NCBI RefSeq assembly: GCF_001434115.1 | Contig: NZ_AZDW01000005.1 | Span: forward strand, 1 to 39,580 | DNA length: 39,580 bases | From: Levilactobacillus zymae DSM 19395 | GTDB taxonomy: Bacteria > Bacillota > Bacilli > Lactobacillales > Lactobacillaceae | Direction of reading: 5' to 3' | Shown here: positions 1 to 39,580 of the stretch, in pieces | Layout: each line of letters opens with the position of its first letter | Numbering within the stretch: the stretch's first letter is position 1 | The notes under the pieces: generated by a model | Seen by the model: the letters and a program-made list of their open reading frames with translations, nothing else | What the model was told of the DNA's origin: nothing | The model's database searches: none | Translations under genes and position numbers: made by a program

Positions 1-50
1 CTTATCATGAATCGTTGATTTAACAACATTTCCATTGACAAGACGTAGAA

Positions 51-86
51 AAAGAGCCCCAGGATTAATCGTGGCTCTTTTATTTT
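51..86 (+). terminator. Intrinsic terminator of a gene upstream of the window
   Basis: The arms AAAGAGCC (51-58) and GGCTCTTT (73-80) are complementary around a loop of about 14 nt and are followed by a T-rich run. The A-rich 5' flank means it could work in both directions. No gene ending before it is visible in the first 50 bases. Confidence 0.75.
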
Positions 87-111
87 ATTCGGTGGCTGAG
101 GAGGAAAAGTA

Positions 112-918
112 ATGAACGGTGGCCAAGAGATTATCCTGCAAAAGGGGTTTAATTGCCGCGACTTGGGTGGCTATCGGACGTCAACGGGAAGGACCATTTT
201 ACCCCACAAACTGATCCGCGCGGGGTATTTGTCAGACCTCAGTCTTACGGATCAAGCTCGGTTGTACACTTATGGGGTACGAACGATCATTGATCTGCGA
301 TCCCCGGCGGAGCGACAGCAGTATCCGGACCGGTTAGACTCGCGGATGCGCTATTTACGGTTACCGATTCTTAGGCAAGACCGCACACAGAACGTCCAAC
401 AGCTGATTGGTCGGTTTACCGATAAACAAGCGGGTAAACGGCAAATGCTGGCCCTTTATCAGCAATTGGTGGTGACCGCCGAAGCCCAGCAAGCCTATCG
501 CCAATTCTTCTCGGTGTTAGGCCAAAAGTCTACCGGAGGGCTATTGTTTCACTGTTCTGGGGGTAAGGACCGGACGGGCGTTTTAACGATTCTATTATTG
601 AAGGTATTGGGGGTCCCCGCCGACGTGATCCGCGCGGATTATTTGGCTAGTAACCAGGCTTCCGCGGTCCGCATCAACCAACGTTTGAATAAAACCAAAT
701 TGGTGAGTTCACGGGTGGCAGACCTGCAATCGGTTTTTGACCTATCAGTTGTGCGGCCAGCCTACTTGGACCAAGTCGAAACGCTAATTCAGACGCGCTA
801 TGGTGGGTTTCCGGCCTACCTGGCCAATCAAATTGGCGTGACCACAGCTGAAACTGAGCAACTGAAAAAACGCTACTTGACCACAAAGGGAAGTAGCGTC
901 GAGGATTTAGTGTTGTAA
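112..918 (+). CDS. Tyrosine-protein phosphatase, Y_phosphatase3 type
   Basis: This 268-residue protein is probably a cytoplasmic dual-specificity or tyrosine phosphatase of the IphP/LipA-like family, which removes phosphate from phosphotyrosine or phospholipid substrates. The N-terminus carries the family signature NCRDLGGYRT. The P-loop HCSGGKDRTG gives the CX5R catalytic motif, with Cys148 as nucleophile and Arg154 binding phosphate. A DLRS motif lies near residue 65. The ATG at 112 is preceded by the strong site GAGGAGG. The flavin reductase follows after 15 bases, so the two are probably co-transcribed. The physiological substrate cannot be read from the sequence. Confidence 0.9.
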   Translation: MNGGQEIILQKGFNCRDLGGYRTSTGRTILPHKLIRAGYLSDLSLTDQARLYTYGVRTIIDLRSPAERQQYPDRLDSRMRYLRLPILRQDRTQNVQQLIGRFTDKQAGKRQMLALYQQLVVTAEAQQAYRQFFSVLGQKSTGGLLFHCSGGKDRTGVLTILLLKVLGVPADVIRADYLASNQASAVRINQRLNKTKLVSSRVADLQSVFDLSVVRPAYLDQVETLIQTRYGGFPAYLANQIGVTTAETEQLKKRYLTTKGSSVEDLVL

Positions 919-933
919 AAGGGAGTGATAAAG

Positions 934-1458
934 ATGACGACTATTGGGGTCCTGGTAGGTAGCCTCAGTCAGCACGCCTACAGTCAACGGCTGGCTGACC
1001 ACGTCATGCAGACGCCTTGCGTCGCCAAGTTTGTTCAACTCAACTACGACCTCTTGCCCCTGTACAATCCAGATTTGGAAACCGAACCGATCTTGGAGTG
1101 GCAGGTGTTTAGAAGTGTTGTTGCGCAAATGGACGCGTTATTGATCGTGACGCCGGAATATAATTTCTCGGTTCCGGGCGGGTTGAAGAACGCCATCGAT
1201 GTGTTATCGGTGGCCAGTAGCGCCCCAGTCCATCAGCCGGTGTTGGTCGTGACCGCTTCTGCTGGTGACCGGGGCGGGGCGAACGCGAACGCCCATTTGC
1301 AGCAATTGTTACGCTACATGGGGATGGACGTGGTGAATGATTGGCTTACCATTGGTCACGTTCAGGCGGACTTCGATTCTCAGAACCGACTAGTCAACCC
1401 ACGAGTCACCCAGCAGCTGGAACAAGCTGTGGCCCATTTGCTGGCCGCTATTAAGTAA
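934..1458 (+). CDS. NAD(P)H-dependent FMN reductase family protein
   Basis: This 174-residue flavodoxin-fold oxidoreductase belongs to the NADPH-dependent FMN reductase/azoreductase family and is expected to bind FMN and reduce flavin or quinone-like substrates in the cytoplasm. It has the N-terminal phosphate-binding stretch GSLSQHAYSQRL and the family hallmark PEYNFSVPGGLKNAIDVLS at about residues 73-91, which contacts the flavin. I chose the ATG at 934, spaced from GGGAG, over the in-frame GTG at 925. It follows the phosphatase closely and runs convergently into the pocR-like gene, with 5 bases between the stops and no clear terminator. Confidence 0.88.
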   Translation: MTTIGVLVGSLSQHAYSQRLADHVMQTPCVAKFVQLNYDLLPLYNPDLETEPILEWQVFRSVVAQMDALLIVTPEYNFSVPGGLKNAIDVLSVASSAPVHQPVLVVTASAGDRGGANANAHLQQLLRYMGMDVVNDWLTIGHVQADFDSQNRLVNPRVTQQLEQAVAHLLAAIK

Positions 1459-1463
1459 AAATT

Positions 1464-2528
1464 TTAGAAACGCGTGGTGTAGATCCATTGAATAACGGAG
1501 CTATGACTGCTGACAACGGCACTAGCCGAGTGCGTGGGCTGGCGGCAATCGACCGTGTAGACCCAACCACGGTCACCGGAATCCGTTAGGTCGCCGATTT
1601 GATTGACGTAGGGATAACCATCGACCGTTTGAATCGATAAATTGATGCCCAGTTTCTTGAAATACCGCCGCGAAACGTCAAAAACGGTATCGTGGTCGCC
1701 CCAGGTCAGGTCGTGCGGAATCGTGTAAATCTTCTGCACAACGTAGTGATTGCGCCGGTATTCGAGGGGCGTCATCTGGGTGATATTCTTAAAGACCTTA
1801 GAAAAATAGCTATTTTGCGAGCAGCCAACTTGACGCGCAATGACGCTGACCTTCTCGTTAGTCATCATGAGATGTTCGCAAGCGATGGCCATTTTCTGAC
1901 AGTTGACGTAATCGATGAAGTTAACGTGTAAGTATTTTTTGAAAATACGACTCAGGTAAGAGGGCGATAGAAACACGTTTTGGGATACGGACTCTAGCGA
2001 TAACGAGTTTTTGATATTACTTTGCACGTACCCCAACACGTTACCGATACTAGAGGTATTGCCCGCGTGGGTCGTTTGGTTATGTTTACGTGCGACCTGG
2101 TGGTCAATCTGGGAAAGCGTTGGCTTGAACAAAAGCGCAAAGCGCCGCATCTGCGCAACACTTTGCGCGCTTAAGGGATTTAGAATCTGAATATGGGTGT
2201 TGAGCATCCGTCCCAGCGTATTGTTGGCGATGCTCTCTATGTAAGTTTGAGACAAATTGACGCGTTCTTGTGAAACGCTGGTGGCATCACAAATCACAAA
2301 ACCGTAAATGCTCTGATTCGCAATAACGGGGAACAGGGAAATGGCGGTTGCGTCCTTAAGTGAGAGATTATGTTGAATATCGTTTGCCCCGTGATAAACG
2401 GTGCCCTCTTTAAGGAGTGTATCGTTAAGGGCGTAAAATGAAGTGTTGATTTGGCTGATCTTCGAAAACAGCTCGATGGAGTCAGATAAATCGGTGTAAT
2501 CAATGGTGGTAGGAGTACTAGTAGGCAT
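1464..2528 (-). CDS. pocR: PocR-type AraC-family regulator with C-terminal DUF4430-like domain
   Basis: This 354-residue one-component regulator resembles PocR, which activates propanediol-utilisation and cobalamin genes in lactobacilli and enterobacteria. Three parts are visible. An N-terminal PocR-like sensor spans about 10-140. An AraC double helix-turn-helix spans about 163-260 (SLESVSQNVFLSPSYLSRIF, then VSVIARQVGCSQNSYFSKVF). An unusual C-terminal extension of about 90 residues follows, with the pattern RGWVYTVD...VIQWIYT. That pattern matches the DUF4430 (transcobalamin-like C-terminal) family. The start at 2528 is preceded by GGAAGGAAG; the earlier ATG at 2564 has no such site. It is divergent from eutJ, the expected position for a regulator of that operon. 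The family call is strong; the effector is unknown. Confidence 0.85.
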   Translation of the reverse strand: MPTSTPTTIDYTDLSDSIELFSKISQINTSFYALNDTLLKEGTVYHGANDIQHNLSLKDATAISLFPVIANQSIYGFVICDATSVSQERVNLSQTYIESIANNTLGRMLNTHIQILNPLSAQSVAQMRRFALLFKPTLSQIDHQVARKHNQTTHAGNTSSIGNVLGYVQSNIKNSLSLESVSQNVFLSPSYLSRIFKKYLHVNFIDYVNCQKMAIACEHLMMTNEKVSVIARQVGCSQNSYFSKVFKNITQMTPLEYRRNHYVVQKIYTIPHDLTWGDHDTVFDVSRRYFKKLGINLSIQTVDGYPYVNQIGDLTDSGDRGWVYTVDCRQPTHSASAVVSSHSSVIQWIYTTRF

Positions 2529-2557
2529 GGCAATCTTCCTTCCCGACATTTTTTGAC

Positions 2558-2645
2558 ACGTCATGACGTTTAAACATCATAGTGCTAATTCTAAGTGAGT
2601 TAATCATGAAAATCAAGATAGCGCTTACATTTTATGGCAAAATGT
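2558..2645. promoter_or_regulatory. Divergent control region between pocR and eutJ
   Basis: Three signals lie in this AT-rich stretch. ACGTCATGACGT at 2558-2569 is a perfect 12-bp palindrome. AGATAGCGCTTACA at 2616-2629 matches 12 of 14 positions of the CcpA cre consensus, with mismatches at positions 1 and 4. ACATTTT (2627-2633) and AAAATGT (2639-2645) form a perfect inverted repeat with a 5-bp spacer. These are candidate sites for PocR and CcpA. Binding is inferred from position and sequence only. Confidence 0.4.
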
Positions 2646-2712
2646 TATCTTTTTGAAATATATTTATCCTAGTAACGGTAGTTTATGGGACTAAATACCA
2701 GATTTAAAAATC

Positions 2713-2821
2713 GTGGGCGGGCTTGCGGTGAGGGTCAAGAACGCTAAGGCGATGCCGCCAACGCGAAGGGGTTCGATGGAACCCGCGACAAACTAGGCCC
2801 TAAACGGCCCCAAAGTCTAAG
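2713..2821. other. GC-rich structured segment upstream of eutJ, origin unclear
   Basis: The sequence switches abruptly from AT-rich to GC-rich at about 2713. It can fold with an outer GCGGG/CCCGC pairing and inner hairpins such as GGTTC-GATG-GAACC and GGCC-CTAAAC-GGCC. No frame stays open into eutJ: the eutJ-frame reading stops at a TAG near 2792. It could be a structured 5' leader or the scar of a deleted operon segment. The cobalamin riboswitch core was looked for and not found. Confidence 0.35.
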
Positions 2822-2836
2822 GTGAAGGTGATCGAG

Positions 2837-3688
2837 ATGCTTAAGCAGAAGCAAAAATTATTGGCACAAGCTAATCAACAGCTACAACAGTTTGCTCAGG
2901 TGGTGAACGGGGATCAGCCGGTCCGCCCGGTAAAACCCAACGAAACTTTGCGGGTTGGAATCGATCTCGGAACTTCTTCGATTGTGATGGTCGTTTTGGA
3001 CCAGCAAGATCAGATTATTTATGGAAACTTTGAGTACGATCAGGCCGTCCGGGATGGCCTGGTGGTTAACTTTATCGATTCGGTACATATTTTGGAACGG
3101 CTAAAGCAACAAGCGGAGACCGTCTTGGGGGTAACGTTGACGACGGCTTGCGGGGCGATTCCACCGGGAACGGGTGCCGGCAGTGCTAAAATTGTGACTA
3201 ACGTGATTGAGGCGGCTGGTTTTGTTTGTCGGCGGATAGTGGACGAACCAACGGCTGCGGCGCGTTTCTTACACGTTAAAAATGGTACGGTGGTCGATAT
3301 CGGTGGGGGAACCACGGGAATCAGTGTGTTCAAGGGACGGAAGCTCACACAAGTCAGCGATGAACCCACCGGGGGATTGCACATGACCCTAGTTTTAGCG
3401 GGGCATCATCACTGGGAGATGGCGACGGCTGAAAAGGCCAAGCGAGACGAAGCCCAAGAAGCCGATGTGTTTGCCGTCATTCGGCCCGTGGTTGAAAAGA
3501 TGGCGACCATTACCCGTCAGACGACTCAGGGTAAACCGCAACAACCCGTGATTGTTGTGGGGGGCGCCATTAATTTTAAGGAGTTTATCGACACGTTTAG
3601 TCAGACGCTGGGAACGCCCGCCCATAAGCCGGATTATCCGCAATTCGTAACCCCAATTGGAATCGCCATGTATGATTATGACGCCTAG
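2837..3688 (+). CDS. eutJ: EutJ-like Hsp70/actin-fold protein
   Basis: This 283-residue protein belongs to the EutJ family, Hsp70-like ATPases found in ethanolamine and propanediol microcompartment operons. They are thought to act as chaperones or reactivation factors for the cobalamin-dependent enzymes. Actin-fold motifs are visible: phosphate-1 DLGTSS (about 43-48), phosphate-2 VVDIGGGTTG (about 155-164) and adenosine-type VVGGAIN near 240. The start is the ATG at 2837, six bases after AAGGTG; the GTG at 2822 is a less likely alternative. eutP follows after 21 bases. The enzyme this protein would serve is not encoded in the window, so it is either orphaned or works with genes elsewhere. Confidence 0.85.
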   Translation: MLKQKQKLLAQANQQLQQFAQVVNGDQPVRPVKPNETLRVGIDLGTSSIVMVVLDQQDQIIYGNFEYDQAVRDGLVVNFIDSVHILERLKQQAETVLGVTLTTACGAIPPGTGAGSAKIVTNVIEAAGFVCRRIVDEPTAAARFLHVKNGTVVDIGGGTTGISVFKGRKLTQVSDEPTGGLHMTLVLAGHHHWEMATAEKAKRDEAQEADVFAVIRPVVEKMATITRQTTQGKPQQPVIVVGGAINFKEFIDTFSQTLGTPAHKPDYPQFVTPIGIAMYDYDA

Positions 3689-3709
3689 TTGGCGGTGAGG
3701 AGGGAAACT

Positions 3710-4159
3710 ATGAGAAAAGCGATGTTCGTGGGAGCTGTGGGGTGCGGCAAGACGACCCTGATTCAGCGGTTAGCCCACGAAGAGATTCGGTATGACAAGA
3801 CCCAGGCGGTCGAGTTTCGGGGAGACATCATCGATACACCGGGAGAATTCGTGGAGCATCGCTACTTGTATCCGTCACTGATGACCATGTCAACGGAGGC
3901 CCAGGTGATTGTAGCGATTCAAAGTGCCACCGACCAGCGGATGGTGTTTCCACCTGCATTTACGACGATGTTTCCGGTCCGTACCATTGGGGTGATCTCG
4001 AAGGTGGACGTGGCTAGTCAGCAGCAGCTCGATTATGCCCACCAGCAGTTGTTGAATGCGGGGGTCAGCCGGGTATTACTGCTCTCGGCGGTCACGGGGG
4101 ACGGGGTGGCCGAGTTTCGGCGTGTCCTGGCTGAAGTGACGGCGCCGGTCGCGCACTGA
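3710..4159 (+). CDS. eutP: EutP/PduV-family small GTPase-like protein
   Basis: This 149-residue P-loop protein belongs to the EutP/PduV family, associated with ethanolamine or propanediol microcompartments; some members show acetate-kinase or localisation roles. The Walker A motif GAVGCGKTT lies at residues 8-16, DTPGEF serves as the G3-like element at about 40, and SKVD as the G4-like element at about 100. The start at 3710 has a strong AGGAGG site; an in-frame TTG at 3689 lacks one. It is co-directional with eutJ and ends the pair. No other pdu or eut genes follow; kup comes next. Confidence 0.88.
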   Translation: MRKAMFVGAVGCGKTTLIQRLAHEEIRYDKTQAVEFRGDIIDTPGEFVEHRYLYPSLMTMSTEAQVIVAIQSATDQRMVFPPAFTTMFPVRTIGVISKVDVASQQQLDYAHQQLLNAGVSRVLLLSAVTGDGVAEFRRVLAEVTAPVAH

Positions 4160-4186
4160 AACCTAACAATTGAAAAGAATGCTAAA

Positions 4187-4208
4187 AAAGTTTGGCTGGC
4201 GGCCAAGC
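4187..4208. terminator. Weak hairpin after eutP
   Basis: TTGGC (4191-4195) and GCCAA (4201-4205) pair around TGGCG, with AAG/CTT extending the stem. The plus-strand side lacks a good U-run. The A-run before the stem would make a U-run on the minus strand, although no minus-strand gene reads into it. The remaining 4160-4338 stretch holds no recognised riboswitch. Confidence 0.3.
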
Positions 4209-4338
4209 TTATTTGGGTTACGGTTAATTAGCTCAATCATGCGGGCCGCTCCTGGTTCAGTCAACTAGTTAACCACCCATTCTCGCGGGCCATTAGTGGG
4301 TAAATTGTTTAATATGGAACGCGAAGAAGGTGGCCGCT

Positions 4339-6339
4339 ATGCGGAAAACGACGCAGGCTTTATCCGGCGCGGGGATGCTGATTACCTTGGGAATCGTTTA
4401 CGGGGACATTGGCACTTCGCCGTTATACGTGATGAACGCAATCTTAGCCTCTGCGCGTCAGCCCGGAGACCTGCAACCCACGGTATTACTGGGCAGTGTC
4501 TCCCTCATATTTTGGACGTTGATGTTGATTACCACGATTAAATACGTGCTGTTGGCTATGCACGCCGACAACCACCACGAAGGCGGCATCTTTGCGCTCT
4601 TCGCGTTGGTCCGCAACCGCGCCAAGTGGCTGATCTGGCCGGCCCTATTGGGGGGCGCGGCGCTTCTAGCCGACGGGACGTTGACCCCGGCGGTGACGGT
4701 CACCTCGGCCGTCGAAGGCCTCAAGGGATTGAAACTCGGCCCCGTGACCGTTAGTCAAAGCCAGGGGATGGTCCTGGGCATCGTGACCGGGATCTTGCTG
4801 GGCCTCTTTTTGATTCAACGGTTCGGCACGGTGTCGATCGGTCGGTCGTTTGGGCCCATCATGTTGCTATGGTTCGGGTTTATCGGCGGGGTCGGCCTGT
4901 GGAACCTGCTGGCGGCCCCGGAAATGCTTAAGGCGTTGTCGCCGGTCTACGCGCTGCGGTTTCTGACCAGTCCGTTGAATCATCAGGGCATCTTTATCTT
5001 GGGCAATATCTTTCTGGCCACTACCGGTGCGGAGGCCCTGTACTCGGACATGGGTCAGGTGGGTCGCGCCAACATCTACGCGACCTGGCCGTTCGTTTAC
5101 GGCATGTTAATGCTGAGTTACCTGGGTCAGGGCGCGTGGTTACTGACCCACGCGACGTTGACCACGGCGCAACTGCACCGGTTGAATCCGTTTTACGCCA
5201 TGGTGCCGGCCGGCGGGCAGGTCGTGGCGATCCTCTTAGCCACGTTAGCGGCCATCATCGCCTCGCAAGCCCTGATCACGGGCTCTTACACCCTGGTGCA
5301 CGAAGCCATCGGTCTGAAACTGTTGCCCAAATTACGGCTAAAGTTTCCGGGCAACTCCGCCAGTCAAATCTACGTGGCGACGGTCAACTGGTTACTGTGC
5401 CTGGTCACGCTCAGCATCGTGTGGTTCTTTAAGACCTCGGCGCACATGGAGGCCGCCTACGGGTTAGCCATCGTGATCACCATGTTGATGACCACGCTCC
5501 TGTTACACGCCTTCTTACAGCCGCATCACCCGGTCGTGGCCACGGTGTTTGTCCTGAGTTTTGGCGCACTAGAAAGTCTCTTCTTGGTGGCCAGCCTGGT
5601 CAAATTCTGGCGCGGCGGGTACGTCACGCTCCTGCTAACTTGCCTGATCCTGTTGATCATGGTGGTCTGGTATCAGGGCAACCGGCGACTGGACGCCAAT
5701 TTGCAAGAGACCGAGGAAGTTTACCTGCCGACGTTTCTACCGCAGCTCCAGGCCTTGAGTCACGACGACGGGGTTCCGACGTTTGCGACGAACCTGGTAT
5801 ACGTCAACCGGGTCCGGCCCGACCAGACCATCAAGCGTTCGGTGATCTACTCGATCCTAGATCAGCAGCCCAAACGCGCGAAGGTCTACTGGTTCATCAC
5901 GGTCAACGAGACCGACCAACCGGCGGATTGCCACTACACGGTCAACCTGCACGGCACGCGCAACGTGGTCGACATCCAACTCTACCTGGGGTTCAAGAAG
6001 CCCCAACGCTTGAACGTGTATCTGCGGCAGATCGTCAACGAATTACTGGATAAGGGCCTGATCGACGGGCAAACGCCGGAGTATTCCAGCGAACTGCACC
6101 GGCGGGTGGGGAACTTCAAGTTCGTCATCTTAAACCAGCAGTTCCAAGACCTCAGCGCCCACGACCTGTCGACGCTGGACCGGTTGTTGATTGGCGGGCG
6201 GTTGTTGCTGCAACGGCTCTCGGTCTCGAGTTCGCGCTGGTACGGTTTGGAATTTAGTGACGTCATCGAAGAACGCGTGCCGCTGTTTATCGGTCAGCGA
6301 CCGGATCCCCAATTGAAATTAACGCGGGTCAAGCATTAA
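4339..6339 (+). CDS. kup: Kup-family low-affinity potassium uptake protein
   Basis: This 666-residue membrane protein is a KUP/HAK/KT-type K+ symporter, close to the usual length. The N-terminal family signature [10 protein letters not shown] lies at residues 21-30. About 12 hydrophobic segments fill roughly residues 10-440, including the conserved [14 protein letters not shown] loop and [13 protein letters not shown] hydrophilic C-terminal cytoplasmic domain of about 210 residues follows. The ATG at 4339 sits eight bases after AAGAAGG and is preferred over the upstream GTG at 4330. It appears monocistronic, ending at the terminator just downstream. KUP genes in Gram-positive bacteria are often under c-di-AMP control, but no c-di-AMP riboswitch was recognised in the leader. 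Confidence 0.95.
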
Positions 6340-6350
6340 CGTGAGAACGG

Positions 6351-6381
6351 CGATGGGGCGAGTCCTCATCGTTTTTCTTTT
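6351..6381 (+). terminator. Intrinsic terminator of kup
   Basis: CGATGGGG and CCTCATCG form an 8-bp stem, with one G-U pair, around CGAGT. The U-rich run TTTTTCTTTT follows. Confidence 0.9.
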
Positions 6382-6448
6382 GAAAGCGGAAACACAAAAA
6401 TTACTTTAACTTTTAATTTATATAACGACGCGTGGTTCAGGGGAAAAG

Positions 6449-6481
6449 CCAAAAACCGCCATCACGGTTGGGTGATGGCGG
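6449..6481 (-). terminator. Intrinsic terminator of purH operon
   Basis: On the minus strand CCGCCATCA and TGATGGCGG form a perfect 9-bp stem around an 8-nt loop, followed by TTTTTGGCTTTT. It lies about 30 bases beyond the purH stop. Confidence 0.88.
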
Positions 6482-6512
6482 CTTTGGAGTTTTAAGCTTA
6501 ATTGATAATTGC

Positions 6513-8054
6513 TTAGTGGCGGAAGTGCCGGTGGCCCGTGAAGACCAAGGCGATGCCGTACTTGTCGGCCATGGCGATGGAGTCCTTGTCGCGGATGCTG
6601 CCCCCGGGTTCGGCGATGGTGGTGATGCCGTGTTGGGCGGCGTATTCGACGCAATCGTCCATCGGGAAGAAGGCGTCGGAGACCAGTACGGCTTGGTCGT
6701 AGGCCGGTTTGCTTTCGGCCTTACCGACGGCGATCTTGACCGCGTCAATCCGGTTCATCTGACCGGGGCCGATGCCCAGCGTTTGACTCGGCGTGTTGAT
6801 GACGATGGCGTTACTCTTGACGAACTTGATGGTCTTGAGACCGAAGAGCACGGCTTGCAGTTGTTCGGCCGTGGGTTGGGCCTGGCTGACCACCTGGAAG
6901 TCGGCCGGGTCGTCCAGCACGTGGTCGCGTTCTTGGCGCAGCAGCCCGCCGCGAATGCTGACGAGTTCGGCCGGTTCGGGGTCGGCCGCGGTGGTAAAGT
7001 CGACCGTGAGTAAACGCAAGTTCTTTTTCTTGGCCAGCACGGCGTAGGCGTCGTCGTCGAAACTGGGAGCGATGATGATTTCCAAGAACAGCTGGTGCAT
7101 CTTGGTGGCCGTGGCCAGGTCGACCGGGCGATTTAGGACGATGATCCCGCCGAAGATCGACATCGAATCGGCCGCGTAGCACTCGTCCCAGGCCGTTTCC
7201 AGGGTAGCGGCTGACCCGACACCACAGGGATTCATGTGTTTGAGGGCAATGACGGTCGGGGCGCTGAATTCTCTGATCAGGCCCAAGGCAGCGTCGGCGT
7301 CCTTGATGTTGTTAAAGGACAGCGGCTTGCCGTGGAGTTGCTTGGCCGCCGGAATGGAGAAGGGCGCCGGTTGGTTTTCCCGGTAAAGGGTCGCGGCTTG
7401 TTGCGGGTTTTCGCCGTAACGCAGGGCCTGTTGGCGTTGGTAGGTCACGGTCAACGGGTCCGGTGCAGCGGCGGCATCGTCGTCGGGGGCCAAGTAGTCG
7501 GCAATCAAAGCGTCGTAGTGGGCCGTGTGCTGAAAGACCTTGGCGGCCAGGTGGCGCCGTAAGGTCATCGGGGTCGTGTCGTCACTGATGGCTTGCCCCA
7601 CGGTGGCGTAATCGGCGGGGTCACAGACCACCAGTACGTCGCCGTAGTTCTTGGCGGCCGCGCGAATCAAGGAGGGGCCGCCGATGTCGATCTGTTCCAC
7701 GGCCGCGGCTAACGTGACGTCGGGCTGACTGATGGTTTGGGCGAACGGGTACAGGTTGACGCAGACCAGGTCGATGGGCGTAATGGCGTGGTCGACCAGC
7801 GTTTGTTGGTGCACGGGATTGTCTCGCTTCGCCAAGATCCCCCCAAAGACCAGGGGGTTCAGGGTCTTCACGCGACCGTCGAGCATCTCGGGAAAGTGGG
7901 TCACGGCTTCGATGGGCGTGACCGGCACGTTGGCGGCGGCTAGGGCGGCTTGCGTCCCGCCGGTGGAGACCAGTTCGTAATCGTGAGCGATCAACGTTTG
8001 GGCAAAGGCAACCAGCCCGGTTTTATCGGAAACACTGAGTAACGCACGTTTCAT
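6513..8054 (-). CDS. purH: Bifunctional AICAR transformylase/IMP cyclohydrolase
   Basis: This 513-residue enzyme catalyses the last two steps of IMP synthesis: formylation of AICAR with 10-formyl-THF, then cyclisation. The N-terminal cyclohydrolase domain starts with ALLSVSDKTGL and includes DGRVKTLNPLVFGGILAKR. The C-terminal transformylase domain contains the catalytic Lys-His in ALKHMNPCGVGSA and the substrate-binding stretch SNAIVI. Its length is normal for the family. It is the last gene of a three-gene minus-strand operon after a purine permease and a phosphoribosyltransferase. The other pur genes usually beside it are absent here. The enzyme may therefore also serve to recycle AICAR; that role is inference. 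Confidence 0.96.
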   Translation of the reverse strand: MKRALLSVSDKTGLVAFAQTLIAHDYELVSTGGTQAALAAANVPVTPIEAVTHFPEMLDGRVKTLNPLVFGGILAKRDNPVHQQTLVDHAITPIDLVCVNLYPFAQTISQPDVTLAAAVEQIDIGGPSLIRAAAKNYGDVLVVCDPADYATVGQAISDDTTPMTLRRHLAAKVFQHTAHYDALIADYLAPDDDAAAAPDPLTVTYQRQQALRYGENPQQAATLYRENQPAPFSIPAAKQLHGKPLSFNNIKDADAALGLIREFSAPTVIALKHMNPCGVGSAATLETAWDECYAADSMSIFGGIIVLNRPVDLATATKMHQLFLEIIIAPSFDDDAYAVLAKKKNLRLLTVDFTTAADPEPAELVSIRGGLLRQERDHVLDDPADFQVVSQAQPTAEQLQAVLFGLKTIKFVKSNAIVINTPSQTLGIGPGQMNRIDAVKIAVGKAESKPAYDQAVLVSDAFFPMDDCVEYAAQHGITTIAEPGGSIRDKDSIAMADKYGIALVFTGHRHFRH

Positions 8055-8070
8055 AAAAAAATCCTCCTTG

Positions 8071-8622
8071 TTATAACGGAAATAGGGGTAGCTCGGCTAA
8101 AAATTCGATATCGGTCCGTTTAGCGGCGTCGCCTTCGGCTAAGATGGCGACCTGCCCGACCACGGTGGCCCCGGCCTGTTGGACTAATTCGTTAGCGGCC
8201 CTGAGCGATCCGCCGCTACTGATGACGTCGTCGACGATGACCACCCGTTTGTGGGCGATGCTTTGCGCGTCCAGACCGTCTAAAAAGAGGTGCTGCGGCG
8301 CGCTGGTGGTGATGGCGTTGACCGGTACCGACAGGGGGTCACGCATGTAGTCTTTTTGCGACTTGCGTAACACCACGAACTGGGCGCGGTTGGTCAAGCG
8401 GCTGAGTTCCTGGGCCAACGGGATGCCCTTACTTTCCATGGTGATCAGGTAATCGAAGTGCGCGGGCATCTTGTGGGCCAGCGCACTGGCGGCGTAGTCG
8501 GTCAGCTCGGCGTCGCCCAATAACACGAACGAGGCGATGGCCAGGTCGGCACTAATGGGAATGATTGGCAGCTGGCGGGTCAACGGGCCTAGGGTCAAGG
8601 TATAAGTTGAAGTCATGGTCAC
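8071..8622 (-). CDS. Purine phosphoribosyltransferase, Apt-like
   Basis: This 183-residue type I phosphoribosyltransferase is predicted to join a purine base to PRPP in salvage. The PRPP loop VVIVDDVISSGGS lies at about residues 127-139. TMESKGIPLAQELS resembles the adenine phosphoribosyltransferase region that precedes the flexible loop. The gene sits between a purine permease and purH, which fits purine uptake and salvage. A PRPP-sensing regulatory role cannot be excluded. The start could be GTG at 8622 or ATG at 8616: the only good ribosome site (GGGGG) lies inside the end of the upstream permease, 4 bases before that gene's stop. This suggests translational coupling. Confidence 0.78.
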   Translation of the reverse strand: MTMTSTYTLTLGPLTRQLPIIPISADLAIASFVLLGDAELTDYAASALAHKMPAHFDYLITMESKGIPLAQELSRLTNRAQFVVLRKSQKDYMRDPLSVPVNAITTSAPQHLFLDGLDAQSIAHKRVVIVDDVISSGGSLRAANELVQQAGATVVGQVAILAEGDAAKRTDIEFLAELPLFPL

Positions 8623-8625
8623 GGA

Positions 8626-9702
8626 TTAAACCCCCAATCCAAGTAATGGTAAGACAAATTTCAAGACGGCACCGGAGAGCAACCCGGCAAACGGGTCGGC
8701 GATGGCGGTCACCACCAGGGTGATGGCGGCCACGGTACTGTTAGCACCGTGTAGGGCGGTCGCGGCGTTGGCCGGGAAAATGACGGCGACGCCCAAGATC
8801 AGCAGGAAACCGGCGATCGAGGCGCTAGGCACGTATTTACCCAGCTTGCCCAACCAACCTAAGGCCAGAATGGCGGCCATGATCAGCATCATCATGATGC
8901 CGGCGACCACGGGTTCGGGGGCGCTCCCGGTAGCGGAGATGATGACTTCGACGGGGGCCCCACCCAATAGACTGGTTCCCATGTCGGCCAAGGCCTGCGT
9001 GCCGGTCAACAGGTTCAAGTTGACTGGATTGGGTTTCTGGCCGGTCATCTGCCCGGTGATCAGACCGTAGGAGATGTTGGCCCCGATGTTCAGGCAGGCC
9101 AGGCTCAACGCCCCACGGAGCACCCGGACGTTGAATTGGGGCTTGGTGAAGACGAAGCGCCGGGCGGTCACGTGAGCCGGCAAGTCGACGCGGTAGTGCT
9201 GTAGTGTCACGGCGGCGAGGCTGGAGCCAATCACCGAGACCACGATGGTCCAGACCAGGTCCTTGGTGATCAGGTAGACCACGATGGCGATGGCGATGGA
9301 CAGCCAGCCGGTCAGCCGTTGGTCTTTGGCCATGCCCAGGGCAATCTTGGCCAGCATGATTCCCACGCCGGCCATCATCCCGGCCATGATGTTGTTGCCC
9401 AGAACGTCGACGATCTTGGTCAACGTCCCGGTGACCCCGATCACCAACATGATGACGGAGCCGCCGAAGATGATGGACGTCCGTTCGCGTAAGTCGCGCC
9501 CGAGTTTACCCGTCAAGGCCAGCGATTCGGCCTGAAAGGATAAGGGGGCCACGGCGCCAAACGCCCCGTTGACCGCTGAAGCGAAAATAAAGGAAAATAG
9601 GGTGGGAAAAATAGCGAAACCTAACGACATGGCCATGATTCCTTGGGGAATGCCGTTCAAAACGACCCCAATGGCCGCGAGTAAGTCGGTTAACCAGTGC
9701 AC
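8626..9702 (-). CDS. Nucleobase permease, NCS2/xanthine-uracil-like
   Basis: This 358-residue integral membrane protein has about 10-12 hydrophobic segments and is predicted to be a purine base permease. SAVNGAFGAVAPLSFQAESLAL near residues 42-63 and GGAPVEVIISATGSAPEPVVAG near 240-262 fit the paired half-helix motifs of the NCS2 (xanthine/uracil/vitamin C permease) fold. It is shorter than typical NCS2 members of about 430 residues. The ATG at 9702 follows GAGGAGG. The linked phosphoribosyltransferase and purH make purine import likely. The exact base is not determinable. Confidence 0.68.
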   Translation of the reverse strand: MHWLTDLLAAIGVVLNGIPQGIMAMSLGFAIFPTLFSFIFASAVNGAFGAVAPLSFQAESLALTGKLGRDLRERTSIIFGGSVIMLVIGVTGTLTKIVDVLGNNIMAGMMAGVGIMLAKIALGMAKDQRLTGWLSIAIAIVVYLITKDLVWTIVVSVIGSSLAAVTLQHYRVDLPAHVTARRFVFTKPQFNVRVLRGALSLACLNIGANISYGLITGQMTGQKPNPVNLNLLTGTQALADMGTSLLGGAPVEVIISATGSAPEPVVAGIMMMLIMAAILALGWLGKLGKYVPSASIAGFLLILGVAVIFPANAATALHGANSTVAAITLVVTAIADPFAGLLSGAVLKFVLPLLGLGV

Positions 9703-9744
9703 ATTACTTCCTCCTCAGTTAAATAATATTCGTCTTTCATGCTG

Positions 9745-9774
9745 ATTATAGCTAACGTAAGCTGGATTAGTCTA
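9745..9774 (-). promoter_or_regulatory. Promoter of the permease-apt-purH operon
   Basis: On the minus strand TAGACT (9769-9774) and TATAAT (9745-9750) are separated by 18 bp, about 40 bases upstream of the permease start. The -10 is perfect; the -35 matches 4 of 6. No guanine riboswitch aptamer was recognised in the leader. Confidence 0.6.
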
Positions 9775-9870
9775 TATAAAATCGTAAATTAATTAAATTC
9801 GATATAAATATTGTTATATTTAGGCTTATATTCACGTAAAACACGAACGAAAAAGCGATGGACAGACACA

Positions 9871-9908
9871 AAAAAGCCGTTTCCCGGGAAGTTCCCGAGA
9901 AACGGCTT
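9871..9908 (-). terminator. Intrinsic terminator of the yjeM gene
   Basis: AAGCCGTTTC (from 9874) pairs with GAAACGGCTT (to 9908), with further pairing of CCGGGAA and TTCCCGA inside. On the minus strand it ends in a T-run. It lies just beyond the permease stop at 9928. Confidence 0.92.
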
Positions 9909-9927
9909 CGTTAGTTTAGTTAACGCG

Positions 9928-11436
9928 TTAATCTTCACTAGTGACTTGGTCATCCGCCGAACGTTTTTGGGCGTTGCGGTAGAAGATCCAGGCCACGGCC
10001 CCGAAGAAGATGGGGCCGATGATGGTCCAAAAGGCGGTGATGTAATCGTGTTCCAAGATCGGTTGCAGGCAGGTAAAGCCGATCCCGCCGACCAGGACGA
10101 TCAGGACTAACGTGACAATCACGTTGGTCCATAACCGGCTGGTGTAGATTTCAAACGGCCGGTCCAAGTCGGTGCGGCGTTTGAAGAACGGGAAGGCCCC
10201 AATCAAGAAGAGGTACGGGAAGGACGTCGAGACGTTCCCCATGTCGGTCAAGATCAGGTAGAACTGCTTGGCCGCTGAGCCCCCGAAGGCCACCAGGAAG
10301 ACGAAGACCGCCACGATGATGGCCTGGAGCCACATCGAGAAGGCCGGCATACCGACCTTGTTTAACTTGGTCATCTTCTTGGGCCACAGCTTGGGGGAAG
10401 ACCCCAGGATAAAGGACTTCAGTGGTGAGTAGATCAGCACGAAGAAGGACCCTAGGTAGCCCATAAACATGCTTAACCCGGTCAAGCGGGCAAAGAGGTG
10501 GCCCAGCATGACCGAGGTGCTAGCGGATAGGTGCAGGGTGTTACCTAAGACCAACCCTAAGTTGTTCATCAACACGTAGGTAATGTTTCCTAAGTTGACG
10601 GCGTTTTTTCCTAAAATCTCGTGCCAGTTGGTGCTGATCCCCCACAGGAAGATCGACAGGGAGTACATCACCGTGATGGCGATCGTCGAGATGATCAAGC
10701 CCTTGGGGAAGGTCTTTTCCGGCCGGTCCATGGAGTCGGTGATGCCCCCCATGGATTCCATCCCGGCGTAGGCGAAGACCGCGTACGTCACGAACGAAAT
10801 CAGCGCCATGGGTGAGGAAAATTGCGGGTTGGGCGAAGCCACGAAGCTGTGCATCCCGTTGATGGGTTCGGCTAAGTGGCCGCCGTTAGCGATGACGATC
10901 ACGATGCTGGCCACGAAGAACAGGGCGGTCAGAAACATCACGAAGATGCCCCCCAACGACGAAATCTTGGCGATGGAGCTGACCCCGCGCGTGGCGAAGA
11001 AGGTCACGACCAGGATCCAGGCGATTCCCAGTAACCCGATGGTTTGCGTGGAGCTTAAGCCGAACAGCGACCAGGTCTGCGTTTGGTCACTCCCGGAGAT
11101 CAACGTGGACAGCGGAATCCAGACCTTAGACGAGGTGGATAGCATCCAGATGACCCACGAGGATAACCAGATGAAGGTCCCGATGAAGGCCCATTTTTCG
11201 CCGATCGAGCCGGCTAACCAGGAGTAAATGCCCCCCTTGGCTTCCTTAAAGGCGGACCCGTATTCGGCCAGCATCAACGCGCTGGGTAAGAAGAACAGTA
11301 GGGCGGCGAGGATGTACCAGATGATACTGGCGTACCCCATTTGGTCGTAAGCGACCGTGGTATTGGCGAAGCCGTAAATGGCCGTAAAAATCATTAAGAT
11401 TAAAGTCGAAAGTTTAATCTTCTTTTGCTTTTCCAT
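9928..11436 (-). CDS. yjeM: APC-superfamily amino acid transporter, YjeM-like
   Basis: This 502-residue membrane protein of about 12 helices belongs to the glutamate/GABA-type APC transporters and matches the E. coli YjeM pattern closely. Shared stretches include LSTLILMIFTAIYGFANT at the N-terminus, AEYGSAFKEAKGGIYSWL, IFLWGISTNWHEILGKNAV and SPLKSFILGSSPKLWPKKM. It lies 45 bases after the dipeptidase gene on the same strand and ends at a strong terminator, so the two probably form an operon that links peptide cleavage to amino acid exchange. The substrate is inferred from the family. The ATG at 11436 has a GGGAG rather far upstream (12 bases), which may make initiation weak. Confidence 0.9.
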   Translation of the reverse strand: MEKQKKIKLSTLILMIFTAIYGFANTTVAYDQMGYASIIWYILAALLFFLPSALMLAEYGSAFKEAKGGIYSWLAGSIGEKWAFIGTFIWLSSWVIWMLSTSSKVWIPLSTLISGSDQTQTWSLFGLSSTQTIGLLGIAWILVVTFFATRGVSSIAKISSLGGIFVMFLTALFFVASIVIVIANGGHLAEPINGMHSFVASPNPQFSSPMALISFVTYAVFAYAGMESMGGITDSMDRPEKTFPKGLIISTIAITVMYSLSIFLWGISTNWHEILGKNAVNLGNITYVLMNNLGLVLGNTLHLSASTSVMLGHLFARLTGLSMFMGYLGSFFVLIYSPLKSFILGSSPKLWPKKMTKLNKVGMPAFSMWLQAIIVAVFVFLVAFGGSAAKQFYLILTDMGNVSTSFPYLFLIGAFPFFKRRTDLDRPFEIYTSRLWTNVIVTLVLIVLVGGIGFTCLQPILEHDYITAFWTIIGPIFFGAVAWIFYRNAQKRSADDQVTSED

Positions 11437-11481
11437 TTGTCTAATAATCTCCCATTTGGTGGGGCGAACGTCCCAGCAAGT

Positions 11482-12894
11482 TTATAAATTCAAATCTTGA
11501 TGATAGTTGAGCGGACCCAGGTCAGTCGCCTGGGTGATAAATTGCGCCGCCAAGTCGCGGTACCGCTGGATTCCCAATGCAGCGGCCCGGTTGGACTGGG
11601 TGGTCAAATAGTGCGTCAGCTCGGGGCCACTCAGGCGTTTAGCGACCGCGTCGGTCTGGTGCACCAGGTGGGCCAGGTCGCTGCGCAGTTGCTTCTGGGT
11701 GGCGTTGAGTTGGGTGATGGTTTCGTGGTAGTGCGCGTCGTTTAAGACGCTAATGAGCTTGTAGACCCAGTAGGCCGATTGGCTGTCGTAGGTGGCCGTC
11801 CCGAGTTGGTAGGCCGCCGGGGTCTGGTCGATGCCGGCGTAAAACGGCACGTAGACGCTTTGGGCGCCCACGCCCATGGCCAACCACTGAATGCCGGCGA
11901 GGGCCGGTTCCAGGTCGGGACGGAGTTGTAAGACGTGGGATTCCTGGGTCTTGGCCAGGCTGACGGGCCGGAACCGTTTCCGGTCGGCCGGACTCCCGGC
12001 CCCCACGGGATCGTAGGGCGTACCCTCGAAGTGACTACTCAGGTAGTCCTGGGCGTCGGTCACGGCGAGTTGCCGGTCAGCGTATTGGATAAAGGGTAAA
12101 TCAAATGATTGCGGTTGCGCGCTGACCTGCGGGGTGAAGCGTTGTTGGCCGTACCAGACCCGCGGCGTGTTGTAGTACAGATCCGACTGTTCACGGGTGC
12201 CGAAGATTTCGCGCCAGTTGAACTGATCGCGGTGCGGGTTCAAGTGGTTGGCCGTTACGAACCGTTGCAGGTCCGCAGCGAACAGGAAGTTAGCCGGGTC
12301 GTGAAAATCAACGGTCTGGATGGCCATCTGGTTGGCCACAACGGCGTAGGCGTGATCCGGAATCCGCTGGGCGACCCAGTAGTGACCGGCGCCGGTCTCT
12401 AAGTACCAGGCTTCCGTTTGGTCGGCAAACAAAATACCGTTAGATTCGGCGGTCCCGTAGTGTTCGACCAGTTGGCCCAGGCGTTGCACCCCGGCACGGG
12501 CGGTGCGCACGTACGGTAAGACCACGGTGACCATGGCTTCTTCGGCGATCCCGTTTTTGACTAGAGGATCACAACCCAATACCCGGTCGTTGGAATACGT
12601 GCTTTCGGTGGCACTCATCGCGACCCCGTACTCGTTGATGCCGGCTTCTTCAAAGACCCCGTACTGGTCCGTCCACTCGGGAGTGGCGGTGTACTTGGCC
12701 GCGTGAGTCGGTAACGGCAGGGTGAAGCCGTTGTCCGGACTGACGAACTGCGCGGCGGTCGTCTCCTTAGCGGGATGGACCACGAAATGTTTGGGCCAGG
12801 CGGCCTTGGCATCTTCGTTTCGACCGATCATCACCGAGCCGTCGATGGAGGCCTTGGCCCCAATCAAGATACTGGTACAAGCGGAATAATTCAT
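11482..12894 (-). CDS. pepD: C69-family dipeptidase (PepD)
   Basis: This 470-residue cysteine dipeptidase of peptidase family C69, a set of Ntn-hydrolases common in lactobacilli, cleaves a wide range of dipeptides in the cytoplasm. The predicted N-terminus MNYSACTSILIGAKAS places the nucleophile at Cys6, exposed when the short propeptide is removed. The conserved GSVMIGRNEDA follows. NEYGVAMSATES and ETGAGHYWVAQRIPD are further family-like blocks. The start at 12894 is supported by GAAAGGAG five bases upstream; a longer frame starting at 12921 is unlikely. It is the first gene of a probable pepD-yjeM operon. The palindrome TTATGCATAA lies just upstream of the ribosome site. Confidence 0.93.
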   Translation of the reverse strand: MNYSACTSILIGAKASIDGSVMIGRNEDAKAAWPKHFVVHPAKETTAAQFVSPDNGFTLPLPTHAAKYTATPEWTDQYGVFEEAGINEYGVAMSATESTYSNDRVLGCDPLVKNGIAEEAMVTVVLPYVRTARAGVQRLGQLVEHYGTAESNGILFADQTEAWYLETGAGHYWVAQRIPDHAYAVVANQMAIQTVDFHDPANFLFAADLQRFVTANHLNPHRDQFNWREIFGTREQSDLYYNTPRVWYGQQRFTPQVSAQPQSFDLPFIQYADRQLAVTDAQDYLSSHFEGTPYDPVGAGSPADRKRFRPVSLAKTQESHVLQLRPDLEPALAGIQWLAMGVGAQSVYVPFYAGIDQTPAAYQLGTATYDSQSAYWVYKLISVLNDAHYHETITQLNATQKQLRSDLAHLVHQTDAVAKRLSGPELTHYLTTQSNRAAALGIQRYRDLAAQFITQATDLGPLNYHQDLNL

Positions 12895-12913
12895 AGCGAC
12901 GCTCCTTTCAATT

Positions 12914-13028
12914 TTATGCATAAATTTACGTCTCTTATTCTAACATTTTTTCCATAAGGCGGGTTAATTAGGGGTAAACTCTCATTAATTTGTTTATTAT
13001 TCTCATGAAAGTAAATATTTATGCATAA
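12914..13028. promoter_or_regulatory. Twin TTATGCATAA palindromes between pepD and yitT
   Basis: The 10-bp perfect palindrome TTATGCATAA occurs at 12914-12923 and again at 13019-13028. Their flanks are also related in opposite orientation: GTAAAT stands just outside each copy, reading toward it. The two copies lie 105 bp apart in the pepD/yitT divergent region, so they could be operator halves for a shared or pepD-specific regulator. No adjacent regulator gene is present. The rest of 12924-13163 shows no gene. Confidence 0.4.
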
Positions 13029-13163
13029 CCCGCATACGCCGTTGGACCGGCGATTGCTCAGGGGGTCGCGCTAATTGCCCGCTTAACGGTGCTTTTTGTG
13101 CTAGTCAGGGCTTCCGGGATGTGGTTAAATAGTGACAATAAACACTGCCGGGAAGGGTGGAAA

Positions 13164-14060
13164 ATGAGAATGGCATTAGAATTAAAGCAGCGCGGGCGTC
13201 AGTTGTTAGTGGCCCTAGGCGCATCGGTGATCAACGCGGTGGCCTTGAACGACTTCTTGACGCCGGGAAAGATCTTTAGTGCGGGAATCAACGGGATCGC
13301 TCAGATTGCCGCTTTGGTCAGTGAGACCCTGGGCCTGCAGATCGGGACCGGGTGGTTTATCATCCTGTTCAACATCCCCATTGGCTTATTAGGCTGGTTT
13401 AAGGTGGGGCGGAGCTTTACGGTCTATTCAATCATCGTGGCGGGGACCACGGCCGTCCTGTCCATCTTGATTCCGGTGACCTCAATTGCCCATAACGCGT
13501 TACTGGCGGCCCTGTTTGGGGGCATTTTGACCGGGGTGGGGGTCGCCTACTCGTTGAAATACGGCTTTTCGACCGGGGGGATGGATATCGTCGCCGTGGT
13601 CCTCGAGAAGACTACGGGCCGGACCATCGGCACCCTGATGATGCTGATCAACCTGAGCATCATCCTGCTGGCCGGGGCCTTGTTCGGCTGGGAGAGTGCG
13701 CTGTACACCATCATTTCCATCTACGCGATGTCGCGGGTGGTCGATAGCATCCACACCCGCCACCAGAAACTGACGGCCTTTATCGTGACCACCCAGCAGG
13801 ACCAGGTGATCCACGAACTGCATCAGACCCTGATTCGCGGCATCACGATCATGCCGTCGTTTGGGGCCTACCGTCACCAGGCCAGTGCCGTGTTGATGGT
13901 GGTGATCTCGCGTTACGAACTCTACGACTTAGAACACGCGGTCAAGGAGACCGACCCGGACGCGTTCGTCAACCTGGTCAGCACCGTGGACATCGAGGGG
14001 AAATTCTACAACGAGACCGAGCAACTGCGGGTCCGCCAAAGCGAGCAGCACCCCCATTAG
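13164..14060 (+). CDS. YitT-family membrane protein (DUF161/DUF2179)
   Basis: This protein of about 298 residues has five to six predicted membrane segments in residues 12-190, followed by a soluble C-terminal DUF2179 domain of about 90 residues. The YitT family has no established biochemical function. Typical stretches are NDFLTPGKIFSAGINGIAQI and YSLKYGFSTGGMDIVAVVLEK, which correspond to the repeated DUF161 motif. In the C-terminal part, RGITIMPSFGAYRHQ and ALMVVISRYE-like blocks fit DUF2179. The ATG at 13164 or 13170 is chosen because AAGGGTGG ends at 13160. An upstream in-frame extension to 13089 lacks a ribosome site. Confidence 0.85.
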   Translation: MRMALELKQRGRQLLVALGASVINAVALNDFLTPGKIFSAGINGIAQIAALVSETLGLQIGTGWFIILFNIPIGLLGWFKVGRSFTVYSIIVAGTTAVLSILIPVTSIAHNALLAALFGGILTGVGVAYSLKYGFSTGGMDIVAVVLEKTTGRTIGTLMMLINLSIILLAGALFGWESALYTIISIYAMSRVVDSIHTRHQKLTAFIVTTQQDQVIHELHQTLIRGITIMPSFGAYRHQASAVLMVVISRYELYDLEHAVKETDPDAFVNLVSTVDIEGKFYNETEQLRVRQSEQHPH

Positions 14061-14062
14061 AA

Positions 14063-14091
14063 TTGCTCTAGGCCAACTTAATCGGTATAAT
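14063..14091 (+). promoter_or_regulatory. Promoter of the tautomerase gene
   Basis: TTGCTC (14063-14068) and a perfect TATAAT (14086-14091) are separated by 17 bp, 35 bases upstream of the start codon at 14127. The promoter begins directly after the yitT stop. Confidence 0.8.
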
Positions 14092-14126
14092 AGGGAGTAT
14101 TCTTAGTTAAGAAGGGAACGAAAGCT

Positions 14127-14315
14127 ATGCCAATCGTAAACATTGATTTGATCGCGGGTCGTTCACAAGCCCAATTGAAGGCCTTGGTCGCCGACGTGAC
14201 GGCTGCCGTCACCAAGAACACCGGTGCCCCCGCCGAACACGTACATGTGATTTTACGCGAAATGCAACCGAACCGTTACAGTGTTGCTGGCGTGTTAAAG
14301 AGCGACGAAAAGTAA
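14127..14315 (+). CDS. 4-oxalocrotonate tautomerase family protein
   Basis: This 62-residue protein is a member of the tautomerase superfamily (2-hydroxymuconate tautomerase-like). The N-terminal Pro exposed after Met removal (MPIVNIDLIAG) is the catalytic base, and the Arg in VILREM is the usual Arg39 position. The size is typical; members form hexamers. AAGAAGGGAACG lies before the ATG. It has its own promoter and terminator, so it is monocistronic. Lactobacilli commonly carry such a protein without any aromatic degradation pathway, so the physiological substrate is unknown. Confidence 0.93.
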   Translation: MPIVNIDLIAGRSQAQLKALVADVTAAVTKNTGAPAEHVHVILREMQPNRYSVAGVLKSDEK

Positions 14316-14330
14316 GCCGAATCCGGTAAC

Positions 14331-14389
14331 GGGGCGGTCAGGGCCCATGATGGCAACATCGGGAGCCCTGACCGTCCTTTTTTGGTGGG
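14331..14389 (+). terminator. Terminator after the tautomerase gene
   Basis: GGCGGTCAGGGC pairs with GCCCTGACCGTCC, and an inner helix CCCATGATG/CATCGGG fills most of the loop. Six Ts follow. The long two-layer stem makes it unusually stable. Confidence 0.9.
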
Positions 14390-14495
14390 AACGTTGCGTA
14401 GGAGATTGGCGAAAAAACCGGCCGCAAGAAAAATTTATGAACCGGCACCAACGCCGGTATTATCACCATGGTAGCGGTTTTATTGAGGGTTTTTG

Positions 14496-14524
14496 TTGGC
14501 GTGACCGCTTCTTTTCGGTATACT
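14496..14524 (+). promoter_or_regulatory. Promoter of glpK
   Basis: TTGGCG (14496-14501) and TATACT (14519-14524) are separated by 17 bp, 69 bases upstream of the glpK start. Upstream at about 14439-14456 the arms ACCGGC and GCCGGT form a small hairpin. No clear cre site is seen next to the promoter. Confidence 0.65.
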
Positions 14525-14577
14525 AGACATAATTGTGACAGCACGGTGCCTTGTGCCCGTAGTTAATGAACGTATGA

Positions 14578-16095
<1,518 letters not shown>

Positions 16096-16105
16096 ACTAA
16101 ACGTT

Positions 16106-16145
16106 AAAGCGGCCATCCAGTTCCGTGCTGGGTGGCCGCTTTTTG
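16106..16145 (+). terminator. Intrinsic terminator of glpK
   Basis: AAAGCGGCCA-CCAG pairs with CTGG-TGGCCGCTTTTT around a 7-nt loop, 10 bases after the glpK stop. Confidence 0.93.
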
Positions 16146-16150
16146 AGGTG

Positions 16151-16174
16151 CGGTCGGTTAAATTTAACCGACCG
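16151..16174. promoter_or_regulatory. Perfect 24-bp palindrome
   Basis: CGGTCGGTTAAA is followed immediately by its exact reverse complement TTTAACCGACCG. It lies after the glpK terminator and about 45 bp ahead of the -10 of the ABM gene. The lack of a loop and U-run argues for a protein-binding operator rather than a terminator. Confidence 0.45.
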
Positions 16175-16183
16175 TCAGAAAAT

Positions 16184-16224
16184 GTAAAACGCTTACACTA
16201 TTTAAACGGTCAAACGCGTATAAT
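16184..16224 (+). promoter_or_regulatory. Cre-like site and -10 of the ABM gene
   Basis: GTAAAACGCTTACA (16184-16197) matches 12 of 14 positions of the CcpA cre consensus, losing only the first two bases. A perfect TATAAT lies at 16219-16224, 35 bases before the start. No convincing -35 was found at 16-18 bp. An activator binding at the nearby palindrome could compensate; that is inference. Confidence 0.4.
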
Positions 16225-16258
16225 GAAAGTAAATCCTTTTAAGAAAGTGGGCGTTACC

Positions 16259-16909
16259 ATGAAATTGCAACAGGCACCGCTGTTACGACTTTACCGTTTA
16301 AGTATTGACCCGCAAGACCGGACTGAATTTGTGCAGGCGGGGGCCCATAACTTGTTAACCTCGATTGCTCAAGAACCCGGAACTCTGGCCATGGGGGCCA
16401 CCCATCAGGACGTTTTTGGGGCGACCAACTACATCTTTGAACTTTACCGCGATGACGAACACTACCAGGTTCACGCGCAGTCGCCCCAGTTTCGGCAATA
16501 CCAGCAGGTGGCACAACGGGTGGTGCACGATAAAATGGTTCTGGAATTAACGCCGCAGGTCTTACGGAGTCAGGCGACGGCCTTACGCGTCAGTGGCCCC
16601 AACGGCCTGGTCGTGCGGGGATTGTTCCTAACGGCTAAGCCGGGCCAGACTGCTACGATTCGGCAACGAGTGCGTGAACGCGCCGAACGGTTGGCTTTTA
16701 GTGAACCGGACACGTTAGCGGTGTATGCGGCCACGGTGGCGACGGACGAGGCCCAGTGGGTGATCTTGGAGGTTTACCGCAACGCCCACGCCATCGTCTC
16801 GGGGGACCACGATTTAGCGCACACCTTGGCCGACGTGGTGACCCAGCAGTTTAGTCGGCATCTCGCGCCGGACGGGTTAGTCACGCAGGGGTCCTTCAGC
16901 TTTGAGTAA
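16259..16909 (+). CDS. Two-domain ABM-like protein
   Basis: This 216-residue protein seems to contain two ferredoxin-like alpha+beta modules of the antibiotic biosynthesis monooxygenase (ABM) superfamily, about 1-95 and 110-212. Each has the usual order: a beta-strand start (LLRLYRLSIDP; LVVRGLFLTAKPG), a helix with an EPGTL-like turn (AQEPGTLAMGA; SEPDTLAVYA), an [FV]ILEVYR-type strand (NYIFELYRDDEHYQVH; QWVILEVYRNAHAIV), and a final helix. ABM proteins act in quinone or haem oxidation or as stress proteins. The role here is unknown. The start at 16259 fits AAGAAAGTGGG upstream; a much longer open frame reaching back into glpK is spurious. Confidence 0.75.
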   Translation: MKLQQAPLLRLYRLSIDPQDRTEFVQAGAHNLLTSIAQEPGTLAMGATHQDVFGATNYIFELYRDDEHYQVHAQSPQFRQYQQVAQRVVHDKMVLELTPQVLRSQATALRVSGPNGLVVRGLFLTAKPGQTATIRQRVRERAERLAFSEPDTLAVYAATVATDEAQWVILEVYRNAHAIVSGDHDLAHTLADVVTQQFSRHLAPDGLVTQGSFSFE

Positions 16910-16911
16910 TT

Positions 16912-16959
16912 AAAAATTCCCAGCAGCGGTTAGGTCCTAACCGGTGTTGGGAATTTTAA
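16912..16959. terminator. Bidirectional terminator between ABM and SDR genes
   Basis: AAAATTCCCA pairs with TGGGAATTTT and the inner CGGTTAG with CTAACCG. Both flanks are A- or T-rich, so it can serve both convergent genes. Confidence 0.9.
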
Positions 16960-16980
16960 TTTACATAACTTAAATTATCT

Positions 16981-17631
16981 TTAGCTTTCGGTCAACGGCG
17001 CACCGTTATGCACGGACAGGCTTTGGTTGGGGTAAGCGTTGTGCAACAGGGCGTTGGCTGCGGCCCGGGCAAAGGTGGTGCGGTTGATATCGAATTCGTT
17101 GGCTCGAATGTCGTGATAGTCCGGGGTATGGGTGATAAGTTGCGTTTCCGGACCGTTTTGAATCAAACCAGGACGAAAAATGGTGAAGGCTAAACCTGAG
17201 TCGCGATACCAGTCTAACTTGTGGCGTTGATCCCGGGTGTATTGGGGATACATGGTTCGCACGGCCGAAAGGTAGGGGCGCAAACCGGAGCGAAATTCAC
17301 CGTAAATGCCGCCCGCGGAAATGTCGACCACGTGTTTGATTGGGGCGTGGGTTTCCCGAATGGCTCGCAAGAGCAGTTGGGTCCAGGCCCCGGTGTGCAC
17401 GCCGCCGACCGAATTGTAGACGTAGGTAACGTCCGGCAAGGCCCGCAGATAGTCAGCATAGTTCGCGGCGTCACCAACGATTACTGGGAAACGATTGCGT
17501 TGATCGGCGGGTAATTTAGCGGGGTTCCGCACAAATAGTTTTAATTGAACGGTGGGATAATCATGGGTCATTAAGTTGATAAAGGCTTGAGCGGTGGGCG
17601 ACGTGGCCCCCAAAACGAGTACGGTTTCCAT
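16981..17631 (-). CDS. NAD(P)-binding Rossmann-fold protein (atypical SDR, NmrA-like)
   Basis: This 216-residue protein is an atypical short-chain dehydrogenase/NAD(P)H-binding protein. The N-terminal dinucleotide-binding strand-turn-helix METVLVLGATSPTAQAF carries the GATxxxA pattern, and FVRNPAKL is the usual basic site for the NADP phosphate. ISAGGIYG and FTIFRPGLIQNGP match the later conserved blocks of NmrA-like or BVR-B-like proteins. The ATG at 17631 follows AAGGAG at a rather long 11 bases. It lies 15 bases downstream of a merR gene on the same strand, a common arrangement for a redox or electrophile-responsive pair. Substrate unknown. Confidence 0.82.
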   Translation of the reverse strand: METVLVLGATSPTAQAFINLMTHDYPTVQLKLFVRNPAKLPADQRNRFPVIVGDAANYADYLRALPDVTYVYNSVGGVHTGAWTQLLLRAIRETHAPIKHVVDISAGGIYGEFRSGLRPYLSAVRTMYPQYTRDQRHKLDWYRDSGLAFTIFRPGLIQNGPETQLITHTPDYHDIRANEFDINRTTFARAAANALLHNAYPNQSLSVHNGAPLTES

Positions 17632-17646
17632 GATAGACAAGACTCC

Positions 17647-18006
17647 TTAGTTGGTGGGATGTTCAGCCAGAAAGTTTTCGATAAAGGTGATCTGAGCGGC
17701 AGTCTCGACCTGGCGCTGTTTGAGGTGGGCCAGGTGGTGGGCGATGATGGCGTTTTGCTGTGGCGCCGTTTGCTGTTTACCGGCCAGGACTAGGGTCGTT
17801 AGTCGCTGAATAGCCTTCAGTGGCATGCCCGAATCGATGAACACCATGACCTGCGTTAACCAAGCCACGTTGGCGTCGGTAAACTGACGGTAACCGTTAG
17901 CGGTTCGTTTCAGGTCGGGGATAATGCCCAACTGATCATAGTATTGAAGCTGAGAAACGCTCAGGTTTAAACGGTCGGCAACTTGTTTGGTGGTGTAGGT
18001 GGTCAT
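17647..18006 (-). CDS. MerR-family transcriptional regulator
   Basis: This 119-residue regulator has an N-terminal MerR winged helix (YTTKQVADRLNLSVSQLQYY, then the wing RTANGYRQFTDANVAWLTQV) and a C-terminal helical dimerisation coiled coil (about 75-115). It lacks the cysteine pairs of metal sensors, so it is closer to the AdhR/NmlR-like group. The start at 18006 is supported by AAGGGAG; the in-frame ATG at 18036 is not. Its promoter contains a dyad centred in a 19-bp spacer, so it probably activates and autoregulates the merR-SDR operon. The inducer is unknown. Confidence 0.92.
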   Translation of the reverse strand: MTTYTTKQVADRLNLSVSQLQYYDQLGIIPDLKRTANGYRQFTDANVAWLTQVMVFIDSGMPLKAIQRLTTLVLAGKQQTAPQQNAIIAHHLAHLKQRQVETAAQITFIENFLAEHPTN

Positions 18007-18038
18007 GGAACTGCTCCCTTCTGAACTGACAAGCAATC

Positions 18039-18069
18039 AGTATAAACTATCAAGTTAACTTGATAGCAA
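18039..18069 (-). promoter_or_regulatory. MerR-type promoter with 19-bp spacer and dyad operator
   Basis: On the minus strand -35 TTGCTA (18064-18069) and -10 TATACT (18039-18044) are separated by 19 bp. Almost the whole spacer is the perfect 20-bp palindrome CTATCAAGTTAACTTGATAG (18047-18066), which overlaps the -35. This is the classic architecture of promoters that MerR proteins untwist to activate, and it directly precedes the merR gene. Confidence 0.88.
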
Positions 18070-18090
18070 GCGATTAAACGATTTTTCATC

Positions 18091-18128
18091 AAAAAAACGG
18101 TTCACGCCACCAATGGGGGTGTGAACCG
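18091..18128 (-). terminator. Intrinsic terminator of the HAD hydrolase gene
   Basis: CGGTTCAC and GTGAACCG form an 8-bp stem; on the minus strand a run of seven Ts follows. It lies 10 bases beyond the HAD stop. Confidence 0.9.
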
Positions 18129-18138
18129 CGTTGTACGA

Positions 18139-18957
18139 TTATTCGGCAATTTTGAGTTGAAGGTAGTCGGCTAAGTAGTCGGCCATACCATCGTGGGCGT
18201 TATCTAACGGCGTAACGTCGTTGGCTAAGCCCTTGATAGTGGGCGTGGCGTTTTGCATGGCGACGCCCCAACCGGCGTAGTCCAGCATGGCGGCGTCGTT
18301 ATGTTCGTCCCCGAAGGCCACGATGTTTTGCCGTTGCACGTGGTAGTGGTGCGCCAGAATTTCCACCCCGGTGGCTTTTTGGACACCTTTGACGCCGAGT
18401 TCGACCACGGAATCCGGGCCGCCCCACGGTGCCGCGTCGATCTGGTCGCCAAAATTGTGTTGCAGATAGCTCAACAGGTGTTCTTGGTGGCTCCGAGCGA
18501 CCGCGATGGTCAGGCTGGTCGGGTTCTGGGTCAACGATTGGTGGTTTAAAATTTGATTACTCTGAAGGACTGACGGGAAGAAGCCGATTTCGCGGGGCTG
18601 ATCCTGCATGGCGAGAAACAGGTTCTTACCTTCGGCCGCCAGCATTTCGATACCGAGCTCACGTTGGTGACTGAGGAGGTCAAAGGCGATTTCTCGGTCG
18701 AACGTGTATTGATATTCTCCCGCCCAGTGGTGGTGGGGGATGTGGCCTAGGCTACCGTTGAAGTTGATCATCGGTCCGTCCAGGTGCAAGTCGTCGTAGA
18801 TGTCCGCCGAAAGCCGGTTGGGTCGACCGGTCACGATGCTGACCACGTGACCCGCTTCCCGCGCGGCGCGTAAGACAGTTTTGGTTTTCGGACTGAGCTG
18901 CGCCTGTTGATTCAGCGTCGTGCCGTCCAGATCTAGGGCAATTAACTTTCGTTCCAT
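18139..18957 (-). CDS. Cof-type HAD-IIB phosphatase
   Basis: This 272-residue haloacid dehalogenase-superfamily phosphatase is probably active on sugar phosphates, FMN or similar small phosphates. Motif I is LDLDGT with the nucleophile Asp near residue 9, motif II SIVTGRP, the motif III Lys lies near 190 in VELGVKGVQKATG, and motif IV is FGDEHNDAAML. A C2-type cap sits between motifs II and III. The ATG at 18957 is chosen over the GTG at 18966 because TGAGGTG sits just upstream. It is monocistronic, with a 29-bp near-palindrome directly before the ribosome site. Confidence 0.93.
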   Translation of the reverse strand: MERKLIALDLDGTTLNQQAQLSPKTKTVLRAAREAGHVVSIVTGRPNRLSADIYDDLHLDGPMINFNGSLGHIPHHHWAGEYQYTFDREIAFDLLSHQRELGIEMLAAEGKNLFLAMQDQPREIGFFPSVLQSNQILNHQSLTQNPTSLTIAVARSHQEHLLSYLQHNFGDQIDAAPWGGPDSVVELGVKGVQKATGVEILAHHYHVQRQNIVAFGDEHNDAAMLDYAGWGVAMQNATPTIKGLANDVTPLDNAHDGMADYLADYLQLKIAE

Positions 18958-18974
18958 TTTCCGCACACCTCACA

Positions 18975-19003
18975 AGATTAGAATGACTAAGTCTTTCTAA
19001 TCT
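18975..19003. promoter_or_regulatory. 29-bp near-perfect palindrome before the HAD gene
   Basis: The left arm AGATTAGAATGACT, a central A and the right arm AGTCTTTCTAATCT pair at 13 of 14 positions. It ends a few bases before the HAD ribosome site. It could be a repressor operator or, in RNA, a 5' hairpin that affects translation. Confidence 0.45.
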
Positions 19004-19061
19004 AACATAAACCCCGCGGGATTGCGACTATTTCTCCCTAGTGTGTCCCGCACGAAACGGG

Positions 19062-19130
19062 TATAATGGGAACGGTTGAATCCAGAAAAGTAGGATATAT
19101 GTAGAATACAAATAGTTAGTTGTAACTAAC
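19062..19130 (+). promoter_or_regulatory. Promoter -10 and leader repeat of the rsmF-like gene
   Basis: A perfect TATAAT at 19062-19067 has only a weak -35 (TAGTGT) at 17 bp. In the leader, GTTAGTT (19115-19121) and AACTAAC (19124-19130) form a tight inverted repeat just upstream of the ribosome site GGGAG. Confidence 0.5.
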
Positions 19131-19147
19131 AAGATGGGAGCATAACG

Positions 19148-20518
19148 GTGAATTTACCAGATGACTTTATAACCAAATATCAAGGGCTGTTGGGCGACGA
19201 CGCACCGGCCTTTTTCGCGAGTCTGACCACGGACGAGAACACGGCCGGCTACCGGGTCAATCCGCAACGGCAGGTGCCGGCGAAATTGACCGCCGCTCCC
19301 GGTGTCCCATATGCGCAGTGGGGGTACTTTGGTGGCGTCAAGGGCCGTAGCCTGGCCCACCAGAGCGGGACCGTCTACAGTCAGGAACCCAGCGCCATGT
19401 TTGTCGGGGCCACGGCGGCGCCCCAACCCGGTGAACGGGTCTTAGATCTCTGTGCGGCGCCCGGGGGCAAGACCACTCATTTGGCCAGTTACTTGCAGGG
19501 CCGCGGGCTGTTGGTGACCAACGAGATCAACCGGAAACGGGTGCGGGTCCTCGCCGAAAACGTGGAGCGCTTTGGGGTACCGAACGCCTTGATCCTCAAC
19601 GATTCACCGGACACGTTGAGTCCCGTTTTTCCCGACTTCTTCGATAAGGTCTTGGTCGACGCGCCGTGCTCGGGTGAAGGGATGTTCCGCAAGGACCCGG
19701 CGGCCATGGACTATTGGTCCCTCGACTACGTGCAGGACTGTGCGACCCGGCAACGGGAGATCCTAACGGAAGCCGTCAAGATGGTCAAACCCGGGGGGCA
19801 ACTGATCTACTCCACCTGCACGTTCGCGCCGGAAGAAGACGAACAGATGATGGCCTGGTTGGTCCAGACCTTCCCCGAGTTTTCCTTAGTCCCCGTTGCC
19901 AAGAGCGGGGGTGTGGTGGATGCCCGGCCGGACTGGGCCGATGGCAATCCGGACTTAGCCAAGGCCGCCCGGTTGTTCCCACAGTTGTTGCGTGGTGAGG
20001 GGCACTTTGTGGCCAAGCTCCAACGCGCGGCGGACGCTCCGGCGGGGAAGGCCAAGGGTCACGCTCAACTGGGCCAGAAGTTGTCTAGCGACCAGCGGCA
20101 ACTCTGGCAAGCCTTTGCCCAAGAAGTTCTGGGCACGGTGCCGGCCGGCGACTTGGTTACGGTCAAGGACCAGCTGTTCTTAGCCCCTAGCGACCTACCG
20201 GACCTGAAGCACGCGCACGTGTTCCGGCCGGGCCTGCACCTGGGGACCTTTAAGAAGAACCGGTTTGAACCGGCCTACGCCTTGGCGCTGGCGAGTGACC
20301 CGCAACACACGGCCCACACGCTGGCCATCGACCTCGATCAGTGGCAGCAGTGGGTCCACGGGGATGCGTTAACGCTGACTGCGGCCCCGGCCAAGGGCTG
20401 GTACCTGCTGACCTGTGACGCCCAACCCGTGGGCTTCGGCAAGGTCGTGGGCACGACCGTCAAGAATTTCTTCCCCAAGGGGTTGCGGTTTACGGTGTAC
20501 CCGGAAGACTTGTTGTAA
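19148..20518 (+). CDS. rsmF: RsmF-like 16S rRNA (cytosine-C5)-methyltransferase
   Basis: This 456-residue SAM-dependent NOL1/NOP2/Sun-family enzyme is predicted to methylate a cytosine of 16S rRNA. The SAM site is VLDLCAAPGGKTTHLA at about 97-112. Motif IV is VDAPCSGEGMFRKDP at about 170-184, and the catalytic Cys is in YSTCTFAPEEDE at about 223-234. The C-terminal part, ending with VGFGKVVGTTVKNFFPKGLRF, resembles the RNA-binding PUA-like domain of RsmF/YebU. The GTG start at 19148 is seven bases after GGGAG. The exact target cytosine cannot be read from sequence; some Gram-positive homologues modify several positions. Confidence 0.92.
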   Translation: MNLPDDFITKYQGLLGDDAPAFFASLTTDENTAGYRVNPQRQVPAKLTAAPGVPYAQWGYFGGVKGRSLAHQSGTVYSQEPSAMFVGATAAPQPGERVLDLCAAPGGKTTHLASYLQGRGLLVTNEINRKRVRVLAENVERFGVPNALILNDSPDTLSPVFPDFFDKVLVDAPCSGEGMFRKDPAAMDYWSLDYVQDCATRQREILTEAVKMVKPGGQLIYSTCTFAPEEDEQMMAWLVQTFPEFSLVPVAKSGGVVDARPDWADGNPDLAKAARLFPQLLRGEGHFVAKLQRAADAPAGKAKGHAQLGQKLSSDQRQLWQAFAQEVLGTVPAGDLVTVKDQLFLAPSDLPDLKHAHVFRPGLHLGTFKKNRFEPAYALALASDPQHTAHTLAIDLDQWQQWVHGDALTLTAAPAKGWYLLTCDAQPVGFGKVVGTTVKNFFPKGLRFTVYPEDLL

Positions 20519-20542
20519 CCTAGAAATCAGATATATTGCTAA

Positions 20543-20588
20543 AAATCCGACCAGACTGATGAGAATTCAGCGACCTGGTCGGATTTTT
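20543..20588. terminator. Bidirectional terminator after the rsmF-like gene
   Basis: AAATCCGACCAG and CTGGTCGGATTTTTT form a 12-bp stem. The A-rich left flank also makes a T-run for the convergent minus-strand gene ending at 20624. Confidence 0.92.
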
Positions 20589-20623
20589 TCGATGGTAATG
20601 AGACGCAATTGCTGACCCTAACC

Positions 20624-21160
20624 CTAATAACCGTCGTCATGCGTGGTCGGCAGGGTCAAGGGCAGTTCGGCGAGCCGGTGATGATCCCAGAGGGTCACGT
20701 CCAGCTGACGGGCGGCCGCGCGCAGTTCGGCGGAGATGGGATGGGTGGTGGCGATGATGACCTGGTCTAAATAGAGGCTGGTCAACGCCCGCGCGTTTTT
20801 CTGCATCTCCGTTAAGGTCAGTTCGCCGCAGCAGTTAAACCCGAGGCGATACCCGCGCAGCTCCGCGGTAAAACTCAGTTTGCAGCGGGAATTGGGGCGA
20901 ATGTTCGCGTAGCCCAGCCAGGCCAGTTGGCGGACCAGCCGTTTCTCCAGGTCGGTCCCGCGCAGAAAAATGTCGGTATGGTAGGGCTGGATGGGCTTCA
21001 CCCAACGCACGTGTTTCCGCCAACGCTCAAAGCCCCAGCCAATGGCGACGACCAAAACGATTTGTAAGATGACTTGCCAATGCATGACGGCCAGGATGAA
21101 GATGAAGGCGACCACCAGGGTGCCCAGCAGACTGCCGGCTAATCCAAATAAGTATCCCAT
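20624..21160 (-). CDS. Membrane-anchored protein with degenerate Mrr-like domain
   Basis: This 178-residue protein has two hydrophobic segments (about 4-22 and 26-44), a basic linker, and a soluble domain at about 62-168. The soluble part resembles the restriction-endonuclease-like (Mrr_cat) fold: RGTDLEKRLVRQLAWLGYANI as the opening helix, a central strand, then DQVIIATTHPISAELRAAARQL and VTLWDHHRLAEL as the usual closing elements. The catalytic Asp and the QxK core are not recognisable; NCC stands where QxK is expected. It may therefore be a non-cleaving DNA- or nucleotide-binding relative. The ATG at 21160 follows GGGGGAA. The domain assignment is by pattern only. Confidence 0.55.
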   Translation of the reverse strand: MGYLFGLAGSLLGTLVVAFIFILAVMHWQVILQIVLVVAIGWGFERWRKHVRWVKPIQPYHTDIFLRGTDLEKRLVRQLAWLGYANIRPNSRCKLSFTAELRGYRLGFNCCGELTLTEMQKNARALTSLYLDQVIIATTHPISAELRAAARQLDVTLWDHHRLAELPLTLPTTHDDGY

Positions 21161-21197
21161 TTAATAATTTCCCCCAAAATAGTGTTGTAGATAGAAA

Positions 21198-21233
21198 ACG
21201 ACCAAGGCACCCGGAATGGGCGACCTTGGTCGT
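21198..21233 (-). terminator. Terminator of the mevalonate operon
   Basis: ACGACCAAGG and CCTTGGTCGT form a perfect 10-bp stem. On the minus strand it is followed by a short T-rich tract, seven bases past the fni stop. Confidence 0.88.
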
Positions 21234-21239
21234 GTCAGT

Positions 21240-22274
21240 TTAGATTAAGTGGCGCTGTTGCCGGTAACTTTCGAGTTCCGGCGAGAACAGTAACGGTTGG
21301 CGCTGCAACTCGCGGATGGTTTTGACGCCGAGCAGCGTCATGATGGTGCGCAGGCCGGTCTGCCAGTCAAAAAGCAACTGCACCGTGGTGGCTTCGTCGG
21401 TCTTCAGCAGGCTGTGCAGGATCTGCCCGGCACTGCCGACCACCGTGGCCCCCAGCGCAAACGCCTTGGCGATGTCTAACGGGTTGCGAATTCCGCCGGT
21501 GGCGATTGTGGTCAGGTCCGGTACCCGTTGGGCCTCCAAGAGGGATTCGACGGTGGTTTGGCCCCAACCGGTTAGGTAATCAAATTCCTTGGCGGGGCGA
21601 CGGAAGTTTTCGATGGTCGCAAAGTTGGTCCCGCCGCGGCCGCCGAGATCGACGTAACGTACGCCCACGCTGACCAGTTGGGCCAACGTTTCGTGCGCCA
21701 TGCCGAAGCCGACTTCCTTGACGATGACCGGAACGTCTAAGGCCGCCACGGTCTCGCCGATGCTGTCGAGCCAGTGGAAGCTGCGGTCGCCCTCGGGCAT
21801 CACCAGTTCTTGCGCGGTGTTAACGTGCAACTCTAAGGCGTCCGCTGCCAAGAGGTCCACGACCCGTTTGGCTTGGGCCACGGTGTGTCCGGCGCCCAGG
21901 TTGGCGAAGACCAGACCGTCGGGATTATTTTCCCGCAGGGGTGTGAAGGTCGCGATGGCGCTGTCGTCCTGTAAGGCGATGCTTTGCGACCCGCTGGCCA
22001 CAGCCAACCCGGTCTGAGCGGCGATGCGGCCCAATTGGGCGTTGACCTCACCCGTGCGGGGACTGCCCCCGGTCATGGCCTCAATCAACAGGGGCATCGG
22101 TAACGTTAACGGGCCCAGCTTGGTGGTCAGATCCGTGTCCGCCACGGCCATTTCGGGGAGACTTTGGTGCACGAACCGTAGTTGGTCAAATTGACTGGTC
22201 GCTTGCGGCGTATAGAATTTCTCAGCTAAAGAGAGGTGTTCGTCCTTGCGGTGGGCGTGGCGTGACAGTACCAT
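21240..22274 (-). CDS. fni: Type 2 isopentenyl-diphosphate delta-isomerase
   Basis: This 344-residue FMN-dependent isomerase interconverts isopentenyl and dimethylallyl diphosphate. The N-terminal [10 protein letters not shown] is the family signature. [29 protein letters not shown] [28 protein letters not shown] and the FMN phosphate-binding [12 protein letters not shown] are all present. The ATG at 22274 follows AAGGAGC, which overlaps the pmk stop; a TTG-initiated extension to 22295 is unlikely. It is the last gene of the mvk-mvaD-pmk-fni operon and supplies the starter unit for undecaprenyl and quinone-type lipids. Confidence 0.95.
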
Positions 22275-22287
22275 AGCGGTTTGCTCC

Positions 22288-23361
22288 TTATTCAATAACG
22301 TTGTGGACGTTTAATTTCAGCGGTTCGATGCCGCGTTGTTCCCAATCGTGTAAGAGGTGCGCGAGGTCCTTAGCGGCGTCGATGATCACGATGCCGCAAT
22401 CCCCGCCGCCGGCCCCGGAAGACTTGGCCGCGCCGCCGAGTTCGACGGCCGTGTCACACATGGTCTTGAGTAACTTGGTCTCGATGGTGACGTGGCTGAG
22501 GTGAGCCAACTGGTTCAAGAGTTGCCGGTTGACGGTGATCTCGTGTTGGATGGCGGTCAAATCACCATCGTGAAAGCCTTGGATCATCCGGTGCAGGCAG
22601 TCGCGACTATCCTCCAGAAAGGCGCGGTAGTTGCGGCGTTGCGTGGCCTTGAACAGGGCGATGCGGTCGACTAAATGCGAGGTCGACGCAGGGGTGCCCG
22701 TCCAGCCGATCATGAGGCGCAGGGGGGCGGGCGGCGTCAGCAGCTCGATCTGTAACCCGGGCCAGTCGGTATTCAACAGGTCGGTCAGACTAAGTTCACG
22801 GCGCGCGGAGGCTAACCAGTCGCGGTCAAAGGCGCGGTAGGCGATCCAGCCGCCGTAGACGGAAGCCGCGATGTCGCCTAGCGAGCCGTTGCCCTGGACG
22901 TCCAAATGCGCGATGGCGGCCAGCTTGAAGAGTTGGTCTTTACTCAATTGGATGTCGTAGAACTGGCAGAGGGCCTTGACGGTGGCCACGGTCACCGCGG
23001 CCGAAGAGCCCAGCCCGTATTTTTTACCGTCGGCACTATCCAAATCACTGTTAACGTTTAAATGGTAGATGCCCAGCGGTTTGCCCAGTGATTGGGCGTA
23101 TTGTTCGGTCAGGTGAATGGCCGATAAAATGTAGTGGAAGGGATTATCCCGGTTGTCAAAAACCAGTTCGCTTCCCTGGCGTTGCCAGTAGAGGGAATTC
23201 TCTTGGTATTGTTTGGAAGCGATGCGGCCGTAATCGTGGCTGGGTTCGATGGTCACCGTCACGAATTGGTTCAACGCAACGATAATGGCCGGATAGCCCG
23301 GTTCGACAACGGCGTATTCGCCGGCAATATAGAGTTTTCCGGGTGCTTGGGCGGAAATCAA
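22288..23361 (-). CDS. pmk: Phosphomevalonate kinase
   Basis: This 357-residue GHMP kinase phosphorylates mevalonate-5-phosphate. It begins [21 protein letters not shown], the conserved N-terminal substrate motif. The ATP loop is [18 protein letters not shown], and the C-terminal GHMP motif is [15 protein letters not shown] placed the start at TTG 23361, eight bases after AGAAGGGA, because no ATG precedes the conserved motif; GTG at 23385 lacks a site. The weak TTG may lower its level relative to the flanking genes. It lies 76 bases after mvaD and 13 bases before fni in the operon. Confidence 0.93.
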
Positions 23362-23437
23362 AAAATCAGGTCCCTTCTGCGACACAGTGTCGCCAATAGA
23401 TAGATAAGTTTGTAAATTTTAATGAAGCTGACCGGCA

Positions 23438-24412
23438 CTACCGCCAGCTGAGTCCCGGGCCGGGATGGGCCACGATGACTTGTTCGGCGCCTAAATCTTG
23501 GCGGAATCGGGCGGTAATGGCGGGGAGGTCGGCGACCTGACAGAAAATCTTGAGGTTGGGACCGGCGTCTAACGTGTAGTAGCAGGCCACCCCGGCCGCG
23601 CGTAGGTCGCGCACCGTTTGCATGGCCTGCAGGGTCGCCCCGTTGAAGTAGCTGTAGGCGGGGTCGGCACTCAGGGTCAACGCGTGCATCCGCATGGCGT
23701 TGGTCTCTAAGATCTCGCCGACCGTGGTGAAGTCCTGGTCCAAAATCGCGGGTTTGATGGCAGCCAAGTCGTGGGCCACGACTTGTTTCCAAGCGGGGTA
23801 GTAGGGCGACGTGGCCACGCTGGTTTGCATGCCCTGCCGCGAACTGACCTTCTTGCGGTGCGCGTCTAAGACCAACGCAACCATGGCGACCGGCCAGGTG
23901 ACCGATTCGACCAGGGGTTCGGCGTACGAACTGGCGTCGTCGTGACCGGCGTGCCACTCGACGAACCCGCCAAAGATCGACCGGGTGGCCGAACCGGACC
24001 CGCGCCGCGCGAGCCGGGAGAGGTCGCGGGAACTCAGGTCTAAGCCGGCCGCGCGACTGGCGGCCCCGGCCAACGCCGCAAAAGCGGAGGCCGAAGAGGC
24101 GAGGCCCGCCGCCATGGGCACGTGGTTGGTGGAACTGACCCGCGCAAATGTGGGACGGTCGGCTTGAGTGCGCACTAAGTCGAGCACGTGGCGGACTTTG
24201 CGGCTCGCGTGCTCGTCGAGGCGGACTTGGTTGACGGTGACTTGGTCGGCCGTTAAGGTCGGGTCAAAGGCCACCGTGGTGTCCGTATAAAATTGGTCAA
24301 GGGTTAAGGATAAACTGCTGGTTTGGGGCAACATCAACGTGGCGTCGGCCTTGCCCCAGTACTTGACCAGCGCAATGTTGGTGTGGGCCCGTGCGGTGAC
24401 GGCTGTGGTCAT
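23438..24412 (-). CDS. mvaD: Diphosphomevalonate decarboxylase
   Basis: This 324-residue GHMP-family enzyme carries out ATP-dependent decarboxylation of mevalonate diphosphate to isopentenyl diphosphate. ARAHTNIALVKYWGKAD is the N-terminal signature with the substrate-binding Tyr-Trp-Gly-Lys. VPMAAGLASSASAFAALAGA is the phosphate loop, and LDAGPNLKIF lies near the C-terminus with the catalytic Asp. The start is the second of two tandem ATGs (24412), seven bases after AGGAGG. The first ATG overlaps the mvk stop as ATGA, which indicates translational coupling. The long upstream in-frame extension inside mvk is not coding. Confidence 0.95.
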   Translation of the reverse strand: MTTAVTARAHTNIALVKYWGKADATLMLPQTSSLSLTLDQFYTDTTVAFDPTLTADQVTVNQVRLDEHASRKVRHVLDLVRTQADRPTFARVSSTNHVPMAAGLASSASAFAALAGAASRAAGLDLSSRDLSRLARRGSGSATRSIFGGFVEWHAGHDDASSYAEPLVESVTWPVAMVALVLDAHRKKVSSRQGMQTSVATSPYYPAWKQVVAHDLAAIKPAILDQDFTTVGEILETNAMRMHALTLSADPAYSYFNGATLQAMQTVRDLRAAGVACYYTLDAGPNLKIFCQVADLPAITARFRQDLGAEQVIVAHPGPGLSWR

Positions 24413-25356
24413 CATGCTTCCTCCTTGTGGTGAAAGGTTTCGGTCCAGGTGGCCGTGGCGCCCGCCGCTAAAACGGCTTGCTGGACGCGCTTGGCCCCGG
24501 CCCTGGTGGCACACAGGGCGATGAGGCAACCGCCCATACCGCCCCCCGTTAGTTTAGCGCCTAAAGCACCGGCTTGCAACGCAACTTGGATCAAATGGTC
24601 TAGTTCGGGCGAACTGACACCTAACCCGGCTAATTGGGCCTGCGCCTGGGTCAGCGCGCCACCGAGTTCGGTGATGGCGCCGGTCGCTAAGTAATCGCGC
24701 GCGGCGTAGGTCAGTTCTCCCAACCGGTCGATCTGGCGGGTGGTAACCTGCGGAAAGACCGTTTTACGCCGGGCGACGGCCGCAACGGCTTGGCCGGTCT
24801 GGCCCTTGACGCCGCTGTCGGCGATCACCAGGTAGCCGTCGAGGTTGAAGGGAATTTGGCTGATGGCCTGGTGCGGTAACAGCCAAATCGGGGTGGCCGA
24901 GCTGGCCGTGGCCGCATCGATGCCGCTGGGATGACCGTGGGTGATCTTTTCGGCGATCGCCGCGGTGTCCAATAAGGTTTCGCGTGTTAAGGGGTGGTCA
25001 AAAAAGTCGTACATGGCCCGGGTAATGGCCACGGCGACGGCCGCCGAGGACCCCATGCCCCGTTCGGCGGGTAAATCACTACTGATGGCCATGTGAAACG
25101 GGGTGTTGTGCCCGTGGAACCGGTCCAGTAACGTGGCAATCAGCTGGACTTCGCCGGCCAGATGGTGGTTGAGTTGAGCGATGGGCCCGTCAAAGTAGCG
25201 ACTGGCCATGGTTTGCCCGCTGGGAATGGCGGTCATGGTCACCCGGGTGGTGACTGAGGGGAGCGGGAGTGCAATGGCCGGCTGACCATAGACGACGCTG
25301 TGATCCCCGAGGAGAATAATTTTGGCATTACTGATACCTTTGCCCGTTCTACCCAA
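24412..25356 (-). CDS. mvk: Mevalonate kinase
   Basis: This GHMP kinase of about 314 residues performs the first step of the operon's pathway, mevalonate to mevalonate-5-phosphate. GISNAKIILLGDHSVVYGQPAIALP is the N-terminal block (the more usual residue after LLG is Glu). The ATP loop is ERGMGSSAAVAVA at about 98-110, and motif 3 is AKLTGGGMGGCLIAL. No ATG precedes the conserved block; TTG at 25356 gives the expected N-terminus, but its ribosome site is poor, so the exact start is uncertain. It heads the operon and is divergent from dinG. Confidence 0.94.
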   Translation of the reverse strand: MGRTGKGISNAKIILLGDHSVVYGQPAIALPLPSVTTRVTMTAIPSGQTMASRYFDGPIAQLNHHLAGEVQLIATLLDRFHGHNTPFHMAISSDLPAERGMGSSAAVAVAITRAMYDFFDHPLTRETLLDTAAIAEKITHGHPSGIDAATASSATPIWLLPHQAISQIPFNLDGYLVIADSGVKGQTGQAVAAVARRKTVFPQVTTRQIDRLGELTYAARDYLATGAITELGGALTQAQAQLAGLGVSSPELDHLIQVALQAGALGAKLTGGGMGGCLIALCATRAGAKRVQQAVLAAGATATWTETFHHKEEA

Positions 25357-25620
25357 ACTAATCGCTCGCTTTCTTCTTCGAATTAATCTACCAGAATATC
25401 ATACTCTACTGATTGTTATTGCGCTAGTTTTGCCGGTCAAAATCGTAAAAAGTGTCAAAAATTAACGTTTTCTATAAGATTTCGGTGGCCGGTGGCGCGG
25501 GGCTGACCGGAAAATTTACCAGCCACGGGCTTTGGCGGCCAGATGCGTAGCGTTGGGGTGCAAAGTGGTGTATCATAGTGCCAGTTATAATCGCATTTGT
25601 GCAGAAATTGGTGAGCAGAC
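25357..25620. other. Divergent intergenic region mvk/dinG
   Basis: There is no gene in these 264 bases. On the minus strand TTGACC and TAACAA at 16-bp spacing could serve mvk. On the plus strand TATAAT near 25586-25591 is a candidate -10 for dinG with no good -35. No terminator or repeat stands out. Confidence 0.4.
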
Positions 25621-28464
25621 ATGGATCAAGACACGGTCTACGCGGTCGTCGATATTGAAACGACCGGTACCAGTGTGCAAGATGGCGATCGCATCATTCA
25701 AATTGGGTGCGTCTTCGTCCAGCATAATCAAATTATCAACCACTTCACGACTGACGTGAATCCGCTCCGCGAGATTCCGGCGGCCATTTCGCGTTTAACG
25801 GGGATTACCAACCACCGGGTGCGGCACGCGCCCCTCTTTGACGACGTGGCCGGCACGCTGTACAGCCTGTTGACCAACACGGTCTTCGTGGCCCACAACG
25901 TCAACTTTGATTTGCCGTTCGTCAACGCCGAATTGGCCAGAGTGGGGTATCCCGAATTGGACATCGAGGCCGTCGATACGGTGTCGTTGAGCCAGATTCT
26001 CCTGCCCACGGCGCCCAGCTTTCGGTTGCGCGACCTGAGTGGGTTCTTCAACATCGAACACGACAATCCGCATTCCGCGGACAGTGACGCCTCGGCCACC
26101 GCGGAACTCTTCATCTTCTTGTTCCGGCGGTTGCGGGCCTTACCGTTGGTGACCCTCCAGCAGATGATCGACCTGCAGGCGGACCTGCCGCGGCAAACGG
26201 CGACGTTGTTTCGGGTCGCGTTGGCGTTGAACACGCAAAAGCCGCGCAAGTTGCCGGACTATTTGTACGTGAAGAACGGTCTGGCCTTGCGCCGAGCCAC
26301 CGCTGCGACGCCGACGCCGCTGACGGAAGCGGCCAAGTACCCCAAGACCAAAAAGCAAAAACAAAAGCTGATGCCGGACAACCTGGAGTGGCGTCCGGAA
26401 CAGGCCAAAATGATGAATTACATCTATAATAACTACGCCAATAGCGACCAACACCCCGTCAAGCAGATGGTGGTGGAGGCGCCGACCGGGATCGGGAAGA
26501 GCCTGGGCTACGCGTTACCGATGGCCTACTTGGGGCAGACCGGTAAACCGGTCGTCATCAGCACGGCCACCACGCTCCTCCAGGAACAGTTAATGGAACA
26601 GACCCTGCCGTTATTACGCGAGATCGTGCCGTTTCCGCTTAACGCCACCATCGTGAAGGGCAGCCGGCACTACCTGGATCTCCAGCGCTTTGCGGTCACC
26701 TTGGGGTTAAACGAAAGTTCCAAGCAGACCCAGCTGTTGAAACTGCGGTTGCTGGTGTGGCTGACCATGACCACTACCGGCGACCTCGACGAACTGCACC
26801 TGGCCACCTACCGGGCACCGTATTTCCAGGAGATCGTCCACGAGGGTACCGTCACGGCGGATAACCCGTTTTATGACGACGACTTTTTGCGCCGGCGCGA
26901 CCAGCAGCTGGCCCAGGCCCAAGTTGTGATCGTTAACCACGCGTACTTGAGTGAACACGCCACGGCGCTGGGTGACCAACTGGACCACCCGTACCTGGTG
27001 ATCGACGAGGCCCAACACTTGCCGGCCAGCACCCTGCGGCAACGGCGGACCAAGGTCAAGTTTGCCCAGATCTTAAACGAACTGCACCACATCCAACGCG
27101 ATATCAGCCGCGAAATCGGACCGAGCTTGTTAACCTTATTTGACGGGGACCAGGCCACCCAACAGACGCTCCAGCACCTCTTACGGAGTAGTCAGCAGGT
27201 CGAAAAGGCCTTGGTCGCGGTGGTCAACCACCTTTTCTTGAATTTCCTAGCGGCCAAACGTGGCAACACGCAAAACGCGCCCATCGAGGAACTGGTGGCG
27301 CCGGCCGACCTGGCCCAAAACGCCCACGACTTACAGGCGGCGTTGACCCAGATTGCTAACGGCGATACCCAACTCCTGGTGCAACTGGGCGTGATCCGGC
27401 AACATTTCGACCAGCAACGGGAACGCTTCGTGGCGTCCCAACGGTACCTGTTCGAACAACTCGACACCCGGGTCCACCTGGTCGATGAGCGCCTGCAGCG
27501 GGTGTTGGCTATCTTTAATGAAGCGACCGCCCAGGAATCCAGCAGTCTCTTCTGGGTCACCATCAATCACGTGGGCGACCGGGGCAGCCTGGAACTGGCC
27601 AGTGGTTTACTGGCGACGCAGGGCTTCTTGCGCCAACAGATCTACGCGGCCTTCCAACCGGTCCTCTTGACCGGGGCCACGCTGTTTTCGTCGGGGCGCT
27701 CGCAATACGTGCTCGACCAGTTTGACCTGGATCGCGAGGCGACCGTGACCCACCGGATGCGCAGTAGCTTCGACTACGCCAACCAGGCGCAACTACTCTT
27801 AGCCGACGCGGGCCCGAACCTGAGTCGCGTGGCGCCGGACGATTACGTGACCTACCTGACCAGCGCATTGACGCAGCTGGCCGGTGCGGTCCACAAGCAG
27901 ACGTTGATCCTGTTCAACTCGTTAAACGTGATCGAACAGGTCTACGAACAACTGACCCGGCAACCGGAATTCGCCCAACGCGAGATCTTGGCCCAGGGGA
28001 TCAGTGGGAGTCGCGAACGCATCACCAAGCGCTTCGTGACCGGCCACGATTCGATCCTGCTGGGGGCGGCCAGCTTCTGGGAAGGCATCGATCTGCCGGC
28101 CGACCAGCTGGAATTGCTGATTGTGACGCGGTTACCGTTCGATTCGCCCGACCGCGTCTTCGTCAAGGCCAACTACGCGCGGTTGGAAGCCGCGGGCAAG
28201 AACCCGTTCTATAACGCGGCCTTACCGGCGGCGACCCTGCGCCTGCGCCAAGGGGTGGGCCGGTTGATTCGGACGCCCAACGACCGCGGAACCGTGGTCA
28301 TCTTGGACCAGCGCTTAGTCGAACGGCAATACGGGCAGAGTATCTTGCGGGCCTTACCCGCCGATCTGCCCCGGGTGACCGGCGACGTGGGGACCCTAAC
28401 GCAGTCACTGATTAAATTTTTTGAAAAAACGCCGGCCACACCCGTGACCCCACCCGAAATTTGA
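25621..28464 (+). CDS. dinG: DinG-family helicase with N-terminal DEDD exonuclease domain
   Basis: This 947-residue protein joins a DnaQ-like 3'-5' exonuclease domain (about 5-165) to an XPD/DinG-type superfamily 2 helicase, the usual Gram-positive architecture. The exonuclease has VVDIETTGTS (Asp11, Glu13), HNVNFDLPFV and the late Asp in HSADSDASATAEL. The helicase has EAPTGIGKSLGYALP (Walker A, about 285-299), VIDEAQHLP (Walker B, about 460-468), AASFWEGIDLP and RQGVGRLIRTPNDRG near 875-889. The four-cysteine Fe-S cluster of E. coli DinG is not evident, as in Bacillus homologues. It heads a dinG-ypmB-aspB-dnaD run. ATG at 25621 follows GGTGAG. Confidence 0.95.
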   Translation: MDQDTVYAVVDIETTGTSVQDGDRIIQIGCVFVQHNQIINHFTTDVNPLREIPAAISRLTGITNHRVRHAPLFDDVAGTLYSLLTNTVFVAHNVNFDLPFVNAELARVGYPELDIEAVDTVSLSQILLPTAPSFRLRDLSGFFNIEHDNPHSADSDASATAELFIFLFRRLRALPLVTLQQMIDLQADLPRQTATLFRVALALNTQKPRKLPDYLYVKNGLALRRATAATPTPLTEAAKYPKTKKQKQKLMPDNLEWRPEQAKMMNYIYNNYANSDQHPVKQMVVEAPTGIGKSLGYALPMAYLGQTGKPVVISTATTLLQEQLMEQTLPLLREIVPFPLNATIVKGSRHYLDLQRFAVTLGLNESSKQTQLLKLRLLVWLTMTTTGDLDELHLATYRAPYFQEIVHEGTVTADNPFYDDDFLRRRDQQLAQAQVVIVNHAYLSEHATALGDQLDHPYLVIDEAQHLPASTLRQRRTKVKFAQILNELHHIQRDISREIGPSLLTLFDGDQATQQTLQHLLRSSQQVEKALVAVVNHLFLNFLAAKRGNTQNAPIEELVAPADLAQNAHDLQAALTQIANGDTQLLVQLGVIRQHFDQQRERFVASQRYLFEQLDTRVHLVDERLQRVLAIFNEATAQESSSLFWVTINHVGDRGSLELASGLLATQGFLRQQIYAAFQPVLLTGATLFSSGRSQYVLDQFDLDREATVTHRMRSSFDYANQAQLLLADAGPNLSRVAPDDYVTYLTSALTQLAGAVHKQTLILFNSLNVIEQVYEQLTRQPEFAQREILAQGISGSRERITKRFVTGHDSILLGAASFWEGIDLPADQLELLIVTRLPFDSPDRVFVKANYARLEAAGKNPFYNAALPAATLRLRQGVGRLIRTPNDRGTVVILDQRLVERQYGQSILRALPADLPRVTGDVGTLTQSLIKFFEKTPATPVTPPEI

Positions 28465-28509
28465 TATAATTAACGCAGATTGAACACAAGGGAGTACGAT
28501 GGTAAATTG

Positions 28510-29013
28510 ATGAGACAACAGTACCAACGGCGCCGCCGACCCCGGCATTGGGTTTTATTGGGGGTCCTGGTGGTGATTCTCGTGTTGCTTTTGAGTGGCG
28601 GTTACGCGATTCATAAGGCGACCCATCCGTTTAACCAGGCCCAGACACGGGCCGAAAAGATTGCGCGCAAGTCGGGGCATTTGACCAAGACCACGCAGTT
28701 CTACTGGACCAACCTGGATACCACCTACTACACGGTGGCGGGCACCAACAAGGCTAAACAAAACGTCTACGCCATTGTGCCGCAATCCGGCAAGGACGTC
28801 ACGGTCCTCAAGCAAAGCGACGGAATGTCGCGGAACGTGGCCTTACAGAAGGTGTGGCAACGTAACCCCAAGAAGGTACTGTCGGCCGCGCTGAGTATTT
28901 TTAACGGCAAGCCGGCTTGGCAGATCAGTTACCTGAGTAAGAGTGGTAAATTATGCTACCTCACGCTACAATATAGTAATGGGAAAGTGCTTCAACAAAT
29001 TTCGAACCTTTAA
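28510..29013 (+). CDS. ypmB: YpmB-like membrane-anchored protein (DUF5590)
   Basis: This 167-residue protein has a basic N-terminus, one transmembrane segment (HWVLLGVLVVILVLLLSGGY, about 13-32) and an extracytoplasmic domain of PepSY-like DUF5590 type. Function is unknown. The position between dinG and aspB matches Bacillus, where ypmB lies in dinG-ypmA-ypmB-aspB. The ATG at 28510 overlaps the stop of a four-codon reading ATG-GTA-AAT-TGA (28499-28510) that sits directly after AAGGGAG, so the real gene may start by coupling. The in-frame TTG at 28480 precedes that site and is unlikely. A TATAAT at 28474-28479 may give a promoter of its own. Confidence 0.82.
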   Translation: MRQQYQRRRRPRHWVLLGVLVVILVLLLSGGYAIHKATHPFNQAQTRAEKIARKSGHLTKTTQFYWTNLDTTYYTVAGTNKAKQNVYAIVPQSGKDVTVLKQSDGMSRNVALQKVWQRNPKKVLSAALSIFNGKPAWQISYLSKSGKLCYLTLQYSNGKVLQQISNL

Positions 29014-29031
29014 CTCATGAGGAGGGTGTCT

Positions 29032-30213
29032 ATGAAACAATTAGCCCAACGTGCCAGAGCCGTCCAGCCCTCGGCCACGCTCCAAGCATCCCAACGGGCC
29101 AAGGCCTTGACCGCTAGCGGCGTCGACGTCATCAACTTGGGAGTCGGCCAACCTGACTTTCAAACGCCGGTCGCTATTAAAAAGGCCGCCATTCAGGCCA
29201 TCGAGGCCGACCAGGTTGACGGCTACACCGCCACCACGGGAATCGCCCCGTTACGGCAGGCGGTCGCCGATCATTTACAGGCCACGCAAAACGTGACCGT
29301 CACGGCCGACCAAGTGGTGGTCACGACCGGGGCCAAGATGGCGCTGTACGCGTTGTTCCAGGTCATGTTAGATCCGGGCGACGACGTGTTGTTACCGGCG
29401 CCTTACTGGGTCAGCTACGCCGAACAAATTCGTTTGGCGGGCGGTCACGTCCTAGAGGTGGCCCCCACGGCGACGCTCAAGGTGACCCCGGAACAGCTCG
29501 ACAGCGCCGTGACGCCGGCCACCAAGGCCATCGTCTTGAATTCGCCGCAAAACCCGTCCGGGGTGGTCTACACGCCGGCTGAGTTAAAGGCGATCGGCGA
29601 CTGGGCCGTGGCTCACGATTTGTGGATCGTGTCCGACGAAATTTACGGCGACCTGGTCTACGATCGGCCGGCGCCGGAACCGTCGATGTTGACGCTCAGT
29701 GACGCGATCACCGATCACACCATCGTGATCAACGGGGTCTCCAAGACCTACGCGATGACCGGTTGGCGAATCGGTTGGGTGATCGGTCCGAAGGCCGTCA
29801 CGGCGGCGTTGGGTAAGGTGCTCTCTCACATGACCGGGAACCCGGCGGCGGTCAGCCAGTACGCGGCGCTAAACGCGTTGACCGGCGACCAGGCTTCCGT
29901 GGCCAAGATGAACGCCAGTTTCCAGGAACGGTTGGATACCATCTACCCGTTACTGACGGCGTTACCCGGCTTTACGTTACCGGCCAAGCCGCAGGGGGCC
30001 TTCTACCTGTTCCCCGATGTGCAAGAGGCCATGGCCATCAAGCACTGCACCACGACCAGCGAGTTCGTGACGCGGGTGTTAGAAGAGGCCCACGTGGCGG
30101 TGGTGCCGGGCGAGGCGTTTGGCTTGCCGCACCACATCCGCATGAGCTACGCGGCGGACCGCGAACAGTTGTTAACGGCCATGACGCGGTTAAAGGAATT
30201 TATGCAAAGTTAA
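29032..30213 (+). CDS. aspB: Aspartate aminotransferase, class I
   Basis: This 393-residue PLP enzyme transfers amino groups between aspartate and 2-oxoglutarate. The N-terminal block VINLGVGQPDFQTP, the PLP-phosphate region TTGAKMALY, NSPQNPSG, SDEIYGDLVYD and the PLP lysine in SKTYAMTGWRIGW (Lys238) are all present. The arginine in HHIRMSYA binds the substrate carboxylate. The start at 29032 follows GAGGAGGGTG. It lies 18 bases after ypmB and keeps the Bacillus order; asnS, which separates aspB from dnaD in Bacillus, is absent. Confidence 0.94.
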   Translation: MKQLAQRARAVQPSATLQASQRAKALTASGVDVINLGVGQPDFQTPVAIKKAAIQAIEADQVDGYTATTGIAPLRQAVADHLQATQNVTVTADQVVVTTGAKMALYALFQVMLDPGDDVLLPAPYWVSYAEQIRLAGGHVLEVAPTATLKVTPEQLDSAVTPATKAIVLNSPQNPSGVVYTPAELKAIGDWAVAHDLWIVSDEIYGDLVYDRPAPEPSMLTLSDAITDHTIVINGVSKTYAMTGWRIGWVIGPKAVTAALGKVLSHMTGNPAAVSQYAALNALTGDQASVAKMNASFQERLDTIYPLLTALPGFTLPAKPQGAFYLFPDVQEAMAIKHCTTTSEFVTRVLEEAHVAVVPGEAFGLPHHIRMSYAADREQLLTAMTRLKEFMQS

Positions 30214-30219
30214 GGTTAA

Positions 30220-30252
30220 AAACGGTCGAGCACTTGACGGGCTCGACCGTTT
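30220..30252 (+). terminator. Hairpin between aspB and dnaD
   Basis: AAACGGTCGAGC and GCTCGACCGTTT form a perfect 12-bp stem around a 9-nt loop. The following TATTGTT is only moderately T-rich, so termination may be partial and dnaD might still be read from upstream. Confidence 0.7.
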
Positions 30253-30275
30253 ATTGTTAGGAAAGGATGACACCG

Positions 30276-31031
30276 ATGGATGAGTTTACACGACGGTATT
30301 TACAGGCGGGGCAGACCAGCGTGGCCAATTTTCTGATCGACCACTTCCAGGAGGTGGGAATGACCACGGACCAGCTGCTGGTCTACCTGCAACTGAAGCG
30401 CTGGTTGGATCGCGGCGATTATCTGCCCGAGAGTGACGTGTTGGCCCAGAACCTGGGGTGGGACACCAAGCGCGTCTTCGAGGTGCTCCACGAGATGATT
30501 GCCCAGAAGCTGATGACCATCAACACGGTGACCAACGACCAGGGGCAAAAGGTCGACCGTTACGACTTTCAGTTGTTAGCGGAGAAGCTAAGTCACGTGC
30601 CGGACGCGGAGGCGACCCAACCGACGCCGACGGTCACCACGGACTCGACGGCGCCGACTAGCGCCACGGCGGCCCAACCGGCGGCCAATCCGGATTCGCA
30701 GCGCGCCACGGTGTTTAACCAGATTGAAACGGAGTTCGGCCAGATGTTATCGCCAATTCAGATGGACACGGTTAGTCAGTGGTTGGACGTCGACCACTAC
30801 AAGCCGGAGTTGATCCAACTGGCGTTGCGTGAGGCAGTCTTAAACCAGGTGTACAACCTGAAATACATGGATCGCATCCTGCTGAACTGGGAGAAAAAGC
30901 ACCTGACCACGGCGGCCCAGGTGCAACGCGAACAGGAACGCCAACACCCGCGGCGCAAGACCGGCGGGGATGGTGGTGCGGGGGATGCGACGATCCCGGA
31001 CGTGCCGATTTTTAAGTTGACGGATGATTAA
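30276..31031 (+). CDS. dnaD: DnaD replication initiation protein
   Basis: This 251-residue protein belongs to the DnaD family, which loads the replicative helicase at oriC and restart sites in Firmicutes. The N-terminal winged-helix domain is at about 15-95 (TTDQLLVYLQLKRWLDRGDYLP, VFEVLHEMIAQKLMTI). A Thr/Ala/Pro-rich linker at about 110-150 follows. The C-terminal DnaD domain includes EFGQMLSPIQMDTVSQWLDVDHYKPELIQLALREAVLN and the YMDRILLNW motif. The start at 30276 is nine bases after AGGAAAGG; ATG at 30267 is directly on the site and less likely. It is the last core gene before the AT-rich CRISPR island. Confidence 0.94.
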   Translation: MDEFTRRYLQAGQTSVANFLIDHFQEVGMTTDQLLVYLQLKRWLDRGDYLPESDVLAQNLGWDTKRVFEVLHEMIAQKLMTINTVTNDQGQKVDRYDFQLLAEKLSHVPDAEATQPTPTVTTDSTAPTSATAAQPAANPDSQRATVFNQIETEFGQMLSPIQMDTVSQWLDVDHYKPELIQLALREAVLNQVYNLKYMDRILLNWEKKHLTTAAQVQREQERQHPRRKTGGDGGAGDATIPDVPIFKLTDD

Positions 31032-31046
31032 TAGATTGTGTGTATG

Positions 31047-31086
31047 GCGACGGTGATGCCCCTTGGGGGTGTGGCGGTCGCTTTTT
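31047..31086 (+). terminator. Intrinsic terminator of dnaD
   Basis: GCGAC/GTCGC forms the base of a long imperfect stem topped by CCCC/GGGG, followed by TTTTTATT. The GC-rich core region ends here. Confidence 0.85.
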
Positions 31087-31307
31087 ATTATGTTCAAAAT
31101 ATTTTCTAAATTTGTATTTTGGTAATTGGGTAATGTAAAGATTGCTTTCATGCCGATATTTATAAGAGATTTTGAGTATGATGAATTAATCATTGAACGA
31201 TGATGGTTGAAAGTTCAAAATAAAAGTACAGGGGAAATATCGTAAGTCCTACATTGTCATCTAGGACCCATATACAGTGCATTACATTGGGAAAGGAGAG
31301 GAGGATA
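31087..31307. other. AT-rich intergenic start of the CRISPR island
   Basis: There is no gene in this stretch. TATGAT at 31177-31182 is a candidate -10 with a poor -35. GATGATGG at 31199-31206 equals the first 8 bases of the short spacer-like segment upstream of cas3. ATGGTTGAAA occurs at 31203-31212 and again at 31600-31609. Confidence 0.4.
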
Positions 31308-31595
31308 GTGGAATTTAATTCGTTAATTGCTGTCTTTATATCGCTTTTAGCGGCAATAGCGTTGGCGTTTTTGAAACCAGTTTTTAAATTGTGGAATAAT
31401 TGGTTTTATCTAACTTTTAGTTCAAAATTAGAGTTGAAAATTAGAAAAAAGAAATTGGCAGAACGAAGGACATTAAAGCAATATAAGGAAGAACTTGATA
31501 AACAATCGAGTACGGAAAAAAGTTTGCAAAACAGCAAAGGAGGTACTTCAGATACTAGTGAAGACGATTTAAATAGCACCAACAGGAAAAATTAA
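31308..31595 (+). CDS. Small single-TM protein of unknown function
   Basis: This 95-residue protein has one N-terminal hydrophobic segment (SLIAVFISLLAAIALAFL, about 5-22). A very basic, helix-prone stretch of about 30 residues follows (LELKIRKKKLAERRTLKQY), then a polar Ser/Thr-rich acidic tail. I recognise no family. The GTG at 31308 is supported by GGAGAGGAGG just upstream; the longer frame to 31254 has no ribosome site. It lies between dnaD and cas3 on the cas strand and shares the island's AT-rich composition, so it may have arrived with the island or be part of its transcript. It could be a membrane accessory protein or an unrelated cargo gene. Confidence 0.55.
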   Translation: MEFNSLIAVFISLLAAIALAFLKPVFKLWNNWFYLTFSSKLELKIRKKKLAERRTLKQYKEELDKQSSTEKSLQNSKGGTSDTSEDDLNSTNRKN

Positions 31596-31640
31596 AAGAA
31601 TGGTTGAAATTTAATGTATGTAACTGAGTGTTCCATGAAA

Positions 31641-31715
31641 TGTTCTTCACATATGTGAAGGTGATCCTGATGATGGCGGTAAATTTTTGTTCCCCACGTA
31701 TGTGGGGGTGTTAGT
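31641..31715 (+). CRISPR. Two CRISPR-repeat-like units around a 19-nt spacer-like segment
   Basis: Two 28-nt units (31641-31668 and 31688-31715) both begin TGTTC and form a 6-bp stem with a 4-nt loop. Unit 1 is CTTCAC-ATAT-GTGAAG followed by the 3' handle GTGATCCT. Unit 2 is CCCCAC-GTAT-GTGGGG followed by the altered handle GTGTTAGT. The stem of unit 1 differs at two C-to-T positions, and both are compensated by G-to-A on the other arm, so pairing is kept. The segment between them is 19 nt (31669-31687), not the 32-33 nt of a type I-E spacer. Unit 2, with a degenerate handle, looks like a terminal repeat. Together they could yield one crRNA-like RNA, 54 bases upstream of cas3. Confidence 0.75.
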
Positions 31716-31769
31716 TTGGAATTGGATGTGGGTATTGCAAATTAATAAATATGGAGGAATTCATATATT

Positions 31770-34505
31770 ATGAAAAAGGAAAATGTACTATGGGCTAAAA
31801 AATGTGTCAAAAAAGATGGTCACCAATATTGGGAGTCGTTGCCTGTACATTTGCTGGACACGCAGAAAGTAATATTTTGGCTGTTAGATACCCAAGTCGA
31901 TGATGGTCTAAAGCAATTTTTAACACAAAAGTTATCATCGAATGAGTTACAAAAACTCGTTAGTTTTTTAGGATTCGCGCATGATATTGGAAAAGCAACC
32001 CCTGCCTTTCAGTTTAAGGCTCAATCTGATTTGGAGCTGATGGCAAAATTAAGTCAGAATGGTTTTTCAGTTCCATCTGAAGAATGGTCATCGTCAAAGG
32101 AATCCCCTCATGCCAGAGCGGGGGAAGCTATCCTACTAGAAAAACATATTCCCAAATCAGTTTGCGCCATTGTTGGATCACATCATGGATTAGCCGATAG
32201 TGTGTTACCCCGCGGACAAATTGCGAAGTACAAAGCTGATTATTGGCAGCGTGACAAGAATCAAGATATTCAAAAGCCTTGGCAGGATGTGCAGCAGGCG
32301 TTGGTAGAGCGAGCAGTTACTTCTGCTGGTTATCATGATATTTCAGAAATACCTGAAGTTGATCAACCAACGGCTATTATTTTAGAGGGGTTGTTGATTA
32401 CTGCCGATTGGTTAGCATCCAATGAGTCTCTCTTTCCGTTGGTTCCGGTTAAAGCCACGATAGACGATAAAGATATAGACGCTCGCTTTAAAAAGGCTTT
32501 GGAGACTCTCGAACAAGAAAAGCAGTGGCATCCCGCCTCAATAAATCTGGAAAATTTGCCATCTTTTTTCCAACAACGCTGGGGATTTGACCCCCATCCG
32601 TTTCAAAAAAAAGTTTTGGCTAGTGTTAGTCAGATGACTGATCCAGGGATGGTCATTATTGAAGATGCTATGGGGCGGGGGAAAACTGAAGCCGCGCTTT
32701 CCGCTGTTGAACTCATTGCCAATAAAACTAAACGAAATAGTGTGTTCATTGGCTTACCTACTCGGGCGACATCGGATGCCATGTTCCACCGGGTCAAGGC
32801 CTGGGCGGCCAAAGTTGGGATTCCAACTATTAAATTATTACATAGCCAAAGCAGCTTTAATGACGAATACACTAGCTTGTTAGATTGGCTCAGTGCTACC
32901 AACGTTAACGCTGATCAAGACGACCGATATGAAGAGCCAGTAATTAACGACTGGTTTAATGGTAAAAAAGCTACTTTAGCCCCCCTGGTGGTAGGGACAG
33001 TGGACTACTTGTTATCTATGGGGTTAAAGAAACGTCACCTTTTCTTACAGCACCTAGCGTTTAGCGACAAAATTGTAGTTCTCGATGAAGTCCATGCATA
33101 CGATACCTACATGACGAGCTATTTAACCAAGGTACTGCGCTGGCTGGGCGCTTACCATGTTCCGGTGATCATGTTGTCGGCGACATTGCCTAAAGAGAAG
33201 CGAAACGAGTTGATGAAGGTTTATCTTGCAGGGAAGTATGGTGAGGACTATCAATTCGATCCAAGTTATCGCGTGCCACGTAATTGGCAAAATGAAGAAC
33301 GTTATCCGTTATTGAGCCTGATTGACGGTCATCAGATTGAACAGGTAACGGATGATAAGCACCCTCAAGATAAGGTTGTTCAGGTTAAGCGATTGGTTCA
33401 AAACGACAAGCAACTAGTCGAGTTGATTCTTGCTAAAATTAGTCAAGGTGGGGTCGCCGGGGTTTTGCTGAACACGGTTCGGCGGACTCAAAACATAGCA
33501 CAATTATTGTTATCACAGATTAAAGACCAGCACGAAAATGTTGAGGTTCTAGTTTTACATTCAGCCTTTATAGCTCCAGGTCGGTTTGAGCGCGAACAAC
33601 GGCTACAAACTCTAATTGGTAAAGCTGGGGACCGACCTAAAAAGTTGGTCGTTTTGGGGACTCAAGTTTTGGAACAATCGTTAGATATCGACTTTGATGT
33701 CCTGTTCACCGATATTGCACCAATGGACTCGCTTTTACAGCGGATTGGTCGGTTACAGCGACACGACCTTAAGCGACCGTTTATGTTAAAACAACCTCAG
33801 GTATTTGTAATCGGTGGCCCAGATTCTAAGGGCTATGGTACGGCTAACGAGATGATTTATGAAAAGTATTATTTGATGCGGACGGATAATTTTCTGCCGG
33901 ATAAGATCAGCCTACCTAAGGACATCTCACCGTTAGTTCAAGAAGTTTATGATTCAGATAAAAAAGTTGAGATGCCTGGAATTAAAACGGCGCTGGTTAG
34001 TCTGCAAGAGTATCAAAAGAAAGAAGACAAGCAAGCCAAAACTTTTCAAATTGATGATCCGTATTTTGATACAGGACTAACGCTTCATGGGTGGCTTGAT
34101 CGCTGGAAACCTGATGCTGACCAAAAAGCTAAGGCGGCCGTACGTGATATTCAAGAAACCGTCGAAGTCATATTACTTCGCAAGCGAGGAAATAATATCT
34201 GCCTATTAGATAAACGGGCGTCGAATATTGACGATATGGCGGATAAGACGATTGCACGGCAGGTCATTCGTTTACCGGTGGCGTTAACTTTTAATAATGG
34301 AAAGATTGAACAAGTGATTAGTCAATTGACGGCTGATACTAAAAAAATCTTTCCAGACCTGCGACAACGGCTATGGTTGAAGGACAGTCTGGTGTTGTTG
34401 CTAAATGAAGACAATACGCGGTCGCTCGAAGGATATCGTTTGGCTTATTCGCAAACTTTCGGTTTAAGTTATGTAAAGGAGGATGATGATGAAACAGACG
34501 TTTAA
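31770..34505 (+). CDS. cas3: Cas3 nuclease-helicase, type I-E
   Basis: This 911-residue protein is the target-degrading nuclease/helicase recruited by Cascade. The N-terminal HD domain carries His27, His71-Asp72 in FAHDIGKA, His114 in SPHARAGEA, SHHG at 137-140 and Asp213 in TADWLASN, a complete metal-binding set. The helicase has MGRGKTEAA (Walker A, GKT 304-306), LDEVHAYD (DEVH 439-442), LSATLP (469-474) and QRIGRLQRH in the C-terminal RecA lobe. A Cas3 C-terminal domain follows. No catalytic residue seems lost, so it should be functional. GGAGG lies about 12 bases before the ATG. Its 3' end overlaps casA by 17 bases. Confidence 0.96.
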   Translation: MKKENVLWAKKCVKKDGHQYWESLPVHLLDTQKVIFWLLDTQVDDGLKQFLTQKLSSNELQKLVSFLGFAHDIGKATPAFQFKAQSDLELMAKLSQNGFSVPSEEWSSSKESPHARAGEAILLEKHIPKSVCAIVGSHHGLADSVLPRGQIAKYKADYWQRDKNQDIQKPWQDVQQALVERAVTSAGYHDISEIPEVDQPTAIILEGLLITADWLASNESLFPLVPVKATIDDKDIDARFKKALETLEQEKQWHPASINLENLPSFFQQRWGFDPHPFQKKVLASVSQMTDPGMVIIEDAMGRGKTEAALSAVELIANKTKRNSVFIGLPTRATSDAMFHRVKAWAAKVGIPTIKLLHSQSSFNDEYTSLLDWLSATNVNADQDDRYEEPVINDWFNGKKATLAPLVVGTVDYLLSMGLKKRHLFLQHLAFSDKIVVLDEVHAYDTYMTSYLTKVLRWLGAYHVPVIMLSATLPKEKRNELMKVYLAGKYGEDYQFDPSYRVPRNWQNEERYPLLSLIDGHQIEQVTDDKHPQDKVVQVKRLVQNDKQLVELILAKISQGGVAGVLLNTVRRTQNIAQLLLSQIKDQHENVEVLVLHSAFIAPGRFEREQRLQTLIGKAGDRPKKLVVLGTQVLEQSLDIDFDVLFTDIAPMDSLLQRIGRLQRHDLKRPFMLKQPQVFVIGGPDSKGYGTANEMIYEKYYLMRTDNFLPDKISLPKDISPLVQEVYDSDKKVEMPGIKTALVSLQEYQKKEDKQAKTFQIDDPYFDTGLTLHGWLDRWKPDADQKAKAAVRDIQETVEVILLRKRGNNICLLDKRASNIDDMADKTIARQVIRLPVALTFNNGKIEQVISQLTADTKKIFPDLRQRLWLKDSLVLLLNEDNTRSLEGYRLAYSQTFGLSYVKEDDDETDV

Positions 34506-36204
34506 TTTAACAACGGCACCGTGGATTCGCGTCTTTAACTCGCGAACTAACCGTGAAGAAGAGGTTTCCTTAATCACGTTGTTTGAACATGCGGCGGATT
34601 ATCGACAACTAGCCGGGGAGATGCGGGCCCAGGATTTAGCAATTTTACGTTTACTGTTGGCGATTTTAACAACAGTTTATTCCCGAGTTGATGTGACGAG
34701 TCAGTCTTATCCTTGGCTCAGGTCAACAACAGAAGTTAAACATCGTTGGTCTAGTCGGGAACAGAATAAGTATTTACTAAAGACTTGGCAGCACCTTTAT
34801 CAAGATGGGCACTTTTCGGAAGCAGTTACGACTTACTTACACCATTGGGCGGATCGATTTGATTTTTTGGGCGAGCATCCGTTTTATCAGGTGACGTTAG
34901 CCGACTATAACGCGTTAGTGATAGATAAAAACCGTATTACGGAAAAGAAACGGGGCGGTCAAGTTGCCATTAGACAGCTTAATCGCCGAATTTCAGAAAG
35001 TGGTAATTCGAAGGCCGTTTTTTCGCCCAAGGCAGAAACGGCTAAGAACGAGGCGGCTTTGGATGAATTAGTTCGCTGGCTAATTATGTATCAAAATTAT
35101 ACTGGCGTAACGGATAAAAGTGTTGTTAAGTCAGCGCAGAAGTTCGCTAAATCGACGGGATGGTTGTACGAACTAAATCCAGTGATTGCTAAGGGAGATT
35201 CTTTGTTTGAGACGTTGATGCTCAATCTAGTTCTAACCAATTACGGCAAAGCTGCCAAGCAATGTCCCGTTTGGGAATATGATACGGTGCAAGCGTATAT
35301 AGCTGACCGACAAGCCCAGCAGGTTCCAGATAACCTAGCAGAATTATATACAACCTGGTCTCGAATCTTGTATATCGAGTGGGATGAAGCCAATCACCCT
35401 ACGATTTTTAGTGCGGGAATTCCGATTTTTAGTAAAAATGAGGTATTTCTTGAGCCCATGACCACTTGGCATATCGCCAAAAGTGGTAATTTGGCTGGAA
35501 AACTTGTGCCGAGTAGGAAGGCGTTAGGGTTTTTAGACAAAGCAATGTGGCGTAATTTCGGTCAATACGTCAGTCTCAACCAAGAGGATACGGTGCACGA
35601 ACCGCGACTGGTGACCTGGTTGCGGCAACTACAGGCCCAAGAGGTTATTCCCTGGGAGAAGCACATAAACTTAATGTCGATTAATTTAGTGCCAGATGAT
35701 AATAAATCTTCGCAGTTGCCGTCCGCAGAAGTAGTAGAGAACATGCAAATTCGAGCAGATGTGTTGTTTGATGATCCGGCTCAATCAAACTATTGGCCAG
35801 CACAAATTGAACAAGCCATTGGTTATGCCCACCAGGTGGGAACTGATTATTATCGTTTTGCGGTTGATATCTGTCATATTCGCAATTTAAAGGCTAAGGT
35901 ATTTGCGCCTAAATTAACGAATCATTTCTATGATCAGCTGAATGAGCCGTTTAACAAATGGTTGGCGGGTCTTACAAATGATGATGAACGTAGTGTTAAA
36001 GTCAATGCTTGGAAACAAAAACTACAAAAAATTGCCCTTAAATCGGCCAATGAATTAATGCAATCAAGTACCCCTAGGGATATGCGCGGGCTTATGGTTG
36101 ATCGAAATGGGAAAAAACAAGCTTTAAACATCTTTACGGCAATGGGCTGGTTGAAATACAACGTGCAGACTAGCCTTTATTCATCAACGAAAAGGAAAGG
36201 ATGA
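34489..36204 (+). CDS. casA: Cse1/CasA (Cas8e), type I-E large Cascade subunit
   Basis: This 571-residue protein is the PAM-recognising large subunit of the type I-E complex. The N-terminal FNLTTAPWIRVFN...EEEVSLITLFEHAADYRQLAGEM is the family hallmark, and LAILRLLLAILTTVYSR follows. A helical bundle forms the last part of about 200 residues. Three tandem ATGs occur at 34483, 34486 and 34489. The third has the best spacing from AAGGAGG (7 bases) and is chosen. It overlaps the end of cas3, which implies coupled translation. No truncation is seen. Confidence 0.94.
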   Translation: MKQTFNLTTAPWIRVFNSRTNREEEVSLITLFEHAADYRQLAGEMRAQDLAILRLLLAILTTVYSRVDVTSQSYPWLRSTTEVKHRWSSREQNKYLLKTWQHLYQDGHFSEAVTTYLHHWADRFDFLGEHPFYQVTLADYNALVIDKNRITEKKRGGQVAIRQLNRRISESGNSKAVFSPKAETAKNEAALDELVRWLIMYQNYTGVTDKSVVKSAQKFAKSTGWLYELNPVIAKGDSLFETLMLNLVLTNYGKAAKQCPVWEYDTVQAYIADRQAQQVPDNLAELYTTWSRILYIEWDEANHPTIFSAGIPIFSKNEVFLEPMTTWHIAKSGNLAGKLVPSRKALGFLDKAMWRNFGQYVSLNQEDTVHEPRLVTWLRQLQAQEVIPWEKHINLMSINLVPDDNKSSQLPSAEVVENMQIRADVLFDDPAQSNYWPAQIEQAIGYAHQVGTDYYRFAVDICHIRNLKAKVFAPKLTNHFYDQLNEPFNKWLAGLTNDDERSVKVNAWKQKLQKIALKSANELMQSSTPRDMRGLMVDRNGKKQALNIFTAMGWLKYNVQTSLYSSTKRKG

Positions 36205-36210
36205 TTAGTA

Positions 36211-36834
36211 ATGCCAAAAACGGTAAGAACCATTACCCAGGGACTAATCAGGATACTATACAACGAAGGTAACTTAAATCGGGCTGTATTAGCTAATTTA
36301 CGAGGGTCGACTAAAATAACTGATACTCGTGCTCAAGCTATCTGGCCGTTGATGTTATCTCGTCTAGAGGACAATATGCTGAGTTATACGGGACAACCGA
36401 CGAAGCAGGAAATAGCCATCTATTCGGCGTTGCACTTCTATGCCCTTTGTCAGCAAGGTAACGACTATTTGGTTTATAGCCCAGCGCCTAAAAAAGGGTC
36501 AGATTCAGATCAATCAAAAGAAGGAATGCCCTTGTTCAAGGCGCTCGCAGCGTTACGAGCTAATGAAGATAATCGAGATGGTCTTGATCGACGCGTTGAA
36601 AACCTGTTAGCATTAACCGAAATTTCCGGAACAGTGAACGGTTTATCCCATTTAATCGGAATTTTAAAGGCTAGAAGCGAATCAGAGTTGAAAGTTGATT
36701 TTGGTCAGATTGCCCAAGATCTTTATGATGCTCAGCGGAACTATCAGCGGTTTGCGCAAATTCGGTTACTTTGGGGACAGCAGTATTTTTGGGGAAATTA
36801 CTTGGAAAGTCAATCAGAAGGGAAAGAAAACTAA
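36211..36834 (+). CDS. casB: Cse2/CasB (Cas11e), type I-E small Cascade subunit
   Basis: This 207-residue, mostly helical protein forms the small-subunit dimer along the belly of Cascade and stabilises the R-loop. Recognisable parts are the N-terminal RAVLANLRGSTKITDTRAQAIWPLMLSRL and the central TKQEIAIYSALHFYALCQQGN, followed by the PLFKALAALR and RRVENLLAL helices. It starts 6 bases after casA with AAAGGATG upstream. Its stop TAATG overlaps the cas7 start. Confidence 0.93.
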   Translation: MPKTVRTITQGLIRILYNEGNLNRAVLANLRGSTKITDTRAQAIWPLMLSRLEDNMLSYTGQPTKQEIAIYSALHFYALCQQGNDYLVYSPAPKKGSDSDQSKEGMPLFKALAALRANEDNRDGLDRRVENLLALTEISGTVNGLSHLIGILKARSESELKVDFGQIAQDLYDAQRNYQRFAQIRLLWGQQYFWGNYLESQSEGKEN

Positions 36835-37934
36835 TGACGAATAATTTGTATATTGATATCAACGTTCTACAAACACTACCACCTTCGAATATTAATCGGG
36901 ATGATATTGGGTCACCTAAAAAGGCCCAATATGGTGGCGTGACTCGCGCACGAGTTTCTTCTCAAAGCTGGAAGCGAGCGGTTCGTAAGGCTTTTAAAGC
37001 AGAAAAGCTGGAGGTGGCGACGCGAACTAAAGAAGTCGCAAAGCTATTGGCAGAGCAATTAAAAATGGTACAGGCCGAATTAAGCCAAGAAGATGCAATG
37101 AAGCAGGCATTACAAATTTTAAAGACAGTCGGTATCAAGATGGATAAGAAGGATAAGCAGAAAACTGCAACACTATTGATGGTCAGCCCTGGTCAACTCA
37201 ATAAGATTGTCCAATACATTACCCAACACGGTTTAGAAGATAAAGAGACCGAAAAAGAAATTAAGAACATTCTGAAAGGGAATCAGTCCCTAGATTTGGC
37301 ATTATTTGGTCGAATGGTAGCGGATGATCCAAGTTTAAACGTTGAGGGGTCAACGCAAGTGGCACACGCTATCTCGACGCACGCAATTGAACCGGAATTT
37401 GATTACTTTACGGCACTAGATGATGAACATTTGGATGATGCAGGCGCTGCCATGATTGGCAGTACGGAGTTTAATTCGTCTACATTGTATCGGTATGCCA
37501 ATGTTAATATGCGGGAGTTGGCGCAAAATTTAGGTGCTGAAGATGCAATTAAGGGAGCCGTGACTTTTATTAAAGATTTTCTTTTAGCCATGCCTTCTGG
37601 GAAACAAAATAGTTTTGCCAACCGTACCCGTCCTAACTATGTCATGGTTACGTTACGAGCAGATACGCCCCTTAGTTTAGTTTCTGCGTTTGAGGAGCCA
37701 GTTGAATCCGATAATGGTTACGTTGAGGCGTCCATTAAAGCCTTAGAAGAAGAGTATCAGGCCACCCTCAAAATGGGGATGATGCAACCTGTTGGAAACT
37801 ACATTTTGAGTACTCGTCATTCGGAGCTAACTGCTAAAAAAGGGAACCAGGTTATGACTGATTTACCACAGCTACTTGATCAGGTTACCCAGGCATTGAC
37901 GGGGGCGATTAAGGATGAAGACACTAACGCTTAA
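36834..37934 (+). CDS. cas7: Cas7 (Cse4/CasC), type I-E Cascade backbone
   Basis: This 366-residue RAMP-family protein forms the six-fold crRNA-binding backbone of the complex. The N-terminus TNNLYIDINVLQTLPPSNINRDDIGSPKKAQYGGVTRARVSSQSWKRAVR is the typical Cas7e start, with a basic thumb region. ALFGRMVADDPSLNVEGSTQVAHAISTHAIEPEFDYFTALDD and SKQNSFANRTRP-like SGKQNSFANRTRPNYV are conserved. The ATG at 36834 overlaps the casB stop as TAATG, after AGAAGGGAAAG. A longer frame extending into casB is spurious. Confidence 0.95.
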   Translation: MTNNLYIDINVLQTLPPSNINRDDIGSPKKAQYGGVTRARVSSQSWKRAVRKAFKAEKLEVATRTKEVAKLLAEQLKMVQAELSQEDAMKQALQILKTVGIKMDKKDKQKTATLLMVSPGQLNKIVQYITQHGLEDKETEKEIKNILKGNQSLDLALFGRMVADDPSLNVEGSTQVAHAISTHAIEPEFDYFTALDDEHLDDAGAAMIGSTEFNSSTLYRYANVNMRELAQNLGAEDAIKGAVTFIKDFLLAMPSGKQNSFANRTRPNYVMVTLRADTPLSLVSAFEEPVESDNGYVEASIKALEEEYQATLKMGMMQPVGNYILSTRHSELTAKKGNQVMTDLPQLLDQVTQALTGAIKDEDTNA

Positions 37935-38628
37935 ATTAACGGGTCCCTTGCAATCGTATGGGAATGAAGCCGATTTTCTCCTACGAACTACCGGGGGATA
38001 CCCATCAAAAAGTGCCGTAATTGGATTGATTGCTGCCGCTCTGGGTTATCAGCGAACGGACACGCGAATTGTGGCGTTGAATGATTTAAAATTTGCGGTG
38101 CGAGTCGACCAACCAGGATCGATTATGACGGAATTTCAGACAGTTGAGGTTCAGGAAACTTACAGTCAAAAAAAGGCAAAGCGAAAAGTGACTCATCGTG
38201 ATAATCTGCAGGATGCTTTATTTATGGTAGCGCTGGGGAGTTCTGATGACGAGTTGCTAAATCGAATCAAATTTGCGTTACATCATCCTAAGTTTCAACT
38301 TTTCTTGGGACGGCGCGCAAACGTTATTGCGGGATACCTGGAGGTCAATGAGTATCCTAATGAAGATCCGGTAACTGTCCTTATGAATTTGGATTGGCAA
38401 GCAGCCGCGTGGTATAAAAAGCGACAACGATGGCAACACGCTGATGATAAAAAATTCACTGTCACATTGGCCGCCGATGCGGATTTATTACCACATCAAT
38501 CGGGTCAAGATTTCTTGGTGAAGGACCATGTACGATCGTTTTCGCAAATGGATCGGCGACATGCCTACCGGGCAGTGGTTGAAAAAAGTATCGAGTTAGA
38601 TACTGTGGCTCAGCAAAAAGAAAATTAA
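37915..38628 (+). CDS. cas5: Cas5 (CasD), type I-E Cascade subunit
   Basis: This 237-residue RAMP protein binds the 5' handle of the crRNA at the base of Cascade. The N-terminal KTLTLKLTGPLQSYGNEADFLLRTTGGYPSKSAVIGLIAAALGY is the Cas5e signature. RRAYRAVVEKS-like HAYRAVVEKSIEL lies near the C-terminus. The start at 37915 lies inside the end of cas7, a 20-base overlap, as is common in this operon type. The GATTAAGG before the ATG is the probable ribosome site. Confidence 0.93.
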   Translation: MKTLTLKLTGPLQSYGNEADFLLRTTGGYPSKSAVIGLIAAALGYQRTDTRIVALNDLKFAVRVDQPGSIMTEFQTVEVQETYSQKKAKRKVTHRDNLQDALFMVALGSSDDELLNRIKFALHHPKFQLFLGRRANVIAGYLEVNEYPNEDPVTVLMNLDWQAAAWYKKRQRWQHADDKKFTVTLAADADLLPHQSGQDFLVKDHVRSFSQMDRRHAYRAVVEKSIELDTVAQQKEN

Positions 38629-38648
38629 TTTTTAAGAAAGGAGTCGCT

Positions 38649-39323
38649 ATGTACTTATCCAGAGTTGTAATCAATCGTTATAGTCCAGAGAATTTTAAAA
38701 CGCTGACCCACTTGGGTGCCTATCATGATTGGGTGGAGCGCAGCTTTCCAGCTGAATTTCAGGCGGGAATTCGTCCACGGCACCTATGGCGAATTGATTC
38801 ATTAGCCAATAAGCAATACCTAGTCGTTTTAAGTGAGACGGCACCGGATTTACATGCGTTAGAAGCCTATGGTGTACCGGAAACGGCGGTGTCAAAGTCA
38901 TATGATCACTTTTTGGACCAACTACAGGTGGGACAAGTTTTACGGTTTAAATTAACGGCTAATCCTACTCACCGGGTACCCCAAGCGGGACACAAAACGG
39001 GGAAAGTTTACCCGCACGTAACGGCAGCCCAACAACGGCAATGGTTAATCAAGCGAGCAGAAAGTGCTGGGTTTCAGCTATTGAAATTGCCAGCGGACGA
39101 TTACTTTGAGGAGCCAGACTACGATTTTAAAATCATCAATCGTGATTGGCCAATTCTCTTCCGTAAGCCGGGACATGGACATCGCGTGAAACTCAGCCGC
39201 GTAACGTTTGAGGGCATGCTAAAGATTAATGATTTAGATGCATTCAAACACACCTTAACGCAGGGAATTGGGCGTGAAAAAGCCTTTGGCATGGGACTCA
39301 TGACGGTAGTTCCTCAGAGATAG
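38649..39323 (+). CDS. cas6e: Cas6e (CasE), crRNA-processing endoribonuclease
   Basis: This 224-residue RAMP nuclease cuts pre-crRNA at the base of the repeat stem. LSRVVINRY starts the first ferredoxin fold. His26 in GAYHDWVERSFP sits at the usual catalytic position. The C-terminal GIGREKAFGMGLMTVVP is the Gly-rich RNA-binding loop. It follows cas5 by 20 bases after AAGAAAGGAG. The protein looks intact, so the flanking repeat-like hairpins could in principle be processed. It is the last cas gene in the window; the usual cas1 does not follow. Confidence 0.95.
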   Translation: MYLSRVVINRYSPENFKTLTHLGAYHDWVERSFPAEFQAGIRPRHLWRIDSLANKQYLVVLSETAPDLHALEAYGVPETAVSKSYDHFLDQLQVGQVLRFKLTANPTHRVPQAGHKTGKVYPHVTAAQQRQWLIKRAESAGFQLLKLPADDYFEEPDYDFKIINRDWPILFRKPGHGHRVKLSRVTFEGMLKINDLDAFKHTLTQGIGREKAFGMGLMTVVPQR

Positions 39324-39501
39324 TGGTCATTTGATAGAATTCGTTTCTCTAAAGAGTGGCCAATAAAGTATTTAGAAAAAGTGTGGGGCTCAAAGTAGTA
39401 GTCTGCAATCCATCCTAGTTAATGCCTAGACAATCTTAGCGTTACTAGAAGGCAGCAATTTCTGAATTTAGAAATTGCGGTTTAACGAGGAGAAATTAGT
39501 G
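39324..39501. other. Non-coding stretch where cas1 would be expected
   Basis: No open frame of note was found here. GCAATTTCT (39455-39463) and AGAAATTGC (39470-39478) form a 9-bp stem around GAATTT without a U-run. The AT-rich sequence after it leads into the repeat-like unit at 39502, as a CRISPR leader would. The structure could equally be the operon's 3' end. Confidence 0.4.
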
Positions 39502-39577
39502 TGTTCCCCATATATGTGGGGGTGATTCTAAAAATACTAAGCTTAGAGGCATAGAAGTTACCCGACGGGGTGCTCCT
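39502..39577 (+). CRISPR. CRISPR-repeat-like unit followed by a decayed second unit
   Basis: The unit at 39502-39529 starts TGTTC, has the stem CCCCAT-ATAT-GTGGGG (one U-G pair) and ends GTGATTCT, one base from the handle GTGATCCT of the unit at 31641. A 27-nt spacer-like segment follows (39530-39556). At 39557-39577, GTTACCCGACG plus GGGGTGCTCCT reads as the same repeat with about six stem-loop bases lost. The window ends three bases later, so a longer array beyond it cannot be excluded. Confidence 0.55.
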
Positions 39578-39580
39578 ATG

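Follow-up and report, generated by a model that had tools for sequence, protein, structure and literature searches.

Upstream of the type I-E cas3 gene of Levilactobacillus zymae DSM 19395, two CRISPR repeat-like units enclose a short guide-like segment whose seed matches an AAC-flanked site in a nearby promoter region, and because the guide fits that region the element probably serves as a gene switch that employs the CRISPR machinery. The reading that we favour, with moderate confidence, is that a CreR/CreA-like guide RNA takes Cascade to the region before a 95-codon gene and represses that gene, perhaps together with the cas genes. An initial annotation of this DNA had suggested that a crRNA-like RNA regulates the cas operon or a linked gene, and this suggestion is largely supported, on sequence evidence, by a seed match at eight of eight bases, an AAC PAM and comparable elements at 12 other loci, with the qualification that the predicted target precedes the 95-codon gene and does not lie right at cas3.

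The element and its genomic setting

The window, by which we mean the whole 39,580-nt stretch that was analysed, makes up contig C43 of a genome of 2.7 Mb, and it carries a type I-E cas3-Cascade operon at 31770-39323 within a stretch of 34-45% GC that follows one of 54-63% GC (Table 1). Among the matches listed, no Cas3 of a relative exceeds 51% identity to that of the window, and no relative near enough for guide and target to be compared jointly turned up. No I-E cas1 was found in the window or in the whole genome; the sole Cas1 match of the genome (PF01867) belongs to a cas9-cas1-cas2-csn2 locus on a different contig (L132), and the cas1 frame of that locus is split in two. The impression from a strict 28-mer search that the genome contains no I-E array was overturned by a relaxed search, which placed repeats on eight further contigs, six of which carry three or more units. 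A lone repeat also stands at 39502-39529, downstream of cas6e; the contig ends 51 bases further on, and the place where a second repeat would be expected holds none.

Table 1. Positions of the features of the element, its predicted target region and the cas operon in the window
Feature	Position	Strand	Remarks
Protospacer-flanking PAM AAC (predicted target)	31196-31198	+	same PAM as phage LBR48 protospacer
Predicted protospacer GATGATGGTTGAAAGTTCA	31199-31217	+	13/19 bases match guide, positions 1-8 all
Candidate promoter at target: TTGAAC (31193-31198), 17 nt, CAAAAT (31216-31221)	31193-31221	+	by eye
Orphan gene, GTG start, 95 aa	31308-31595	+	Shine-Dalgarno-like AAGGAGAGGAGG at 31293-31304
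Promoter-like site inside small gene: TTGAAA, 18 nt, AATAAT	31371-31400	+	scan; 10/12
Repeat-like unit 1 (PsiR1) TGTTCTTCACATATGTGAAGGTGATCCT	31641-31668	+	handle GTGATCCT at 31661-31668
Spacer-like guide (PsiS), 19 nt, GATGATGGCGGTAAATTTT	31669-31687	+
Repeat-like unit 2 (PsiR2) TGTTCCCCACGTATGTGGGGGTGTTAGT	31688-31715	+	canonical stem, degenerate handle GTGTTAGT
cas3 (Cas3e)	31770-34505	+	profile matches
Cascade: cas8e (cse1), cas11e (cse2), cas7e, cas5e, cas6e	34483-39323	+	profile matches

The initial annotation had described two 28-nt units around a 19-nt segment, 54 bases from cas3, and all of these coordinates were confirmed. Relative to TATTCCCCACATGTGTGGGGGTGATTCT, unit 1 differs at 7 of 28 bases and unit 2 at 6 of 28. 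The resemblance of the units to repeats exceeds chance: a relaxed search with a 22-mer and up to three mismatches returned 68 matches in the genome, of which unit 2 is one, and none with a backward control. Unit 1 retains its stem through two compensated pairs (C6-G19 to U-A and C7-G18 to U-A), and unit 2 combines the canonical stem with a degenerate handle, both as had been described. The 8-nt handle attributed to unit 1 is likewise present, but it is one base off most array repeats shown of the same genome, since these end in GTGATTC[C/T]. The element has a period of 47 nt, which sets it apart from the genome's own arrays with their mostly 61-nt period, and its 19-nt guide departs from the spacers of about 33 nt that an ordinary array end would carry.

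Stem covariation, a comparison that the annotation had called for, was borne out in a set of 16 repeat-like units, taken from the window and from ten relatives. All 96 cells of the six-pair stem are paired, and four of the six pairs have changed on both sides, an outcome reached by 5 of 500 shuffles, in a set whose units were picked to fit one 28-nt frame and are thereby biased towards structure. In this same set, which is without units 1 of L026, L041, L044, L056, L064, L065, L074 and L105 and units 2 of L023, L026, L041 and L056, the covariation score is higher than in all 500 shuffles and all slid versions, and the number of pair types in the stem is unremarkable (266 of 500 shuffles). The units 1 of some relatives have another loop or a shifted stem, and those of L064 and L105 showed no clean stem. 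The folding of the 106-nt region is not unusual (z = -1.33, with 17 of 200 shuffles equally good), and both hairpins are present in its minimum-free-energy structure.

The predicted target region

Both strands of positions 31032-31770 (739 nt) were searched for guide bases 1-8 next to AA at PAM positions -3 and -2, and one site fits, AAC followed by GATGATGGTTGAAAGTTCA at 31196-31217, which mismatches the guide at positions 9, 10, 12, 15, 18 and 19. This site lies 470 nt upstream of the guide, 109 nt before the small gene and 571 nt from cas3. A match as good as the seed match at 31199-31206 arose in this region for 107 of 20000 shuffled guides, and equally good matches for 40 of 7532 fake guides drawn from the cas genes and 7 of 720 drawn from the 739-nt region itself, so that the chance of a local seed and PAM match is about 0.5-1%. 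Across the whole window there are nine 8/8 matches regardless of PAM, and the sole one with an AA PAM is that at 31199; a target inside cas3 was rejected because the 8-nt match at 31899-31906 is flanked by GTC and not by an AA PAM.

The PAM AAC is credible for this system, judging from one array spacer of the same genome with a match to Lactobacillus phage LBR48 at 33 of 33 bases. This match begins with the last base of the repeat and is preceded by AA, which gives the PAM AAC, and the evidence amounts to a single protospacer, present in two records of one phage. As to how much pairing Cascade needs, work on the E. coli I-E complex reports seed and PAM binding with as few as 5 bp and also seed-only off-target binding with no observed transcriptional effect (PMC5904413). 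Haloarchaeal CreA is described as requiring guide positions 1-5 and 7-11 (PMC8501985); the guide of the window matches at 1-8 and 11 and mismatches at 9 and 10.

Under the reading that we favour, Cas6e would cut the transcript of the element 3' of both stems and thereby release a 47-nt RNA (31661-31707) made up of the handle GTGATCCT, the 19-nt guide and a terminal hairpin. Cascade loaded with this RNA would bind the AAC-flanked site at 31199-31217 via the 8-base seed, where pairing would be insufficient for cleavage, and the bound complex would block transcription from the promoter region ahead of the 95-codon gene. The transcript may extend across the element to take in cas3 and the Cascade genes, in which case an autorepression loop would arise that is released when Cascade is scarce or occupied. 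The least certain part of this proposal is that the cas genes would share the repressed promoter. The candidate promoter at the target is weak, as it has 8 of 12 consensus bases and is absent from the list given by a promoter scan. That scan, which covered 31000-31900 on both strands, returned five promoter-like sites against 3.5 expected in shuffles; four are on the plus strand, namely the best one inside the small gene, one within the element and two across the cas3 start. With these sites, a single transcript from the target region to cas3 is possible, and so is a separate start for the element and cas3; the site inside the small gene could drive both apart from the target region.

The orphan gene and known Cascade-guided switches

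The 95-codon gene sits between the predicted target and the element. When the intergenic stretch was shuffled with dinucleotides preserved (n = 2000), an open reading frame of at least 95 codons appeared in 14 shuffles and the full 113-codon frame in 2. The predicted protein has a hydrophobic N-terminal part and a charged tail, and an alignment-free fold consists of one helix spanning residues 3-77 (mean pLDDT 77, pTM 0.27). It matched no Pfam and no PADLOC family, its matches in PHROGs were weak and of unknown function (E 0.023 and 0.084), no relative except itself was found in 118 genomes or in the protein collection, and tblastn found none in plasmids or phages; blastn of the region against plasmids gave nothing useful. 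Its cluster in the protein collection comprises 2 member sequences on 4 contigs. The gene contains codons that are rare among the counted host genes, though not directly after its start.

A special case of the mechanism outlined above would be an addiction module of the CreTA/CrePA kind, in which the guide represses the 95-codon gene as a toxin, and loss or inhibition of Cascade would release the toxin and stop growth. We hold this to be possible and rather unlikely. It would agree with a target that precedes the 95-codon gene and not cas3, and with the character of that gene, an orphan whose ribosome-binding site is good and whose product has a hydrophobic N-terminal part. It also has described counterparts: the creTA module of Halobacterium hubeiense lies directly upstream of the cas operon with its target upstream of creT, much as the window's predicted target lies upstream of its small gene (PMC8501985), and the type I-E CreTA of Citrobacter rodentium includes a translated open reading frame without homologues (PMC12055562). 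Weighing against it are the lack of relatives of the protein in the genomes, protein collection, plasmids and phages searched and the absence of such a gene between target and guide in all 13 tabulated relatives that bear the element, as judged by a filter for at least 35 codons and a Shine-Dalgarno-like motif before the longest start, from which it follows that the element in this clade does not need one; that the target of the window is separated from its guide by a gene, unlike in these relatives, weighs against the favoured reading too. Quite unlikely, in our estimation, is the bolder proposal that one promoter drives a membrane toxin, the guide RNA and all Cascade genes and that 19-22-nt guides are a separate recurring regulatory type in Lactobacillaceae I-E systems; with a single promoter and a toxin, a fall in free Cascade would raise Cas production and toxin together.

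Comparison with described systems places the element between several of them. CreR RNAs are reported as Cas-regulating RNAs in types I-B, I-E and V-A (Liu et al. 2023, as cited in PMC13131331) and are presented in a review as generally uncoupled from a toxin gene (PMC12737573). As described for CreR, the window has a crRNA-like unit linked to cas genes, and its guide partially matches a candidate promoter region that may drive the cas genes: a unit with stem and handle stands outside any array next to the cas operon, and its guide has the 8-nt seed match with an AAC PAM at 31199. It differs from CreR in that the predicted target precedes an extra small gene, within which a promoter-like site intervenes before the distant cas3, and in that the guide has 19 nt only.

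Haloarchaeal creA is described as having two divergent repeats, of which the first keeps the Cas5-binding handle and diverges elsewhere and the second loses the handle (PMC9458426), and in the window, too, the handle is retained in unit 1 and lost in unit 2. The CreTA systems of Halobacterium hubeiense and Haloarcula hispanica differ from that of the window in being archaeal, of type I-B and dependent, as reported, on a seed at positions 1-5 and 7-11 (PMC8501985), and whereas CreT is described as sequestering a rare tRNA, the window gene is a putative toxin at most. Closer in type is the C. rodentium system, which as described is of type I-E, has an orphan small ORF that needs translation and has a partial target by an I-E PAM at the promoter; unlike the arrangement in the window, it lies between cas3 and casA, its antitoxin is on the opposite strand and its ORF is 96 bp long (PMC12055562). 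The toxicity of that module has been experimentally demonstrated according to the same report, whereas that of the window gene is hypothetical. In CrePA (Shu et al., per PMC12737573), Cascade and a crRNA-like RNA repress a protein gene, as we propose here, but CreP is said in that review typically to carry a KilA-N domain, which the window protein, having no Pfam domain, does not show.

Recurrence upstream of cas3 in Lactobacillaceae

To place the element among its relatives, we assembled 121 cas3 loci, consisting of 25 loci, 16 further ones (best 30 per search; 73 of 397 genomes matched) and the best 80 of 576 named contigs. An exact 300-nt test left 114 distinct loci, and those from Lactobacillaceae with at least 250 bases upstream of cas3 were kept, giving 61 regions with the window included; near-duplicates (L014/L071, L040/L053 and L041/L044) remain among them, so the counts are not fully independent. 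Matches were scored as runs over guide positions 1-5, 7-11 and 13 on, with an AA flank required, and since targets were sought only from -700 to +60 of cas3, all tabulated targets are local by construction.

Among guides behind a TGATYC handle, 15 of 98 reach an AA-flanked run of at least 7 (14 if the window is set aside), compared with 68 of 2440 random positions, and runs of at least 10 occur in 10 of 98 such guides compared with 8 of 2440 random positions. The 12 hits with a run of at least 8 are all flanked by AAC or AAT, although the search asked for AA alone. Twelve other Lactobacillaceae I-E loci, two of them near-duplicates, have a two-unit element together with an AAY-flanked local match with a run of at least 8. 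The run of the window guide, at 7 counted positions and ending at base 9, is shorter than those of the 12 other hits, which weighs against the favoured reading. The run-7 hits of L005 and L068 look like chance. Within the first 15 positions, the guide of Lentilactobacillus parafarraginis (L074) mismatches at 6 and 12 and nowhere else, and these are the guide positions that are reported as flipped out. Of the 14 tabulated elements, 8 have their predicted target between themselves and cas3, and the other 6, including the window, have it on their upstream side; L017 was tabulated for 21 of 24 matching bases despite a run of 5. In Lactiplantibacillus modestisalitolerans (L055, about -262 to -140 from the cas3 match) two units stand in tandem, and both guides have AA-flanked local matches, the second match or guide being palindromic.

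A further list, of handle units with a repeat-like unit behind them, was made regardless of targets, with thresholds set after the elements were seen. In it, all seven solo pairs whose guides measure 19-22 nt (the window, L027, L041, L044, L056, L065 and L074, with L041 and L044 alike) reach an AA-flanked run of at least 7, the six from outside the window having 21-22-nt guides and AAY-flanked local matches. The same holds for 6 of 13 solo pairs with 33-34-nt guides and for none of 56 in-array 33-nt guides; a short spacing at the array end of L025 has no local match. By another criterion, local matches were found for 0 of 230 array-internal spacers and 7 of 69 remaining units, in a screen that skipped elements with a degenerate unit 1, counted some false stretches as isolated and chose another unit of L026.

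Two further explanations have to be set against these results. One is that the RNA is an active crRNA-like RNA with a different target and that the local seed match is chance, for which the best candidate is a match past a tRNA-Lys gene (C41:10964; L161 2465-2485), AAC GATGATGGCGGT, which at 12 of 12 guide bases is longer than the local match. We regard this as very unlikely, as that match lies in an apparent terminator stem after the tRNA-Lys gene, where repression is hard to envisage, a second 12-nt match is flanked by AAG and lies inside clpX, and the guide has a codon-like, common pattern that gives 45 matches with up to three mismatches against 13 for a backward control. The other, which is highly doubtful and which the initial annotation had itself raised against its proposal, is that the element is what remains of a lost array, with its last repeats as the units and a shortened, functionless relic spacer as the guide: many relatives do have an array with degenerate last repeats upstream of cas3, where the window has no array, and the lone repeat at 39502 is an instance of a stray one, but the stem is retained through paired changes and the handle is kept, the 19-nt guide resembles the 21-22-nt guides of the locally matching solo pairs, and it has a seed match with a PAM of the kind that the in-array guides of the surveyed loci lack.

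Regulatory crRNA-like switches are already known, and what is new in the element that we favour as a guide for Cascade is the orphan gene between target and element together with a recurring class of short guides; in the open-licence literature, judged by title or the start of the abstract, we found no paper on such elements in lactobacilli among those listed. Native Cascade serves as an editing tool in lactobacilli, and hidden Cascade-repressed genes and self-limiting cas promoters would therefore matter there. For the short-guide class, regulation without cleavage could be tested by simple reporters. If our reading is true, a type I-E system of a lactic acid bacterium would include a Cascade-regulated small protein, and guides of 19-22 nt outside arrays would form a class that recurs upstream of cas3 in several genera.
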